The translations under genes and the position numbers were made by a program. The notes under the pieces were generated by a model, which did no database searches, was not told the DNA's origin, and saw only the letters and a list, made by a program, of their open reading frames with translations. From Bacteroidales bacterium (GTDB lineage Bacteria > Bacteroidota > Bacteroidia > Bacteroidales > Marinilabiliaceae), in contig QKJP01000066.1 of assembly GCA_003249255.1 (NCBI GenBank), forward strand, positions 124,001 through 188,000: a stretch of 64,000 bases of DNA, given 5' to 3'. Positions 1 through 64,000 of the stretch are shown here, piece after piece; position 1 is the first letter of the stretch, and every line of letters starts with the position of its first letter.

Positions 1-44
1 CATTCTGTTAGCTGTTCAATCAAATTATTACTTAATTTTTCCAT
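1..44 (-). CDS. Possible 5' end of a gene running off the left edge
   Basis: An ATG at 44 on the minus strand opens a frame that reads MEKLSNNLIEQLTE and leaves the window after 14 codons. It diverges from the 379-aa gene starting at 274, with an AT-rich, repeat-bearing region between them. Too little is visible to name a product, and the frame could be chance. Confidence 0.3.
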   Translation of the reverse strand, partial: MEKLSNNLIEQLTE

Positions 45-251
45 TAAAGTGAAGTTTAAAAGTTACTTAATTTGTTAGGAATTGATTTCCCTTCTTTTGA
101 TTTGATAATTCAAAACTAGATATATATATCATTGGTAAAAAGGATTTTAAGTAGAATGTTAATCTTAATTAAAGTACTTAATATTGGAAATTTTAAAATT
201 AAGCACTTAAAAAATTTACTTAATAAATAGTATATTTGCTTAATTTTAAGT
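30..251. repeat. Cluster of ACTTAA hexamers upstream of the first gene
   Basis: The hexamer ACTTAA occurs at 30-35, 65-70, 176-181, 205-210 and 218-223, and its complement TTAAGT at 147-152 and 246-251. Seven copies in about 220 bp is far above what base composition would give. The copies flank the -7 promoter element at 231-238, so they may be binding sites for a regulator, perhaps the product of the gene downstream. No spacing rule is obvious. Confidence 0.45.
231..238 (+). promoter_or_regulatory. Promoter -7 element for the 379-aa gene
   Basis: TATATTTG fits the Bacteroidota -7 consensus TAnnTTTG and lies 35 bp before the ATG at 274. No TTTG is seen at the usual -33 distance. Confidence 0.55.
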
Positions 252-273
252 TCTTTTTGTTTTCTTAATTTTT

Positions 274-1413
274 ATGAGTCTTAATAATCAATATTCACCA
301 GTTGGAAGTCATTTACTTAGTAAGTGGTTTTCTCTTTTCCCTGGAATTGAGCGTATCGTAGCTTTTATATCCGGGGATGGTGATGAGTATTATGTAGGCA
401 TTGAACGGCTTGTTCGTCTTGGCAAAGAGAAAGAGTTATTGTTTGATATTGATGATCATCTAATTAAAAATATGCAATCGTTTATAAATCAGAGTTCTGA
501 TTATAAATGGTTAAATCCGCGTAACTTGCCCTTTTCAAATGAATTTTCATTTACGAAAAATCAATTGGATTTATTTAGCGAAAATGAAAATAATGTATTG
601 TTGGTTAGAACTAAATATGGCAAGTTTCAAAAAACAGATTTGTATTTCATTTATTTTAATAATGATTACAGTGCTTTTGGTTTAACCGAAAAAGAAACTA
701 GTATTAATACAAGTCAAAAAGTAGTAATTGGTCAATTGGCATCTCGGTTTTCAAAATTGCAAATAGATGACTTTTTAAAGGCAGAAGAAAAATTCAATGG
801 GTTCAAAACAAGAACAAAATTGCTTTTGGATAGTTATCAAAACTCAAAAACATCAGAAAATGATGAATTATTAAAATGGAAGAAAACTTGGTTACAAGAT
901 TATCTCCTTGAATTATCTGAATTAAACTCTGTTAATTATGTTATATTTCCAGATGCAGAAAAATTTGTTCTTGATCTAAAACTTGGGTTAAAAGAAATTA
1001 AAGAACTTTTAAAAGAAACCATAGATTACATTTGTGAATTGCATTCTGTTTCGTTTGGTGGTGATGTTTACATAAGACAACAATACTTTAATCTTGATAT
1101 CATCAATACACAACCTGAAGAAAAGCACGAGATCTCTATAAAATCGCTCTCTAGAGATGAAAAAGCAAGGGATTTATTAAATAGACTTGAAGCTTCGGCC
1201 ACACAATTATATCATAAAGGGGAATCATTAACCGGGAAAAAGGTGGGCGATCACTTGGAAAATAAAATCTCAGCCCCTGCAATTTCTGATGCTTTAAAGA
1301 ATTATCGTAAACGAGCAATCCAATTATTGGAGGAGAATCCTAATGAATGGCCTATAATTCGCCATCATTTTAAACCGGTAAAAAATTTATTAGAAAAAAA
1401 ATATTCAGGCTAA
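274..1413 (+). CDS. Unrecognised 379-aa cytoplasmic protein, possible DNA-binding C-terminus
   Basis: I do not recognise a family. The protein has no signal peptide or membrane segment. Its N-terminal half (about residues 1-150) alternates short beta-like and helical stretches and could be a sensory fold. The middle (about 165-250) is rich in Lys, Glu and Leu and probably helical. The last 75 residues contain a stretch around LTGKKVGDHLENKISAPAIS that could form a helix-turn-helix, which is an inference only. The gene stands alone, has its own TATATTTG element, and sits behind a dense set of ACTTAA repeats, which would suit an autoregulated regulator. No terminator is evident before the tRNA promoter downstream. 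Confidence 0.75.
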   Translation: MSLNNQYSPVGSHLLSKWFSLFPGIERIVAFISGDGDEYYVGIERLVRLGKEKELLFDIDDHLIKNMQSFINQSSDYKWLNPRNLPFSNEFSFTKNQLDLFSENENNVLLVRTKYGKFQKTDLYFIYFNNDYSAFGLTEKETSINTSQKVVIGQLASRFSKLQIDDFLKAEEKFNGFKTRTKLLLDSYQNSKTSENDELLKWKKTWLQDYLLELSELNSVNYVIFPDAEKFVLDLKLGLKEIKELLKETIDYICELHSVSFGGDVYIRQQYFNLDIINTQPEEKHEISIKSLSRDEKARDLLNRLEASATQLYHKGESLTGKKVGDHLENKISAPAISDALKNYRKRAIQLLEENPNEWPIIRHHFKPVKNLLEKKYSG

Positions 1414-1478
1414 AGTTTTGAAATACAAATTTATAATCGATGCTTTTGATGCTGGATTACTCTTGTGGCAAAGATAAA

Positions 1479-1510
1479 TTTGGTAAATAGAAATACATGC
1501 TCTATATTTG
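1479..1510 (+). promoter_or_regulatory. Promoter of the first tRNA-Lys
   Basis: TTTG at 1479-1482, a 20-bp spacer and TATATTTG at 1503-1510 form an exact Bacteroidota vegetative promoter. It is followed by GCACCCGCA, nearly the same start region as at the other three tRNA genes in the window. Confidence 0.85.
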
Positions 1511-1530
1511 CACCCGCAAACGCAAAGGAT

Positions 1531-1606
1531 GATTCAGTAGCTCAGCTGGTAGAGCACATCCCTTTTAAGGATGGGGTCCTGGGTTCGAACCCCAGCTGAA
1601 TCACCA
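1531..1606 (+). tRNA. tRNA-Lys (anticodon TTT), copy 1
   Basis: A full cloverleaf is visible: acceptor arms GATTCAG and CTGAATC, a D arm, anticodon stem CATCC/GGATG enclosing loop CTTTTAA (anticodon TTT, reading AAA/AAG), and a T arm with GTTCGAA. The discriminator A at 1603 is followed by an encoded CCA. The mature sequence is identical to the second copy 435 bp downstream. Confidence 0.97.
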
Positions 1607-1612
1607 AATAAG

Positions 1613-1643
1613 AAGACTTTAGGCAACTAAAGTCTTTTTTTTT
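1613..1643 (+). terminator. Rho-independent terminator of tRNA-Lys copy 1
   Basis: A perfect 10-bp stem AAGACTTTAG/CTAAAGTCTT with loop GCAA is followed by a T run. Confidence 0.9.
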
Positions 1644-1913
1644 ACCTCAAAAATTTCAACTTGCTTTTTCTAAGCGTCATTTTTTTTCTTGATCCATTTT
1701 CTTTCATAAGCCTCTTTTGATAATATTTAAAAATTAGTTTGCTAACTAACCTTAGAGTTGGTATTCTTGGTTTATTTATGCGTATGATTTATTTAATTGC
1801 TAATATAGAGACGAAAATATTTTATTAAATAGATTTTTTTATAATGTTTAGTTACTGATAATCATTTGATTATTCATTATTAATAATAAAGATGAATTTA
1901 AATTCAAATTTTA

Positions 1914-1945
1914 TTTGTAGAACCGAAAACAATGCTCTATATTTG
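1914..1945 (+). promoter_or_regulatory. Promoter of the second tRNA-Lys
   Basis: TTTG at 1914-1917, a 20-bp spacer and TATATTTG at 1938-1945. Spacing is identical to the first copy, and the 5' leader (GCACC.GCAAACGCAAAGGAT) is conserved except for one base. Confidence 0.85.
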
Positions 1946-1965
1946 CACCTGCAAACGCAAAGGAT

Positions 1966-2041
1966 GATTCAGTAGCTCAGCTGGTAGAGCACATCCCTTT
2001 TAAGGATGGGGTCCTGGGTTCGAACCCCAGCTGAATCACCA
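1966..2041 (+). tRNA. tRNA-Lys (anticodon TTT), copy 2
   Basis: Same gene as the copy at 1531, with identical mature sequence and encoded CCA. The pair arose by tandem duplication of a promoter plus tRNA unit; the terminators differ in detail. Confidence 0.97.
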
Positions 2042-2045
2042 AGCT

Positions 2046-2079
2046 AAAAGAGATCTTAGGTAACTAAGGTCTCTTTTTT
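2046..2079 (+). terminator. Rho-independent terminator of tRNA-Lys copy 2
   Basis: Stem AGAGATCTTAG/CTAAGGTCTCT (one G-U pair), loop GTAA, followed by six T. Confidence 0.85.
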
Positions 2080-2572
2080 CATTCCCTCAGATTTACTATC
2101 TTCTATGTATATTTTGTAAATGCCAATATTTCCCGATTTAGATTAACCTAATTAATTAATTCGGGATCCTGTAAGGAAAGAATTACAATTAGACGGCAAT
2201 TGCAGTTTCAAATAGTTTTAACCTTAAATTCGTCTTTTATTATAAATGCCTTGCTCCCTATGAAAAGAGCAATTTTACTGGCGTCATATTCTTTCTAAAA
2301 TTCTATTTGCATAGATATCGACATTGAAAGAAAGAAATCAAAAGAGTAAGCTTAAAAACAGGCAGAGTATATTCGGTACTTGAGAGGAAGGTTTATAAAA
2401 TCTCTCATTCTAGAGTATTTATGAGTGTTTACTTTTAAGTAGAGAATATTTTAATGGATGGTTTTGTTGAGTTTACCATAGGATTTACACAGTTGATATT
2501 AATTACCCCCTATAAAATAATAAAATTTCTCTCGTAGCATTAGAGCATACTTTAGTTAGCTTACATTTATGG

Positions 2573-2584
2573 TTACAAATGTAA
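2573..2584. promoter_or_regulatory. Operator-like palindrome TTACAAATGTAA
   Basis: A perfect TTACA-N2-TGTAA palindrome in non-coding DNA, 35 bp from the next copy. On the minus strand it also contains TACATTTG, which fits the -7 consensus. Confidence 0.6.
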
Positions 2585-2607
2585 TATGTGGACTGGAATC
2601 AATAGAG

Positions 2608-2619
2608 TTACATTTGTAA
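2608..2619. promoter_or_regulatory. Operator-like palindrome TTACATTTGTAA
   Basis: A perfect TTACA-N2-TGTAA palindrome. The plus strand also reads as a -7 element, TACATTTG. Confidence 0.6.
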
Positions 2620-2647
2620 TTATTTAAAAAGCGGTGATTATTGTGTA

Positions 2648-2659
2648 TTACAATTGTAT
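2648..2659. promoter_or_regulatory. Operator-like palindrome TTACAATTGTAT
   Basis: One mismatch from TTACA-N2-TGTAA; third member of the array, 40 bp after the second. It lies about 85 bp beyond the 3' end of pyrD. Confidence 0.5.
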
Positions 2660-2692
2660 GTGATATATTTCGAATTCGCGTTTATTAAACAC

Positions 2693-2723
2693 AAAAAAAG
2701 CTCATAGCAAAATAGCTATGAGC
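2693..2723 (-). terminator. Terminator of the pyrK-pyrD operon
   Basis: Perfect 9-bp stem GCTCATAGC/GCTATGAGC. Read on the minus strand it is followed by a run of seven T, just after the pyrD stop codon. Confidence 0.9.
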
Positions 2724-2745
2724 TCTATAATTAGTATTCTGGTTA

Positions 2746-3660
2746 TTAATCAGTAATCATTGCTCCAATTAGATCTGAAGCTTTAGCAAAACCATTATCT
2801 TGACAGTAGGCTTCTATTCCTTCAATCACTTTAATGGAAACAGCCGGATCGATAAAATTAGCTGTTCCAATTTGAATAGCAGAAGCTCCAGCCAACATGA
2901 ATTCTATGGCATCTGTAGCATTCATGATTCCGCCTAAACCAACAATAGGTACTTTAATAGCTTGAGCTACTTGATAAACCATTCGTAAAGCAATCGGTTT
3001 TACTGCCGGACCTGATAAACCTCCTGTTATAGTTGATAATACAGGTTTACGAGTTTTAGCATTAATGGCCATACCTAACAATGTATTAATCAATGAAACA
3101 GAATCAGCACCAGCCGCTTCAACTGCTTTAGCTATCTCGGTAATATCTGTAACATTTGGAGATAATTTTACCATTAAATGCTTCTTATACACCTTTCGTA
3201 CGGCTTCAACCACAGCAGAGGCTGAAGGGCATGATGTTCCAAAAGCCATTCCACCTTCCTTTACATTAGGACAAGAGATATTTAACTCAATACCTGGTAT
3301 ATTATCCAACTCATTTATCATGGCAGCAGTTTCAACATAGTCATCAATGACTGATCCTGACACATTAACCATCATATTTGTGTCGTATTTTTTTAGTAGA
3401 GGATTAATCTCTTCAACAAAATACTTAACTCCTTTATTTTGAAGCCCTACAGCATTCAGCATTCCTTTTGGAGTTTCTGCCATACGTGGATATGCATTGC
3501 CTTCTCGATGATGTAGTGTAGTACCTTTCACCAATACACCACCTAACCGCGATACATCTATAAAATCATCAAATTCCAGTCCGTAACCAAATGTTCCTGA
3601 AGCTGTCATTACCGGATTTTTTAGTTCTAATCCGTTTAAATCTATTTTTAAGTCTACCAT
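2746..3660 (-). CDS. pyrD: Dihydroorotate dehydrogenase, class 1B catalytic subunit
   Basis: This FMN enzyme oxidises dihydroorotate to orotate in pyrimidine synthesis; in class 1B it passes electrons to NAD+ through the PyrK subunit in the cytoplasm. The 304-aa length and sequence fit the family: an N-terminal [15 protein letters not shown] stretch, the SCPN motif with Cys130 at the position of the class 1 catalytic cysteine, and the C-terminal phosphate-binding VPIVGLGGI and [10 protein letters not shown] segments. It overlaps the 3' end of pyrK by 7 bp, so the two are co-transcribed and probably translationally coupled. A strong terminator follows. Regulation probably comes from the pyrK promoter, which has an operator-like palindrome just downstream. 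Confidence 0.96.
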
Positions 3661-4424
3661 TTTAAATAACTTGAATCAAAAACAGGACCTTCCGTACAAG
3701 TACATTTGTGTCCATCAATTGTATCGGTTACACAACATAAACATGCTCCAATTCCACAAGCCATGTGGTTTTCCAGAGATACTTCACATTTAATATTATG
3801 GTTACGTGCATATTTAGCAACTACACGCATCATCGCATCAGGTCCACAGGTATAAATCATGTCTATCTCAGGACTATCGGTCCGCATTACCGGGTGGTGT
3901 ATAACAAATCCTTTTGTGCCATGAGAACCGTCTTCTGTAGTTGTATGAACTTCACCTAACTTGTTAAATTCTTCTAAAGCAATTAATCCTTCTGCTTTTC
4001 TAGCTCCTAATAAGAATTGAGGTGTAATGCCATGTTCTTTTAGTTTGCGTCCCATGAACAATAAAGGAGCAATTCCACATCCTCCACCAACTAATAATAC
4101 ACGAGGTTTTTCTGGTAATGAAAATTGATTTCCAAGAGGATAAACCATATTTAATAGTTCCCCTTCTCTTAGGGCTCCTAATAAACGTGTTCCTTCACCA
4201 ATTTCCTGAATCAACAGCTTCATGGTGTTGTATTTGAAATCTACGTCATGGATGGAAATGGGACGGCGTAAAAATGTATTTTCGCCTTTGTCAACTCTTA
4301 ATTCAACAAATTGTCCCGGTTGCATATCCGGCATTTTATCCGGATGCTGAACGGTTAAAACGACGTATTCGTGGTTTAAGCGCTCGTTTTTAATCACTTT
4401 AAAATCGTCAATGTACTTTTTCAT
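3654..4424 (-). CDS. pyrK: Dihydroorotate dehydrogenase electron transfer subunit
   Basis: PyrK carries FAD and a 2Fe-2S cluster and links PyrD to NAD+. The protein shows the ferredoxin-reductase fold: an FAD-binding barrel with the RRPISIHD motif, an NAD-binding segment [12 protein letters not shown], and a C-terminal cysteine cluster in CGIGACLCC followed by a later HKCTC. I start at the ATG at 4424 (256 aa), because the longer frame would begin at a TTG at 4439 and add five poorly placed residues. The promoter TATATTTG lies at 4479-4486 and the palindrome TTTACATTTGTAAA at 4450-4463 lies between promoter and start, so repression in the initially transcribed region is plausible. It is the first gene of pyrK-pyrD. 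Confidence 0.93.
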
Positions 4425-4449
4425 GGACAGTATACCCAAAATTTATTGG

Positions 4450-4463
4450 TTTACATTTGTAAA
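4450..4463. promoter_or_regulatory. Operator-like palindrome in the pyrK leader
   Basis: TTTACATTTGTAAA, a 14-bp palindrome apart from the central two bases, of the TTACA-N2-TGTAA class. It sits about 15-25 bp downstream of the -7 element of pyrK, where a bound repressor would block initiation or early elongation. Confidence 0.6.
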
Positions 4464-4478
4464 CCGCGTTTTATACTG

Positions 4479-4486
4479 CAAATATA
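4479..4486 (-). promoter_or_regulatory. Promoter -7 element of pyrK-pyrD
   Basis: The minus strand reads TATATTTG, an exact -7 element, 55 bp before the chosen pyrK start. No clear TTTG at -33. Confidence 0.6.
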
Positions 4487-4774
4487 CCAAAAAAACATCT
4501 GCCTTTTTAAAATAACTTTAGGGATTGTGGTATAATTATGCTTATAGATTTATATAATGCTTGATAAAGTCCAAATGAGTCTTTGAACGAGTAGAATTAA
4601 CTCCTAAATATTAACAGGTATAGACCATGGTATCTACTTAGGATTCTCTAAAAATACTATCCTGCAATTAATTCTGAATGAATAAAGGTTTAAACAATCT
4701 TGTAGTGAAAAAATAGTGCTTACAGGCTGTAATTAAGATGGTAGGTAGAATCGAATTAAGCTAGACTAAAAGAT
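4487..4774. other. Intergenic region between pyrK and the XRE regulator
   Basis: About 290 bp upstream of the pyrK promoter and downstream of the XRE gene, both on the minus strand. No gene, terminator or palindromic operator was found in it. Confidence 0.4.
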
Positions 4775-5257
4775 TTATTCCGGTCGATAATCTCTAAACG
4801 TTTTATCGGTATAAAACACCACGATTCGCTCAATTTCTTTGTCATCAATTATATTTAAAGCTTGAGTAGGAATATCGGTGTTTACAGCGTTATTTTGAAT
4901 CTTTTCCTGATTGTTTTCTACAGTGTTTTTGTTAGGTTCCGGCCGATTGATTTTAATCGAACTAGCTAGCTTCTTCTGAATTAGATCTTGTTTTGCACTT
5001 TCGTCTTCGATGGATAATTGCTTAGGAACGGAAGATTGAACATGGGCTTTAAGCATATTTCCATTTCCGGTAATTAACCAGTCGCCCGATATTTCAGGAA
5101 AATGATTTAATACTTTCATTAGAAAATCAAGGCTGGGATTATTTCGACCACTTAAGATATGAGATACACCAGATCTTTGAACACCTAACTTATCTGCAAA
5201 TTTAGAAGGTGTAAGACCGCTATGTGTTATAATTATGTCAATTCTTTCTTTCACCAT
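4775..5257 (-). CDS. XRE-family helix-turn-helix transcriptional regulator
   Basis: This 160-aa protein has an N-terminal XRE/Cro helix-turn-helix (about residues 3-60): ITHSGLTPSKFADKLGVQRS contains the first helices and the recognition helix follows with GVSHILSGRNNPSLDF. A variable linker (about 70-135) leads to a short C-terminal motif IERIVVFYTDKTFRDYRPE that I have seen in similar Bacteroidota regulators; its role is unknown. The gene stands alone. Its promoter has TTG at 5367-5369 and TACATTTG at 5340-5347, and the -7 element lies inside one TTACA-N2-TGTAA palindrome, with a second at 5267-5278 next to the start codon. This pattern predicts autorepression. At least four more copies lie within 3 kb, including one in the pyrK leader. 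Confidence 0.85.
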   Translation of the reverse strand: MVKERIDIIITHSGLTPSKFADKLGVQRSGVSHILSGRNNPSLDFLMKVLNHFPEISGDWLITGNGNMLKAHVQSSVPKQLSIEDESAKQDLIQKKLASSIKINRPEPNKNTVENNQEKIQNNAVNTDIPTQALNIIDDKEIERIVVFYTDKTFRDYRPE

Positions 5258-5266
5258 AAATGTAAG

Positions 5267-5278
5267 TTACAGTTGTAA
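5267..5278. promoter_or_regulatory. Operator-like palindrome TTACAGTTGTAA before the XRE gene
   Basis: Perfect TTACA-N2-TGTAA half-sites 9 bp upstream of the XRE start codon. An extra half-site TGTAA lies at 5261-5265. Confidence 0.6.
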
Positions 5279-5336
5279 TAAGCTATTTGTATACAGATGT
5301 GGTGTAGAGTACATTCCCTTATCCCTCATTGTATTT

Positions 5337-5369
5337 TTACAAATGTACATAATTGTTACAAAAAAGCAA
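5337..5369 (-). promoter_or_regulatory. XRE gene promoter overlapping an operator
   Basis: On the minus strand TTG (5367-5369), a 19-bp spacer and TACATTTG (5340-5347) make a good Bacteroidota promoter. The -7 element is embedded in TTACAAATGTAC at 5337-5348, a near-perfect operator copy, so repressor and sigma factor would compete for it. Confidence 0.6.
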
Positions 5370-5901
5370 CTTGAAGTAACAAGATTTAGTAATAACTTTT
5401 TACCCTTTTTATTTTACTTAAAGTAATACGTTAAGAATAGGTTTAGGTGCTTATTTTGTGAATGCTTGGAGATATAATCTATTTTATTGCTAGATTAAAC
5501 AAAAAGCATAACATGGATTTAATCAATTCATATCTTAGTTATTGATATTTAATATATAGGGGTTTATAGCTATATAAGTAAACTAATGCTTTAGGTAAAG
5601 TGTATAAGTAACTAGTATTTAATGTGTATATTGATGTTTATATGGACATAATTCTTTCAATTTCCTTGATTTTGTATAAATATACATAAGTACTTAAAGG
5701 CTTACTTTAATAATGCTTATTAAATAGTTGATAAACAGTTATTTGTAGTGGTATTTTATAATTTTGCATGTGGGTAAAGTTAAATTGTTTATTGAAAAGA
5801 TGTAAACATTTTTTGCTTACATAAGTATGCGGTTATTTAGTTATTTGTAATCTCCCCTATTCTTTTTTTAGTTTTGTTATGGATTTGGAGTTTACGCTCA
5901 G

Positions 5902-5913
5902 ATACAATTGTAG
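5902..5913. promoter_or_regulatory. Weak operator-like palindrome ATACAATTGTAG
   Basis: The core TACAATTGTA matches the TTACA-N2-TGTAA family; both outer bases differ. It is 34 bp from the next copy. Confidence 0.4.
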
Positions 5914-5935
5914 GAAAAAGATTCAAACGAAGGGT

Positions 5936-5947
5936 TTACAATTGTAA
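5936..5947. promoter_or_regulatory. Operator-like palindrome TTACAATTGTAA
   Basis: A perfect 12-bp palindrome of the TTACA-N2-TGTAA family in non-coding DNA, with no gene close by on either side. Confidence 0.6.
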
Positions 5948-6323
5948 TTTATTCGTTTTTCTGTATACAATAATAACTGGCTGTGACTTTTAGTATAATT
6001 TAAGTAAAAGGGAGTCATATTTTAAAGGTCTATTACCTCTAGAGTAAACCATAACCGAGCACATCGCAATTTTTTGAAATGATGGTTATAATTAACTTAG
6101 AATAATCAGAATGTTAAAAAAAAGCATGAACCTCATATTGGTTAAAATCAATATGAGTGAATAAAAAGCTCTCCTTTATATTAGAAACGACTTTTCAAAT
6201 TTTTCTTATTTAGATCAAACACATTGGAAATATCTAATCAAAAACTAGTTAATTATGTTAATATATAAGTAATAGAAATATTCGATCATAGTCGAGGATT
6301 TTTAAAAAAAACCTTAAAAATAT

Positions 6324-6354
6324 TTTGTGGTTATAAATTTAATCTCTATTTTTG
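6324..6354 (+). promoter_or_regulatory. Promoter of tRNA-Arg copy 1
   Basis: TTTG at 6324-6327, a 19-bp spacer and TATTTTTG at 6347-6354. It is followed by the leader GCACCGCATTTGAGAACAAT, also found before the second tRNA-Arg. Confidence 0.8.
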
Positions 6355-6390
6355 CACCGCATTTGAGAACAATAGTTCATAAATACATAA

Positions 6391-6464
6391 GGTTCCGTAG
6401 CTTAATTGGATAGAGCACTGCGTTACGGCCGCAGAGGTTGAAGGTTCGAGTCCTTCCGGGATCA
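6391..6464 (+). tRNA. tRNA-Arg (anticodon ACG), copy 1
   Basis: Acceptor arms GGTTCCG and CGGGATC pair with two wobbles; anticodon stem CTGCG/CGCAG encloses loop TTACGGC, anticodon ACG. The T loop is GTTCGAG. The discriminator is A at 6464 and no CCA is encoded. The same sequence recurs at 52076. Confidence 0.97.
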
Positions 6465-6506
6465 CAAAGAGGTAAATACATTGGGTATTTACCTCTTTGT
6501 TATTTT
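6465..6506 (+). terminator. Terminator after tRNA-Arg copy 1
   Basis: Perfect 15-bp stem CAAAGAGGTAAATAC/GTATTTACCTCTTTG with a 5-base loop. The T run is poor (GTTATTTTATT), which may allow readthrough into mntP 20 bp further on. Confidence 0.75.
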
Positions 6507-6519
6507 ATTCCCTCTATTC

Positions 6520-7083
6520 ATGGAAATACTCTCTTTATTACTATTAGCTGTGGCCTTGGCAATGGATTCTTTTGCAGTTTCGATTTCTACCGGTTTAGTT
6601 CTGCAACGTATAGAAATCAAAGCCATGGGTAAAATCAGTTTTCTCTTTGCTTTATTTCAAGGTGCTATGCCTGTTGTAGGTTGGCGATTGGGATTGTTTT
6701 TTGAAAATCAAATAAAGGCAATTGATCATTGGGTAGCATTTCTATTATTGAGTTTTATTGGTGGTAAAATGATTTTTGAAGCGGTAAAGGATGAATCTGA
6801 AAACAAATCTATCAATCCTTATAGTTTTAAAAACATGGCAATGTTGGCTATAGCAACAAGTATTGATGCTTTAGCAGTTGGAATCAGTTTTTCTTTATTG
6901 GGAATGGATATTGCTGTTCCAGCCGTTGTAATTGGTATTACTACTTTTATTTTTTCTTTTTTAGGCTTAACCTTAGGTGTAAAGTTAGGTGGTTTTATGG
7001 GGAATAAAATTGAATTTTTAGGCGGATTAATTTTAATTGGTCTTGGCTTAAAAATTCTCTTAGAACATACTTTATTTCAATAA
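6520..7083 (+). CDS. mntP: Manganese efflux pump MntP
   Basis: MntP exports Mn2+ across the inner membrane. The 187-aa protein has six predicted hydrophobic helices and the internal two-fold repeat of the family; the conserved acidic motifs appear as AMDSFAVSIS in the first repeat and SIDALAVGIS in the second. I start at the ATG at 6520: the longer frame begins at a TTG inside the tRNA terminator. The ATG is only about 20 bp beyond the terminator stem of tRNA-Arg and no separate promoter is visible, so expression may depend on readthrough from the tRNA promoter. No recognisable Mn riboswitch lies upstream. Confidence 0.93.
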   Translation: MEILSLLLLAVALAMDSFAVSISTGLVLQRIEIKAMGKISFLFALFQGAMPVVGWRLGLFFENQIKAIDHWVAFLLLSFIGGKMIFEAVKDESENKSINPYSFKNMAMLAIATSIDALAVGISFSLLGMDIAVPAVVIGITTFIFSFLGLTLGVKLGGFMGNKIEFLGGLILIGLGLKILLEHTLFQ

Positions 7084-7112
7084 AAAAGACCGGGAAATTT
7101 CTTCACGGTCTT
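7082..7112. terminator. Shared terminator of mntP and the dehydrogenase operon
   Basis: Stem AAGACCG/CGGTCTT extended by GAA/TTC with a mismatch. The six A on the plus strand give a T run for the minus-strand flavodoxin gene, so it is stronger in that direction. Confidence 0.75.
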
Positions 7113-7136
7113 AATTATAATGGAAAATTTCAATTG

Positions 7137-7643
7137 TTACTTAAACTCTTTCTTTAGGCTATCTACCCATTGTTCAATGCGTTCATTGCTAAGAGCAGCC
7201 TGATTTTCAATATCTAAAGCTAACCCTACAAATTGATCATCTCTTTGGGCTCTACTTTCTTCAAATTCGTAACCTTCAGTAGAAGTAAACCCAACGATCT
7301 TTCCTCCTTGTGATTCAAGAATTTCGGCCATGATACCTATGCCATCTACAAAATTTTCAGGATAACCTTTTTGATCTCCTCCACCAAAAATAGCAAAGTG
7401 TTTTCTACTTAATTTTTCATCTTCAATTGATGGTAAAAACTCATCCCAATAAATTGGTAACTCGCCATCAAACCAGGTTGGAACCGCTAAGATGTAATTG
7501 GTAAATGGCATAAAATCTTCTTTGGTAGCAACATCTACATCTACTTCTTTTACAGGTGTATCACCCAGAAGTTTGATGATTTTTTTGATTTGTTGTCCGG
7601 TTTTAACCGAACGAAAACTGTAAAATATACCTATTTCTTTCAT
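7137..7643 (-). CDS. Long-chain flavodoxin-like protein with altered FMN loop
   Basis: Flavodoxins are small FMN electron carriers. This 168-aa protein matches long-chain FldA-type flavodoxins over most of its length, notably FGGGDQKGYPENFVDGIG, the segment GFTSTEGYEFEESRAQRD and FVGLALD. The N-terminal phosphate-binding loop, normally T-x-T-G-x-T right after the first strand, reads FYSFRSVKTGQQI here: it is shifted and lacks two of the threonines. FMN affinity may differ, or the protein may have another role. It is the last gene of an operon with E2 and E1 of a 2-oxoacid dehydrogenase (15 bp after E1), so it may serve as redox partner or in an alternative oxidation route; that is inference. 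Confidence 0.85.
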   Translation of the reverse strand: MKEIGIFYSFRSVKTGQQIKKIIKLLGDTPVKEVDVDVATKEDFMPFTNYILAVPTWFDGELPIYWDEFLPSIEDEKLSRKHFAIFGGGDQKGYPENFVDGIGIMAEILESQGGKIVGFTSTEGYEFEESRAQRDDQFVGLALDIENQAALSNERIEQWVDSLKKEFK

Positions 7644-7658
7644 TGTTAAAACCTTTCT

Positions 7659-9710
7659 TTAGTACGCTAATAATTCTTTAACTGCATCTAAAATCTTCTT
7701 GTTATTCGGTAATACCGCTGCCTCTAAAGTACGGTTAAATCCAACAGGAGTAAATTCTGAGCCTACGCGTTTTACCGGTGCGTCTAGATATTCGAATGCG
7801 TCTGCTGCAATTTGAGCAGCTACCTCTCCACCAAATCCGGCAAACACCTTATCCTCGTGTACAATAAGTACTTTAGATGTTTTCTTAACCGAATTTAGAA
7901 TGGTTTCTGTATCAAGCGGAAGTAAGGAACGAAGGTCAATGACTTCAATGTTTACACCTTCTTCTTGATTTAGATGCTCAGCAACTTCTAAACACATGTG
8001 TGTCGTATTTCCATAAGTAATGATTGTTAAATCATCTCCTTGTCGACGGATTCTTGCCTTGCCAAAGGGCACTTCAAAATCGTCCGGAATTGGTGTGGCT
8101 GCTTTGGGCGCATTGTACAACGCTTTCGGTTCCATAAAAACTGTCATCCCTTCTGATCGCATACAGGTGCGTAATAATCCGGCAGCATCATCAGCAAAAG
8201 AAGGATATACGATTCTTACACCAGGGAAAGTTGTTAAAGCACTTTCGATGTTTTGTGAGTGATAGAGACCTCCTCCAATGTATCCACCCGAAGCTAAACG
8301 AACGGTAATATTAGGTGAGAACTGACCTTTTGTACGCCAGTATTCATGAGTAGTCTCCACAAATTGCTCCATAGCCGGCCAGAAATAATCAGCGAATTCT
8401 GCTCCTTCGACCACGACTCTTATTTTCTTATCAAAGCGTACCATTCCATTGGCAGTACCCATAATAAAGTCTTCGGCAATTGGTGCGTTAAATACTCGCT
8501 CTTTACCAAATTCTTGCTGCATACCTTTTGATACGTTGAAGATCCCTCCTTTGTCTTTGTTGGCGATATCTTGCCCCCAAATATATGTATCCGGATTATG
8601 TCTGAATTCTGCTTTTAATGTTTCATTTAAACCTTCGATTAATTTCTTAGGCTCTCCTTCATAAGTGTGTGTGCCATCCGGATATTTCTCAGACACATAT
8701 GGAGACGGAATTACAAAATCATGAATTGATTCAGGTGTTGGATGGGGAGCCATAAGGCCTTTCTTATGAGCTACTTTTACTTCAGCTGCAACTTCATCCT
8801 CAATAACTTTTATTTCATCTTCTGTAGCTCTGTTGTAGCGCAGCAACAAACGCCGATATTTTGCCAAAGGATCGTATTCCAACACATAACCAAGTTCATT
8901 ATTATCACGGTATAGTTCATGTCGATCTGAATTACTATGCGAGTGAATTCGCACACAGTTGGCTTGCACAATTACCGGATGTTGTTCTTCTCGAGCAATT
9001 CGCATCGCTTCGGTCATGGCATTCATCGAATCAAAAACATCTTTACCATTACAATAAATAATCTTTAGATGCTTTAGTCCTTCAAAGTTTTTTGCAACTT
9101 TTCGATTGGCTTGCTGATCCTTTTTGGGGACAGAAATCCCATAACCATTATCCTGAAATACAAAAACTACCGGTAATTGCTCTTTAGTTGCTCCATTTAC
9201 AGCTTCGTAAACATAACCTTCTGATACAGATGATTCACCTTGTGAACTAATCGCTACTCCGTTTGATTTGTAGGTTTTTATAGCTCGAGCAATTCCTGCT
9301 GCATGTAAAGTATGGTTTCCAGTGCAGGAAGAAACATTATGAATGTTCCATTCCGGTTTTGCAAAGTGATTGGACATGTGCCGTCCGCCACCTGCAACAT
9401 CTGCATCTTTTGAAATCCCATTATAAATGATCTCCTCTGCAGTTAAGCCTGCAGATACATTGGTTACTAAGTCTCTGTAGTACGGAAAAAGGTGATCTGT
9501 TTCTCGATTAAAAACCTGACCAATAGCTAATTGAATGCCATCATGACCAGCGGCCGGTGCGTGGTATGACCAGCCTATGGCTTGTTTCAGATAATTGGGA
9601 GCTTTTTCATCAAGTGTACGTCCTAAAAATAAGATTTTGTACCACTTTAATAAAGTCTCTTTATCTGTTTTATTTATTGAATATAGTTTTGGATAATTAT
9701 TCATCTCCAA
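7659..9710 (-). CDS. 2-oxoacid dehydrogenase E1, fused alpha and beta subunits
   Basis: E1 decarboxylates a 2-oxoacid with thiamine diphosphate and transfers the acyl group to lipoyl-E2. The 683-aa protein is a fusion: residues about 1-340 are the alpha (TPP-binding) part, with GWSYHAPAAGHDGIQLAIG and the TPP/Mg motif region SQGESSVSEG to QDNGYG; residues about 355-683 are the beta part, with NAPIAEDFIMGTANG and a C-terminal transketolase domain ending in AAQIAADAFEYLDAPVKRVG. Similarity is closest to branched-chain or pyruvate E1, and I cannot decide the substrate. It lies 17 bp after the E2 gene and 15 bp before the flavodoxin gene, so one operon is likely. No E3 or lipoylation gene is in the window. 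Confidence 0.93.
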   Translation of the reverse strand: MEMNNYPKLYSINKTDKETLLKWYKILFLGRTLDEKAPNYLKQAIGWSYHAPAAGHDGIQLAIGQVFNRETDHLFPYYRDLVTNVSAGLTAEEIIYNGISKDADVAGGGRHMSNHFAKPEWNIHNVSSCTGNHTLHAAGIARAIKTYKSNGVAISSQGESSVSEGYVYEAVNGATKEQLPVVFVFQDNGYGISVPKKDQQANRKVAKNFEGLKHLKIIYCNGKDVFDSMNAMTEAMRIAREEQHPVIVQANCVRIHSHSNSDRHELYRDNNELGYVLEYDPLAKYRRLLLRYNRATEDEIKVIEDEVAAEVKVAHKKGLMAPHPTPESIHDFVIPSPYVSEKYPDGTHTYEGEPKKLIEGLNETLKAEFRHNPDTYIWGQDIANKDKGGIFNVSKGMQQEFGKERVFNAPIAEDFIMGTANGMVRFDKKIRVVVEGAEFADYFWPAMEQFVETTHEYWRTKGQFSPNITVRLASGGYIGGGLYHSQNIESALTTFPGVRIVYPSFADDAAGLLRTCMRSEGMTVFMEPKALYNAPKAATPIPDDFEVPFGKARIRRQGDDLTIITYGNTTHMCLEVAEHLNQEEGVNIEVIDLRSLLPLDTETILNSVKKTSKVLIVHEDKVFAGFGGEVAAQIAADAFEYLDAPVKRVGSEFTPVGFNRTLEAAVLPNNKKILDAVKELLAY

Positions 9711-9727
9711 ACAATTTTAAGTAAATA

Positions 9728-11029
9728 CTAGATTTCCTGATTGATGTCCCAAGCTTCCAAATAGTCAGCAATACGCTTTAAAAAGCTACCTCCTAACATA
9801 CCATCTACTACACGGTGATCGTACGATAATGACAAGAACATTTTGTGACGAATACCAATTACATCACCTGTTGGTGTTTCAATAACGGCTGGCTTCTTTT
9901 CAATAGAACCTGTTGCAAGAATGGCAACTTGGGGCTGATTAATAATTGGGGTACCGATGATGTTTTGGAATGATCCAAAATTAGAAACAGTAAATGTACC
10001 TCCTTGAATATCATCCGGAGTCAACTTATTTTCACGCGCTAAACCTGCCAACCGAGTAATGTCTTCGCTTAAGCCTACTAAGTTCTTTTTATCAGCTTGC
10101 TTGATAACCGGTACAATTAAGTTTCCGGAGGGAAGCGCAACTGCTAGTCCAACATTAACTTGCTTGCGGTAAATAATTTTATCTCCATCAACGGATGCAT
10201 TTACACCAGGGAAATCCTTAAGCGCTTTAGCAATTGCTTCGGTGATTATAGGCATGTAGGTAATTTTTACCCCATGTTTCTTATAGAAAGCATCTTTGTT
10301 TTTTTCTCTCCATAAAACAATGTTGGTCAGATCTGCCTCCACAACACTGGTTACATGTGGAGAAACATGTTTTGACATTACCATGTGTTCGGCTATTAAC
10401 TTACGCATACGATCCATTGTAACAATATCGTCTTCTGCAGATATCGATACAGGAGCTGGTGTATGTTGTTTGGTGGCTATCGATGTAGAAGTTTGCGGTA
10501 CTTTAACTTCTTTAGCAGGTACAGAAGCAGCTTTATGATTAACACTTTCCCCTTTTAAATAGTCTAAAATGTCGTTTTTTGTTACTCTGCCATCTTTCCC
10601 GGTACCTTTAATTTTTTCGAGTTCTGCATTACTAATACCCTCTTCCTTTGCAATGCTTCTAACTAAGGGCGAATAGAAACGATCTGAGGAAATATTAATA
10701 GTGTCTTTTAAGGAAGCTTCTGAGGTCTTAGTTTCTTTTTCTTCCGGTTGCGAAACTTCACTGGCAGAACCTCCATCAACACCTTCTTCCTCCAATGAGA
10801 TAATAGCTACAGGTTTCCCTACTGCAACAACATCATCCACTGAATAAAGAATCTCCTTTATTACTCCATCTACCGGTGATGGAATTTCTGAATCTACCTT
10901 ATCGGTAGCGATCTCTAAAAGAACATCATCTTCCTTAATTGTATCTCCTACAGAAACAAACCATTTTGTAATTGTTGCTTCTTCAACACTTTCGCCCATT
11001 TTTGGCATTAGTATTTCAAATGTTGACAT
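9728..11029 (-). CDS. 2-oxoacid dehydrogenase E2 (dihydrolipoamide acyltransferase)
   Basis: E2 forms the core of the complex and moves the acyl group from lipoate to CoA. The 433-aa protein has one N-terminal lipoyl domain with the modified Lys in EIATDKVDSEIPSP (about residue 44), a linker rich in Ser, Glu and Thr, a peripheral-subunit binding domain (YSPLVRSIAKEEG to GRVTKNDILDYL, about 118-158), a second linker, and the catalytic domain ending with SYDHRVVDG, which holds the active-site His and Asp. It is the first gene of the E2-E1-flavodoxin operon. The order with E2 before E1 is unusual for this complex. No clear -7 promoter element was identified upstream. Confidence 0.94.
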   Translation of the reverse strand: MSTFEILMPKMGESVEEATITKWFVSVGDTIKEDDVLLEIATDKVDSEIPSPVDGVIKEILYSVDDVVAVGKPVAIISLEEEGVDGGSASEVSQPEEKETKTSEASLKDTINISSDRFYSPLVRSIAKEEGISNAELEKIKGTGKDGRVTKNDILDYLKGESVNHKAASVPAKEVKVPQTSTSIATKQHTPAPVSISAEDDIVTMDRMRKLIAEHMVMSKHVSPHVTSVVEADLTNIVLWREKNKDAFYKKHGVKITYMPIITEAIAKALKDFPGVNASVDGDKIIYRKQVNVGLAVALPSGNLIVPVIKQADKKNLVGLSEDITRLAGLARENKLTPDDIQGGTFTVSNFGSFQNIIGTPIINQPQVAILATGSIEKKPAVIETPTGDVIGIRHKMFLSLSYDHRVVDGMLGGSFLKRIADYLEAWDINQEI

Positions 11030-11503
11030 ATAGTATATAATTTAATAATTACTTTTTTTTTATGAATTTGTAAACTCCATTGTACAAACAGCATAAACTG
11101 TAAAATGTTTTAAGATCTGTTTCTCTTTAATGTGAAAATGTCCTATAGTAAAACACCATAAAAAGTAAAAGGTTTATGTAAATGCACCCTTTATAATTCA
11201 TTTATCTATCTGTTATTTTGATATTTATATCTTTTCATTGAGGATATCTGTAACTAAATAAGAGTAATTAAGTAAGCTCCTTTAATTAAGCAAAAATGTG
11301 TTTTCGAACATTTAAATTGCTGGTTTTTGAGAGATAATTATTTTAGGTTTTATGCTGATTAAATGTATTTTTTACTTTTTTCGTGAAAAATCGCTATAAA
11401 GCATAAAACTAGGGTTCTTTAATTCCGTATTAATACTTATCTTCAATTTTCGAAACAAGACAAGCATTGTTTTGTTATATTGTGAAATTTAAATGTAGAA
11501 GCT
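11030..11503. other. Divergent intergenic region between the E2 gene and clpC
   Basis: 474 bp without a gene. It contains a perfect 10-bp inverted repeat GTTTTATGCT (11347-11356) / AGCATAAAAC (11400-11409) enclosing a smaller TTTTTCGTGAAAAA hairpin, about 95 bp upstream of clpC. No CIRCE element and no convincing TAnnTTTG was seen for clpC. Confidence 0.5.
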
Positions 11504-14032
11504 ATGGATTTGAATTTTTCAGCTCGTATTAAAGATGTGATATCATATAGCAAAGAAGAGGCTGAGCGATTAGGCAATCAGTTCATATCACCCGAACATT
11601 TGATTCTTGGAATTTTACGTGAAGGTGAAGGCAAAGCTGTTCAAATTCTTCAGGCATTTGATGTTAATCTTTTAAAAATAAAAAATGCAATAGAGTCCCA
11701 TTTAAGAAGTGGTGATCCTATTGATTCAGATAACTTACCTCTGCTTAAATCTTCAGAACGAGTACTAAAGCTAGTTCATCTTGAAGCTCGCTCATTAAAG
11801 AGTAAAAGTGTAGATACTAGTCATTTATTACTGGCTCTATTAAAGGAAAAAAGCAGTATAATTTGGGAAATTATGGCAGAAGAAAATATTGATTATCAAA
11901 AAGTAAAATATCAATTGAAGCAAGGTCTACCTTTAGGCCAAGCAGATTATCCGGATGATGATGATCAAGATAATCCATTTTCTAGTGGAGGCGGTTCAGG
12001 TTCAGGATCTTCTCAGGAAGGAAGTTCCAGTTCAGGTAAATCAAGTGGCAAATCGGGATCAGATACACCGGTATTGGATAATTTCGGAATTGATATTACA
12101 AAGGCTGCGGAAGAAGGACGCCTTGACCCTATTGTGGGCCGTGAAAATGAAATTGAACGTTTAGCTCAGATTTTGAGTCGTCGGAAAAAGAATAATCCGA
12201 TTCTTATTGGAGAGCCTGGTGTTGGAAAATCTGCTATTGCTGAAGGATTAGCATTACGTATTGTGGCCAAAAAGGTATCCCGTGTTTTATTTGGTAAACG
12301 TGTGGTTACCTTAGACTTGGCTTCTATTGTTGCCGGTACTAAATACCGAGGTCAATTTGAAGAACGTATGAAAGCGATCTTAAATGAATTGAGTCGAAAT
12401 GCAGATATCATTTTGTTCATTGATGAAATTCATACAATTGTAGGAGCTGGTGGTGCCACCGGATCTTTAGATGCTGCCAACATGTTAAAACCGGCATTGG
12501 CTCGTGGAGAAATTCAATGTATTGGTGCCACTACCTTAGATGAATATCGTCAGCATATTGAAAAGGATGGTGCCTTAGAGCGTCGTTTTCAGAAAATTAT
12601 GATCGAACCTACTTCTACGGCAGAAACAGTTGAGATCTTAAATAATATTCGTGCAAAGTACGAAGATCACCATAATGTGAACTTTACACCTGAAGCTATT
12701 GAAGCTTGTGTAAAATTAACCGAACGTTATATTTCTGATCGTCATTTGCCGGATAAAGCTATTGATGCTCTGGATGAAGCAGGTTCTCGCGTACACATCT
12801 CAAACATTGTAGTTCCTGAAACAATTTTAAAGATTGAGAAGGAAATTGACGAGGTTAAAGAAAACAAAATTAAAGCGGTAAAAGCTCAGAATTTTGAATT
12901 AGCAGCAAGCTTTAGAGATAAAGAAAAGAGCTTATTAGAAGCCTTGGAAGATGCCAAAAATAAGTGGGAAGAAGAACTTCAGCAACACCGGGAAATCGTT
13001 GACGAAGAAAAAGTTGCAGAAGTCGTTGCTATGATGACAGGAGTTCCTGTTCAGAGAGTAGCACAGGCTGAGATGACTCGTTTATTAAAAATGCCGGAAG
13101 AATTAAATGGAACTGTTATTGGCCAGAATGAAGCGATTGCTAAAGTTGTAAAAGCAATTCAGCGTAACCGGGCAGGATTAAAAGATCCAAACCGTCCAAT
13201 TGGTACCTTTGTATTTTTAGGGCCTACTGGTGTTGGTAAAACCCACTTAGCAAAAGTTTTAGCTAATTATTTGTTTGACACTACTGATGCATTAATCCGC
13301 GTAGATATGAGTGAGTTTATGGAAAAATTCTCCGTATCTCGTTTAGTTGGCGCACCTCCGGGATATGTTGGCTATGAAGAAGGTGGACAGTTAACCGAGA
13401 AAGTTCGACGTAAACCATATGCTGTAATACTTTTAGATGAGATTGAAAAAGCTCACCCGGATGTATTTAATTTGCTGTTACAAGTTCTTGACGAAGGACG
13501 TTTAACAGATAGTTTAGGTCGTAAGGTAGACTTTAAGAATACCATTATTATTATGACTTCTAATATCGGTACACGAGCTTTAAAAGACTTTGGACGTGGT
13601 GTTGGTTTCAATACTCCAAGTCGTGAAAGTGATTCTGACCACGCAAAAGGAGTAATTGATAAAGCATTAAAGAAAGCCTTTGCACCTGAGTTCTTAAACC
13701 GTATTGATGATGTGATTATTTTTAACAGTCTTGATAAAGAAGATATTCATAAAATTATTGATATAGAATTGAAAGGTCTTTATGATCGTGTTGAGCAACT
13801 TGGTTATAAATTAGAATTAACTGATAAAGCTAAAGACTTTATTGCAAATAAGGGATACGATCAACAGTATGGTGCTCGTCCCCTAAAAAGAGCGATTCAA
13901 AAGTACTTGGAAGATGAAATGGCAGAAGTCATTATTCAAGCATCAGTGAGTGATGGTGATATCATACAAGTCGATTACGATGATGAAAAAATCGTTACTG
14001 AAATTATAAAAGTTAAAGTTGAAGAAAACTAA
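11504..14032 (+). CDS. clpC: ATP-dependent Clp protease ATP-binding subunit ClpC
   Basis: ClpC is an AAA+ unfoldase that feeds proteins to ClpP. The 842-aa protein has the two N-terminal Clp repeats (about 1-145), a Gly/Ser-rich linker (about 160-190), AAA-1 with Walker A GEPGVGKS and Walker B ILFIDEIHT, a short coiled middle region carrying a UVR motif (around FELAASFRDKEKSLLEA, about 465) and AAA-2 with GPTGVGKT and VILLDEIEKAHPDV. The UVR motif and short middle domain mark ClpC rather than ClpB. Monocistronic, with a strong terminator 6 bp after the stop. No ClpP or McsA/B gene is near. The linker is unusually long and low in complexity. Confidence 0.95.
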   Translation: MDLNFSARIKDVISYSKEEAERLGNQFISPEHLILGILREGEGKAVQILQAFDVNLLKIKNAIESHLRSGDPIDSDNLPLLKSSERVLKLVHLEARSLKSKSVDTSHLLLALLKEKSSIIWEIMAEENIDYQKVKYQLKQGLPLGQADYPDDDDQDNPFSSGGGSGSGSSQEGSSSSGKSSGKSGSDTPVLDNFGIDITKAAEEGRLDPIVGRENEIERLAQILSRRKKNNPILIGEPGVGKSAIAEGLALRIVAKKVSRVLFGKRVVTLDLASIVAGTKYRGQFEERMKAILNELSRNADIILFIDEIHTIVGAGGATGSLDAANMLKPALARGEIQCIGATTLDEYRQHIEKDGALERRFQKIMIEPTSTAETVEILNNIRAKYEDHHNVNFTPEAIEACVKLTERYISDRHLPDKAIDALDEAGSRVHISNIVVPETILKIEKEIDEVKENKIKAVKAQNFELAASFRDKEKSLLEALEDAKNKWEEELQQHREIVDEEKVAEVVAMMTGVPVQRVAQAEMTRLLKMPEELNGTVIGQNEAIAKVVKAIQRNRAGLKDPNRPIGTFVFLGPTGVGKTHLAKVLANYLFDTTDALIRVDMSEFMEKFSVSRLVGAPPGYVGYEEGGQLTEKVRRKPYAVILLDEIEKAHPDVFNLLLQVLDEGRLTDSLGRKVDFKNTIIIMTSNIGTRALKDFGRGVGFNTPSRESDSDHAKGVIDKALKKAFAPEFLNRIDDVIIFNSLDKEDIHKIIDIELKGLYDRVEQLGYKLELTDKAKDFIANKGYDQQYGARPLKRAIQKYLEDEMAEVIIQASVSDGDIIQVDYDDEKIVTEIIKVKVEEN

Positions 14033-14037
14033 ATAGA

Positions 14038-14064
14038 AAGCTGCTCATTGAGCAGCTTTTTTTT
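14038..14064 (+). terminator. clpC terminator
   Basis: Stem AAGCTGCTC/GAGCAGCTT with loop ATT and a run of eight T. Confidence 0.92.
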
Positions 14065-14082
14065 ACTTCTATCCCATTAAAT

Positions 14083-14309
14083 ATGAAAATTGCAAGTGCT
14101 CAAATTCAATCAGGTGAAAGTTTCCAATTAAACCTACAAAAGTATTTAGATTGTTGTGAAATAGCTGTTAAAAATGATGTTGATGAATCTTATTTGTAAT
14201 GTCTTTAACAGGATATCAGAGAGAAAAAGCCTCACAAATGGCATTTTCTACTTCAGATTCACGGTTGGATAAGGTAGAGAATCATTCCGTGAGTTTAAAG
14301 CTTCGGTAA
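14083..14309 (+). pseudogene. Remnant of a carbon-nitrogen hydrolase (nitrilase family) gene
   Basis: An ATG at 14083 reads MKIASAQIQSGESFQLNLQK, the typical start of nitrilase-superfamily amidohydrolases, but ends at a TAA at 14197 after 38 codons. In a different frame, from 14199, the sequence continues as SLTGYQREKASQMAFSTSDS, which resembles the family's ELSLTGYEP..A..LAF segment, until a stop at 14307. The conserved FPE that carries the catalytic Glu, normally just before SLTGY, is lost at the frameshift. Most of the rest of the gene (about 700 bp expected) is missing; 14310-14396 may hold a further scrap. Clearly non-functional. Confidence 0.75.
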
Positions 14310-14400
14310 GTAGAATAAAATAATGAACTTATTGCCAAATATGAATAAAATGAAGAAGGTGTTATAATTTTTAAACAACAGAATGGTGATTTCAAGGCAC

Positions 14401-14434
14401 AAAAAAAGCGACTACTTTAAGGTAATCGCTTTTT
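14401..14434 (-). terminator. Terminator of the exported TPR gene
   Basis: Stem AAAGCGA.TAC/GGTA.TCGCTTT with loop TTTAA. On the minus strand it is followed by seven T. Confidence 0.85.
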
Positions 14435-14453
14435 CATATTATAGATATAACTA

Positions 14454-15095
14454 TTATGCTTCTAAACTTGCTTTAATGCTATCTAAGATTTTTTGAGCAT
14501 TTTCATCAGCTGGATTTAGCTCTAATGCTTTATTCGCTAATTCGGCAGCTTTGTCCAATTCAACTTTTGCTTTTGCTTTAATTTCATCCCACTGGTCACG
14601 ATTACCATCTACTCTTGTATTTAGTAAGTTGGTACCTTCTGTAAAAAAGTCGTTACTCTTGCGAACGTAAATCTTTGCAAGGTCTTTTTTCATTTGATCA
14701 GCATATTTTTCACCGGCATAAGCTTCAATTCCAGCAGTTAATACTTTTTCAGCTTCATCCTCTTTATTAACTTTTTCTAAACATTTAGCTTTGAAATAAG
14801 TTGCAGCATCTGCCTTATATGCCTCCGATATACTCCTATCATAATATTTGATAGCCGTATCGTATTTCTTTTCTTTGCGAGCACATGTTGCAGTGTTGAA
14901 AATCATTGCTGCATCAGTTTCTTCATCGCCCCAGGCAGCAATTGCTTTTTCGAATAATCCTAATGCGGTTTTGTAATCTTTTGCTTTTAAAGCTGCATTT
15001 CCTTCATTTTTTAATTCTGCTGCACTTTTGTCTTGAGCTGTAAGGGCTCCGACAAACATCATCATTAATAAGGAGAAAGTTGCTAAATACTTCAT
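14454..15095 (-). CDS. Exported tetratricopeptide-repeat protein
   Basis: The 213-aa protein begins with a signal peptide (MKYLATFSLLMMMFVGALTA, cleavage before QDKS). The mature part consists of about four TPR-like helix pairs: AALKAKDYKTALGLFEKAIA, KEKKYDTAIKYYDRSIS, a degenerate third, and AELANKALELNPADENAQKI. There is no catalytic motif, so a scaffold or adaptor role in the periplasm is the most that can be said. It lies alone between the clpC region and the threonine operon on the minus strand, 107 bp after thrC, with its own terminator; it may be transcribed from the thr promoter or from one in the gap. Confidence 0.85.
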   Translation of the reverse strand: MKYLATFSLLMMMFVGALTAQDKSAAELKNEGNAALKAKDYKTALGLFEKAIAAWGDEETDAAMIFNTATCARKEKKYDTAIKYYDRSISEAYKADAATYFKAKCLEKVNKEDEAEKVLTAGIEAYAGEKYADQMKKDLAKIYVRKSNDFFTEGTNLLNTRVDGNRDQWDEIKAKAKVELDKAAELANKALELNPADENAQKILDSIKASLEA

Positions 15096-15202
15096 AATAA
15101 ATACTTTTTATTTTTAATTGTTGATTTAGTTCCAGTTTGAACCTTAAAATTAACGTTTTTTTGCAAAAACACTAAAAGGTGTTACAAAAACTAAACCAAA
15201 CA

Positions 15203-16510
15203 TTACTTAAACTTTGCGTTAGATTGTAAGAATTTCTTAAAATCTTCGTATTGGCCAGATATATTCTCAACCTGCTTCTCTCCTTTTAAGAAAGCTTTTA
15301 AACGCTCTGGTTGCTCTACTTCACGACCTATTTCAGCTTCCACGATATCCGGGAATTTAGCCGGGTGAGCAGTTGCAATAAAGATACCTTTTTCATCTCC
15401 TGTCAATTGCTTTTCTAATGCTTTGTAAGCAACAGCTCCATGAGGATCCAAAACGTATTTAGTAGTTTCGTATACGTCTTTAATTGTTTTGTGAATAATT
15501 TCATCTGTAACAACTTCTGTTTTTAACGATTCACGCATGGCTTCCCAATCGTGTTTAAATAACTCCTGAATACGTACAAAGTTACTTGGATCACCAACAT
15601 CCATCGCGTTGGCGGGAGTTGCAACACTTGGAGCAGGTTTATATTTACCTGTTTTCATGTACTGAGGTACGATATCATTGATGTTTGTGGCAGCAATAAA
15701 ACGCTTAATTGGTAAGCCCATTTGATGACCAATTAATCCGGCAGTAAGATTCCCAAAGTTACCCGAAGGTACGCAAATTACAGTTTTCTCGCGTTCTTCT
15801 TTACTCATTTGAGCAACAGCATAGAAATAGTAAACCATTTGAGGAAGGAAACGAGCTAAGTTGATAGAATTAGCTGATGTAAGAATCATTTCCTCGCAAA
15901 GGGCTTCATCCATAAATGCTGTTTTTACCAAGCGTTGGCAATCATCAAAAGTACCTTCTACTTCAACAGCAGTAATATTCTGGCCTAAAGTAGTGAATTG
16001 TTTTTCTTGTACATTACTTACTAAGCCTTTAGGATATAACACTACAACGTTAACACCATCAACACCTAAGAAGCCGTTAGCAACAGCACTACCTGTATCG
16101 CCAGATGTAGCCACTAATACATTGATAGGCTTCTCTCCTTTTGATGTAAAACTTGCCATTACACGAGCTAGAAAACGTGCACCAACGTCTTTAAATGCTA
16201 AAGTAGGTCCATGAAATAGCTCAAGTGAAGAAATTTTATCCGTTACCTTAACTAATGGAATTGGGAAATTAAAAGCATCAGCCGTTAATTGTTTAAATTC
16301 TACTTCAGGAATGTCAGGGCAGAAAAAATGTTTTAATGTTTCAAAACCAATTTCTCCGACAGTCATTCCTGCTAATTTGTCCCAAAATGCTTCATCCATT
16401 GTAGGAATTGATTCCGGCATGTATAAACCATTACCTGGAGCTAAGCCTTTTAATACAGCGCTTTTAAGGTCGCTTTTGTGCTTAGAATCTTGTGTGCTAT
16501 AAAATTGCAT
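15203..16510 (-). CDS. thrC: Threonine synthase
   Basis: Converts O-phosphohomoserine to threonine with PLP, the last step of the pathway. The 435-aa length fits the longer (type 1, E. coli-like) class. The PLP lysine lies in LAFKDVGARF (near residue 110), and the phosphate-binding ATSGDTGSAVA and VCVPSGNFGNLTAG segments are present. It is the third gene of thrA - PGM-like - thrC. The 128-bp gap to the upstream gene holds a repeated palindromic element but no clear terminator, so co-transcription is expected. The gene is complete. Confidence 0.96.
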   Translation of the reverse strand: MQFYSTQDSKHKSDLKSAVLKGLAPGNGLYMPESIPTMDEAFWDKLAGMTVGEIGFETLKHFFCPDIPEVEFKQLTADAFNFPIPLVKVTDKISSLELFHGPTLAFKDVGARFLARVMASFTSKGEKPINVLVATSGDTGSAVANGFLGVDGVNVVVLYPKGLVSNVQEKQFTTLGQNITAVEVEGTFDDCQRLVKTAFMDEALCEEMILTSANSINLARFLPQMVYYFYAVAQMSKEEREKTVICVPSGNFGNLTAGLIGHQMGLPIKRFIAATNINDIVPQYMKTGKYKPAPSVATPANAMDVGDPSNFVRIQELFKHDWEAMRESLKTEVVTDEIIHKTIKDVYETTKYVLDPHGAVAYKALEKQLTGDEKGIFIATAHPAKFPDIVEAEIGREVEQPERLKAFLKGEKQVENISGQYEDFKKFLQSNAKFK

Positions 16511-16563
16511 CTTACTGCTTATTTAAAGTTTTGTATTGTGATTTATATCCAGCTATAAAAAAC

Positions 16564-16636
16564 AAGTATCAAAACTCTATTATTTTAAGTCTTGATACTT
16601 ACCCCGATAGCTATCGGGGCTTTATACTTGATACTT
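16564..16636. repeat. REP-like palindromic element between the PGM-like gene and thrC
   Basis: An inverted repeat AAGTATCAA (16564-16572) / TTGATACTT (16592-16600) is followed by the perfect palindrome CCCCGATAGCTATCGGGG (16602-16619) and a second TTGATACTT (16628-16636). A related TAGCTATCGGGA occurs near 60766. It could form RNA hairpins inside the operon transcript and modulate thrC relative to the upstream genes. Confidence 0.65.
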
Positions 16637-16638
16637 TT

Positions 16639-17853
16639 TTATTGTTTGCTTCCAGTTAAAAGAAGTTTCATGAATTCTGTCTGGTTTGTAAATCCAAAAG
16701 CACCTTCTTTAACTGACTCTTCGTTGTATTCTTTTACTGCATCGGGCTCAACACCAGGACGGTGAATCATAAATGGTACATCAGCACGAGTATGTGTACG
16801 TAATTCGCATGGAGTTGGATGATCTGGTAAATAAGCAATACTTAAATCGTCCTTATTTTGTTCTAAATAGTCTAAAACAGGACCAACTACATACATATCA
16901 ATATCTTCTAATGTTCTGATTTTAAGTTCTACATCACCTTCGTGACCAGCCTCATCAGGAGCTTCAATGTGAAGATAAAGGTATTCGTTTGTTTCTAGTC
17001 CTTTGATCGCAGCCTCTGCTTTTCCTTTATAGTTGGTATTGTATAAACCGGTTGCTCCTTCTACAAAAATAGACTGTAAACCACCTAATTTACCGATACC
17101 GTGTAATAAATCTACGGCAGAAATTACGGCACCATTTTTAATTCCATAAAGGTCGATTAGTGTAGGCATTTTTGGACGAAATCCTGCAGACCATGGCCAC
17201 ACCATATTTGCAACAGGTTTTCCTTCTTTTGCTCTCTTTATGTTTACCGGGTGATTTTCTAAAAGATCTTTAGATCTATATATTAACTCCCGTAAAATTC
17301 CAATTGTTTCGTTTGTAGAATCACCTTTAGGTAATACATTATCTACAAATTCACCGGGAACATCATGAGGAGGTGTACATTTTAAGCCTTCGTTTTTACC
17401 ACCTTTAATGATTAATACGTGACGGTAACTTACACCAGGATAGAAAATTACTTTATCCGATCCTAACTGATCATTTAAAGCAGTGATTAATTCTTTAGCT
17501 TCTTCTGTAGAGATGTGACCCCCGGAGTGATTTACAATTTTACCGTCACCTTCCGTAATGATATTACATCTGAAAACTAAATCTTCAGGTTCAAGTTCAA
17601 TATTTAATGCGGCAGCCTCTAAAACGCCTCGTCCCTCATAGTATTTTTCTGCATCGTAACCCATAATGGTCATGTTAGCAACTTCGCTACCCGGGTGAAG
17701 AGAATCCGGTACTGTTTTAAGGTATCCGGTTTTAGAAATACTACATAATTTATCTGTGTTCGGAGTTTTGGCTACCATCATTGGAGTTTTACCTCCTAAT
17801 CTTTCAATAGGATTATCTGCAAATCCGTCGGCTAATATTACTAAATGTTTCAT
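16639..17853 (-). CDS. Cofactor-independent phosphoglycerate mutase-like protein, probable homoserine kinase
   Basis: The 404-aa protein belongs to the alkaline-phosphatase/ApgM superfamily: N-terminal metal-binding region ILADGFADNPIERLGGKTPM, a central FRCNIIT and NHSGGHIS region, and the C-terminal metal site DHPTPCELRTHTRADVPFMI. Annotation pipelines call it phosphoglycerate mutase. It sits between thrA and thrC, and the window has no GHMP-type ThrB, so I infer that it supplies homoserine phosphorylation, as proposed for the same gene order in other Bacteroidota. The gap of 119 bp to thrA holds a large inverted repeat. The gene is complete. Confidence 0.88.
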   Translation of the reverse strand: MKHLVILADGFADNPIERLGGKTPMMVAKTPNTDKLCSISKTGYLKTVPDSLHPGSEVANMTIMGYDAEKYYEGRGVLEAAALNIELEPEDLVFRCNIITEGDGKIVNHSGGHISTEEAKELITALNDQLGSDKVIFYPGVSYRHVLIIKGGKNEGLKCTPPHDVPGEFVDNVLPKGDSTNETIGILRELIYRSKDLLENHPVNIKRAKEGKPVANMVWPWSAGFRPKMPTLIDLYGIKNGAVISAVDLLHGIGKLGGLQSIFVEGATGLYNTNYKGKAEAAIKGLETNEYLYLHIEAPDEAGHEGDVELKIRTLEDIDMYVVGPVLDYLEQNKDDLSIAYLPDHPTPCELRTHTRADVPFMIHRPGVEPDAVKEYNEESVKEGAFGFTNQTEFMKLLLTGSKQ

Positions 17854-17870
17854 CTTATTTGAAGTTTAAA

Positions 17871-17939
17871 AGAGAATAGAATCTTTTTATTTAATAGTAT
17901 TAAACCAAGTACCCTACTAAAGGTTTAACTCTATTCTCT
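17871..17939. repeat. Inverted repeat between thrA and the PGM-like gene
   Basis: A perfect 10-bp inverted repeat AGAGAATAGA (17871-17880) / TCTATTCTCT (17930-17939) with an inner AAACC (17902-17906) / GGTTT (17922-17926). In the transcript this would be a two-part stem just upstream of the PGM-like start codon. No T run follows, so it is not a standard terminator. Confidence 0.5.
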
Positions 17940-17972
17940 ATATATTCTAAAAAATGTATTAATACATAAAGG

Positions 17973-20396
17973 TTAAACGTTTACCACTTTAATGATATCA
18001 GCAAATACACCAGACGCAGTTACATCAGCACCAGCGCCATAACCTTTAATTTCCATTGGGTGCTCGTAATAATAATCAGATCGTAACATCACTTTGTTGT
18101 TGCTTCCTTCTAAATTATAAAATGGATGAGCTCCATCCGCTATCATGAATCCAACTTTGCCCTTCCCATCTTTTAAGGATGCTGTATAGCGTAAAAATCC
18201 ACCTTTATCAGCAGCTTCTTTGCGTATTTTCTCGAATTCGGCATCATAAGATTTTAAGCGTTCGATAAATTCTTCAGCAGATTCCTCCACAAAATAATCT
18301 TGAGGAACAAATGGGGTGATTTCAATATCTTCACTTTCTAAAGGATAGTTGCTTTCTCGTGCAAGAATCAACAGTTTACGAAGTACATCCTTACCAGAAA
18401 GGTCTATGCGCGGATCTGGTTCACTAAATCCTTTTTCTTTGGCTTCAAGAACTACTTCAGAAAGAGGTCTGTCCTCGGAAACAGTATTAACAATGAAGTT
18501 TAAAGTACCTGAAAGTACACCTTCTAATTCTTGAATACGGTCACCACTATTAATCATATTGCTAATCGTATTGATAATTGGAAGTCCTGCACCAACGTTG
18601 GTTTCGAATAAGTACTTCACGCCTTTTTCGCGAGCCATGTTTTTTAATGACTCATACGTTTTATATTCTGATGATCCGGCTATTTTATTGGCTGTTACAA
18701 CCGATACATTATTCTTTAATAATCCAAAATATTCAGAAGCTACAATTTCACTTGCCGTACAATCTACAAATATGCTATTTGATAGGTTGGCAGACTTTAT
18801 TTTTTGAGCATAAACATCTACTCCGCCGGCTTCACCATCTTTTAACAACTGTGATGCTTCAGAAATTTTTATACCACGATCACTCAATACGTGCTGACGA
18901 GAGTTCGCTATACCTGCTAAACGAATTTCTAAACGCTCTGTGTTCTTTAAATGCTCACTTTGACGTTCAATTTTCTCTAATAAGTTGTTTCCTACCGTAC
19001 CTACACCGGCTAAGTAAAGATTTACTACTTTATATTGGCTCAAGAAAAAAGCCTCATGAACCACGTTTAATGTTTTCTTTAAATCTTTTTCTTCGATTAC
19101 GAATGATATATTTAATTCAGATGCACCTTGTGCCACAGCATGAATATTAATACCATTTTTACCAATGCTATTAAATAATTTTCCGGACACACCTGCAACG
19201 TGTTTCATGCCTTCACCAACAATAGCTACCACAGCCATTTGATTATCAACAACAACACCATTTATTTGTTTTCTTTTAATTTCTCCGGCAAATTCCTTTT
19301 CCAAGGCTAAACGAGCGGTTTCAGCATCAATCGCTGACACAACTATACTAATGCTGTTTTCACTGGATGCCTGAGAAATTAAACTAACATTAATATTTTC
19401 TTTAGCTAATGCTGTAAATAAGCGCATCGCAGTGCCTGAAATACCAATCATACCCATTCCTTGAACGGTAATCATTGCAACTTGACGTATTGAAGAGAGA
19501 CCTTTAATTTTTCGATCATCAACCACAACATTACCATCAATTAAAGTACCTGGAGCTTCTGAATTGAATGTATTTTTGATCTTAATAGGAATTTGCTTCT
19601 GCAAAACCGGAATAATCGTTGGAGGATAAATCACTTTTGCTCCAAAATGAGATAATTCCATTGCTTCTGCATAAGTAAGATGATCTAAACAATAAGCCCG
19701 AGAAATTACACGAGGATCAGCAGACATAAATCCATCCACATCTGTCCAAATCTCTAATATGTTAGCATCAATACCTGCGGCTATAATAGCTGCCGAGTAA
19801 TCAGATCCTCCTCTTCCTAAAGTGGTATTTTCTCCTTCTGCTCCGGAAGCAATGAATCCAGGGAATACCGAAATGTTTCCGAGTGATTTTTTTAGATCGT
19901 CAATAGCCGCAAAAGTTTCACTAAAATCTACTTGATGACTTTTCCCAACTCTATTTGTTTTAATGTATTTTCGGCTATCGTACAGCTTAGCATCTTTAAT
20001 TAAATAACTTATTATGGTAGATGATAAGCGCTCTCCACAGCCCGAAATAGTATCATGACTACGCGTACTAAGTTCACCGGTTAAGCTAATTCCTTTTAAA
20101 ATATTTTCTAATTCAGACCAGATTGGCTCTAAATCTTTCTCAATTTTATCTGCATCTCCATTTGAAAATAATTCTGAAATTATATTTTTATGCGTATCCT
20201 TTATAGTTGCCAAACCATCTAAATACGCTTTTTGAGAAGCAGCAGCTTTTGCTGTATTGATTAAACTATCAGTAACACCACCAACAGCGGATACTACTAC
20301 CGCCACAGGCTCGGATATATTTTCAACAATGCGTTTTACATTCAACATGGCCACAGACGACCCCATGGATGTACCTCCAAACTTAAGTACCTTCAT
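17973..20396 (-). CDS. thrA: Bifunctional aspartokinase / homoserine dehydrogenase
   Basis: Catalyses the first and third steps from aspartate to threonine. The 807-aa protein has an aspartokinase domain (about 1-295) beginning KVLKFGGTSMGSS and containing TTLGRGGSDYSA; two regulatory ACT-type domains (about 310-455); and a homoserine dehydrogenase domain (about 460-807) with NLYLAGVGTVGNNLLE as nucleotide-binding loop and GVLSGTLNFI as substrate site. I start at the ATG at 20396; a TTG three codons upstream is less likely. It is first in the threonine operon. A Thr-rich leader peptide 65 bp upstream indicates attenuation by threonine supply. Confidence 0.96.
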   Translation of the reverse strand: MKVLKFGGTSMGSSVAMLNVKRIVENISEPVAVVVSAVGGVTDSLINTAKAAASQKAYLDGLATIKDTHKNIISELFSNGDADKIEKDLEPIWSELENILKGISLTGELSTRSHDTISGCGERLSSTIISYLIKDAKLYDSRKYIKTNRVGKSHQVDFSETFAAIDDLKKSLGNISVFPGFIASGAEGENTTLGRGGSDYSAAIIAAGIDANILEIWTDVDGFMSADPRVISRAYCLDHLTYAEAMELSHFGAKVIYPPTIIPVLQKQIPIKIKNTFNSEAPGTLIDGNVVVDDRKIKGLSSIRQVAMITVQGMGMIGISGTAMRLFTALAKENINVSLISQASSENSISIVVSAIDAETARLALEKEFAGEIKRKQINGVVVDNQMAVVAIVGEGMKHVAGVSGKLFNSIGKNGINIHAVAQGASELNISFVIEEKDLKKTLNVVHEAFFLSQYKVVNLYLAGVGTVGNNLLEKIERQSEHLKNTERLEIRLAGIANSRQHVLSDRGIKISEASQLLKDGEAGGVDVYAQKIKSANLSNSIFVDCTASEIVASEYFGLLKNNVSVVTANKIAGSSEYKTYESLKNMAREKGVKYLFETNVGAGLPIINTISNMINSGDRIQELEGVLSGTLNFIVNTVSEDRPLSEVVLEAKEKGFSEPDPRIDLSGKDVLRKLLILARESNYPLESEDIEITPFVPQDYFVEESAEEFIERLKSYDAEFEKIRKEAADKGGFLRYTASLKDGKGKVGFMIADGAHPFYNLEGSNNKVMLRSDYYYEHPMEIKGYGAGADVTASGVFADIIKVVNV

Positions 20397-20460
20397 GATT
20401 TTCAAGTAATGAAAAAATTAATAAATAATAATATAGAAAAAACCGGAATGATGATATAGA

Positions 20461-20517
20461 CTATAACCCCCAAGGGGTTGTCGTTGTAGAGGTAATATTG
20501 AACATGTTATTCATCAT
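20461..20517 (-). CDS. Threonine operon leader peptide
   Basis: An 18-codon frame reads MMNNMFNITSTTTTPWGL and stops 65 bp before thrA. It contains five Thr and one Ile codon in seven positions (ITSTTTT), the composition expected of a threonine attenuator, like thrL of enteric bacteria. The last Thr codons form the 5' arm of a 6-bp hairpin AACCCC-TTG-GGGGTT that covers the end of the leader. Translation may begin at either of the first two ATGs or at the fifth codon. A promoter -7 element lies 32 bp upstream. The start sites and the exact terminator or antiterminator pairings are inference. Confidence 0.75.
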   Translation of the reverse strand: MMNNMFNITSTTTTPWGL

Positions 20518-20548
20518 CGTATTGTTTTCTTGAAGTATTTAACTTAGG

Positions 20549-20556
20549 CAAAAATA
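20549..20556 (-). promoter_or_regulatory. Promoter -7 element of the threonine operon
   Basis: The minus strand reads TATTTTTG, about 32 bp before the leader-peptide start. The -33 region is T-rich without a clear TTTG. Confidence 0.5.
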
Positions 20557-20782
20557 ATGACTTTAATTTAAAGAAAAAAGCTTTTGGAGAATACTTTATT
20601 GTATAATCACATAGACCATAATGTGTTTTGCAATCACTATTTATCGTTAAAACCACGATGTTTATGTAAGGAAATCTGAAATCAAACATAATTATTGTTT
20701 AATCTTACATGGTGTTTTGCATTCCATTCTCCTTTTTCGTAATTTTTTGATATTGAATTCGAACCTCAAACACAAAATAATT

Positions 20783-21781
20783 ATGAAAAAGATTAGCCTT
20801 TATTTAGTGTTATTGTTGACCATATTGGCATTTGTAAAATGTGAAGATCAACCAAAGATTGGCTTTCTAATGGATAATACAACCGTTGAACGCTGGAAGA
20901 AAGACAGTGCTCTATTTGAGCAAAAGGTCTTAGAACTAGGAGGAATTCCTCTTATCGAAGTAGCAGATTTTAATCATGATAAACAGATGGAATTAGCTCA
21001 AAAACTAATCGATCAAGACGTTGATGTATTAGTAGTAATCCCATCAGATTTAAAAAAGGCCGGAGACATTGTTAAACTTGCCCACCAAAACAAAATCCCT
21101 GTTATTTCTTACGACCGTTTAATTAAAGATTGCAATCTTGATTACTATGTTTCTACAGATAACATTAAAGTTGGAGAGATGCAAGCTGAATATCTAACGA
21201 AGATTTCACCAACAGGAAAGTATTTATTAATAAATGGTCCGGAAAGTGACTATAACGTTTACTTGCTAAGATTAGGATGGCTCAATGTTTTACAACCTTT
21301 AATTGATAAAGGAGATATTGAAATTATTGGAGATGAGTTTTCAGATTTTTGGTTACCGGATGAAGGGTATCGAATTGCAAGTTCTTATTTAAAGGAAAAT
21401 CCGGATGTAAAGGCCATTATTAGTGGTGCTGATGTTTTGGCAACCGGAGTTATTATGGCTCTTAAGGAAGAACAATTGAATGGAAAAGTACTTTTAGCTG
21501 GTCAGGATGCAGAAATTCAGGCAATTAAAAATATTGTAGCAGGAGACATGACCATGACCATTTACAAACCAATTGAATCGTTAGCTTACACAGCCGCCTT
21601 TGCAGCTTTAAAAATTACCGATGGTGAAGCTCCTTCTAATATGAATATTACCGTACATAATGGAAAGAGATTAGTACCTGCAATACTATTAAATGGCTCT
21701 GTTGTAAATAGTCATAACATTAACTTAACAGTTGTTTCTGAGGGATATATTGGGGAAGATGAAATATTTAATGGAAAGTAA
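20783..21781 (+). CDS. Sugar-binding periplasmic protein, xylose-binding (XylF) type
   Basis: The 332-aa protein belongs to the periplasmic-binding-protein type 1 family that binds pentoses and hexoses for ABC import or sensing. It has an N-terminal signal sequence (KKISLYLVLLLTILAFVKC) with a Cys at about residue 20 that could be lipidated, though VKC is not an ideal lipobox. Characteristic pieces are IGFLMDNTTVERWKKD, the hinge VDVLVVIPSD, ISYDRLI and LAGQDAEIQAI. I use the ATG at 20783, since the longer frame starts upstream without a signal peptide. No ABC ATPase, permease or sugar enzyme is nearby, so it is an orphan and may serve sensing. A terminator follows at 21858. Confidence 0.88.
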   Translation: MKKISLYLVLLLTILAFVKCEDQPKIGFLMDNTTVERWKKDSALFEQKVLELGGIPLIEVADFNHDKQMELAQKLIDQDVDVLVVIPSDLKKAGDIVKLAHQNKIPVISYDRLIKDCNLDYYVSTDNIKVGEMQAEYLTKISPTGKYLLINGPESDYNVYLLRLGWLNVLQPLIDKGDIEIIGDEFSDFWLPDEGYRIASSYLKENPDVKAIISGADVLATGVIMALKEEQLNGKVLLAGQDAEIQAIKNIVAGDMTMTIYKPIESLAYTAAFAALKITDGEAPSNMNITVHNGKRLVPAILLNGSVVNSHNINLTVVSEGYIGEDEIFNGK

Positions 21782-21857
21782 ACGTGCCATGGGAAATTTT
21801 CTAATACAGGAAATAACTAATTGGAGTCTTTCATTTAACGATTGAAAAAAACAGGAG

Positions 21858-21894
21858 AAAGAGGTTTTTGGAGTTATCAAGAACCTCTTTTTTT
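21858..21894 (+). terminator. Terminator after the sugar-binding protein gene
   Basis: Stem AAAGAGGTT/AACCTCTTT with a 15-base loop and a run of T. Confidence 0.8.
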
Positions 21895-21924
21895 GATACT
21901 TTTGATAAAAAAGTAATTGAAATA

Positions 21925-23226
21925 ATGAATCAAGACATACAAATTGCACAAGATTTAATAAGCTTTATAGATAATAGCCCTTCGATGTTTCAGGTGATTG
22001 ATAATTGCATCTGTAAACTTGAAAAAGCTGGATATAAATATCTTTGTCTAACTGAAAAATGGGAAATAAAAGAAGGCGGTAAATATTATACCACCAGAAA
22101 TGAATCTTCGATTTTTGCATTTTTTATAGGTGACGATAATCTTGAAAAATCCGGCATGAGGATCATCAGTGCCCATAGCGATTCTCCAGGTTTTAAAGTG
22201 AAGCCTAGTCCGGATATGTTTACCGAAGATATATATGTTAAGTTAAATACAGAGGTTTATGGAGGTCCTATTCTTTCGACTTGGATGGATAGACCATTAT
22301 CAGTTGCAGGAAGGGTTATATTGAAGTCTGAAAATGTCTTTTCCCCTATTCAAAGAAAAATAAAAATTGATAAACCCTTATTAGTTATTCCAAATCTTGC
22401 GATTCATTTAAATAGAGAAGTAAATAATGGCATTGAATTAAATAAACAAATTGATTTATTGCCTTTACTTTCCTCTGTAAATGAGGAGTTTGAAAAAGAA
22501 AATTATCTCTTATCACAAGTTGCCCAAGAACTTAATGTTTCAATGGATCAGATTATTGATTTTGATCTCTTTCTTTTTCCTTTTGAAAAGGGATCATTGG
22601 TTGGTGCTAATTCAGAGTTTATTTCTTGCCCTAAACTTGATGATTTGGCAATGGTTCATGCTGGCTTAGATGCTCTAATTGAAGCTGAGAATACCAATAC
22701 CAATAATTTTCTTTGCATATTTGATAATGAAGAAGTTGGTAGCGGTACAAAACAAGGAGCAGGATCCCCTGTATTTAAAAATATTATATCCAGAATATTT
22801 GAAACTCTTGGAAAGTCTAATGAAGAAATGCAACGAGCCATCTACTCTTCTTTTATGATTTCGGCAGATATGGCTCATGCTATTCACCCAAATAAAAGTG
22901 ACAAACATGATCCAGTCTTGAAGCCGGTTTTGAATGGGGGGCCTGTTATTAAATATCATGCCAATCAAAAATATACAACTGATGCAGAAAGCGCTGCTGT
23001 ATTTGCAGGCTTATGCGATAAGATAAATGTTCCGTACCAACGATTTGCTAATAGATCTGATATGCAAGGTGGATCAACCTTAGGAAACGTCTTGATTAGT
23101 CAAATTGATGTTAAATCAGTAGATATTGGAAATCCCATGTTGAGCATGCATTCGGTTCGAGAACTTTCGGGTGTTAAAGATCATGCGTACATCATTAAAG
23201 TCTTTAAAGAATTTTTTTCCTGCTGA
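21925..23226 (+). CDS. M18 family aminopeptidase
   Basis: A cytoplasmic zinc aminopeptidase that prefers acidic N-termini in characterised relatives. The 433-aa length is right for the family. Metal and catalytic segments are ISAHSDSPGFKVKP, the Asp of CPKLDDLAMV, FDNEEVGSGTKQGAGS, SADMAHAIHPN and the C-terminal MLSMHSVRE. I choose the ATG at 21925 (MNQDIQIAQ), because the longer frame begins inside the preceding terminator. The stop lies 1 bp from the stop of the convergent gene at 23228, with no terminator between them, so antisense overlap of the transcripts is likely. Confidence 0.92.
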   Translation: MNQDIQIAQDLISFIDNSPSMFQVIDNCICKLEKAGYKYLCLTEKWEIKEGGKYYTTRNESSIFAFFIGDDNLEKSGMRIISAHSDSPGFKVKPSPDMFTEDIYVKLNTEVYGGPILSTWMDRPLSVAGRVILKSENVFSPIQRKIKIDKPLLVIPNLAIHLNREVNNGIELNKQIDLLPLLSSVNEEFEKENYLLSQVAQELNVSMDQIIDFDLFLFPFEKGSLVGANSEFISCPKLDDLAMVHAGLDALIEAENTNTNNFLCIFDNEEVGSGTKQGAGSPVFKNIISRIFETLGKSNEEMQRAIYSSFMISADMAHAIHPNKSDKHDPVLKPVLNGGPVIKYHANQKYTTDAESAAVFAGLCDKINVPYQRFANRSDMQGGSTLGNVLISQIDVKSVDIGNPMLSMHSVRELSGVKDHAYIIKVFKEFFSC

Positions 23227-23227
23227 T

Positions 23228-25795
23228 TCAGTTTTGTGTTGCTGAAAGTCTATCATGAATATTTTTATCCATGATGGACTTGTAAACAACATCTTGAATT
23301 TTTGTTCTAATATTTTCCTCAATAAGGCCTCTGTTGTATGCTCTAGGATATACCCGATTAGATAAAAAAATAAATATCAAATCATATTCCGGATCAATCC
23401 AAACAAGTGTTCCTGTAAAGCCGGAATGGCCATATGATGACGGGGATGCAAAGCGTGATACCGGAGATTCTTTATCCGGATCGGTTTCCGGTTTATCAAC
23501 TCCAATCCCTCTTCTATTCCCAGGGTTAACTACCTTTGTAAAGCGTTCAATGGTAGATGGTTGTAAAAAATGGAATCCGCCATAACTTCCTTTATTTAAT
23601 AACATTTGAGACATTTTTGCTAAGTCTTCGGCGTTAGAAAATAATCCGGCATGTGCTGCAACTCCGCCCATCATTGCAGTGGTTTGATCATGGACATATC
23701 CTCTTAGCAATTCTTTTCTAAAGGGTAAATCATTTTCGGTTGGTACAATCTGAGATATACTGTACTTTTCTAATGGATTATAAACCAATTTTGAGGCTCC
23801 TAATGGAATTGAGAATTGATTATAAAATAAGGAATCTATAGTTGTATTTGATTGTTTTTCAATGATTTTATCGAGTAGCATATAGCCTAAATCACTGTAT
23901 AAATAAGATTTATTCTCCAATAACGGAGAATTATATAATTGAGAATAGATAGAATCAATATAGTTTGGGTTCATATAAACACTGTTACATACTTTAATAT
24001 TAAATGTACTATCCTTTTTTTCTTGAAAAATATCTTTTCGATATTGCGCATGACCATTTTGAAAATAGTGTTTATCAATTTTTATATTATATACACTCGA
24101 AAAACGCCCACTAAACAGAGGACTTTTTAATTGTTCATAATCTATTGCATTATAGTGAAAAGGGATAAAACTTTTCAATCCACTTTGATGAATTAAGAGT
24201 TCCTTTACAGTTATTTCACGTTTATTTGTGGTATCTAATTCATGAAGATAATGACCAATTTTTTCTTCAATATTTAAACTTTCATCTTCATAAAGCTTCA
24301 TAACCATAGGAAAGGTTCCAATTAGCTTGGTGACAGATGCCAAATCATAAAGTTTATCATTATCCACTTTTTCCTTTTGGTTGTATTCTAAATGACCGAA
24401 TGATTTTTGGTAAATAATATTTCCTTTGCGAGCAATTAATATCTGTGCACCAGGCGTATCTTTGGAACGAATGGCTTCTTTTATAATTTCATCAATCTTA
24501 TTTAAAGAATCGGGATTAAGTCCTTCTTCAATTGGAAAACTATGACCCAACCTAAGTTTTGGAAGTATAGCTAGCTTGTAATCTACAGCAATAAGAGAAT
24601 TTGGCAAAGTTTGTTTGCCATTGATTTTAAAACTACTAAATAAACCTTCAATTAAATATTCCCAGACTAAATCACTAGGATTAAGTGCCGAAATGATTAC
24701 GTCAGGCTTTCTATTGTTGTTAAATCCTTTCGCTACATTAATTAAATCATTTGTAATCAGAATGATATTTCTATAATTATCCTCATTTAATTTATCATTG
24801 AGTTCTTTTCCAGACAATTCTTTATCAGTGACAATAAATAGGAAATCCTTTTCAAGTATGCTTGAATCAGTCTTAGCAAAAACAAGATTTTGATTTATTA
24901 AGGATTGAACTGATGGTTCAATAACTTTTCTACAATCCCATATATCATAACTAATCTGGTTTAGATTCACCAACGGTAATATTGATTCTTTTTGCCAGAC
25001 TGATATCGATTTTTTTATGCTTTTTTTTCTTAGGATATATTGTTCTTCTGCTATGTCATTAATGAAGTATAGGGAATCTGGTGTTAATTTTTGAGTGGAT
25101 GTAATTGAAGTTTTTTTGAATGATTCAATTATCTCAAGATTCATTTTTTTATTTCGAAAAGCCTGTAGGAGTTTTTGATGGTCTTCTTTGAAATTATTTG
25201 TAAAAAAAAGAATTTTATGGTTTAAAAAATCTTCAATTTTAACATCGTTGTCTTGAAAATAATTTCCGGAATAAAATGGGATTGTATTTGTTATATCCTT
25301 GTCATCCTTCTTAACTGATCTTTTTTTACCCGTTAAAAAATCCAAATACTTAGGAAAAAAAGCAACTCTCTTTTGTTCATCAGACAAAGAGCTGTAAACA
25401 GTATATGTTGCATGGTAAGGATTGGGTAGTAAAACTCCCTGGTATCCTAAATTATGGACATATAATTGAGTGTTATTGTAAAGCGAGTCAATAAAAGTTT
25501 TGTCTTGAATGGCATTGACAACTTTGTAATTCGGAAAAGCAACTGGTATTGTATCAAAGTGATTTGCCTCCGAATTTAAAATCAGTTCAAAACCTTTCTT
25601 TTTTAAATCACCATCCTTCTGTATATCTGAAGAAAGAATATATTTTGGTTGATATTTATAAGTAAAGTCAATGTTATCCGCAGTAACAATAAATAGTTTA
25701 GAGATACTCACTGCCAATGAGTCTGAATCTACTTGACTATTTATAATAAAAGGAACTAAAAGGTATAGCAATGCCAGGTTAACTCTCAAACACAT
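23228..25795 (-). CDS. Exported GH3-like / class C beta-lactamase-type fusion protein
   Basis: The 855-aa protein starts with a signal peptide (CLRVNLALLYLLVPFIINSQ). Residues about 20-400 resemble, weakly, the GH3 beta-N-acetylglucosaminidase part of Bacteroidota GH3-beta-lactamase fusions (for example NAIQDKTFIDSLYNN and the LGYQGVLLPNPYH region), but the GH3 catalytic motifs are not recognisable. Residues about 450-840 form a serine beta-lactamase/esterase domain with SVTK (Ser-x-x-Lys), YSDLGY as the Tyr motif and HSGFTGT in place of the KTG box. A role in cell-wall turnover is likely; antibiotic resistance is not implied. The start is the ATG at 25795, not the TTG two codons before. Confidence 0.85.
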   Translation of the reverse strand: MCLRVNLALLYLLVPFIINSQVDSDSLAVSISKLFIVTADNIDFTYKYQPKYILSSDIQKDGDLKKKGFELILNSEANHFDTIPVAFPNYKVVNAIQDKTFIDSLYNNTQLYVHNLGYQGVLLPNPYHATYTVYSSLSDEQKRVAFFPKYLDFLTGKKRSVKKDDKDITNTIPFYSGNYFQDNDVKIEDFLNHKILFFTNNFKEDHQKLLQAFRNKKMNLEIIESFKKTSITSTQKLTPDSLYFINDIAEEQYILRKKSIKKSISVWQKESILPLVNLNQISYDIWDCRKVIEPSVQSLINQNLVFAKTDSSILEKDFLFIVTDKELSGKELNDKLNEDNYRNIILITNDLINVAKGFNNNRKPDVIISALNPSDLVWEYLIEGLFSSFKINGKQTLPNSLIAVDYKLAILPKLRLGHSFPIEEGLNPDSLNKIDEIIKEAIRSKDTPGAQILIARKGNIIYQKSFGHLEYNQKEKVDNDKLYDLASVTKLIGTFPMVMKLYEDESLNIEEKIGHYLHELDTTNKREITVKELLIHQSGLKSFIPFHYNAIDYEQLKSPLFSGRFSSVYNIKIDKHYFQNGHAQYRKDIFQEKKDSTFNIKVCNSVYMNPNYIDSIYSQLYNSPLLENKSYLYSDLGYMLLDKIIEKQSNTTIDSLFYNQFSIPLGASKLVYNPLEKYSISQIVPTENDLPFRKELLRGYVHDQTTAMMGGVAAHAGLFSNAEDLAKMSQMLLNKGSYGGFHFLQPSTIERFTKVVNPGNRRGIGVDKPETDPDKESPVSRFASPSSYGHSGFTGTLVWIDPEYDLIFIFLSNRVYPRAYNRGLIEENIRTKIQDVVYKSIMDKNIHDRLSATQN

Positions 25796-25914
25796 AATCA
25801 ATCTATTTTCATACCAAATTTACACTGTTAATTATAAATTACGGATAGAAACAAGCTTTTGTTTGAAGTTTTTGATTTATTTGTCAATGAAAAGGACCCT
25901 TTGGTAAATGAAAT

Positions 25915-25957
25915 AAAAAGCAACATAAATACCAGCACTTTAATGCTAGCTTTTTTT
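25915..25957 (+). terminator. Orphan terminator-like hairpin
   Basis: Outer stem AAAAAGC/GCTTTTT and inner AGCA/TGCT, followed by T on the plus strand. No gene ends here; it may terminate an unrecognised short RNA or be chance. Confidence 0.4.
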
Positions 25958-26022
25958 GGATAATAAGGAAACAACAATTATTTTTAATGAAAGAATAAGA
26001 ATACGTACTAAAATCCTAAATA

Positions 26023-26430
26023 ATGAGTACAAGTGGAACAGTAAATAGCTCTTTAGTTCAAGAGTGGGGAGAAAAAGTCATATTAGTGGTAGAAGATGTA
26101 GATACAAATAAGATCTTTTTTGATGCTGCTCTTAGAAAGACAAAAGCTACTATTTTATGGGCAAAGGATGGACAAGAAGCTGTTGAAATGTTCAAAAGCA
26201 ATCGAATTGATTTAGTTTTGATGGATTTACAGTTGCCTATTATGGATGGTTATGCAGCTACGCGGGAAATTAAAGCAATCAATGATACTATTCCTGTTAT
26301 TGCCCAAACAGCTCATGTGATGTCTGGAGAAAGAGAGAAATGTTTAGAAGCGGGTTGTGACGATTATTTAGCTAAACCTATTCGACTTCAAATCTTAATG
26401 GATACGTTAAGTAAATACTTGAATTCATAA
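26023..26430 (+). CDS. Single-domain response regulator (CheY-like)
   Basis: A 135-aa receiver domain with no output domain. The phosphoacceptor Asp is in LVLMDLQLPIMDG, the acidic pair in VVEDVDTN, the switch Thr/Ser in IAQTAH and the Lys in LAKPI. The sequence, especially MDLQLPIMDGYAATREIK, is closest to receivers of hybrid sensor kinases, so it may act as a phosphate shuttle or have been separated from one. No kinase is near. It shares a long perfect terminator with the convergent flavin reductase gene. Confidence 0.92.
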   Translation: MSTSGTVNSSLVQEWGEKVILVVEDVDTNKIFFDAALRKTKATILWAKDGQEAVEMFKSNRIDLVLMDLQLPIMDGYAATREIKAINDTIPVIAQTAHVMSGEREKCLEAGCDDYLAKPIRLQILMDTLSKYLNS

Positions 26431-26485
26431 AGAAATAAAAACAAAGCCCGAAATATTTAAATTTCGGGCTTTGTTTTTATTTCTT
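26430..26485. terminator. Bidirectional terminator with a 25-bp perfect stem
   Basis: Arms 26430-26454 and 26461-26485 are fully complementary around a 6-base loop, with core AAAGCCCGAAAT/ATTTCGGGCTTT. The right arm includes the stop codon and last two codons of the minus-strand flavin reductase gene. Confidence 0.93.
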
Positions 26486-27055
26486 AGTTTTATTTTTTTC
26501 CACAGAATAGCCAAACTTACCCAGTCTCTTTCCTACTTCGAAATAATGACCATGGGAGTAGCAAATTGGTTTTGCTTTATGTAAATTAAATGCGCCGGTT
26601 TTTTCGTCCATATATTTTTCGTCAGCCTGAACATTAACAACTTCAGCAATAAACATATCGTGCGTGCCTAATGGTTTTACATCCACGACCTTACATTCGA
26701 TATTTATGGGAGCTTCATCAATGGTTGGAGCGCTTATTTTTGAAGATTTCCCGGGAGTTAATTTCATTTCTTCAAACTTATTATACTGTCTTCCGGAACG
26801 TACACCACACCAATCCGTAGCATGAGCTAAATCTTTGGTGGTTAGATTGATTACAAACTCACCAGTTTCTTTTAATACTTGATAGGAATGTCTTCCTGGT
26901 CTAACAGAAATATATAACATGGGGGGATCTGAACAAATTGTTCCGGTCCAGGCAATGGTAATGATATTATAATTTTCCGGTTTATTTCCCATGCTGACCA
27001 TAACTGCAGGTAATGGATAAAGCATATTTCCCGGCTTCCAATCTACTTTAGGCAT
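26477..27055 (-). CDS. Flavin reductase-like FMN-binding split-barrel protein
   Basis: The 192-aa protein belongs to the flavin reductase domain family (FMN-binding split barrel). Visible features are the LYPLPAVMVSMGNKPENYNI start, AWTGTICSDPPMLYISVRPG with the conserved PP and R, ETGEFVINLT, and GTHDMFIAEVV with the conserved H-D/E segment. Members reduce flavins with NAD(P)H or have unknown electron-transfer roles. It lies upstream of nothing related on its strand and follows pyrI by 42 bp in the opposite reading order, so it might be the last gene of the pyrB-pyrI transcript; no separate promoter is evident. Confidence 0.88.
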   Translation of the reverse strand: MPKVDWKPGNMLYPLPAVMVSMGNKPENYNIITIAWTGTICSDPPMLYISVRPGRHSYQVLKETGEFVINLTTKDLAHATDWCGVRSGRQYNKFEEMKLTPGKSSKISAPTIDEAPINIECKVVDVKPLGTHDMFIAEVVNVQADEKYMDEKTGAFNLHKAKPICYSHGHYFEVGKRLGKFGYSVEKNKTKK

Positions 27056-27097
27056 ATTGTTGCTTTTCTTTTAGTTAACTATTTTGAGACAGATTAG

Positions 27098-27553
27098 TTA
27101 AAATACATACAAATGTTCTTCATCAGTAATTTTTTCACAATAGTGACATTTAAGAGCCAGCTTTTGCTTATCCAACACCGAAAAGCGGGTTTGCATACTT
27201 TCGTTATTGGTAATGCAATTAGGATTAAAGCATTTTGCAATTCCGATGACTTCATCAGGTATATTCACTTTCTTTTTCTCAACTACTTCATAGTTCTTAA
27301 TCACATTGAGTACGGCATTGGGTGCAACCAAAGCAATTTTATCTATTTCATTTTTTTCGAATAATAGATCAGAAATTTTAATAATTGCCTTATTCCCATG
27401 TTTGTGACTCTCCAAATTATTTCCAAAAGTAATTTGATTGGAAATTTTATGTAATTTAAGAATAGAAATTACTTTAAAGAGATTTTTGGCTGCAATGTGG
27501 TCAATGACAGTTCCGTTTTTAATGGCATTAACTTTTAATTCTTTTTTCATCAT
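27098..27553 (-). CDS. pyrI: Aspartate carbamoyltransferase regulatory subunit
   Basis: PyrI binds nucleotide effectors (CTP/ATP in E. coli) and assembles with PyrB into the allosteric holoenzyme. The 151-aa protein has the N-terminal allosteric domain (KVNAIKNGTVIDHI, start of the effector-binding region) and the C-terminal zinc domain with cysteines in CFNPNC and CHYC. The start is an ATG-ATG pair; either may be used. It follows pyrB by 12 bp, so one transcript under the pyrB leader is expected. Confidence 0.95.
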   Translation of the reverse strand: MMKKELKVNAIKNGTVIDHIAAKNLFKVISILKLHKISNQITFGNNLESHKHGNKAIIKISDLLFEKNEIDKIALVAPNAVLNVIKNYEVVEKKKVNIPDEVIGIAKCFNPNCITNNESMQTRFSVLDKQKLALKCHYCEKITDEEHLYVF

Positions 27554-27565
27554 ACCTAACGTTCT

Positions 27566-28474
27566 TTATTTTAAACCAAGAATAGAAGCCATAATGGCCA
27601 TGCGGGCAAATACACCATTTTTCGCTTGTTCGAAATAATAAGCTTTCGGATTGTCATCCACATCGGTATGAATTTCATTTACCCTAGGTAATGGATGAAG
27701 AATACGTAGATTGTTTTTGGTGTTATTCAGCATACTATTTCTTAACACGTACACATTTTTTACTTTTTCGTATTCCAGGTGATCAGAAAAGCGCTCACGC
27801 TGCACTCTGGTCATATATAGAATGTCTGCTGCTTCTAAAATATCGGTAAACTCTGTATGTTCGTAATACTTTATGTTCTTAGAATCTAAAAACATCTTGT
27901 ATTCAGTTGGCATTTTTAAAGAGTTAGGAGATATAAAATTAAAAGTAGGATTAAAATGAGACATGGCCATTAATAAGGAGTGTACTGTGCGTCCGTACTT
28001 CAAATCGCCTACCATAAAAACATTCAAATTCTCAAGTGTGCCTTGTGTTTTATAGATGGAGTACAGATCAAGCAACGTCTGTGTGGGATGCTGATTTGCA
28101 CCATCTCCGGCATTTATAATTGGTACACTGGATTGTTCTGAAGCATAGCGGGCAGCTCCCTCACGGTGATGTCGCATGACAATTAAATCACTGTAATTAC
28201 TCACCATTTTAATGGTATCTTTTAATGATTCACCTTTAGTAGCAGATGATGATGATGCATCACTAAAACCTATTATTCGTCCGCCCAAGCGTTGGATGGC
28301 CGTTTCGAAGCTTAAACGGGTTCTTGTTGAGGGTTCAAAAAAAAGACTTCCTACAATTTTACCTGCTAATAAGTCTTGATTTGGGTTTGCTTCAAAATCT
28401 GCTGCTAATTCAACAATCCGTAGAATTTCGTCCTTAGAGAAATCTGAAATTGAAACTAAGCTCTTGTTTTTCAT
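27566..28474 (-). CDS. pyrB: Aspartate carbamoyltransferase catalytic subunit
   Basis: Catalyses carbamoyl phosphate plus aspartate to carbamoyl aspartate, the committed step in pyrimidine synthesis. The 302-aa protein has the carbamoyl-phosphate motif [13 protein letters not shown] (around residues 45-57), the 80s-loop segment [22 protein letters not shown] and [10 protein letters not shown] start at the ATG at 28474, because the longer frame uses a TTG that lies beside the terminator T run. The gene is preceded by a 36-codon reading frame and a strong intrinsic terminator only 16 bp before the start, which suggests transcription attenuation. pyrI follows. Confidence 0.96.
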
Positions 28475-28489
28475 GCCTTTTATAAATCG

Positions 28490-28521
28490 CAAAAAAAGAC
28501 CTGCAATTAAATTACAGGTCT
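28490..28521 (-). terminator. Attenuator terminator in the pyrB leader
   Basis: On the minus strand AGACCTG (28515-28521) pairs with CAGGTCT (28497-28503) and is followed by seven T, ending 16 bp before the pyrB ATG. The 5' arm begins inside the third of three consecutive stop codons of the leader frame, so a ribosome finishing the leader would cover it. Confidence 0.85.
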
Positions 28522-28525
28522 ATTA

Positions 28526-28636
28526 TTAATTTAAAATCAACTCTTCACAAAGTATGCAAACTAATAAAGAAAGAACAGAAAGATAAATTCTTTCGTTTTT
28601 TCGGATCTCTTTTAGGTATTGATTTATCATTTGCAT
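28526..28636 (-). CDS. Putative pyrBI leader peptide
   Basis: A 36-codon frame starts MQMINQYLKEIRKNERIYLS and ends with LCEELILN, followed by three consecutive stops (TAA TAA TAG) directly before the terminator stem. The mRNA between the middle of the frame and the hairpin is U-rich (for example TTTATCTTTCTGTTCTTTC), as expected where RNA polymerase would pause at low UTP. The arrangement matches the logic of enteric pyrL-pyrBI, although the peptide is unrelated in sequence. The start is uncertain (ATG at 28636 or 28630), since the best -7 element is very close. Confidence 0.6.
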   Translation of the reverse strand: MQMINQYLKEIRKNERIYLSVLSLLVCILCEELILN

Positions 28637-28645
28637 TACAAAAAA

Positions 28646-28653
28646 CAAAGGTA
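28646..28653 (-). promoter_or_regulatory. Promoter -7 element of pyrBI
   Basis: The minus strand reads TACCTTTG followed by TTTTTTG, so the first transcribed bases may be a T tract. The 5' leader before the first ATG would be only a few bases. No TTTG at -33. Confidence 0.45.
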
Positions 28654-28727
28654 CAAAAAATCAGACTTGAATCATGCGACTAGTTTAATTTTGTTTCGGA
28701 TTTTCTTCTCTTAATGCTAAGGATCAA

Positions 28728-29318
28728 TCACTCTTTCAAACGCTCTTTAAACATTTTTTTTAGTTTATCCATTTTAGGGTCAATCACAAAGCGACAATAC
28801 GATTGACTGGGATTGTTTTTGTAATAATCCTGATGGTAATCTTCAGCAGGATAAAACTCTCCCAATGGCTCAACTTGGGTTACGATAGGATTTGAAAAAA
28901 CATTCAGTTTATTCATTTCTGTAATCATACTTTGCGCAACTTCTTTCTGTTTTGAAGAATGATAAAAAATGACCGAGCGATATTGAGTACCAGCATCTGC
29001 TCCTTGGCGGTTTAATGTTGTTGGGTCGTGCATGGCAAAAAAAACTTCCAGAATATCGACAAAATCTATGACATACTGATCATAAGTAATCTGAACAACC
29101 TCAGCATGTCCTGTATTTCCTGAGCATACTTCTTTGTAAGTAGGATTTTCAGTATCACCACCACTGTAGCCCGAAACAACACTTTCTACACCTTGTAAAT
29201 TCGAAAAATATGCTTCAATACACCAAAAGCAACCTCCACCAATCGTAGCAACTTCTTTCATTTGAGAATAAGCATTTAGGTTTAACCAAATAGCTATTAA
29301 TAATAAGATCTGTTTCAT
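28728..29318 (-). CDS. msrA: Exported peptide-methionine (S)-S-oxide reductase
   Basis: Repairs oxidised methionine in proteins. The catalytic motif GGCFWC follows an N-terminal signal peptide (KQILLLIAIWLNLNAYS), so this copy acts in the periplasm or is anchored to the membrane. Further conserved segments are GVESVVSGYSGG, the NPTYKEVCSGNTGHAEVV region with GHAE, and AEDYHQDYY. I use the ATG at 29318; a TTG two codons upstream is less likely. It precedes the pyrB leader on the same strand by about 90 bp without a clear terminator, so some readthrough into the pyr leader is possible. Confidence 0.95.
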   Translation of the reverse strand: MKQILLLIAIWLNLNAYSQMKEVATIGGGCFWCIEAYFSNLQGVESVVSGYSGGDTENPTYKEVCSGNTGHAEVVQITYDQYVIDFVDILEVFFAMHDPTTLNRQGADAGTQYRSVIFYHSSKQKEVAQSMITEMNKLNVFSNPIVTQVEPLGEFYPAEDYHQDYYKNNPSQSYCRFVIDPKMDKLKKMFKERLKE

Positions 29319-29421
29319 GATCAACTTTTTTTATTATTTGACGCAAAACAGTATAAATCCTTACATCAATATAAAAACAGGTGCAATAAATATTTGTTTA
29401 TGAGGGTTCGATGTGATTTTG

Positions 29422-29429
29422 TATTTTTG
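29422..29429 (+). promoter_or_regulatory. Promoter -7 element of rarA
   Basis: TATTTTTG, 18 bp before the rarA ATG. The nearest upstream TTTG is too far (25-bp spacer). Confidence 0.5.
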
Positions 29430-29446
29430 TCGAAAATAATTTAATC

Positions 29447-30727
29447 ATGAACGGATATCCACCATTAGCAGAACGCATGCGCCCTAAAAAGCTGGACGAT
29501 TACATTGGCCAGAAACACCTTGTGGGTGAAGGTGCTGTATTGCGAAAAATGTTGGATCAGAATGTCATTTCATCCATTATTTTATGGGGACCTCCGGGAG
29601 TTGGCAAAACAACCTTGGCTAAAATAATTGCTCAAAAACTTGAACGACCTTTTTATGTATTATCTGCTGTTACTTCTGGTGTAAAAGATGTGAGAGAAGC
29701 GATTGAAAAAGCACGTAAAGCTCGTTTTTTCAGTTCTCCCTCTCCTATTCTTTTTATTGATGAGATTCACCGCTTCAGTAAGTCTCAGCAAGATAGTTTA
29801 TTGGGTGCTGTAGAAGAAGGTGTTGTAACATTAATTGGTGCCACAACAGAAAATCCTTCCTTTGAAGTTATCTCACCATTACTTTCTCGTTGTCAGGTGT
29901 ATGTCCTTAAATCATTGGAGAAAGAAGATCTTATAGAATTGGTTAATAAGGTATTAAGTAAAGATCCTGTATTAAGTCAAAAAACAGTTAAAATTGAAGA
30001 GAACACGGCCTTATTCAAATATTCCGGTGGTGATGCACGTAAACTCTTAAATATTCTTGAACTGGTTTCTAATTCTGAAATTGATAAGGAAGAGATTGTT
30101 ATTAATGACGATAAGGTGGTCTCTCATCTTCAACAAAATCCTGCTCAATATGATAAAAATGGTGAAATGCATTATGATATTATTTCTGCTTTTATCAAAT
30201 CAATTCGAGGAAGTGATCCCGATGCGGCGGTGTATTGGTTAGCGCGAATGGTAGAAGGTGGAGAAGATCCTAAATTCATTGCCAGGCGTTTAATTATTTC
30301 AGCATCAGAAGATGTAGGGATGGCAAACCCAAATGCTTTACTTTTGGCCACAAACTGTTTTGAAGCTATAAATATGGTTGGTTGGCCTGAGGCAAGAATT
30401 ATTTTATCACAAGTTACAGTATATCTTGCAACCAGCCCTAAGAGCAATTCTGCATATATGGCCATTAATGATGCTCAGGCATTGGTTAAACAAACCGGAA
30501 ACCTTCCAGTGCCATTGCATTTAAGAAATGCTCCTACCAAATTGATGAAGGACTTGGAATATGGCAAAAATTATAAATATTCGCATGATTACCCGGGTAA
30601 TTTTGTTGCGCAAGATTTTTTGCCTGATGAAGTGAAAAACAAACGTTTATACATTCCTCAAGGGAATCAGGCAGAGAGTAAAATCAATGAACGTTTGAAT
30701 TCCTTGTGGCAAGACAGGTACAAATAA
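29447..30727 (+). CDS. rarA: Replication-associated recombination protein A (AAA+ ATPase)
   Basis: RarA/MgsA is a clamp-loader-like ATPase acting at stalled replication forks. The 426-aa protein has the N-terminal PLAERMRPKKLDDYIGQKH, Walker A GPPGVGKT (residues 48-55), Walker B ILFIDEIHRFSK, sensor ATTENPSFEV and arginine finger LLSRCQVY, followed by the tetramerisation domain with SDPDAAVYWLARMVEGGEDP and ASEDVGMANP. Length is typical. It is monocistronic or followed by kdsA after a 156-bp gap. Confidence 0.95.
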   Translation: MNGYPPLAERMRPKKLDDYIGQKHLVGEGAVLRKMLDQNVISSIILWGPPGVGKTTLAKIIAQKLERPFYVLSAVTSGVKDVREAIEKARKARFFSSPSPILFIDEIHRFSKSQQDSLLGAVEEGVVTLIGATTENPSFEVISPLLSRCQVYVLKSLEKEDLIELVNKVLSKDPVLSQKTVKIEENTALFKYSGGDARKLLNILELVSNSEIDKEEIVINDDKVVSHLQQNPAQYDKNGEMHYDIISAFIKSIRGSDPDAAVYWLARMVEGGEDPKFIARRLIISASEDVGMANPNALLLATNCFEAINMVGWPEARIILSQVTVYLATSPKSNSAYMAINDAQALVKQTGNLPVPLHLRNAPTKLMKDLEYGKNYKYSHDYPGNFVAQDFLPDEVKNKRLYIPQGNQAESKINERLNSLWQDRYK

Positions 30728-30883
30728 AGTGGCATGAAATTTTTCAGCTTTTTCCTTGTCCTGTTTTTTTTACATCAGTGTTTTGCTAAAGTGCACTACA
30801 TGATTCTATCAACTAGCAAGCCTTGATATTTTATTTTTTCAGATTACATAAAAAACTAACGTAGAATAATAAATTAAGATAAT

Positions 30884-31705
30884 ATGGATATTTCAACAAT
30901 TTCAAAAATAAAACATACAGAAAGTGGCAATTTTTTCTTGCTTGCAGGACCTTGTGCCATTGAAGGTGAAGAAATGGCGCTTAGAATTGCAGAGAAAATA
31001 GTTTCTATTACTGACAAGCTAAAAATACCTTATGTTTTTAAAGGATCTTATCGTAAAGCCAATCGATCAAGAATAGACTCTTTTAGTGGAATTGGAGATG
31101 AAAAAGCACTTAAAATTTTACGTCAAGTCAGTGAGACTTTTGACATTCCTACCGTAACAGATATTCATGCTGCAAATGAGGCGGCTATGGCAGCAGAGTA
31201 CGTGGATGTACTTCAAATTCCGGCATTCTTATGTCGCCAGACCGATTTATTGATAGCTGCTGCTGAAACCGGTAAAGTAGTAAATATTAAAAAAGGTCAA
31301 TTCTTAAGTGCAGAAGCCATGAAGTTTGCTGTAAATAAGGTAAAAGACAGTGGTAATAATAACATCATTTTAACTGATCGAGGAAACATGTTTGGGTATC
31401 AGGATATGATTATAGATTACCGGGGTATTCCTACCATGAAAAAATTTGATGTACCTGTTGTACTTGACATTACTCATTCTTTACAACAACCCAATCAATC
31501 ATCAGGAGTAACAGGTGGTCAACCGGAGTTGATCGAAACCGTTGCAAGAGCCGGCATTGCTGTGGGAGCCGATGGCTTATTCATTGAAACTCACTTTGAT
31601 CCTGCAAATGCTAAATCAGATGGTGCCAATATGCTGCACTTAGATAGATTGGAGGATCTTTTAACTAAGATGGTGAAATTAAAACAGGTAGTTAATACTT
31701 TATAA
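30884..31705 (+). CDS. kdsA: 3-deoxy-8-phosphooctulonate synthase
   Basis: Condenses arabinose 5-phosphate and PEP to KDO 8-phosphate for lipopolysaccharide. The 273-aa protein shows the family motifs LAGPCAIEGEE, FKGSYRKANRSR, the TDIH region, DRGNMFGYQDMIIDYRG and ITHSLQQPN, and ends with the GLFIETHFDP segment. It confirms a Gram-negative envelope. The gene shares a bidirectional terminator with the convergent M48 protease gene. Confidence 0.96.
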   Translation: MDISTISKIKHTESGNFFLLAGPCAIEGEEMALRIAEKIVSITDKLKIPYVFKGSYRKANRSRIDSFSGIGDEKALKILRQVSETFDIPTVTDIHAANEAAMAAEYVDVLQIPAFLCRQTDLLIAAAETGKVVNIKKGQFLSAEAMKFAVNKVKDSGNNNIILTDRGNMFGYQDMIIDYRGIPTMKKFDVPVVLDITHSLQQPNQSSGVTGGQPELIETVARAGIAVGADGLFIETHFDPANAKSDGANMLHLDRLEDLLTKMVKLKQVVNTL

Positions 31706-31841
31706 AAGTTGAATCTTACATTTGCGATGTGCTGGTGTGCATCTTTTTCTTTCGCTATGTAGAGATTCTTGTTTGTGGTATTAAGCACAATATTTGTTGA
31801 ATAAAAAATCATTCTGACATCATAATTGATTTCAATAATAA

Positions 31842-31882
31842 AATAAAGCGTGACTGTTAACAATCACGCTTTATTATTTTTT
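31842..31882. terminator. Bidirectional terminator between kdsA and the M48 gene
   Basis: Perfect 12-bp stem AATAAAGCGTGA/TCACGCTTTATT, loop of ten bases, with T-rich sequence on both sides. Confidence 0.9.
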
Positions 31883-32697
31883 TATTTCTTCTTATAATAC
31901 TTCATTGCTTCCGGCATGTTTTTCTTTAGGTTACTAATCCGGGTTTGATCAGCCGGGTGAGTACTTAAAAACTCAGGTGGTTTTTGACCTCCACTTGCAG
32001 CCATTCGTTGCCAGAACTCAACTGCTTCATTTGGATTATAGCCTGCCATAGACATAAATATTAACCCAAGGCGGTCTGCTTCTGTCTCATGGGTTCTCGA
32101 AAATGGAAGCATTATACCCACTTGAGCACCTACACCAAATGCAGCTAAATATAGATTCTTGGTTTGTTCCGGTTTTTTATCTAATGCTACGGAGAGTGCC
32201 ATCCCACCCATTTGTAAGCCTAATTGCTGACTCATGCGTTCACTACCATGTTTTGCAATAGCATGGGCAATTTCATGTCCCATTACAACAGCTAATCCGG
32301 CTTCTGTTTTGGTATATGGTAGTATTCCAGTATAGAAAACCACTTTACCACCAGGCATACACCAGGCATTTGGAGTATTGTCATCCACTAAGTTAAACTC
32401 CCACTGAAAGCCTTTTATAACATCGCTATGACCTTTTTTTTGCATGTATTCTTCAACTGCTTTTGCAATGTTATTTCCTACTCTTTTAACCATTGCAGTT
32501 TGGGCTTTGTCCGTTGAAAGCTTATTCTCTTTTAAAAATTGATTGTAGTTTGAAAAACTCATTGAATTCATTTGAGAATCCGGAATCACGTTCAATTGCC
32601 TTCTCCCTGTAATAGGTACTGTAGAACAAGCCATGATAATTGCTGATAAAAAGAGCATTACTACTCCTGATTTCCACTTTCTTTTAAAGATTGTCAT
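31882..32697 (-). CDS. M48 family metallopeptidase, lipoprotein
   Basis: A zinc protease of the HtpX/Oma1-like M48 family, expected on the periplasmic side. The 271-aa protein has a lipoprotein signal (LFLSAIIMAC, Cys near residue 24), the motif HEIAHAIAKHG and the downstream Glu in ETEADRLGL that completes the zinc site. The segment CMPGGKVVFYTGIL is typical of BepA/LoiP-like enzymes that handle misfolded outer-membrane proteins. I start at the ATG at 32697; the longer frame would place eight extra residues before the signal peptide. It has no operon partners. Confidence 0.92.
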   Translation of the reverse strand: MTIFKRKWKSGVVMLFLSAIIMACSTVPITGRRQLNVIPDSQMNSMSFSNYNQFLKENKLSTDKAQTAMVKRVGNNIAKAVEEYMQKKGHSDVIKGFQWEFNLVDDNTPNAWCMPGGKVVFYTGILPYTKTEAGLAVVMGHEIAHAIAKHGSERMSQQLGLQMGGMALSVALDKKPEQTKNLYLAAFGVGAQVGIMLPFSRTHETEADRLGLIFMSMAGYNPNEAVEFWQRMAASGGQKPPEFLSTHPADQTRISNLKKNMPEAMKYYKKK

Positions 32698-32791
32698 ATA
32701 CTGTAAGTTTTTAATTCGCAAAAATGTGTTTTAATAAAACTAAAATATGATTATCGTTGAATAATATGAAATAACTTTCTATTAAAAAAAC

Positions 32792-32821
32792 AAAAATCCC
32801 GAATGTTAGACATCCGGGATT
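32792..32821 (-). terminator. Terminator of the carbonic anhydrase gene
   Basis: Stem AATCCCG.ATGT/ACAT.CGGGATT with loop TAG; T-rich on the minus strand. Confidence 0.8.
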
Positions 32822-32842
32822 ATTATTTGGTCATTTTTAATG

Positions 32843-33655
32843 TTATTCAGTATATGAAAATACTTTTCGTTCATTTAAAGGCTTAGTCGGGCGATAATTG
32901 TTATGTAAAATTTTCGAAAACTCGGTAATTTGTTCTGCCGATGCTTCTTGTGGGGTTTGTAACACATACCAATTCACAACTTCCGAGCATGGAGGTGTTG
33001 TTAATGAACCGCTGTAATTGTAATAACTTAAATTACTTGGGATTAATTCTTTTAAATCAATTACATCCTCTGAAACAAAATCACCTTTTTCAGTAGGAAA
33101 TTGAGTTAAATATTTTGAAAACAGATCATATTCTTTTCCTTCTTTAAACATAAAACCTAGTACAGCAAAGTCTGTATCATTGTTTTTGTGTACAAAGTGA
33201 ACTTCAATTGGTGAATGCGCATCGTTTATTTTATGCTCACTTAAGGCATGATAATGAAATTGTAGTAATTTATATTTCTTCTCGCCAATCATTAAATAAT
33301 TTTCACCTGACACATTAAATTGAACAGTATGACCATTATTAACAACACTAACATTGGACGTATTATACTCCGTAGTTAATTTAAACAAACTGTCATTACT
33401 AGTAGCATCACTGGTAATGATGTTAATTGGTGCTTGAGAATTACCACCACACGCACTATACCCCGGGCAAATATCTTTCCAGTTTTCAGGACCTTCTTCA
33501 CCTTCATACGACCAATGTGCATGAGAACAGTCTGCATGTTGCTCTTTATGAGCATTTTCATTTTGTGAATCAGATTGATTGTGGCTAGAGTGTGAGTTAC
33601 AACCAAATGTAACCAATAAACTACCAACAATAAATAAAGAGTAAAATTTATTCAT
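32843..33655 (-). CDS. Alpha-class carbonic anhydrase, lipoprotein
   Basis: Interconverts CO2 and bicarbonate outside the cytoplasm. The 270-aa protein has a lipoprotein signal (Cys19 in VTFGC), a short His-rich spacer (residues 20-47), and the alpha-CA domain starting HWSYEGEEGPENW. Zinc ligands are His134 and His136 in FHYH and His153 in EVHFVH; SQAPINI and SLTTPPCSEVVNWYV are further family signatures. Two cysteines (63 and about 228) could form the usual disulfide. The promoter at 33687-33719 is well formed. Confidence 0.95.
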   Translation of the reverse strand: MNKFYSLFIVGSLLVTFGCNSHSSHNQSDSQNENAHKEQHADCSHAHWSYEGEEGPENWKDICPGYSACGGNSQAPINIITSDATSNDSLFKLTTEYNTSNVSVVNNGHTVQFNVSGENYLMIGEKKYKLLQFHYHALSEHKINDAHSPIEVHFVHKNNDTDFAVLGFMFKEGKEYDLFSKYLTQFPTEKGDFVSEDVIDLKELIPSNLSYYNYSGSLTTPPCSEVVNWYVLQTPQEASAEQITEFSKILHNNYRPTKPLNERKVFSYTE

Positions 33656-33686
33656 AAATGTCTTTTTTAATAATTAAAATTCGAAG

Positions 33687-33719
33687 CAAATGTAAAGAAA
33701 ATTCGATGTTCTTGTCAAA
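33687..33719 (-). promoter_or_regulatory. Promoter of the carbonic anhydrase gene
   Basis: On the minus strand TTTG (33716-33719), a 21-bp spacer and TACATTTG (33687-33694). The -33 element lies in the T run of the terminator of the preceding gene pair. Confidence 0.65.
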
Positions 33720-33761
33720 AAAAAAATGTTACAGTGTAATTTTACTTACAACTGCAACATT
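33717..33761 (-). terminator. Terminator of the two-gene unit 33807-34375
   Basis: On the minus strand the stem AATGTTGCAGT/ACTGTAACATT (one mismatch) is followed by about nine T. Confidence 0.85.
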
Positions 33762-33806
33762 CTTTAAAATATACTTGGATAAGAAAAAAGTCTACTTTTT
33801 AGTATC

Positions 33807-34118
33807 TTATGAGAAACGAATTTCAATTTCCTCTTCACTACCCTTCTTTGGTGCCAATTCAAACCTCCCTTTAGGACTTATGATTAGCTTATTTTTGGCT
33901 GCTGAACGAATAATTCTTTGTTGTAGAAAATTTGCATCATCCTCTTTCATTTCTTTATTAAAATAAACATAGAAGGTATTAGATGATTTATCATCGTATT
34001 GAATTAAAAATGCATTACTTTCAATAAATAACAAATCATCATATGGATATGATAAATTAAAACCCAAATCTTCAATTACTTCTTTTATTGGTGTTAAATC
34101 TCTATATATAGTTCCCAT
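33807..34118 (-). CDS. Small protein of unknown function (103 aa)
   Basis: I do not recognise a family. The 103-aa sequence has no signal peptide, membrane segment or cysteine; it looks like a small alpha/beta domain with alternating hydrophobic strands (FLIQYDDKSSNTFYVYFN) and a charged C-terminus. It lies 5 bp after the Nif11-like gene on the same strand and shares its terminator, so the two products are probably made together and may interact. No paralogue is in the window. Confidence 0.75.
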   Translation of the reverse strand: MGTIYRDLTPIKEVIEDLGFNLSYPYDDLLFIESNAFLIQYDDKSSNTFYVYFNKEMKEDDANFLQQRIIRSAAKNKLIISPKGRFELAPKKGSEEEIEIRFS

Positions 34119-34123
34119 ATTCT

Positions 34124-34375
34124 TTATTTTGTGGCATTAACTACCAGTTTAACTAAATTAACTACGTTAAATAATTTATCGGCATCTTCAGAAAACTGAC
34201 ATTCTGAATGCATGTGTGTGATAGCTTCTTCAAATTCACCTGGCGTATAATCCAAGTCATTCTCCTCACAAAATTTGGTTAACCCCTCAAATCCTTGCAC
34301 CTTGTACAGTGATTTACGAAAAGCAGCATCAGAGTCTACTTTTTTGATAAATTTCATTGCATTCCCAATCGACAT
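34124..34375 (-). CDS. Small Nif11-domain-like protein (83 aa)
   Basis: The 83-aa protein resembles the Nif11 domain: start MSIGNAMKFIKKVDSDAAFR, then a helical FEGLTKFCEENDLDYTPGEF, which corresponds to the family pattern of helix, Asp-x-Thr-Pro-x-E/D-helix. Nif11 domains occur in nitrogen-fixation clusters and as leaders of some modified peptides. Here there is no Gly-Gly cleavage site or Cys/Ser/Thr-rich core, and no modification enzyme is near, so a peptide natural product is not supported. It is followed by the 103-aa gene. The promoter was not identified. Confidence 0.75.
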   Translation of the reverse strand: MSIGNAMKFIKKVDSDAAFRKSLYKVQGFEGLTKFCEENDLDYTPGEFEEAITHMHSECQFSEDADKLFNVVNLVKLVVNATK

Positions 34376-34919
34376 AAGCTCAAATTTTACATTATTGTTA
34401 CCTTTTTATTTAGTTGTTCCTACATTTTTGTAGGATTCAAATCTATCTTCTTGTAATTAACTAAGGATAAACCAGTGTTTTACAAGAAAACTTCATCTCC
34501 CTACTAATTATTGTGCAAGATGGATGCCATAAAAAGGCAGTTTGATGCTTTACCGATATTATATGTTGATATAGGACTATAAAAGTCTTTTAATGTGTAG
34601 ATGTACTAATGCTTTGATGTGCAAATGTAAATAAACTCTCTACTGACTTTCCTACCTTATAAAGTCTTAATATCCAGATAATTAACAATTACTACTAGAT
34701 TGAAGTTGAATAGGATCATGGATTCACCACAAAAAACTTATAGCTCAACGATAGCAATTGAAAGAATCTTAGTGTGATAAAAAAAGTTTGAGGTCGGAAG
34801 TATGCTACATATTCCTACATATTAATAGGAAGTTATTCTCAAAGTAAGTATTTATTTACTAACCACTAAATAATCATCGGACTATGCACTTGAAAGTACG
34901 TTTATTTAATTTACAGACA
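34376..34919. other. Gene-free region upstream of the Nif11-like gene
   Basis: About 540 bp without a supported gene. It holds the palindrome CCTACA-TTTT-TGTAGG at 34419-34434, a TTCCTA...TAGGAA pair near 34815, and a short degenerate repeat containing GATGTGCAAATG near 34615. Confidence 0.45.
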
Positions 34920-36086
34920 TTATTTTCTACTATCAGCAATTTGTTTCAGTGCCTTTTCTATGATTGATCTCGGACTGGCTACATTTAATCGCATATATCC
35001 CTTTCCTTCTGCACCAAAAGTACTGCCGTCGCTTAGGCCAACTTTGGCTTTATCTATAAGAAAACGTTTTAATTCATTTTGTTCCATACCCCATTCTTTA
35101 AAATCCAACCATAATAAATAAGTGGCTTCAGGCTCAATAACTTTTACTCCTTTAATATTATTTTGAATAAAGTCTTTTACAAATTGGATGTTGCCTTCGA
35201 TGTATGCAATTAATTCCTTTAACCATTCACGTCCTTCATTGTAGGCTGTTTCTGTAATTACTCCTGAAAAAACATGCCCCATGTGCATTTGTAATCCATT
35301 TTGCTTTTTTCGGTAGGCTCTTAAAAGTTTTTCATTTGATGAAATAACATACGAAGTACTAAATCCTGCAATGTTAAATGTTTTAGATGGTGCCATAAAA
35401 ACCAGACAATTATTTGCGGCTTCTTCATTTAAGGAAGCAAAAGGAATGTGTTTATGCCCAAATAAAGTTAAATCAGAATGAATTTCATCTGCCAATACCA
35501 AAACATTGTGCTTTAAACATATTTCGTGAATTCGTAGCAACTCTTCCTTTGTCCATACACGGCTAACCGGATTGTGAGGATTACACATCATAAAAATCTT
35601 CGTTGAAGGTTTGGCAGCCATTTCTTCAAATTCATCGAAGTTAATTTCATAGCGACCATTTTTCTCCACTAAAGAGTTCTTAAGCAATTCCCTGTCATTA
35701 TCTTCTACTACATGATAAAAAGGATAATATACTGGTGTTTGAATAATTACTCCATCTCCCGGATTAGAAAAAGCCAAGACCGAAATTACCAATGCTGGTA
35801 CCACACCGGGTGAAAATTCTACCCAATCAGGATTTACATTCCAATTGTGCTTATAGGCTTGCCAATCTGCAATTGCTTTTCTAAATGGCTCTTTACGAAC
35901 GGTATATCCATATATCTCGTGCTGAGAACGTTCCTGAATAGCTTTTTGGACTTCCGGTGGTGCAGCAAAGTCCATATCTGCCACCCATAGCGGAATAACA
36001 TCTTCCGATCCAAAATACGCTTCTCTTAAATCTAACTTGTACGCATTGGTACCTTTTCTATCTATAATCCTATCAAAATTGTACAT
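34920..36086 (-). CDS. PatB/MalY-type aminotransferase (C-S lyase)
   Basis: A PLP enzyme of the aminotransferase class I fold, MalY/PatB branch, whose members cleave cystathionine or other cysteine S-conjugates. The 388-aa protein has the diagnostic start NFDRIIDRKGTNAYKLD, the VIPLWVADMDFAAPPEV segment, MCNPHNPVSRVW, DEIHSDLTLFGHKHIPFAS and the PLP lysine in APSKTFNIAG. Length is typical. The substrate cannot be settled from sequence. A terminator for the upstream epimerase gene lies in the 94-bp gap, so it has its own transcript. Confidence 0.93.
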   Translation of the reverse strand: MYNFDRIIDRKGTNAYKLDLREAYFGSEDVIPLWVADMDFAAPPEVQKAIQERSQHEIYGYTVRKEPFRKAIADWQAYKHNWNVNPDWVEFSPGVVPALVISVLAFSNPGDGVIIQTPVYYPFYHVVEDNDRELLKNSLVEKNGRYEINFDEFEEMAAKPSTKIFMMCNPHNPVSRVWTKEELLRIHEICLKHNVLVLADEIHSDLTLFGHKHIPFASLNEEAANNCLVFMAPSKTFNIAGFSTSYVISSNEKLLRAYRKKQNGLQMHMGHVFSGVITETAYNEGREWLKELIAYIEGNIQFVKDFIQNNIKGVKVIEPEATYLLWLDFKEWGMEQNELKRFLIDKAKVGLSDGSTFGAEGKGYMRLNVASPRSIIEKALKQIADSRK

Positions 36087-36107
36087 TTTCCCTAATCTTT
36101 TTACATG

Positions 36108-36128
36108 AAAAAAGGGCGCATGCCCTTT
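36108..36128 (-). terminator. Terminator of the epimerase gene
   Basis: Stem AAAGGGC/GCCCTTT with a 4-base loop; six T follow on the minus strand. Confidence 0.85.
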
Positions 36129-36180
36129 CTTTATTCTATTTGAATATATAAACTACCTACTCGATGAGTTTGTTTAATGT

Positions 36181-37167
36181 TTATTTTAAATTTTTCCAGT
36201 ACCACTCTACAGCTTCTTTTAATCCTTCCTTAATGCTGTATTTTGGATCATAACCTAATAAACTCTTTGCTTTATCAATAGATGCTAAACTGTGCGGGAT
36301 ATCCCCTGCTCTATTTGGACCATAAGTAGTTGGTACATCTTTAATGATAGAATCAAATTCGCTCAAAAAAGTTCTTAAATAATTGACCAATTCATTTAAA
36401 TCTGTTCGTTCACCAAAGGCTACATTATATACCGTATTAATGGCTTCTTTGTTTTCTGCTGTTGCGGCTAATTCATTGGCTTGAATAACGTTTTTTATAT
36501 AGGTAAAGTCGCGGCTATAGCTTCCATCGCCATTTATGGTTGGAGACTGGTGGTTGATAAACTGTTTGACAAACAATGGAATAACAGCAGCATAAGCTCC
36601 ATTGGGGTCTTGTCGTCGACCAAACACATTGAAATACCTTAAACCGATTAACTCCAATCCGTATAAATTTGAAAAAACATCAGCATATAACTCATTAACA
36701 TATTTGGTAATGGCATAAGGAGACAGTGGTTTACCAATTTTTTCTTCCACTTTAGGTAATGCTTTACTATCTCCATATGTTGAAGAACTGGCAGCATAAA
36801 CCATACGCTTAACTCCAGCTTCTTTTGCTGCAACGAGCATGTTTAAAAAACCGGAAACATTAACCTCATTGGATGTAATAGGATCTTTAATAGAGCGTGG
36901 TACTGAGCCTAATGCAGCTTGGTGCAGAATTACTGATTTATCTTTTACAGCTCTCTTACAAGTATCCAAATCCCGAATATCTCCTTCGATTAATGTAAAG
37001 TTTGAGTTCGTTAAAAAAGGCTCAATATTTTCTCTTTTTCCGGTAGAAAAGTTATCAAGACAAGTCACAGTGTTATTTTGCTGTAAAAAATGCTCCACAA
37101 GATTAGAACCAATAAACCCTGCTCCACCTGTAATTAGTATATTCTGGTTTTCTAATTTTCTAGTCAT
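36181..37167 (-). CDS. UDP-GlcNAc/GalNAc 4-epimerase-like SDR (WbpP type)
   Basis: An extended short-chain dehydrogenase that interconverts UDP-sugars for surface polysaccharide. The 328-aa protein has the NAD-binding GGAGFIGSNLVEHF (about residues 14-27), catalytic Ser in AASSSTYGD and the YxxxK pair in SPYAITKYVNE. LRYFNVFGRRQDPNGAYAAV is the WbpP/TviC-type substrate segment, which suggests N-acetylated UDP-hexosamine. No other polysaccharide gene is close, so it is a stand-alone supply enzyme. rny is upstream with its own terminator between. Confidence 0.9.
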   Translation of the reverse strand: MTRKLENQNILITGGAGFIGSNLVEHFLQQNNTVTCLDNFSTGKRENIEPFLTNSNFTLIEGDIRDLDTCKRAVKDKSVILHQAALGSVPRSIKDPITSNEVNVSGFLNMLVAAKEAGVKRMVYAASSSTYGDSKALPKVEEKIGKPLSPYAITKYVNELYADVFSNLYGLELIGLRYFNVFGRRQDPNGAYAAVIPLFVKQFINHQSPTINGDGSYSRDFTYIKNVIQANELAATAENKEAINTVYNVAFGERTDLNELVNYLRTFLSEFDSIIKDVPTTYGPNRAGDIPHSLASIDKAKSLLGYDPKYSIKEGLKEAVEWYWKNLK

Positions 37168-37225
37168 TGAAAAGTGATTTTTTATATGGAGAAAGATAAA
37201 GAAAATATGTTTGAAATTCTACAAT

Positions 37226-37251
37226 AAAAAAAAGCGGCACTTGGCCGCTTT
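37226..37251 (-). terminator. Terminator of the zapB-like / zapA / rny unit
   Basis: Stem AAAGCGGC/GCCGCTTT with a 5-base loop; a T run follows on the minus strand. Confidence 0.88.
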
Positions 37252-37272
37252 GTCTTGTTATCTGTTTAACCG

Positions 37273-38811
37273 TTACTTTGCGTAACTAATTGCTCTTGTT
37301 TCACGAATAACGGTGATTTTAACCTGACCAGGATAAGTCATTTCAGTTTGGATCTTGCGTGCCAAATCAAATGATAATTCTTCTGCTTCCTTGTCTGAAG
37401 TCTTTTCAGCACCTACAATTACACGTAATTCACGACCAGCTTGAATGGCATAAGTCTTCATTACATTAGGGTAAGAAAGCGCTAATCCTTCAAGGTCTTT
37501 TAAACGTTTTACATAAGCTTCTGCAACTTCACGACGAGCACCAGGTCGAGCACCTGAGATGGCATCACACACTTGAACAATTGGCGCAATTAAAGTTGTC
37601 ATTTCGACTTCATCGTGGTGAGCTCCAATGGCGTTACAGATATCTGGCTTCTCTTTATATTTTTCAGCCAGCTTCATACCCAAAATAGCATGTGGTAATT
37701 CTGGATCTTCATCAGATACTTTACCAATATCATGTAATAAACCTGCACGTTTAGCTTTTTTAGCATTTAGACCAAGCTCTGAGGCCATAACTGCACATAA
37801 GTTAGCCGTTTCGCGCGAATGTTGAAGTAAGTTTTGTCCATAAGAAGAACGATACTTCATTTTACCTATTAATTTAATTAACTCTGGGTGGAGACCATGA
37901 ATTCCTAAATCGATAGTTGTACGCTTACCGGTTTCAATCATTTCTTCTTCTACCTGCTTCTTAACCTTATTCACTACCTCCTCAATACGAGCTGGGTGAA
38001 TACGCCCATCGGAAACCAATTGGTGAAGTGCTAAACGAGCAACCTCACGACGCATCGGATCAAAAGCCGAAAGTACAATTGCTTCCGGTGTATCATCAAC
38101 AATAATTTCAACTCCGGTTGCTGCTTCTAAAGCTCTAATGTTACGTCCTTCTCGACCAATGATACGACCTTTCATTTCATCCGAATCAATGTGGAATACA
38201 GTTACTGAGTTTTCAATGGCAGTTTCAGTTGCAACACGCTGTACAGTATTAAGAACAATGCGTTTAGATTCTTTGGTTGCATTGATTTTAGCTTCATCCA
38301 TAATGTCGTTGATGTAGGACATCGCTTCAGTTTTAGCTTCAGCTTTCATGCTTTCAATCAACATTTCTTTAGCTTCCTCACCAGACATACCAGAAATAGC
38401 TTCTAATTGCTCAACCTGTTGTTTGTGCAACTTATCCACCTCTTCATTTTTCTTTTCAAGAATGGATAATTGATTGGTTAAGTTACCTCTAATGACCTCA
38501 ACTTCTTTGTTTTTGCGTTGTAGCTCTTCATTCTTTTGGTTGAAACTTCCCTCCCGCTGCTTTAGTTTGTTTTCAATTGCAACAACCTTAGAATTTCGGG
38601 AGTTAATCTCCTTCTCGTGCTCACTTTTTAATTGAAGAAATTTTTCTTTCGCCTGAAGAATTTTTTCCTTTTTGATTACTTCAGCCTTTTCTTTCGCTTC
38701 ACTAATTATTTTTTCACTTCTGCTCTTCATCGCTTTGGAGATTAACAGCCATGTTATCACACCTCCAACGAGAAAAGCAGCAATAGAACTAATTACTAAC
38801 TCGATTCCCAT
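37273..38811 (-). CDS. rny: Ribonuclease Y
   Basis: A membrane-anchored endoribonuclease that starts mRNA decay. The 512-aa protein has an N-terminal transmembrane helix ([21 protein letters not shown]), a long coiled coil (about 28-190), a KH RNA-binding domain ([20 protein letters not shown]) and an HD hydrolase domain with [14 protein letters not shown]. All catalytic elements are present. It follows zapA on the same strand after 100 bp that contain a stem-loop RNA candidate. Linkage of zapA with rny is common in Bacteroidota. Confidence 0.96.
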
Positions 38812-38827
38812 AATTTAAGTATTTATA

Positions 38828-38908
38828 TATATAATAAAACCGCATTATAACACCTATCTCCATTAGGAAATAAGTCTACAATGCGGGTAATTTCTATGTT
38901 GTATGATT
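38828..38908 (-). ncRNA. Candidate structured RNA between zapA and rny (possibly 6S-like)
   Basis: On the minus strand CCGCATT (38880-38886) pairs perfectly with AATGCGG (38840-38846), enclosing an asymmetric internal loop and a small apical CCTA/TAGG stem, followed by TTTTATTATA. The 100-bp gap is otherwise unexplained. A long stem with a central bubble, and the position downstream of zapA, recall 6S RNA, for which a Bacteroidota version (6S-Flavo) is known. I could not compare with that model, so the identity is a guess and the ends are approximate. Confidence 0.4.
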
Positions 38909-38911
38909 ACT

Positions 38912-39217
38912 TTATAAAACTTCGTTGCTCGAACCGGAGATAACGTCGTCCAATTGTTCATTCAGTTCTCTAACTGCGTCAATAAAAGGGTCAACATCAT
39001 GTTTAGTTTCCAACTCTAACAATCTGATAACGAACTGGAGAGCAGCCATGCTCAAAAAATCCTGTTCATCTTTATCAGTGTAACGTTGTTTATATTGTAA
39101 TACTTTATCATTTATAAGCTTGGCCGCTAAACGGATACGTTCTTCATCATTACGGTCAATACGAAGCGGATAATATCTATCTGCTACATTAACTCGTATT
39201 GAAAGTTTGTCATCCAT
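38912..39217 (-). CDS. zapA: Cell division protein ZapA
   Basis: ZapA promotes bundling of FtsZ filaments at midcell. The 101-aa protein begins LSIRVNVADRYYPLRIDRND, followed by EERIRLAAKLINDKVLQYK, the usual N-terminal FtsZ-binding globular part, then DFLSMAALQFVIRLLELE and a C-terminal helix for tetramerisation. It is 9 bp after the coiled-coil gene and upstream of the rny region on the same strand, which suggests one transcript. Confidence 0.92.
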   Translation of the reverse strand: MDDKLSIRVNVADRYYPLRIDRNDEERIRLAAKLINDKVLQYKQRYTDKDEQDFLSMAALQFVIRLLELETKHDVDPFIDAVRELNEQLDDVISGSSNEVL

Positions 39218-39226
39218 CCTTGTTGC

Positions 39227-39520
39227 TTAACGGTTTAAAAGCGCTATACAATTGTCTATTTCCCGCACAATTTGGTCAATTCTTTTCTTCGTCCCACTCG
39301 CTTCTTCACTTCCAGATACTAATTCCTTTGTTAACTTTAAATTGTTGAAGTGCTTCTCTAACTCACTATATTCTTTTGCACTTTTCTCCAACTGGTCGGT
39401 TAATTGTTGCTTTTCTTTTTCTAAAAGCAAAACCTCATGTTTTAATCCTTGATGTTGTTCAATCAAGAGATTAATTTTTTTCTTTAGTTCAACAAGTAAT
39501 TCAGTATTTGGATCAGTCAT
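39227..39520 (-). CDS. ZapB-like coiled-coil protein
   Basis: The 97-aa protein is almost entirely coiled coil (LVELKKKINLLIEQHQGLKH and the heptads that follow), with a short C-terminal helix QIVREIDNCIALLNR. Its size, coiled coil and position directly upstream of zapA suggest a ZapB-like partner linking ZapA and the division ring; sequence similarity to ZapB proper cannot be shown by eye. I start at the ATG at 39520, not the TTG two codons earlier. Confidence 0.82.
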   Translation of the reverse strand: MTDPNTELLVELKKKINLLIEQHQGLKHEVLLLEKEKQQLTDQLEKSAKEYSELEKHFNNLKLTKELVSGSEEASGTKKRIDQIVREIDNCIALLNR

Positions 39521-39540
39521 AACCAAATTTTATCAATAGA

Positions 39541-39548
39541 CAAAGTTA
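39541..39548 (-). promoter_or_regulatory. Promoter -7 element of the zapA-rny unit
   Basis: The minus strand reads TAACTTTG, fitting TAnnTTTG, about 20 bp before the ATG of the coiled-coil gene. Confidence 0.45.
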
Positions 39549-39691
39549 ACATAGGATTTTCTAAATTAAAAACAAAGCTTTAACTCTTTTCGCACCTTTT
39601 TAACAATTATTTTAGAATCTGAGGGTTGCAAGTCCAACTTTTTTAGTTCGCACCCGTTACTTTGGTAAAATAGCTTACTTTTACAGCGAAT

Positions 39692-41617
39692 ATGAGAACG
39701 GAAAAAAAGTATAATTTGGAAGATTGGCTACCTATTTCTGCTAAAGAAGTAGCCAAACGCGGTTGGGACAGTTTAGATGTGATTCTTTTTACAGGAGATG
39801 CGTATGTTGATCATCCATCATTTGGAGCAGCTGTTATTGGACGTATGCTTGAAAAACATGGTCTTAAAGTAGCTCTCGTTCCTCAACCTAATTGGCGTGA
39901 TGATTTACGTGATTTTAAAAAACTAGGGAAACCGAATTTATTCTTTGGAGTTACCTCCGGCGCAATGGATTCGATGGTAAATCATTACACTGCCAATAAA
40001 CGCCTCCGTTCTGATGATGCCTATACCCCTGATGGACGACCCGGGCAAAGACCTGATTATGCAACCACTGTTTACTCTAAAATTCTAAAAGAATTGTTTC
40101 CGGATGTGCCGGTGGTTATTGGTGGAATTGAAGCTTCTTTACGACGAGTTACTCATTATGATTATTGGGCTGATGAGTTAAAGCCAAGTATTTTAGCTGA
40201 CTCAAGAGCTGATTTATTAGTCTATGGTATGGGTGAACAACCTTTATTAGAACTGATTAAATTGATCCAAAAAGGAGTCCCTCTCTCCTCTCTTAAAACG
40301 ATTCCTCAAACAGCTTTTCTTCAGGATCGATATGTTGATCTACCCAAAAACAAGAATTGGAAAGATTTGGAGCTTTTTTCCCACGAAGATTGCCTGGAAG
40401 AGCCTAAGAAATATGCTCAAAACTTCCGTCATGTTGAAGAAGAATCGAACCGTTGGAATGCTGCCCGCTTGCATCAAAATATTGGCGATCAGAAATTGGT
40501 CATCAATCCACCTTATCCTCCAATGACAACTGGCGAGTTGGATGAATCCTTTGATTTACCATATACGCGTTTACCACATCCTCGCTATCAGAAAAAGGGA
40601 TCCATTCCGGCTTTTGAAATGATTAAGTTTTCGGTAAATATGCACCGGGGTTGTTTTGGTGGATGCAGTTTTTGTACCATATCAGCGCATCAAGGAAAGT
40701 TTATTGCCTCTCGTTCTAAAGAAAGCATCTTGAAGGAAGTAAAAGATATTACTGAGATGCCAGATTTTAAAGGTTACCTATCTGATCTAGGAGGACCGAG
40801 TGCCAATATGTACAAAATGGAAGGGAAAGATTTAAATATCTGTAAGAGATGTACGCGCCCCTCTTGTATCTTTCCTAATATTTGTACCAATTTAAATACT
40901 GATCACTCTCCGATAACAGACATTTATAAAAGTGCTCATAAAATTGAAGGGGTCAAAAAAGCTTTTGTTGGCAGTGGAGTACGTTATGACTTGTTGTACA
41001 ATCGAATGGCAAGTTCTGAAGAACAAAAAAGCCATAAAGAATATACTGAGGAATTGATCAAATGGCATGTTTCAGGGCGTTTAAAAGTTGCTCCGGAACA
41101 CACTTCCGATCAAGTGTTGAATGTGATGCGAAAACCTTCTTTTAAGCTGTTTCATAAGTTTAAAGATGATTTTGAACGTGTGAATGCATCGAATAATCTT
41201 AATCAACAGATCATACCTTATTTTATTTCAAGCCATCCGGGAAGTGAAGAAGTTGACATGGCAGATTTAGCTTGTCAAACCAAGGAACTTGGTTTTAATT
41301 TGGAGCAAGTGCAGGATTTTACACCTACACCTATGACTGTTGCGACAGTGATTTATTATTCCGGATATCACCCTTATACTTTGGAAGAGATGTATACAGC
41401 TCGTTCTAAAAATGAGAAATTGAACCAGCGTATGTATTTCTTTTGGTATAAAAGTGAGTTTAAACAAAAGATCGAAAACCGCTTAAAACAAATAAGAAGA
41501 TTTGATTTATTAGATATCCTTTTTCCGCATCAAGAAAAAGCAAAGCATAATAAAAAAGAAGTTCCTAAACATAAAACAAATTTCAGTAAACCAAAGACAG
41601 GTAAGAAAAGAAGATAA
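39692..41617 (+). CDS. YgiQ-family radical SAM protein
   Basis: A large radical SAM protein (641 aa) of unknown reaction. The N-terminal part (about 1-300) is the YgiQ-specific domain (LPISAKEVAKRGWDSLDVIL, VVIGGIEASLRRVTHYDYW); the radical SAM core has the 4Fe-4S motif in MHRGCFGGCSFCTI (C-x3-C-x2-C), and a second cysteine set, CKRCTRPSCIFPNIC, could hold another cluster. The C-terminus is a basic Lys-rich tail. Monocistronic; the terminator at 41731 is shared with the convergent DUF3078 gene. Confidence 0.93.
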   Translation: MRTEKKYNLEDWLPISAKEVAKRGWDSLDVILFTGDAYVDHPSFGAAVIGRMLEKHGLKVALVPQPNWRDDLRDFKKLGKPNLFFGVTSGAMDSMVNHYTANKRLRSDDAYTPDGRPGQRPDYATTVYSKILKELFPDVPVVIGGIEASLRRVTHYDYWADELKPSILADSRADLLVYGMGEQPLLELIKLIQKGVPLSSLKTIPQTAFLQDRYVDLPKNKNWKDLELFSHEDCLEEPKKYAQNFRHVEEESNRWNAARLHQNIGDQKLVINPPYPPMTTGELDESFDLPYTRLPHPRYQKKGSIPAFEMIKFSVNMHRGCFGGCSFCTISAHQGKFIASRSKESILKEVKDITEMPDFKGYLSDLGGPSANMYKMEGKDLNICKRCTRPSCIFPNICTNLNTDHSPITDIYKSAHKIEGVKKAFVGSGVRYDLLYNRMASSEEQKSHKEYTEELIKWHVSGRLKVAPEHTSDQVLNVMRKPSFKLFHKFKDDFERVNASNNLNQQIIPYFISSHPGSEEVDMADLACQTKELGFNLEQVQDFTPTPMTVATVIYYSGYHPYTLEEMYTARSKNEKLNQRMYFFWYKSEFKQKIENRLKQIRRFDLLDILFPHQEKAKHNKKEVPKHKTNFSKPKTGKKRR

Positions 41618-41730
41618 AGGTAAACGTTGTGCTGATTTGTTGATATGCAAATGAGTTAATGTGCCAATAAACTTCTAATTAATGAAATTTATAGATTGCA
41701 TAAAGCACAGAGCTAGTACCGAAATAAAGA

Positions 41731-41770
41731 AAGCTGCATCTCAATTATGAAATGCAGCTTGTAATTTTTT
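41731..41770. terminator. Terminator between the ygiQ-type and DUF3078 genes
   Basis: Stem AAGCTGCAT/ATGCAGCTT with a 12-base loop; T-rich downstream on both strands. Confidence 0.75.
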
Positions 41771-41820
41771 ACTATTTAGAACTAAATGACTAAAAATCAT
41801 CTCATTTCTATTGATCTTTT

Positions 41821-42735
41821 TTAGTGCCTGCCAAATTTATAACTCAGTCCAAAACCAATTAAAGTCTTGGTTTGAACTCGAGCACCTCTTTCAACGAGAA
41901 CTGTTTTGTCTCCAACAGTCTGTTCTTCCATGTAAGCAACATCATCGTCAAAAAATAAATTAAACTTAGCAATAGCGGTTAAAAAACTATTAATTTTCAT
42001 ATCGAAGACCACTTCCCAATCCACATCTATGTTTTGAGGATTTTCAGTTAAATTAGAGAAAAGGTCCAACCGTGAAGAAAAATTGACATTCTTGACAAGA
42101 TCTGTCTTTTTTGCTGCCAGCTTTAAGTAAGCACCATATTCTTCTCGAACTGTTTTTCCGGGATTCACACCAAATGCTCCGGCCTCAGATAAGTTCTTAT
42201 CCTTAACAATGGTAAAGCGGCTGGTAAGGGGTGAAATATACATCGAGAAATTATCCGATGGTTTAAAATCCATACCAATGGATAAATTCACATAAGCAGG
42301 AGACATTAAATCTGATATTTTAATTGGACTTTCGGCATGAGGATCATCATATCCTTTATCAAACTGAGATTTAAAATCTATTAATCCGGTATAATACCAT
42401 CTTTTACTGGCTTGATATCCATATTTACTTAAGAGGTATATTTTATCTTCTGATTTTATATAATCTTCAGTTCCTTGCTTGGTTAATCCATAACCAAAAT
42501 CGATCAGGTTTTCCCAGGATACTTTATCCTTTTTATAATTTAAGTGTGTGTTAAATAAGACCGTTCCTGTTTCAGAGTTTTCACCTCCTGCAGCCCAATT
42601 ACTTAGGGTTACTGAGTTAAATGTTAATGAGGTTGTTCCTCCAATGTTCCAGTACTTTGTGGAGTCATTTGCAGTCTCTTGTGCAAATGCAGATAAAGAA
42701 AAGGCACTAAGGCATAGTAATGCTAGCTTCTTCAT
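41821..42735 (-). CDS. DUF3078 outer-membrane protein
   Basis: The 304-aa protein has a signal peptide (KKLALLCLSAFSLSAFA) and the DUF3078 signature WNIGGTTSLTFNSVTLSNW followed by AAGGENSE. The rest is alternating strands with aromatic ends, and the last residue after a Tyr-Lys-Phe-Gly-Arg run is His, as expected for a beta-barrel outer-membrane protein. The family is widespread in Bacteroidota with no assigned function. It follows mscS on the same strand after 77 bp. Confidence 0.9.
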   Translation of the reverse strand: MKKLALLCLSAFSLSAFAQETANDSTKYWNIGGTTSLTFNSVTLSNWAAGGENSETGTVLFNTHLNYKKDKVSWENLIDFGYGLTKQGTEDYIKSEDKIYLLSKYGYQASKRWYYTGLIDFKSQFDKGYDDPHAESPIKISDLMSPAYVNLSIGMDFKPSDNFSMYISPLTSRFTIVKDKNLSEAGAFGVNPGKTVREEYGAYLKLAAKKTDLVKNVNFSSRLDLFSNLTENPQNIDVDWEVVFDMKINSFLTAIAKFNLFFDDDVAYMEEQTVGDKTVLVERGARVQTKTLIGFGLSYKFGRH

Positions 42736-42812
42736 GAAATTTGATTTATTTAAAAGGTTATTTAAACCGGTAAATTTAATTATTAACCGGCTCTACATTA
42801 TTTAATTGTTTT

Positions 42813-43625
42813 TTACTTGATGATGTGTACATCGCGCTGAGGATAAGGGATGGAAATATTTTCTTTGTCGAACTCTTTCTTAACATTTTCCATCAGAAAG
42901 AAATAGACATTCCAATAATCCGCAGTATTAGCCCAAACTCTTGTTACCAGGTTTACCGAGTTATCGCCATGTTCCACAACCCCAATAAATGGTTCGGGAT
43001 CTTTGAGAATTGAAGGTAATTGATTAATCACAGAGAGGATAACTTTTTTGGCATGATCAATGTCGTCATCATAACCGATTCCAAAGGTTAAATCAACTCT
43101 TCTGGTTGGTTGTTTTGAGTAATTCACCATGGCTCCGGTTGATAATCCTCCGTTTGGAATAATGACTGTTTTATTATCGCCGGTTAACAATACGGTATTA
43201 AAAACCTGAATCTCAACAACTTTACCTATATAGCCTTGAGCTTCAATTACATCATTCACCTTAAAGGGTTTTAAGATTAAAAGAATAACTCCTCCGGCAA
43301 AATTCTGTAAGGTTCCTGATAAGGCCATTCCTACTGCTAAACCCGCGGCTCCAAGTACAGCTACAAAAGATGTCATTGGTATACCTACGTATGAAATAAC
43401 ACTAATGAGCAATAATACTTTTAAAGTCACTGATAATAAACTCACTAAAAATGGTACTAAAGTTTCATCTACCTGTTTAACAAGCAATACTTTTTTAAAG
43501 CCTTTTACTGTTTTACTGATAATCCATAAACCAACAATTAGAACCAGTAAGCCTATTATCAACAATTTACCATAGGTAATAACTAAATCTTGAATTTGGT
43601 CATAATTAAAGTTAAAGTCTTTCAT
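42813..43625 (-). CDS. mscS: Small-conductance mechanosensitive channel (MscS family)
   Basis: Opens at high membrane tension to release solutes in osmotic downshock. The 270-aa protein has three N-terminal hydrophobic helices; the third, pore-lining one shows the Gly/Ala pattern VLGAAGLAVGMALSGTLQNF, followed by the beta domain motif VNDVIEAQGYIGKVVEIQVF and IPNGGLSTG. Length equals the E. coli MscS class. Divergently transcribed from the HAD gene. Confidence 0.93.
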   Translation of the reverse strand: MKDFNFNYDQIQDLVITYGKLLIIGLLVLIVGLWIISKTVKGFKKVLLVKQVDETLVPFLVSLLSVTLKVLLLISVISYVGIPMTSFVAVLGAAGLAVGMALSGTLQNFAGGVILLILKPFKVNDVIEAQGYIGKVVEIQVFNTVLLTGDNKTVIIPNGGLSTGAMVNYSKQPTRRVDLTFGIGYDDDIDHAKKVILSVINQLPSILKDPEPFIGVVEHGDNSVNLVTRVWANTADYWNVYFFLMENVKKEFDKENISIPYPQRDVHIIK

Positions 43626-43776
43626 TTCGGTGCATTTAAATTTTTCTAAAAAGATTCCATGACAATACTAACCAAAATATCTTGCCATTGTTTTTAAAAA
43701 ACAAACATTTCAGAAACTTTTAATGATATACTACGTTACTTTCTTGCAATAAATAAATAGATGTGCAAAGGATTAT

Positions 43777-43784
43777 TAATTTTG
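43777..43784 (+). promoter_or_regulatory. Promoter -7 element of the HAD phosphatase gene
   Basis: TAATTTTG fits TAnnTTTG and lies 30 bp before the ATG at 43815. Confidence 0.45.
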
Positions 43785-43814
43785 CATCGAAATTATTGAT
43801 ATAAATTAAAAGCA

Positions 43815-44426
43815 ATGAGTAAGACTCCAATTATTCCTATCGAACCAACCGCAAAAGCCTTAATATTTGACATGGATGGTACATTAATAAATACCATTGA
43901 AAGTCATTTTGAAGCATGGATGGTCGCTTGCGGAAAATATGGTGTACAGTTTACCATGGAGTACTTTTTTACATTAACCGGCGTTCCTCCCATTCAAATA
44001 AGTAAGCAATTGGTGGAGAAGTTTAAGATGGATGTAGATGTTCATCAACTTTATACCGAAAAAGAGGCCATCGTAAAAGAAAAGCTCAAAGACATTAAGT
44101 TAATTAAACCGGTAGCTGATCTTGTTCATCAATACCATGGTAAACTACCTTTGGCTGTAGGTACAGGCTCCGTAAGAAAGCTTGCGTTAGAGTTATTGGA
44201 AAATGCAAAGCTACTTCACTTATTTGATCATATTATTACCTCTGATGATGTAGATAATTATAAACCACACCCGGAGACATTTTTAAAATGTGCTGAATTA
44301 ATGAATGTATCTCCTGCTTATTGTCAGGTATTTGAAGATGGAAAACTGGGCATACAAGCCGGACATGCCGCAGGAATGATGGTGACCGATGTAAAACCAT
44401 ATTATGAGCAGACTATCTGGAATTAA
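43815..44426 (+). CDS. HAD-family phosphatase (beta-phosphoglucomutase-like)
   Basis: A 203-aa haloacid dehalogenase-type hydrolase. The nucleophile motif is FDMDGTLINT; motif II is GTGS, motif III the Lys in NYKPHPETF, and motif IV FEDGKLGI. The small helical cap (about 30-90) and the KPHPE segment match the YqaB/beta-phosphoglucomutase subgroup, which dephosphorylates small sugar phosphates. The exact substrate is unknown. It is followed after 18 bp by the TRIC-like gene, probably on one transcript. Confidence 0.9.
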   Translation: MSKTPIIPIEPTAKALIFDMDGTLINTIESHFEAWMVACGKYGVQFTMEYFFTLTGVPPIQISKQLVEKFKMDVDVHQLYTEKEAIVKEKLKDIKLIKPVADLVHQYHGKLPLAVGTGSVRKLALELLENAKLLHLFDHIITSDDVDNYKPHPETFLKCAELMNVSPAYCQVFEDGKLGIQAGHAAGMMVTDVKPYYEQTIWN

Positions 44427-44444
44427 TGCTATTATCTTGGCTTA

Positions 44445-45062
44445 ATGGATCTCTTTTTATTATTTGATTTTATAGGGACTTTGGTTTTTGCCATAAGTGG
44501 CACCTTGTCTGCCGCCGAGAAAAAATTAGATTTATTTGGCGCATCCTTTATTGGGTTTGTTACGGCCATTGGTGGAGGTACTATCCGAGATGTTATGCTG
44601 GGTGATACTCCTGTAGCCTGGATAAGATCCATTGATTATTTTTATGTAATTATTGCAGGAATAATCATTACCGTATTATTTCAGAAGACGATTATAAAAC
44701 TAAGAACCACCATTTTTTTATTTGATACCATTGGGATTGGTATATTTTTAATGATAGGTCTTGAAAAAGCTTTAAATATGGGGATTCCTGTTCCTATTTC
44801 GGTAATTATGGGATTATCGTCTGCGGTGGTTGGTGGGATTATACGGGATACGCTTAATAATGATGTACCTCTTATATTTCATAAAGAAATATATGCAACT
44901 GCCTGTATCGCAGGAGCAATTGTGTATTTGTTATTGAGAGAAAGTATAGTACCTGTATACATGAATCAAATTATTACCGTATTGTTCATTATTGCAGTAC
45001 GCATATTAGCAGTTCGATACAACATTTCTTTGCCCAAAGTTACGCTTCGTGAACAAAAGTAA
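44445..45062 (+). CDS. TRIC-type cation channel family membrane protein (UPF0126)
   Basis: The 205-aa protein has seven hydrophobic helices with an internal repeat. Each half carries a glycine-rich motif, AIGGGTIRDVMLGDTPVAW and VGGIIRDTLNNDVPLIF, typical of the bacterial relatives of trimeric intracellular cation channels (once called UPF0126). In animals these conduct K+; some bacterial copies are linked to glycine or ion transport, and the substrate here is unknown. Co-transcribed with the HAD gene. Confidence 0.92.
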   Translation: MDLFLLFDFIGTLVFAISGTLSAAEKKLDLFGASFIGFVTAIGGGTIRDVMLGDTPVAWIRSIDYFYVIIAGIIITVLFQKTIIKLRTTIFLFDTIGIGIFLMIGLEKALNMGIPVPISVIMGLSSAVVGGIIRDTLNNDVPLIFHKEIYATACIAGAIVYLLLRESIVPVYMNQIITVLFIIAVRILAVRYNISLPKVTLREQK

Positions 45063-45094
45063 AAAAGCCTTCTATCAATTGATAAAAGGCTTTT
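45061..45094. terminator. Bidirectional terminator between the TRIC and hemerythrin genes
   Basis: Stem AAAAGCCTT/AAGGCTTTT capped by the palindrome TATCAATTGATA; A and T runs on either side. Confidence 0.88.
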
Positions 45095-45109
45095 GGAAGT
45101 ATTGGGGAA

Positions 45110-45508
45110 TCATATTTGGTTCAGATATTTTTTATAATCCATATCGCTTTTGCTGGTATGAGTCTTTATCCATTTTACCAAAAAATCGATCAACTCTTGA
45201 GTAACGGTATCTTTACCTTCCACAACATCCTGACATAGAAAAGTGATTTTTCTTAAAAAAAATAAATGCTCTCGCTTATGTTCCTCTAGTTTGGGATACC
45301 CAACTTTACTCAAGAGCATTTCTTCTTCATGAAAATGGTATTCTGTATATTTTCTTAATTCGTTTAATGTATCGCTTACAAAAACAGATTGGGCATGCGC
45401 ATATGAATGCTCAATCAGTTTGTTTGTGATTTCTATTAGTTTTTTGTGCTGATCATCTATTCGTTGATTCTCAATAGAAATAGCTTCAGTCCATTCTAGT
45501 ACCTCCAT
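45110..45508 (-). CDS. Bacteriohemerythrin
   Basis: A non-heme diiron O2-binding protein of 132 aa. Ligand candidates are His21 (DDQH), His58 and Glu62 (YHFHEEEM), His77 and His81 (EHKREH), His117 and Asp122 (THTSKSD), a complete set for the family. Such proteins deliver or sense oxygen, fitting a microaerobic or variable-oxygen habitat. It has no operon partners and a strong terminator. Confidence 0.95.
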   Translation of the reverse strand: MEVLEWTEAISIENQRIDDQHKKLIEITNKLIEHSYAHAQSVFVSDTLNELRKYTEYHFHEEEMLLSKVGYPKLEEHKREHLFFLRKITFLCQDVVEGKDTVTQELIDFLVKWIKTHTSKSDMDYKKYLNQI

Positions 45509-45733
45509 AAATCAATAAGTTTAGGTGTAACCTAATATAGTTAACGTAAGAAGATATACACGAGTTAGTTATAGACTGTTAAATAATTTGATAAAACTTT
45601 AAATGGTGATAGATCCTTAGTCAATTAGATGAAAAAGATCATTAGACAAGTTTTCTATCAACTAAAAAAGTTTAATCTATTTATTAACAATTGAATACGA
45701 TTTCCCGTTATCAACTTTTAAGCGTTCCTTATT

Positions 45734-47740
45734 CTATTCATCTTCATAGCCTAAATCGTAGGCCATGTTTTTGTATTTTTTTGCATCCTCTTTATTGCCC
45801 ATCCGCTCACAAGTTTCTCCTAAGTAAAAATGAGCTTCAGGATTGGCCTTACGAATGTTTATAGCTGCAATAAAATCATTATAAGCCTTTTCAAGTAAAT
45901 TTTTCTGTAGTAAAATTCGCCCTCTGTTATACAAAGCCTGAAAATTTCTGATTTTGATTTTTATAACTTTAGTAAAATCTTCTTCTGCACCATTCAAATC
46001 ACCAATTTCAACTTTAAAAGATCCTCTTCTTAAATAGGCCTCATGGAATAATGGGTTTAGCTGTATGGCTTTATTTAAATTTGCAAGGGCTGATGACAGA
46101 TCATTAAATTTTACCTTACACTCATTGGCCATCAAAAAATACTCTCGTGCAAACTCTTCAACAGTTTCGTGTTGCTGTTTTATTTCAAGTTTAGCCTCTT
46201 TTAGTTGTCTTTTTAGGTGATTTATTTTTGACAGTTTAATGGCAATAAAACGTTGAATGGATTCTATCGAAAGAACTTCTTGTTTTTCATTTCCAATGGC
46301 AAAACTTTTCACAGCTTCAGCAAATTCATCCTGATCAAAAGCCAATAGACTTTTGTGAAACAAATCTCTGGCTTCTGCTTTATCCAATTCTTGCTGAATG
46401 AGGCGTTTGTCATTGGATGATTTGGAAAATTCAACCACCTCCTTATTGACAATCATGTCTCGTGGGGAAATTTTTGTTTTTAAAATAATTCCCTCCAATG
46501 ATCGACAACGACTTAAGGCAACATACAATTGTCCTCCAGCAAAGGCACCTCCACTAAAATCGATTAATACTTTATCAAAAGTTAATCCTTGACTTTTGTG
46601 TACGGTAATAGCCCATGCCAGTTTTAAAGGATATTGGGAAAAAGAACCTAACTCTTCCTCGATGATCTTGTTGTTTTTTTCATCGTATTTATACCGGATG
46701 TTTCGCCAGATTTCTTTGGTTACAAATTCTCTTTCATCGTTTTCTAAACGTACCACAATGCCATTTTCAGTAATATCATCAATGCGACCCAAGCTGCCAT
46801 TGTACCAGCGTTTTTCCATGTCGTTTTTAACAAACATGACCTGGGCATTTTCCTTTAGGATGAGATTTTTTAATGTTGGCAATCCTGATTCGGGAAATTC
46901 TCCTTGAATAACTCCCTTAAACTCATGATCTTCCCCTTCAAGCTCTTGCAATTTCGAATCGTTGATATAATCTACTGTATCCCGCCGGGTGGCAAGTGTT
47001 ATAAATAATTCATCTACAGGCGTATGAAAGCTTGGATTATAGCGTTGGTTAATCGCTTCAATGTCTTTGTTGGTAGCGCTTTTAACCCGAATACGATCCA
47101 ATAAATTGACAAAAGACTGATCGTTTTGGCGATATACCTTTTTGAGCTCAATTTGAACCAAGGGAATTTTCTGAAAAACACGTGCGGCAAAGAAATAACC
47201 GGATTTGTAAAAACGACTTAATATTTGCCAATCATCTCTCCTAACCACTGGCTCTAACTGAAAAACATCACCCACCATTAAGACTTGCTTGCCTCCAAAA
47301 GGAAGGTTCATATTTTTGGTGTAAACTCTAAGTATACGATCTACAAAATCGAGAACATCACCACGCACCATGGAAACTTCATCAATGATTAACAACTCAA
47401 GCTCTTCAATTATTTTAGTGTGGGCTTTCCGGTATTTTAAAAAATCAAAAATACGGCCACCTTTTGTTGATAAATCCGGATCATCCGGTAAAATTGGGCG
47501 AAAAGGAACTTTAAAAAATGAGTGAATAGTCACTCCACCGGCATTAATGGCAGCAATTCCTGTTGGTGCTACAACCACCATTTTTTTGGGAATATTACGG
47601 CAGATATACCTTAAAAAAGTAGATTTTCCCGTACCAGCTCTTCCCGTTAGATATACAGATGTATTAGTGTGTTCTATTAAACTTAATGCATCCTGAAATT
47701 CAGGATTATTAGTATCAATAACCTCCGGCTCCTCTACCAT
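45734..47740 (-). CDS. PIF1-like helicase with C-terminal TPR repeats
   Basis: The 668-aa protein joins a superfamily 1B PIF1/RecD2-type helicase to tetratricopeptide repeats. Helicase motifs are GRAGTGKST (Walker A, residues 33-41), LLIIDEVSMVRGD (Walker B), GDVFQLEPV, VYRQ, TVHKSQGLTFDKVLIDF and the final YVALSRCRSLEGI, within about residues 1-430. Residues about 520-660 form three or four TPRs (ALANLNKAIQLNPLFHEAYL, GAEEDFTKVIKI, KAYNDFIAAINIRKANPEAH). Such helicases unwind DNA or G-quadruplex structures; the TPRs would add a protein contact. It starts 6 bp after the upstream exported TPR gene, so the two are co-expressed although the partner is predicted to be periplasmic. Confidence 0.92.
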   Translation of the reverse strand: MVEEPEVIDTNNPEFQDALSLIEHTNTSVYLTGRAGTGKSTFLRYICRNIPKKMVVVAPTGIAAINAGGVTIHSFFKVPFRPILPDDPDLSTKGGRIFDFLKYRKAHTKIIEELELLIIDEVSMVRGDVLDFVDRILRVYTKNMNLPFGGKQVLMVGDVFQLEPVVRRDDWQILSRFYKSGYFFAARVFQKIPLVQIELKKVYRQNDQSFVNLLDRIRVKSATNKDIEAINQRYNPSFHTPVDELFITLATRRDTVDYINDSKLQELEGEDHEFKGVIQGEFPESGLPTLKNLILKENAQVMFVKNDMEKRWYNGSLGRIDDITENGIVVRLENDEREFVTKEIWRNIRYKYDEKNNKIIEEELGSFSQYPLKLAWAITVHKSQGLTFDKVLIDFSGGAFAGGQLYVALSRCRSLEGIILKTKISPRDMIVNKEVVEFSKSSNDKRLIQQELDKAEARDLFHKSLLAFDQDEFAEAVKSFAIGNEKQEVLSIESIQRFIAIKLSKINHLKRQLKEAKLEIKQQHETVEEFAREYFLMANECKVKFNDLSSALANLNKAIQLNPLFHEAYLRRGSFKVEIGDLNGAEEDFTKVIKIKIRNFQALYNRGRILLQKNLLEKAYNDFIAAINIRKANPEAHFYLGETCERMGNKEDAKKYKNMAYDLGYEDE

Positions 47741-47746
47741 TTTCCT

Positions 47747-49864
47747 CTACTGCTCCTTTTTTTCGTTTTCTGCCTCTACTTCCTCTTGTTGTCCGTAACG
47801 TTTTATCACATTATAAGCTTTGTAAATACCTAATTCGCCAGCCTTACTTAAATCTTTGGTTCCCGCACTTTCTTTTTGAAGATAAATTAATACAAGTCCA
47901 CGGTTAAAGTACGCTTCAGCAAACTCCGGATTAAGATCAATGGCTTTACTAAAGTCTTCAATTCCTTGTAAGAAATCTCGTTTCAAACAATGGATAACTG
48001 CCCTATTGTAATAGGCAAATTCAAATTTTGGCGACAACTCAATTACATGATTCAAATCTTTGATAATCAAATCGTAATCTAAAACCTTCTCGAAATTTTG
48101 ATCATTTTCCTTAGTCGACCCTCCTGAAGAAGGGCTCATACCACCTTTCATTCCTGCGGTACTTAAGTTGGCTTGTTCTTCTTCTAAAGAGCGAATGATT
48201 TCAACCATTTTATGACGACTGTAGGCTCTATTAAATAAGGCAATCACATTATCTTTTTCGTGTTCTAAAATGGTAGTATAATCGTTTAAAGAGTTACTAT
48301 AATTCATGACTCCTCCATACAAAACTCCACGAGCAAACATTAATTGACTTGCATTTTCAAGAGTATCCAACTGGTCACTTATATTTTTTATATCCTTAAA
48401 AAGAGGGATGGCAAAACTACCTTCAAACTCCAATTCACGGTTTGAGATCACCAGTTTTTTTCGGTAAACTTTTTGTTGGTTAAACTTGGTTACGTCTCTT
48501 TCATAGTAATTTTCGCGCGTCTCCAAAGAGTCGCCGGCATAAAATGTTAATCCAAAGAATGGTTCTAAATCAATGAAAATATTTTTGTTCTGAACCTTAC
48601 CTCGAATGGCAGAATATTCTTCGTTTTCAACCTCTTCTTCACCAAAATCATCCAAAACTGCAATTTTATTGTAATTGCGGATATCCTTATCTGATTTTTT
48701 CCGGGTTTGTTTTTCTTTGTTTTTCTTCTCGTCAGGTTCTTCATCTGAAACTTGCGCGGTTTGAGAGACTTTATTTTGGCGGTCTTTATCGAGTTTAAAA
48801 GCGGTTTGAAAATCAATATTTGCGCCATTGGCATCTCCGGTTTTTTGTTTCGCAAAAGCTCTGTCGTTATAAGCCGGTCCAAAATCAGGATAATTTTCCA
48901 ACACAATATTCAAATCGGCCAAAGCTTTATAGTGCAAGCCTTGATTGTTATATAGCTTGGCTCTGTAATATAAGGTGAGTAAATCAGTAGGATCAAGCGC
49001 TAAAACTCTGGAGAAATCTTCAATCGCTCTATTGAAATCGCCTATCTCGGCTCTAAGAATCCCTCGATTACTATAAGCCATGACATTTTTAGGCTGAAGT
49101 TGAATCACTTTATTAAAATCGTCCATTGTACCTTGTAGATCATCCAATTGGTAACGAATAATCCCACGTGTCATATAAAAAGAAGCTTCATCATTTTTTA
49201 GCTCAATCACTTTTTCGTAATCTTTTAAAGCTTCTTTATATTTTTTCAACATGTAATAAAGAATTCCCCTTGATGCATATCCATCAGGTAAATAAGGATT
49301 TAGTTCAATGACTTTGGTAAAGTCTTTCATGCCGGATATCGAATCTCCCATGTTTAGTTTTGCAGCACCTCTGTTTAAATAGGCACTAAACATTTTAGGA
49401 TTTTGCTTAATAATGGCATTAAAATCCTCTATGGCCGATTCGTTTTCGTCAATGGCCATTTTGCAACTCCCACGGTTCAATAAAAGATTTGAATTATTGG
49501 GCTCAAGAGTTAATCCTTCTGAATAATCTTTAATGGCACTTTCGTAATCCTTACGTTTACTACTTATAATCCCTCGAACATTATAGGCATCTATGTAAAA
49601 GGGATTCTTTTCTAAAGCAACATTAAGATCAACTTCAGCACCATTGTAATCTTCTAAATAATACTTTGATAGTCCTCTGTAGAAATACGGATCCGCTAAA
49701 TAGGGTTTAACTCTAATGACTTTATTAAAATATTGAATGGCTAATACATAATCTTCAAAATACAGAGCGTTTTTACCAATTGTTAGCATTCTGTCTGTAT
49801 TAATTTGCCCGTAAATAGGAAGGGAAACAAAAATTGCAAGGCTAATAAAAAGCTTTCTTATCAT
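47747..49864 (-). CDS. Large exported TPR protein
   Basis: A 705-aa protein with a signal peptide (IRKLFISLAIFVSLPIYG). About ten TPRs fill residues 22-365 (for example AIKDYSEGLTLEPNNSNLLL and AIEDFSRVLALDPTDLLTLY). A charged Lys/Glu-rich linker (about 370-400) and a less regular segment of about 110 residues follow, and three or four more TPRs (about 510-680; AYYNRAVIHCLKRDFLQGIEDF is cut at KRD) precede a Glu-rich end. No enzyme motif. It probably scaffolds a periplasmic or outer-membrane assembly. It is first of two genes with the helicase, and a TATATTTG promoter element lies at 49899. Confidence 0.9.
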   Translation of the reverse strand: MIRKLFISLAIFVSLPIYGQINTDRMLTIGKNALYFEDYVLAIQYFNKVIRVKPYLADPYFYRGLSKYYLEDYNGAEVDLNVALEKNPFYIDAYNVRGIISSKRKDYESAIKDYSEGLTLEPNNSNLLLNRGSCKMAIDENESAIEDFNAIIKQNPKMFSAYLNRGAAKLNMGDSISGMKDFTKVIELNPYLPDGYASRGILYYMLKKYKEALKDYEKVIELKNDEASFYMTRGIIRYQLDDLQGTMDDFNKVIQLQPKNVMAYSNRGILRAEIGDFNRAIEDFSRVLALDPTDLLTLYYRAKLYNNQGLHYKALADLNIVLENYPDFGPAYNDRAFAKQKTGDANGANIDFQTAFKLDKDRQNKVSQTAQVSDEEPDEKKNKEKQTRKKSDKDIRNYNKIAVLDDFGEEEVENEEYSAIRGKVQNKNIFIDLEPFFGLTFYAGDSLETRENYYERDVTKFNQQKVYRKKLVISNRELEFEGSFAIPLFKDIKNISDQLDTLENASQLMFARGVLYGGVMNYSNSLNDYTTILEHEKDNVIALFNRAYSRHKMVEIIRSLEEEQANLSTAGMKGGMSPSSGGSTKENDQNFEKVLDYDLIIKDLNHVIELSPKFEFAYYNRAVIHCLKRDFLQGIEDFSKAIDLNPEFAEAYFNRGLVLIYLQKESAGTKDLSKAGELGIYKAYNVIKRYGQQEEVEAENEKKEQ

Positions 49865-49898
49865 GACAAATTAATCAGTTATTCAGGTGTTTAATGCG

Positions 49899-49906
49899 CA
49901 AATATA
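49899..49906 (-). promoter_or_regulatory. Promoter -7 element of the TPR-helicase operon
   Basis: The minus strand reads TATATTTG followed by CGC, 35 bp before the ATG of the TPR gene. Confidence 0.55.
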
Positions 49907-50139
49907 AGTATTTGCTGTTTTTTTTTGAAGTTCAATTTAATAACTATGGATAGTTCGTTAGATTTTTTTGCTTCATGTCGGGATATTGTATAGCATTAAA
50001 CGATTTGTTTTAATTACCTAAAACGCCAAAATTTACGGAAAGTAAAATCGTTATTGTTTTATTAATAGCTAAATACAAAGTAATTAGCTCACTTTTACTT
50101 TAGCAAATCAGCACATCCGATAAGCAACAATCATACCAT

Positions 50140-51849
50140 TTAATAGGTAAATGTAGATTCATAAGTAGAGTAATTACCTAGATTGTCCTTAGCAAGTACT
50201 TTTAATCGATGCTGTCCTGCTTTTAGGAAAGGAATTCTTTTAAAATCTCCATTTAAAAGGTTGTTTTTGGCATCGTACTCAAACAAAGCCCATTTATCAT
50301 CAATATAACAAGTATAAGATTCTATTCCGGAGGTTTCATCTTTTATCATCACATTAATTCCTTCTCTGGATCGGTAGTCCTTATTTACAGGAGGACTAAG
50401 CTCCTTTATCGTAGGGGCAATTGTATCGACACCTATCGAAAAACTTCCAAAACCTCTTACTCTGGCAGTGACTTTTCCATCCTTGTATTTTCCACCGATA
50501 TAATCTAATTGCCCCTTTTTATTATAACTTCCAATAAATACTTTTTGGCAGATGTTTTTTAATTCATCAGGACAATTAATACTTACACTTGAAAACTTAT
50601 GCATGGGTATTTTATCATCGCAAAGCTTGTAGATTGGATAGATAGTATCTCCTGATGCAGGAAAGTACTCAAATAAAAATGGGATATGCTTATAAATGGC
50701 TTTAGAAGGCATTACAAAACTAAAACCAAGCGTATCCCAACGAAATGCCTGATGGTACTTAATTAATCGCAAATTGGTTTTAGTCTCAAAACTTCTTTTG
50801 GTTTCACCTATCGCATTAAACTTTAATATGGAGGTGTTTCCGGCTAAATCATTGATCAAATATTCGATGGCTTTTCGTTCTCCTTCATTTATAGAAAATG
50901 ATTCAAAGCTTTTTATTTTATAGATACTAAGTTCATTATTAGGATCAACAAAGCTTTTCTGAAAAGTAGTACGGCTTTCTTGTTTTTCGGCATAATCAAT
51001 ATGGCTATTTATGTATCGCGATTCGGCGAAACTAAATTTATCAATCTCTGAATAAAACACAGGTACTGAGTCTACTGATAGTTTTACTGAATACACACCG
51101 CATTTCCTCCAGTTATCTGTAAAGTAATCTATAACATCAACTCCAATTCCAATGCTGCCGTTTGCATTGATGTTTGATCTTCCTTTTAAATGAAATTCCC
51201 CATCATAAAAAACTACCGAAACAATTATTGCTTCGTTTTTTCCATCAATGGTGCTGTATGGTGTAAGTGGATAGATTTTAATTTTCCGTATAAGTGGTCG
51301 TACATCATCACTGATGTCGTTTCGAAAAAAAAGAGGATTCATTGGTATTTGGGTTTCAGTATTCCTCACTTCATAATGAATATGAGGACCGCCAGATCCT
51401 CCACTATTCCCGGAATAAGCAATAACTTCACCTCGCTCAACCGGTAATTCGTGCTTTTCAGGATAGATATCGATGGCGAAGGATTTTTGCTGATATTGTT
51501 GGATCTGCACCATACTATCTATACGAGGACTATAATCTTCTAAATGGCCATAAACGGTTGTATATCCACTTGGATGATTAACATAAATTGCCTTTCCATA
51601 TCCAAATGGCGAGACTTTTATGCGTGAAACATAACCTTTATCCGAACAATGAACCTCATAGCCAGTTTTTCCATTGGTGGTTAAATCTAAACCGGAATGA
51701 AAATGATTTGTGCGTAATTCTCCAAAACTCCCACTAACAGCAGGTGGCAACTCAAGCGGCTTTACAAATAAAGAATAATTATCTGAAGATTGGGCTTGAA
51801 TTAATAATACCCAAATAAATAATATTAGAGTTAAAAGTAGATGTTTCAT
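50140..51849 (-). CDS. M23 family metallopeptidase
   Basis: An exported zinc peptidase that probably cuts peptidoglycan peptides. The 569-aa protein has a signal peptide (KHLLLTLILFIWVLLIQA), and the M23 (LytM) domain lies at the N-terminus (about 30-180): ligands in HFHSGLDL and GPHIHYEV, with YGHLEDY between. The remaining 390 residues are beta-rich, with Ig-like stretches ending in HRLKVLAKDNLGNYSTYES, and may be a cell-surface or wall anchor. Two ATGs fit; I take 51849 because a -7 element (TAATTTTG, 51869-51876) would put the transcript start downstream of the ATG at 51867. Confidence 0.9.
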   Translation of the reverse strand: MKHLLLTLILFIWVLLIQAQSSDNYSLFVKPLELPPAVSGSFGELRTNHFHSGLDLTTNGKTGYEVHCSDKGYVSRIKVSPFGYGKAIYVNHPSGYTTVYGHLEDYSPRIDSMVQIQQYQQKSFAIDIYPEKHELPVERGEVIAYSGNSGGSGGPHIHYEVRNTETQIPMNPLFFRNDISDDVRPLIRKIKIYPLTPYSTIDGKNEAIIVSVVFYDGEFHLKGRSNINANGSIGIGVDVIDYFTDNWRKCGVYSVKLSVDSVPVFYSEIDKFSFAESRYINSHIDYAEKQESRTTFQKSFVDPNNELSIYKIKSFESFSINEGERKAIEYLINDLAGNTSILKFNAIGETKRSFETKTNLRLIKYHQAFRWDTLGFSFVMPSKAIYKHIPFLFEYFPASGDTIYPIYKLCDDKIPMHKFSSVSINCPDELKNICQKVFIGSYNKKGQLDYIGGKYKDGKVTARVRGFGSFSIGVDTIAPTIKELSPPVNKDYRSREGINVMIKDETSGIESYTCYIDDKWALFEYDAKNNLLNGDFKRIPFLKAGQHRLKVLAKDNLGNYSTYESTFTY

Positions 51850-52008
51850 CGATCCGTATAATTTCATTCAAAATTAGAATTTGGTCAACATATATAAAAG
51901 GAAACAAGGCTGAAAAAAGTTCACAAAAATATTTTGACTTTAACCCAAAGAAAATCATGTCATTGAGAAATAAATGACCTTAACTTTAAATTAAAATTGC
52001 ATTTGTAA

Positions 52009-52040
52009 TTTGCATATATAAAAAACAAGCTCTATATTTG
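52009..52040 (+). promoter_or_regulatory. Promoter of tRNA-Arg copy 2
   Basis: TTTG (52009-52012), a 20-bp spacer and TATATTTG (52033-52040), followed by GCACCGCATTTGAGAACAAT, the leader also seen before copy 1. Confidence 0.85.
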
Positions 52041-52075
52041 CACCGCATTTGAGAACAATGGTTCACAAAACAAAA

Positions 52076-52149
52076 GGTTCCGTAGCTTAATTGGATAGAG
52101 CACTGCGTTACGGCCGCAGAGGTTGAAGGTTCGAGTCCTTCCGGGATCA
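52076..52149 (+). tRNA. tRNA-Arg (anticodon ACG), copy 2
   Basis: Identical in mature sequence to the gene at 6391: anticodon stem CTGCG/CGCAG, loop TTACGGC, acceptor GGTTCCG/CGGGATC. No CCA is encoded. Promoter and first 20 leader bases are conserved between the copies although they are 46 kb apart. Confidence 0.97.
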
Positions 52150-52151
52150 CG

Positions 52152-52186
52152 AAGCCACTTTCAGAATTTTGAAAGTGGCTTTTTTA
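52152..52186 (+). terminator. Terminator of tRNA-Arg copy 2
   Basis: Perfect stem AAGCCACTTTC/GAAAGTGGCTT with an 8-base loop and a T run. Confidence 0.92.
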
Positions 52187-52258
52187 GTTTATGATACCTA
52201 GTGTAATTTAGATTATTCATCAATTCATCTAAGATCTATTTCCAAGAGTCTATTAGAT

Positions 52259-52678
52259 TCAATTTCTTCCCATTATTTTCAGTTGAGATTGCACATGATC
52301 TAAATCTTTTTGACGATCAAATGAAAATGTTTTAAAATCATTTTCTGACTTCAATAACAGCCATTCTGACAATTCAAAATGCTTCTGAGCTTCGCCTCTT
52401 CTATTTGATTGGATACATATCTCACCGGCCGTTAAAAAATAACGCCCTAAAGAATCTAAGTATTCGGCTGATAATGTACGTCCATCAAAAAGCTTATCGT
52501 AATCCTCCTGAAGGAAATTTATTAAATCAGAATAATCTACCTTTACCAGCTTACTGGATTTTTCAACAATCAAATTGTAGGCGCTTTCGATGTCTTCCTC
52601 TTGCATTAACTTTAAAAGCTTGCCTATAAACTTAGCAATATCTTGGATAATTCTTAGGATATAATCTCTTTCTATCAT
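52259..52678 (-). CDS. DUF6483-like hypothetical protein (139 aa)
   Basis: A small all-helical cytoplasmic protein. The start MIERDYILRIIQDIAKFIGK resembles that of DUF6483 proteins, common in Bacteroidota and Firmicutes with no assigned function. Later segments (LGRYFLTAGEICIQ, RGEAQKHFELSEWLLLKS) look like one TPR-type helix pair. It diverges from the HEAT-repeat gene with only 34 bp between start codons, so the two promoters must overlap. Confidence 0.75.
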   Translation of the reverse strand: MIERDYILRIIQDIAKFIGKLLKLMQEEDIESAYNLIVEKSSKLVKVDYSDLINFLQEDYDKLFDGRTLSAEYLDSLGRYFLTAGEICIQSNRRGEAQKHFELSEWLLLKSENDFKTFSFDRQKDLDHVQSQLKIMGRN

Positions 52679-52712
52679 AATTTCACAGAATGATTTGTTA
52701 CGGATTTAATAA

Positions 52713-53252
52713 ATGCAATATACAAAACAACAAATAAAAGACGTTCTAACCGGCCGTTGGATTTCAGGTTCCTTTCCTGATTTTGCAAAAGAAATTTGCC
52801 ACAATGCTGAATGCCTTAAAATTCTTTTTGAACTGAATAATGATGAAGATCCTAAAATTGCATGGCGCTCAGCTTATTTGTTTGATATGGCTCACGAAAA
52901 CGATCCTTCATTATTTACTGAATACATACCAAAAATCATCAATTTACTCGCGAGAACAACTAATAAAAGCATACAGAGGCATTATGTGCGCATTTTGGCC
53001 ATGAGTAAAACAGATGCTGTTGCCGATGGAAGATTAGTGGATGTTTGCATTAACTGGCTACTAAAAGAAGATACCCCAATTGCTGTGAAAGCGCATTGTA
53101 TGCAGATTCTTTATAAATTAACTCAACCCTATCCTGAATTAATCCCCGAGGTAGAGATTGTTTTAAATGAGGTAATCCCCAATGGTAGTAAAGGTGTTGC
53201 CAATAGGGCTAAGAAACTGCTAAAAGAATTAAAAAAGCAATCTAAGATTTAA
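52713..53252 (+). CDS. HEAT-repeat-like protein (179 aa)
   Basis: An all-helical protein of 179 aa with HEAT/ARM-like helix pairs, such as IAWRSAYLFDMAHENDPSLF, IQRHYVRILAMS and AVKAHCMQILYKLTQPYPEL. There is no signal peptide or catalytic motif; a protein-binding role is likely. It is followed after 46 bp by a response regulator on the same strand, which hints at, but does not prove, a shared function. Confidence 0.78.
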   Translation: MQYTKQQIKDVLTGRWISGSFPDFAKEICHNAECLKILFELNNDEDPKIAWRSAYLFDMAHENDPSLFTEYIPKIINLLARTTNKSIQRHYVRILAMSKTDAVADGRLVDVCINWLLKEDTPIAVKAHCMQILYKLTQPYPELIPEVEIVLNEVIPNGSKGVANRAKKLLKELKKQSKI

Positions 53253-53298
53253 TGAAATAGTTTACTAACTTGTTATATAACAATCTTAATTCTTCACT

Positions 53299-53793
53299 AT
53301 GCAAAACTCGAATTCTGCAAAATCAAAAATTCTGGTTGTTGATGATAACGAACTTAATTTAGAGATTGTTAGTTTGTTTTTGTCTCAAAGGAATTTTGAA
53401 ATTATCACTTCAAAAAATGGCAAAGAAGCTATAAAAATGACACAGGAATCATCTCCTGATTTAATCTTGCTCGACATTTTACTTCCTGACATTAATGGCT
53501 TTGCTGTCTGCAAAGAAATTCTTGCAAACGAATCAACAAAGGAAATCCCAGTCATCTTCTTAACTTCCCAAGACGAAACCAGTGATATTGTTAAGGGATT
53601 TAACGTTGGAGGTGTTGATTATATCACAAAGCCTTTTAAGAAAGAAGAATTATTTGCACGTGTGAACACTCATGTAGAATTAAAACTAATGAGAGATTAC
53701 TTAAAGAAGCTTGCGTACGAAAATAAACTTGCCAGAAACTCTATGATGCAGGTTTTACTAAATTATGGAAAGAAAGTAAATGCACCTGACTAA
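53299..53793 (+). CDS. Response regulator with receiver domain and short C-terminal tail
   Basis: A 164-aa two-component receiver. The acidic pair is in VVDDNELN, the phosphoacceptor Asp in LILLDILLPDING, the switch Thr in FLTSQDE and the Lys in TKPFKKEELF. About 40 residues after the receiver (VNTHVELKLMRDYLKKLAYE) form an amphipathic helix like the linker before the output domain of many regulators, but no output domain follows. It probably acts by protein contact. No kinase is nearby. Confidence 0.9.
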   Translation: MQNSNSAKSKILVVDDNELNLEIVSLFLSQRNFEIITSKNGKEAIKMTQESSPDLILLDILLPDINGFAVCKEILANESTKEIPVIFLTSQDETSDIVKGFNVGGVDYITKPFKKEELFARVNTHVELKLMRDYLKKLAYENKLARNSMMQVLLNYGKKVNAPD

Positions 53794-53798
53794 GCTTT

Positions 53799-54515
53799 CT
53801 ATTCTTCCAGTGCAAATATGAAGCTGCTGTTTTCGAAATGATGCTTTATGTCTTGATCAACTTTTTGATGGATGATCTGAAGCTTCTGCTTAAATTCTTC
53901 ACTTGGTTTTTTTCCAAATACTGTTACTTGTAGTGTAAATTTAAAAAATCTGCCTTTGTGTTTTTGTACATTGTTGGCAGTTTCTAAAATTAGACGTTGG
54001 ATATCATACAGTAACCTATCTTCATTCATGTGTCCAATCAGAAAAGCTATAGATGGCTCTTTTACTGTATTTTCATCTGTTTCAATAGCATTGCAAGAAC
54101 TCTCTTCACCTTCTTGAGTTGGAACTTGGTAAAAGATATTATCTTCCAAATTACTAAAAGACAATTCTCCTTTGGGCTGTAAGGTTGTTTTATCTATTAG
54201 TTGATAATAAACAACCCCTTTTTCAATAATACTATGGTAGGCTTTTAATAAGAAATAAGTCATTTCTACACCATCTTGCACTGTAGAAACCAAATCGGTC
54301 ATTACGAAAGCTTCGGAATTAGCATAGGCATTCAGATTTTCATTTACGCATTTATCAGTAAAGGACTCCATTTCTATTTCAATCTCCTGTCCAAAATTAG
54401 ACTTTAAAAGAAGTAGGTTTTTCAACTCCAATTGAGTCGAATTCTTTTGTAAGACAATTGCATTTGCATGCTTTACCAGTTCTTTTAAATCAATTCCTGA
54501 TTTGATGTAATCCAT
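53799..54515 (-). CDS. Unrecognised 238-aa cytoplasmic protein
   Basis: No family is recognised. The protein lacks a signal peptide and membrane segments. The N-terminus (LKELVKHANAIVLQK) is helical, the middle mixes strands (GVVYYQLIDKTTLQPKGELS), and the C-terminal third (VQKHKGRFFKFTLQVTVFGK, then EEFKQKLQIIHQKVDQDIKH) is alpha/beta. The stop codon faces that of the response regulator 5 bp away, so the transcripts converge. Confidence 0.75.
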   Translation of the reverse strand: MDYIKSGIDLKELVKHANAIVLQKNSTQLELKNLLLLKSNFGQEIEIEMESFTDKCVNENLNAYANSEAFVMTDLVSTVQDGVEMTYFLLKAYHSIIEKGVVYYQLIDKTTLQPKGELSFSNLEDNIFYQVPTQEGEESSCNAIETDENTVKEPSIAFLIGHMNEDRLLYDIQRLILETANNVQKHKGRFFKFTLQVTVFGKKPSEEFKQKLQIIHQKVDQDIKHHFENSSFIFALEE

Positions 54516-54644
54516 AACGCCAAAGTATTAATGTCCTCAAAAATATTATTTATTCATCAATACCCCTTCATTTTTGCGTTAATAATTATTAAAACCTATA
54601 AATTCTCGTCGCTAACCCCATTTTCTTTTTAGAATATTTTCATA

Positions 54645-54676
54645 AAAAAAAGGCTACCCAACGGCAGCCTTTTTTT
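54645..54676. terminator. icd terminator
   Basis: Stem AAGGCT.CC/GG.AGCCTT with a 4-base loop; T runs of seven or more in both directions. Confidence 0.88.
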
Positions 54677-54694
54677 ATTTGCTTATAAATAATG

Positions 54695-56938
<2,244 letters not shown>

Positions 56939-57159
56939 TTATAATTATTTAATTCTTTTGCTTATTTGTGCTTCCAAAAATCATAAATAGAAATCTATTT
57001 ACCCATGCCTATCAAACAATACAGCAGGAAACAATACTGAATTGCTCAAATTTTAGTAGTGCCAAAATTAAACCAATAACTCTAACATCCATAAAATACA
57101 ACTAACTAATTCAAGAAAGGATTACTCAAAAGTGTTTTTTTTAAAGAATTCTTTAAAAA

Positions 57160-58934
57160 TTATTCTAAGTCTAAACCAAATTGCTGTTTCAATTTCTGCA
57201 AGACTGGGTTCTTCTCCAGCATTAATTTAAATTTATCGGCAGAAGTGTAAGCTTTGTTTTCCCCCTTGTTTTCTTCGGCAGTCATATACTCGATCTTCAT
57301 TTCGATGCGAGCATTTTTAAGTTCACTTTTGATAAATGGAAATAGGCGTGTTTTTTCTTCGATCAGCTCTTTCTCCTGAGTTGGATTTTTTAGCTTAACA
57401 ATAAACGAATCTCCTCCATTATATTGGGGGAAATGATTTTCTAAAATACTGTGTAAACGAGGATTTTTACGCTCAATCAAGGAAGCATATTTTTTCCAAC
57501 ACTCTAATAAGTCCTTTTCCGAAAAGTTTTCATTCCAATTAGGATCAATAAATAATTGTGGTTCTTTTTCTTTTTTACCGGTTTTCTTTTCGTTAACTCC
57601 CGAGGCTACATTTTGAGCATAATTACGAATAGATACAGATTTTATACCCTGAGAAGTGTCAATTCCACGTAATGCAGGCACCTTTTCTCCTTGAGAAACC
57701 TGAATAATGCGCTTTGTACCAGCTGTAGTTGCTTGAGCTTTATTGGTGTGAGTTTGAGATGGTGGCTGTTTTTTAGCAACGACTCGGTTAGCACTTACTT
57801 CACCATTTGCCTGAAGGGCTTTTTTAGCTGCTACTTTTTTTTTTCAATTTCAATTCGAGATAAGCTCAGTAGTGCAAACTCCACATGTAGTCGCTTATCT
57901 TTGGCAATGCGGTATTGAAGCTCACATTCTGAAGTAATCTTCATGCAATCGTACAAAAAGTCTACATTGCACTTGTTAGCTTGTTCTGCATAACGGTCTT
58001 TAATACTTTGCCCAACTTCCATCAATTCTAGGGTGGCAGCATCTTTACACATTAGCAAATCTCTAAAATGTGCATTTAATCCACCAATAAAATGATGAGC
58101 ATCAAAGCCTTTTTTCAAGATTTCATTGAATATCAACATGGCTTTTTTATAATCTTCAGCAAGAAAAGCATCAACTAATTGAAAGTAATAGTCGTAATCT
58201 AAAACATTTAAATTCTCGATAACTTGTTGATAGGTAACCCGATTACCTGAGAATGCAACTATTTGGTCAAAAATAGATAAGGCGTCTCGCATTGCCCCAT
58301 CAGCTTTTTGTGCAATTACAGTTAATCCTTCTTCTTCAATTTCAACATTTTCGCTTTGAGCTACATATTTTAAATGGTCAACAGCTCCAGGGATTGTAAT
58401 TCGATTAAAATCAAAAATCTGGCAGCGCGATAAAATAGTAGGAAGAATCTTATGTTTTTCAGTGGTTGCTAATATGAAAATGGCATGCTTTGGTGGCTCC
58501 TCCAATGTTTTAAGGAAGGCATTAAAAGCTGCTTGCGACAACATGTGAACCTCGTCAATGATATACACCGAATAACTACCCAATTGTGGAGCTACTCTCA
58601 CTTTTTCAATTAAGCTTCGAATATCTTCAACCGAGTTATTGCTGGCAGCATCTAATTCATGGATATTGTACGATCTGTTTTCATTGAAAGATTGACAAGA
58701 CTCACAGGTATTACATGCTTCAAAATCTTGAGTGATGGCTGAGCAATTAATCGTTTTAGCAAAAATTCGTGCACAGGTAGTTTTCCCAACTCCACGTGGA
58801 CCACAAAACAAATAAGCATGTGCTAAATGCTGACTTTTGATAGCATTTTTAAGAGTCACAGTAATGCTACTCTGCCCTACCACAGTCTTAAACGATGATG
58901 GTCTGTATTTTCTTGCTGATACGATATAATTCAT
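57160..58934 (-). CDS. dnaX: DNA polymerase III subunits gamma/tau, with frameshift at an A10 run
   Basis: The clamp loader's tau subunit couples the polymerases to the helicase. The 0 frame (58934-57831) gives a 367-aa gamma-like protein: Walker A GPRGVGKT (45-52), zinc cysteines 64, 74, 77 and 80, and DEVHMLSQAA. It ends GAA AAA AAA AAG TAG. Overlapping frame -1 is open through this point and continues as VAAKKALQANGEVSANRVV, then a basic linker, to 57160, with a C-terminal domain IDPNWNENFSEKDLLECWKK that fits tau. A -1 slip (or one extra A in the transcript) on the A10-G run gives a 591-aa tau of normal length. A homopolymer sequencing error would look the same. The promoter at 58952 is good. 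Confidence 0.85.
57834..57845 (-). other. A10 slippery sequence in dnaX
   Basis: On the minus strand the sequence is G, ten A, G, then TAG overlapping the last G (GAAAAAAAAAAGTAG). Both heptamers A AAA AAA and A AAA AAG permit tandem slippage, and a run of ten A also allows RNA polymerase stuttering, as in Thermus dnaX. A weak CTTCA/TGAAG hairpin lies about 16-35 bp downstream. Confidence 0.75.
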
Positions 58935-58951
58935 GCTTCAATGTTGGTGCG

Positions 58952-58982
58952 CAAATATATAATTTAAAGGTGGCCTTGCCAA
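58952..58982 (-). promoter_or_regulatory. dnaX promoter
   Basis: On the minus strand TTG (58980-58982), a 20-bp spacer and TATATTTG (58952-58959), 18 bp before the ATG. Confidence 0.75.
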
Positions 58983-59008
58983 TTGATCATTTCAATTTTT
59001 ATTAACAA

Positions 59009-60640
59009 TTAAAAGATTTGTTGTGGAGAATCATCTTCTAACAACATAATTCGACCAAAGTTGGTTGCTTTACTGTTTATCATACGTAGATGATTAATCA
59101 ATTCCATGTGAATTTTAGAAGAGGCTGGGCTTGAACTCTTATCAACATACACCCGTTTTAAATGCTGCATTTCCAAATCAAAAGCCATATATGCATACTT
59201 ACGGTATTTTCGTTTTAATCGGGCAGCTTTTGAATAGTCACTATTCTCTATTAAGGATATAGCTCTATTCATTTGTTTCAAGCTTTTAGTATGAAATTTG
59301 ATTAGTTCTTGTTTTCCTTCCTCCGAAAACTCAATATCATGCTTTAACCACTCCTCTCCTTTTTGCATAATGCTCACCGAAATAATATCTGCGACTTGTT
59401 CTAATTCATTCATAATATGAAGTAATCTAAATGCCTCATCAGACCAACTATCGATGGTTATATCTTTATGGCTTCGAATCAAAAAATGATTGATTTCTTC
59501 CCGATAAGTATCAACCTGATCTTCCATTTTTCGAATGTCAGTGATTGCCCCAAGAGAATGGTTAAAAAATGGTTGCATGCATTTATCAAGCATGTCATAA
59601 ACCAACTTACCCATACGCACTAATTCCTTCTGTAAAACTGGAGTTATTACGCCTGCAACAGCCACAGCATCCGAATTAAGATATTTTAATTGAACGGGTA
59701 CTTTTTCACTACGTTTAAAATGCAACTGTTCAATTTTACGTGCAAAAAATCCGGTAGCCGGGTACAAAACAACTACCATACCTATGTTAAATAGAGTATG
59801 TGCATTGGCAACAAGACGGGCATCTTCTCCATCAGAAGTAAAAAAAACTGTTACTTCTTTCCAATACGGAATGAGTAATAAAAACACAACTCCTGCAAGA
59901 ATACGAAATAAAGTATTTACAATGGCTACTTTTATGGCTTTATGAGATGCATTAATTGCTGCCAACAAAGCTGTAATAGTTGTCCCAATATTTGCTCCAA
60001 TTATCATTGGTAAACTTTGCTCGAAATTTATTAATCCACCTGATAATAAAATTATTACAATTCCTAAAAAAGCTGCACTACTCTGAATAATGGAAGTAAT
60101 ACAAACAGCAGCCAACACACCCCAAAATGGATTCACAGCCATCGCTAACCACTCTTTTAAAGTTTCATTATCTTTTAATGGAACCATTGCATCGGTCATT
60201 AATTGCATTCCAAAAAACAATAAACCTAAACCTAGCACCAAAAAACCAAGATGTTTTTTATTTCCACTACTAAAGGTACCTAAGAAGAAACCAACAGCAA
60301 CTGCCACAAGTGCATATTGACCAAGATTAAAAGAAATTATCTGTACAGTAATTGTTGTACCAATACCTGTTCCTAAAAGAATTGGAATAGTTTGTCCAAA
60401 AGCAATTAAACCTGCATCAACAAAACTCACTAAAACCACTGATGCAGCACTACTACTTTGAAATAAAACTGTGAAAACAATCCCAAAAATGATGGAAATA
60501 ACTTTATTACGTGTGAATACATTAAGCATTTCGCGGATTTTATGACCCGCTAATGCTCGAACTGAGGTACTTAACTGTTCCATCCCCAACAAGAAAATTG
60601 CTAATCCCCCTAACAGACTTATGAAAATTGTAAAACCCAA
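59009..60640 (-). CDS. Na+/phosphate cotransporter family protein
   Basis: A membrane protein of 543 aa. The N-terminal part (about 1-310) has two NaPi-II repeats, each with a QSSSAASV-like signature (TVLFQSSSAASVVLVSF and ITSIIQSSAAFLGIV) within about eight helices; the C-terminal part (about 340-540) is a PhoU-like helical domain (EDQVDTYREEINHFLIRSHK). It imports, or in some bacteria exports, phosphate. The start codon is a TTG at 60640 with no ATG nearby; the promoter at 60684-60713 supports this start, but the exact codon is uncertain. Confidence 0.9.
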   Translation of the reverse strand: MGFTIFISLLGGLAIFLLGMEQLSTSVRALAGHKIREMLNVFTRNKVISIIFGIVFTVLFQSSSAASVVLVSFVDAGLIAFGQTIPILLGTGIGTTITVQIISFNLGQYALVAVAVGFFLGTFSSGNKKHLGFLVLGLGLLFFGMQLMTDAMVPLKDNETLKEWLAMAVNPFWGVLAAVCITSIIQSSAAFLGIVIILLSGGLINFEQSLPMIIGANIGTTITALLAAINASHKAIKVAIVNTLFRILAGVVFLLLIPYWKEVTVFFTSDGEDARLVANAHTLFNIGMVVVLYPATGFFARKIEQLHFKRSEKVPVQLKYLNSDAVAVAGVITPVLQKELVRMGKLVYDMLDKCMQPFFNHSLGAITDIRKMEDQVDTYREEINHFLIRSHKDITIDSWSDEAFRLLHIMNELEQVADIISVSIMQKGEEWLKHDIEFSEEGKQELIKFHTKSLKQMNRAISLIENSDYSKAARLKRKYRKYAYMAFDLEMQHLKRVYVDKSSSPASSKIHMELINHLRMINSKATNFGRIMLLEDDSPQQIF

Positions 60641-60683
60641 AATATCTTTTTTATTTTGTACTGAAATGTTAAAATTTAGTTTT

Positions 60684-60713
60684 CAAAGGTAAAGTTATGG
60701 TAAATAACTACAA
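60684..60713 (-). promoter_or_regulatory. Promoter of the Na/Pi transporter gene
   Basis: On the minus strand TTG (60711-60713), a 19-bp spacer and TACCTTTG (60684-60691), 44 bp before the proposed TTG start. Confidence 0.65.
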
Positions 60714-60852
60714 TCCTTTAATGTGATGAAACACCCATGCTGAAAACGTACTCACAGTAGTCCTGGTAGCTATCGGGAGATTAAATTTCATTTTGCGTCT
60801 TTGCGTCAAAATTTAAGCACATGAAAGAAAAGCGTCTTAATTATTATCAAAT

Positions 60853-61299
60853 ATGAAAACTGCACTACCTATTATTTTACTTAGTTTATTATTAGTTTGT
60901 TGTGTTTCCAATAAAAAAAATACAAAGAATCCAAAACGAAATACCGGATCTAAAACAGCTTTTATTCAAAAAAACACGTGGCAATTAATAAGTTACAATG
61001 GAGCTTCGCCTGAAGAGAAAGGCTTCAAAATAAAAGCTCCGAAATTAATAATTAATCAAGAAACATCCCAAATTGAAGGGTATGGCGGTTGTAATTCCTT
61101 CAGTGGACAAGTTATTATTTCTGGCGATAACATTCAGTGTCGCAATATTGCTTCCACTAAGCGATTTTGTTTAAATATCCCTGAAGGTGAGCTCTTTGAA
61201 ATGTTAAATAAACCATTGGTCTTTTATTTTACCAACACACAATTGCACTTAGAAGATAATGATGGAAATGTATTGATATTTAAATTAGGGGAAGATTAA
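60853..61299 (+). CDS. META-domain lipoprotein
   Basis: The 148-aa protein has a lipoprotein signal (LLSLLLVCC, Cys near 16-17), a basic linker, then a META/HslJ-like domain: NTWQLISYNG, GYGGCNSFSGQVIISGDNI with the conserved GCN, and MLNKPLVFYFTNTQLHLED. Such domains occur in envelope proteins linked to stress or motility; no specific function is known. The last part overlaps the hairpin at 61287. Confidence 0.9.
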   Translation: MKTALPIILLSLLLVCCVSNKKNTKNPKRNTGSKTAFIQKNTWQLISYNGASPEEKGFKIKAPKLIINQETSQIEGYGGCNSFSGQVIISGDNIQCRNIASTKRFCLNIPEGELFEMLNKPLVFYFTNTQLHLEDNDGNVLIFKLGED

Positions 61300-61317
61300 T
61301 TACCTCCCCCTATTTTA
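61287..61317. terminator. Probable terminator between the META and T9SS protein genes
   Basis: AGGGG..AG/CT..CCCCT-type stem (with a mismatch) around ATTAATTA, then TATTTT. It partly overlaps the end of the META gene. Confidence 0.5.
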
Positions 61318-61320
61318 CCA

Positions 61321-64000
61321 TTACTCCTTATAAAGTTTCTTGACAATAACAGTATCTTCATATTCTATTCTTAGTAAATAAATACCGGATGCCAGTCCTG
61401 ATAAATCAACTTTAAATGGCTTCAAACAGGATACTTTAGAGTAACTTCGCACTAAATTCCCTGTAGCATTAACCACATCAATTTTATCAATGTTGATATT
61501 TAAATCGAACTGAAGAATAAAAATGCCTGAAGATGGATTTGGTGAGATTATCAAACGATTCAAATCCTCAACTTCCATTTTGGTGGAAACATCCATGTCG
61601 ACTATTAATTGTTGATCATCTTGAATATTGAGAACATTTGTTATTGTATCAAATCCCGAAACCTGAACTTGATAGGTGTAATTAATACCCTCTACAATCC
61701 CCTCAAATACAGCTATTCCTTTTTTATCTGTAAATCTACTTTCATCCCCAATTGTCACTTCTGCACCTCCTATTGGAGTATCTCCAATTACTACTTCAAT
61801 AGTAACAGTATAACAAGAATAGATCTGTAAGGGTTCTGATTTAACAGAAGTTAAATTCCTTCCAGGATAATTAGTCCTTACCTTATATTCAAACAAGCTA
61901 CATTCCTGTACCGCGTCATTTATAGTAGTACGGTTCATTCCATTTAATTTTTTCCAAGACTCACCGTTTTTAAACACCTCATACTGAATTGGTCCTCCAT
62001 TAATCTCTCCTGCACCATACTCAACTGAGCCATAAGTAACATCTTTTTTCACCTGAATTCTATCTAATAAAAATGCATGTGCATCATCTGAAACGACATT
62101 TAGGGCAAACCTAATGGTTGAATCTTTGTACTTAGAAAGGTCAAATTCATAATCTGTCCAATCTACAGGCACTTCAATATATGGAGTTTCAGAAATCATT
62201 TCGAAATTTTCAATGTCTGACAAACCTTCTTTAGAAACCAATACTCGAAGCCTTTCTAAACCATATAAATTACTTATAGATTTTGCAGTAAATGAAAGCA
62301 AATCGCCATCTTCAATCTTAATCTCAGGTGAAATTAACCAGTCATCATTAGCTCTTCCAAAAGCTGATACACTCATCAAATATTGATTGCCATAAATATT
62401 ATCAAACATCTCGCTAACTTGCGTTTGACTACTTTCATAAGGACTGTATACAATAAAGGCACCAACATATTCTTCGTTCGGAAAGCTGACTTCTGACAGG
62501 TTATATGTGGCTGCAAAATCCCTATCCACAAATAGCCAATTATCATTTGCTAAGGAGAAAGGTTCGTAACTGTCAAAGTTTTCATTGATAACAGGATTCC
62601 AGGAAATGGAAATGTTTTGATATTCCTTAGATACTTTGAGGCCTGTAGGTTCTATTACATCAAAGGCAACCATGTCAACAGTTAAAAATTGAGTAGTCAT
62701 AGGAATAATTTTACCATAGTAACTTTCATACAGAGGATGCTCAACGAAAAAAACCTGTTTTTGATCCATTCCTTCTTGAATGGTGAATTTACATGCACCT
62801 TGAAGATTTGTACTAAGTTCTTCTCCCATAAAGTTAACCTTAGCACCTCCAATAGGTTTTCCCTCAAATTGCACATTGATATTTATATCAACCGGAGGAA
62901 AATCAGTTTGGGCTGATATTTTTTCCGGTAACAACTGATAACAATTATTCAAGGAATTATATTCATAAACATCAAAATAATAGTTGGTTCCACTTTTTAA
63001 ACCATTTACAGAGGTTGAAATTCCATCTAAGTTATAAACTACATATTCAGCATTCCCTATACTATTACCAGCTCCCCAATTTGGATTTGCCACATATTCA
63101 TATCCATTTTGAGGTTCATTTAACGGCTCTCCTTCTTCTTTTGCCACAATCAAAACCTTATCTCCGTCTCCTCTATTCCATTTTAACTGGATAGAAGAAG
63201 GGGTAATATCTCCAATTGCCAAATTGGAAACAGATGTAGATGGCTGATTACATTCCTGATCTAAATACAGTTCAACATTATCCACAACTACTCCATAGCC
63301 ATACTTAGCGTACCCCTCAAATGCAATTTGAATTGGGCCAGCAACATTTAATATCGACAATACCACCTTTTGCCAGTTTTGGATGTCTGATTTGTATTCA
63401 TTGAGTAGTTGCCAATCCCCATGGGGCATTGTGCGATATTTTACTTGTAATTCATCCTGGTCATTATCCCATTTTGATTGCGCATGCCAAAATTTTAGTT
63501 TAAGATCAGTTCCGGCATCAACTTTAAAGATTGGAGACATTAACATTTGTACACCTGCCACTGTTGATGCCAAATATAATAAAGCATTACTATCCCCATC
63601 AAAAGCATTATTCGGCTTACTATAATAACCTCCTGTTCCATTTGTCCATTGCACATCAGAACCCGTAATAGATTTCTGTGTCCAATTATTTAATCCTGAT
63701 TCAAATCCTTCATGCCAAGGAAACTCTTCTACATCTGGTGCAAATGTGGAACATGATAAGGATACACCATAGGAAAAATCATCACCTTGATCACCCCATA
63801 CTTTATAATAATAGGTTGTGTTGGGATTAAGTTCATCATGATAAAATTCCGATGCTTTACCATTGTAAAGTATAGTACCTCCACCAGGTAATTGCTGTCC
63901 ACGGGAATCTGCTGTTCCATTAATAGGTGTTCCAAAGTTTCCATCTTCAGAATAGGCAATAATAACAGGATAGCCTAATTGAGGAGGATTCCATTCCAAT
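61321..64000 (-). CDS. Large secreted T9SS-sorted protein with adhesin domains (partial)
   Basis: The frame is open at the right edge, so the N-terminus is missing; 892 aa are visible. In order they show: the end of a fibronectin-like domain (TTYYYKVWGD); a cleaved-adhesin/MAM-like jelly roll (FPWHEGFESGLNNW to VVVDNVELYLD); a fibronectin type III domain; a carboxypeptidase regulatory-like repeat (PIGGAKVNFMGEELSTNLQG); a second adhesin-like domain (NENFDSYEPFSLANDNWLF to AFLLDRIQVKKD); another regulatory-like repeat (PIGGAEVTIGDESRFTDKKG); and a type A T9SS sorting domain (IISPNPSSGIFIL to GLASGIYLLRIE and a Lys-rich tail). Gingipain-like peptidases share this tail; a protease domain could lie upstream, outside the window. 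Confidence 0.9.
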   Translation of the reverse strand, partial: LEWNPPQLGYPVIIAYSEDGNFGTPINGTADSRGQQLPGGGTILYNGKASEFYHDELNPNTTYYYKVWGDQGDDFSYGVSLSCSTFAPDVEEFPWHEGFESGLNNWTQKSITGSDVQWTNGTGGYYSKPNNAFDGDSNALLYLASTVAGVQMLMSPIFKVDAGTDLKLKFWHAQSKWDNDQDELQVKYRTMPHGDWQLLNEYKSDIQNWQKVVLSILNVAGPIQIAFEGYAKYGYGVVVDNVELYLDQECNQPSTSVSNLAIGDITPSSIQLKWNRGDGDKVLIVAKEEGEPLNEPQNGYEYVANPNWGAGNSIGNAEYVVYNLDGISTSVNGLKSGTNYYFDVYEYNSLNNCYQLLPEKISAQTDFPPVDININVQFEGKPIGGAKVNFMGEELSTNLQGACKFTIQEGMDQKQVFFVEHPLYESYYGKIIPMTTQFLTVDMVAFDVIEPTGLKVSKEYQNISISWNPVINENFDSYEPFSLANDNWLFVDRDFAATYNLSEVSFPNEEYVGAFIVYSPYESSQTQVSEMFDNIYGNQYLMSVSAFGRANDDWLISPEIKIEDGDLLSFTAKSISNLYGLERLRVLVSKEGLSDIENFEMISETPYIEVPVDWTDYEFDLSKYKDSTIRFALNVVSDDAHAFLLDRIQVKKDVTYGSVEYGAGEINGGPIQYEVFKNGESWKKLNGMNRTTINDAVQECSLFEYKVRTNYPGRNLTSVKSEPLQIYSCYTVTIEVVIGDTPIGGAEVTIGDESRFTDKKGIAVFEGIVEGINYTYQVQVSGFDTITNVLNIQDDQQLIVDMDVSTKMEVEDLNRLIISPNPSSGIFILQFDLNINIDKIDVVNATGNLVRSYSKVSCLKPFKVDLSGLASGIYLLRIEYEDTVIVKKLYKE

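Follow-up and report, generated by a model that had tools for sequence, protein, structure and literature searches.

The minus strand of the window (here, the whole 64-kb stretch of DNA analyzed) encodes both subunits of aspartate carbamoyltransferase, and the region upstream of these pyrB and pyrI genes contains a -7 box, a gap, a short reading frame, stop codons, and a predicted terminator. The features are as follows:

28646–28653, minus strand: -7 box TACCTTTG, matching the Bacteroidota sigma-A -7 consensus TAnnTTTG (assigned by consensus only)
28637–28645, minus strand: 9-nt gap TTTTTTGTA with the predicted transcript start inside (from box-to-ATG spacing in relatives and the box position in PMC9723704)
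28526–28636, minus strand: leader peptide frame, 36 codons plus the first stop TAA, ATG at 28636–28634 (sequence and relatives)
28578–28594, minus strand: candidate pause hairpin GAAAGA-AUUUA-UCUUUC (-4.7 kcal/mol, z -5.2, as an isolated segment)
28558–28577, minus strand: U-rich stretch UGUUCUUUCUUUAUUAGUUU 3' of the hairpin, candidate UTP-sensitive pause region (sequence and the rise of U in relatives)
28520–28525, minus strand: two more in-frame stops, TAA TAG, the last overlapping the terminator 5' arm (sequence)
28497–28521, minus strand: terminator (putative attenuator) stem-loop AGACCUGUAAUUUAAUUGCAGGUCU (fold and relatives)
28491–28497, minus strand: seven-T run of the terminator, its first T paired in the stem (sequence)
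27566–28474, minus strand: pyrB, aspartate carbamoyltransferase catalytic subunit, the putatively regulated gene (Pfam PF02729, PF00185)
27098–27553, minus strand: pyrI, regulatory subunit, the next gene of the operon (Pfam PF01948, PF02748)

The leader peptide encoded in the window is MQMINQYLKEIRKNERIYLSVLSLLVCILCEELILN (36 codons). The stop triplet TAA TAA TAG occupies 28528–28520, and two bases of the last stop are shared with the terminator 5' arm; the terminator itself has an 11-bp stem and a loop of 3 (-13.4 kcal/mol, z -7.1), and its T run ends at 28491, 16 nt 5' of the pyrB ATG at 28474. All of the elements from which a sequence-only reading had proposed a pyrL-like attenuator (the frame, the three stops with the last overlapping the 5' arm, the seven T, and the 16-bp distance to pyrB) are thus present. 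The terminator pattern GACCTG...CAGGTC followed by a T run is retained in many relatives. The fold of the complete leader beats 200 of 200 shuffles (z -4.1), and an Rfam scan of the leader region returned no family at gathering score. Three terminator-like sites were observed within 1.2 kb (0.6 expected), the pyrB site among them, and although the window contains 96 TAnnTTTG boxes, only the one before pyrB is followed at 7 or 9 nt by an ATG whose frame meets a terminator. A flavin reductase-like gene (PF01613; 26477–27055, minus strand) lies 42 bp downstream of pyrI and may belong to the operon.

Conservation of the leader frame

The comparison drew on 154 distinct regions upstream of close pyrB homologues, 86 of which have a terminator before pyrB; in 64 of these 86 an ATG also follows a box at a distance of exactly 7 or 9 nt, frame length not being a criterion. 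Read from this ATG, the frame extends to the terminator stem in 62 of the 64 regions, compared with 0 and 2 for the other two frames; at the stop rate of those frames, chance would leave 3.9 of the 64 open. Related sequences within this count are not independent, and the pattern recurs in many genera, which belong to several families. Before the stem, the leader frame has 11 stops in 2639 codons, versus 189 in 2618 and 204 in 2597 codons of the other frames. The two exceptions are L066 and L097; for L097 a spurious first ATG was taken, and another candidate frame is long.

All 62 reaching frames extend to within 10 nt of the stem or beyond it, 47 regions have a frame that crosses the entire hairpin, and in 26 regions the frame ends between -3 and +11 relative to the pyrB ATG, with an ATGA overlap in many of them. 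The form seen in the window, with stops abutting the hairpin, recurs in L023, L028, L038, L039, L052, L107, L108, L143, and L153. In L007–L022 there are 90–130 additional nucleotides between terminator and pyrB, still inside the leader frame, and several of these regions have, close to where pyrB begins, a short inverted repeat (e.g., GTGGGG...CCTCA in L017) that is absent from the window.

Frame and hairpin are kept in close and distant relatives, the conservation by which the pyrL-like reading was to be judged, and the reading gains support from it. The comparison supports selection on a frame that would carry ribosomes to the terminator before pyrBI.

A putative translation-coupled attenuator and its signal

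Bacteroidota make little use of Shine-Dalgarno sequences. No clear -33 TTG element precedes the leader's -7 box in the window, and the gap from box to ATG in relatives is 9 nt in 48 cases and 7 nt in 10, other gaps occurring 0–4 times each. The -7 box of Flavobacterium psychrophilum occupies positions -12 to -5 (PMC9723704), which would place the start of the RNA ~5 nt past the box and leave a 5' UTR of ~2–5 nt. Judged by this predicted start site, the leader is probably near-leaderless, with its ATG almost at the RNA 5' end. Short 5' UTRs are a minority in Bacteroidota (those <10 nt make up 3.7% in PMC7366714, and leaderless mRNAs 5.5% in PMC9723704); the spacing that would give rise to a near-leaderless start is conserved in relatives and may be functional.

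Across 62 relatives, U accounts for 24% of the first 40 nt of the leader and rises toward the terminator to 51%; in the four 15-nt bins before the stem it is 44–51% in three and 36% in the fourth. This bears out the U-rich RNA that had been noted ahead of the terminator, represented in the window by UGUUCUUUCUUUAUUAGUUU. A mid-leader hairpin occurs in many relatives (z +1.3 to -3.3 versus shuffles) and is moderately supported.

On this comparative evidence, the element is likely to attenuate pyrBI transcription through coupling to translation, in the manner of the enteric pyrBI system. RNA polymerase would start a few nucleotides 5' of the leader ATG, and a ribosome would load near the RNA 5' end. 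When UTP is scarce, polymerase would linger in the U-rich part of the leader, aided by the mid-leader hairpin, and the ribosome would catch up; on reaching the stops abutting the terminator (or, in most relatives, on passing through the hairpin) it would cover the 5' arm and allow readthrough into pyrBI. When UTP is plentiful, polymerase would outrun the ribosome, the hairpin would form, and transcription would end. Terminators of E. coli are nearly fully repressed by a close stop codon and regain full strength beyond ~30 bp, and the repression is lost once translation is uncoupled (PMC4824070); the window stop 4 nt before the stem would thus suffice. Comparison of the relatives supports a leader frame and a terminator held in a fixed arrangement, as well as selection that keeps the frame open; we infer the start site, translation itself, occlusion by the ribosome, polymerase pausing, and the UTP signal. 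Points that weigh against the proposal are the rarity of very short 5' UTRs in the phylum, the moderate support for the pause hairpin, and the absence of the element from one genus of the family (g20), from Bacteroides, and from many other Bacteroidales.

UTP is probably the signal, given the gene context, the U-rich leader, and the analogy to enteric bacteria. A translation-coupled attenuator could instead sense charged tRNA, general translation speed, or the carbamoyl-phosphate/arginine state, since what the relatives share is no more than a frame extending to the terminator, and any signal that alters ribosome-polymerase spacing would act on it. The leaders are also rich in Phe, Leu, and Ile. 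However, the Phe richness follows from U-rich RNA, the genes controlled are pyrBI, no codon run is shared across the leaders, and upstream RNA pairs with the terminator 5' arm only to the extent seen in shuffles (mean z +0.16, n = 62), so that a trp-like antiterminator is absent. We therefore regard a signal other than UTP as unlikely. Amino-acid attenuation of the trp/his type was rejected for want of both the shared regulatory codon run and the antiterminator pairing.

The frame might alternatively encode a small functional protein with an incidental terminator, as could be suggested by the frames of relatives, which stay open for as many as 120 codons and in some cases overlap pyrB by ATGA. 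Against this, pN/pS is ~1 in most close-relative pairs, and the other frames do not differ systematically from this; leader length varies from 24 to 120 codons; there is no Pfam or NCBIfam match; and the frames never end well short of the hairpin. Indels between close relatives are mostly multiples of three, which together with the pN/pS values and the variable length indicates that it is the frame that is kept, not the peptide. A functional small protein is accordingly very improbable, and the evidence supports selection for an open frame and not for a particular peptide sequence.

We give equally little credence to attenuation by a riboswitch or by binding of a PyrR-like protein, with the frame there by accident. 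The terminator does precede pyrB, as in PyrR-controlled operons; however, PyrR was found at cut-off in 0 of 119 Bacteroidales tested and is likewise missing from this genome (best match 23 bits versus a cut-off of 138), the leader has no Rfam match, and the frame bias would be left unexplained.

The sequence-only reading had further suggested that the T tract after the -7 box could add UTP-dependent slippage at initiation, and this part is not supported. In the window, TTTTTTG follows the box, as it does in L036, L040, L056, and L058; no conserved T tract was found at the predicted transcript start, as the sequence downstream of the box is T-rich only in the window and some relatives, and in most of the 51 relatives with a 9-nt gap the window T6 is replaced by AACTYYGGA. 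Reiterative initiation at the T6 tract as the main control, with the terminator secondary, is the least credible of the explanations considered, because most of the gap-9 relatives lack the tract and the start predicted for the window falls near the end of the T run, hence leaving few T for slipping.

Comparison with known attenuators

The translation-coupled attenuator proposed here resembles that of enteric pyrBI (PyrL of E. coli K-12; PF08052) in lying before pyrBI, in a frame that meets or crosses an intrinsic terminator, in a U-rich leader without an antiterminator, and in a peptide that is apparently free to vary. The anatomy of E. coli pyrL, with a frame through the terminator, a stop 3 nt before pyrB, and U-rich RNA before the stem, is that of the leaders compared here, and many of the relatives have a frame that likewise ends at the pyrB start. 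The differences from the enteric system are that the promoter has a Bacteroidota -7 box; that the ATG lies 7 or 9 nt behind this box, leaving almost no 5' UTR, whereas the E. coli leader has a Shine-Dalgarno sequence; that the frames of the window and at least nine relatives stop at the hairpin rather than cross it; and that initiation slippage is not conserved.

The peptide had also been described as unrelated to the enteric one, and this is upheld: the window leader and the relatives tested gave no match to the PyrL models PF08052 and NF007587 at E up to 1, while the E. coli PyrL control matched them at 3e-34 and 3e-35, respectively. Membership in the pyrL sequence family was rejected for this reason. 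Homology to the E. coli leader at the DNA level was rejected too, since alignments with it cover, at best, the shared T-tract end of the terminator. The proposed mode of working is like that of enteric pyrBI; the sequence family is not pyrL.

The attenuator of enteric pyrE also couples a translated upstream frame to a terminator with UTP as the signal, but the frame that precedes enteric pyrE is a complete gene, rph, whereas the one described here is a dedicated short leader. The PyrR-controlled pyr attenuators similarly regulate pyrimidine genes through terminators; in the Bacteroidales tested no PyrR was found, and the frame, not a protein-binding RNA, is conserved. The trp/his attenuators share the combination of leader peptide and terminator, whereas the Bacteroidales leaders have neither a regulatory codon run nor antiterminator pairing.

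In the open-licence papers searched, we found no pyrBI attenuator in Bacteroidota, in agreement with the earlier statement that no such element was known there, and found the scheme documented only in enteric bacteria. Leader-peptide-like frames are mentioned in general in a transcript map of B. thetaiotaomicron (PMC7366714), and before amino-acid operons in that of F. psychrophilum (PMC9723704).

Distribution and pyrimidine regulation in Bacteroidales

Within Marinilabiliaceae, the full element occurs in 43 of the 64 regions of the family, which come from 14 of the 19 genera; the other five genera lack it, among them g20 with 0 of 13 genomes. Outside the family, it is carried by Marinifilum, Labilibaculum, Ancylomarina, Maribellus, several Prolixibacteraceae, and Coprobacter, and by MAGs assigned to Barnesiella and Butyricimonas. 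Cultured organisms with the element include Saccharicrinis aurantiacus, Labilibacter marinus, Marinifilum, and Labilibaculum. A further sampling of 51 upstream regions from additional Bacteroidales families, together with class-level loci, indicates that the element is patchy in the rest of Bacteroidales and missing in many; it is absent from the Bacteroides species examined.

Other pyrimidine genes of this genome differ in their upstream regions. The pyrE gene has no such leader. Around 170 bp upstream of the carA ATG (L260), there is a box TACCTTTG, 9 nt, and an ATG opening a 13-codon frame MKSCMHAFIPNQE, accompanied by a hairpin of AT-rich sequence, ATGCATTTATTC...GAATAAATGCAT, and a T run. 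Many relatives keep this hairpin before carA but not the short frame, which suggests that a different attenuator-like element may control carAB. In the carA upstream regions L269, L274, L276, and L264, AT-rich repeats (ATGCATATTTATTCA, AATATTTATGCAT) before the promoter resemble arginine-repressor boxes.

In the class-level sample, which includes only three Bacteroidales, PyrR is present at cut-off in 71 of 80 genomes, and in many of the genomes G458–G534 it lies beside a divergent pyrB, the product of which is ~37% identical to the PyrB of the window. The latter is 55% identical to E. coli PyrB. The absence of PyrR and the type of PyrB thus set Bacteroidales apart from the rest of the class in both enzyme type and regulator, and the position of PyrR next to the divergent pyrB outside the order indicates that pyrimidine regulation shifts along with enzyme type at the border of the order. 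A broader scenario, to which we assign about even chances, is that Bacteroidales, lacking the PyrR common elsewhere in the class, combine an enteric-like pyrBI with a UTP-sensing leader attenuator, in which the near-leaderless start would be a part of the sensor by allowing early ribosome loading.

If the attenuator operates as proposed, it would be an independent or very diverged example of repressor-free regulation of pyrimidine synthesis outside enteric bacteria, and would explain the control of pyrBI in an order without PyrR. It would also imply tight coupling of transcription and translation in Bacteroidota, and would provide a natural system for testing such coupling.
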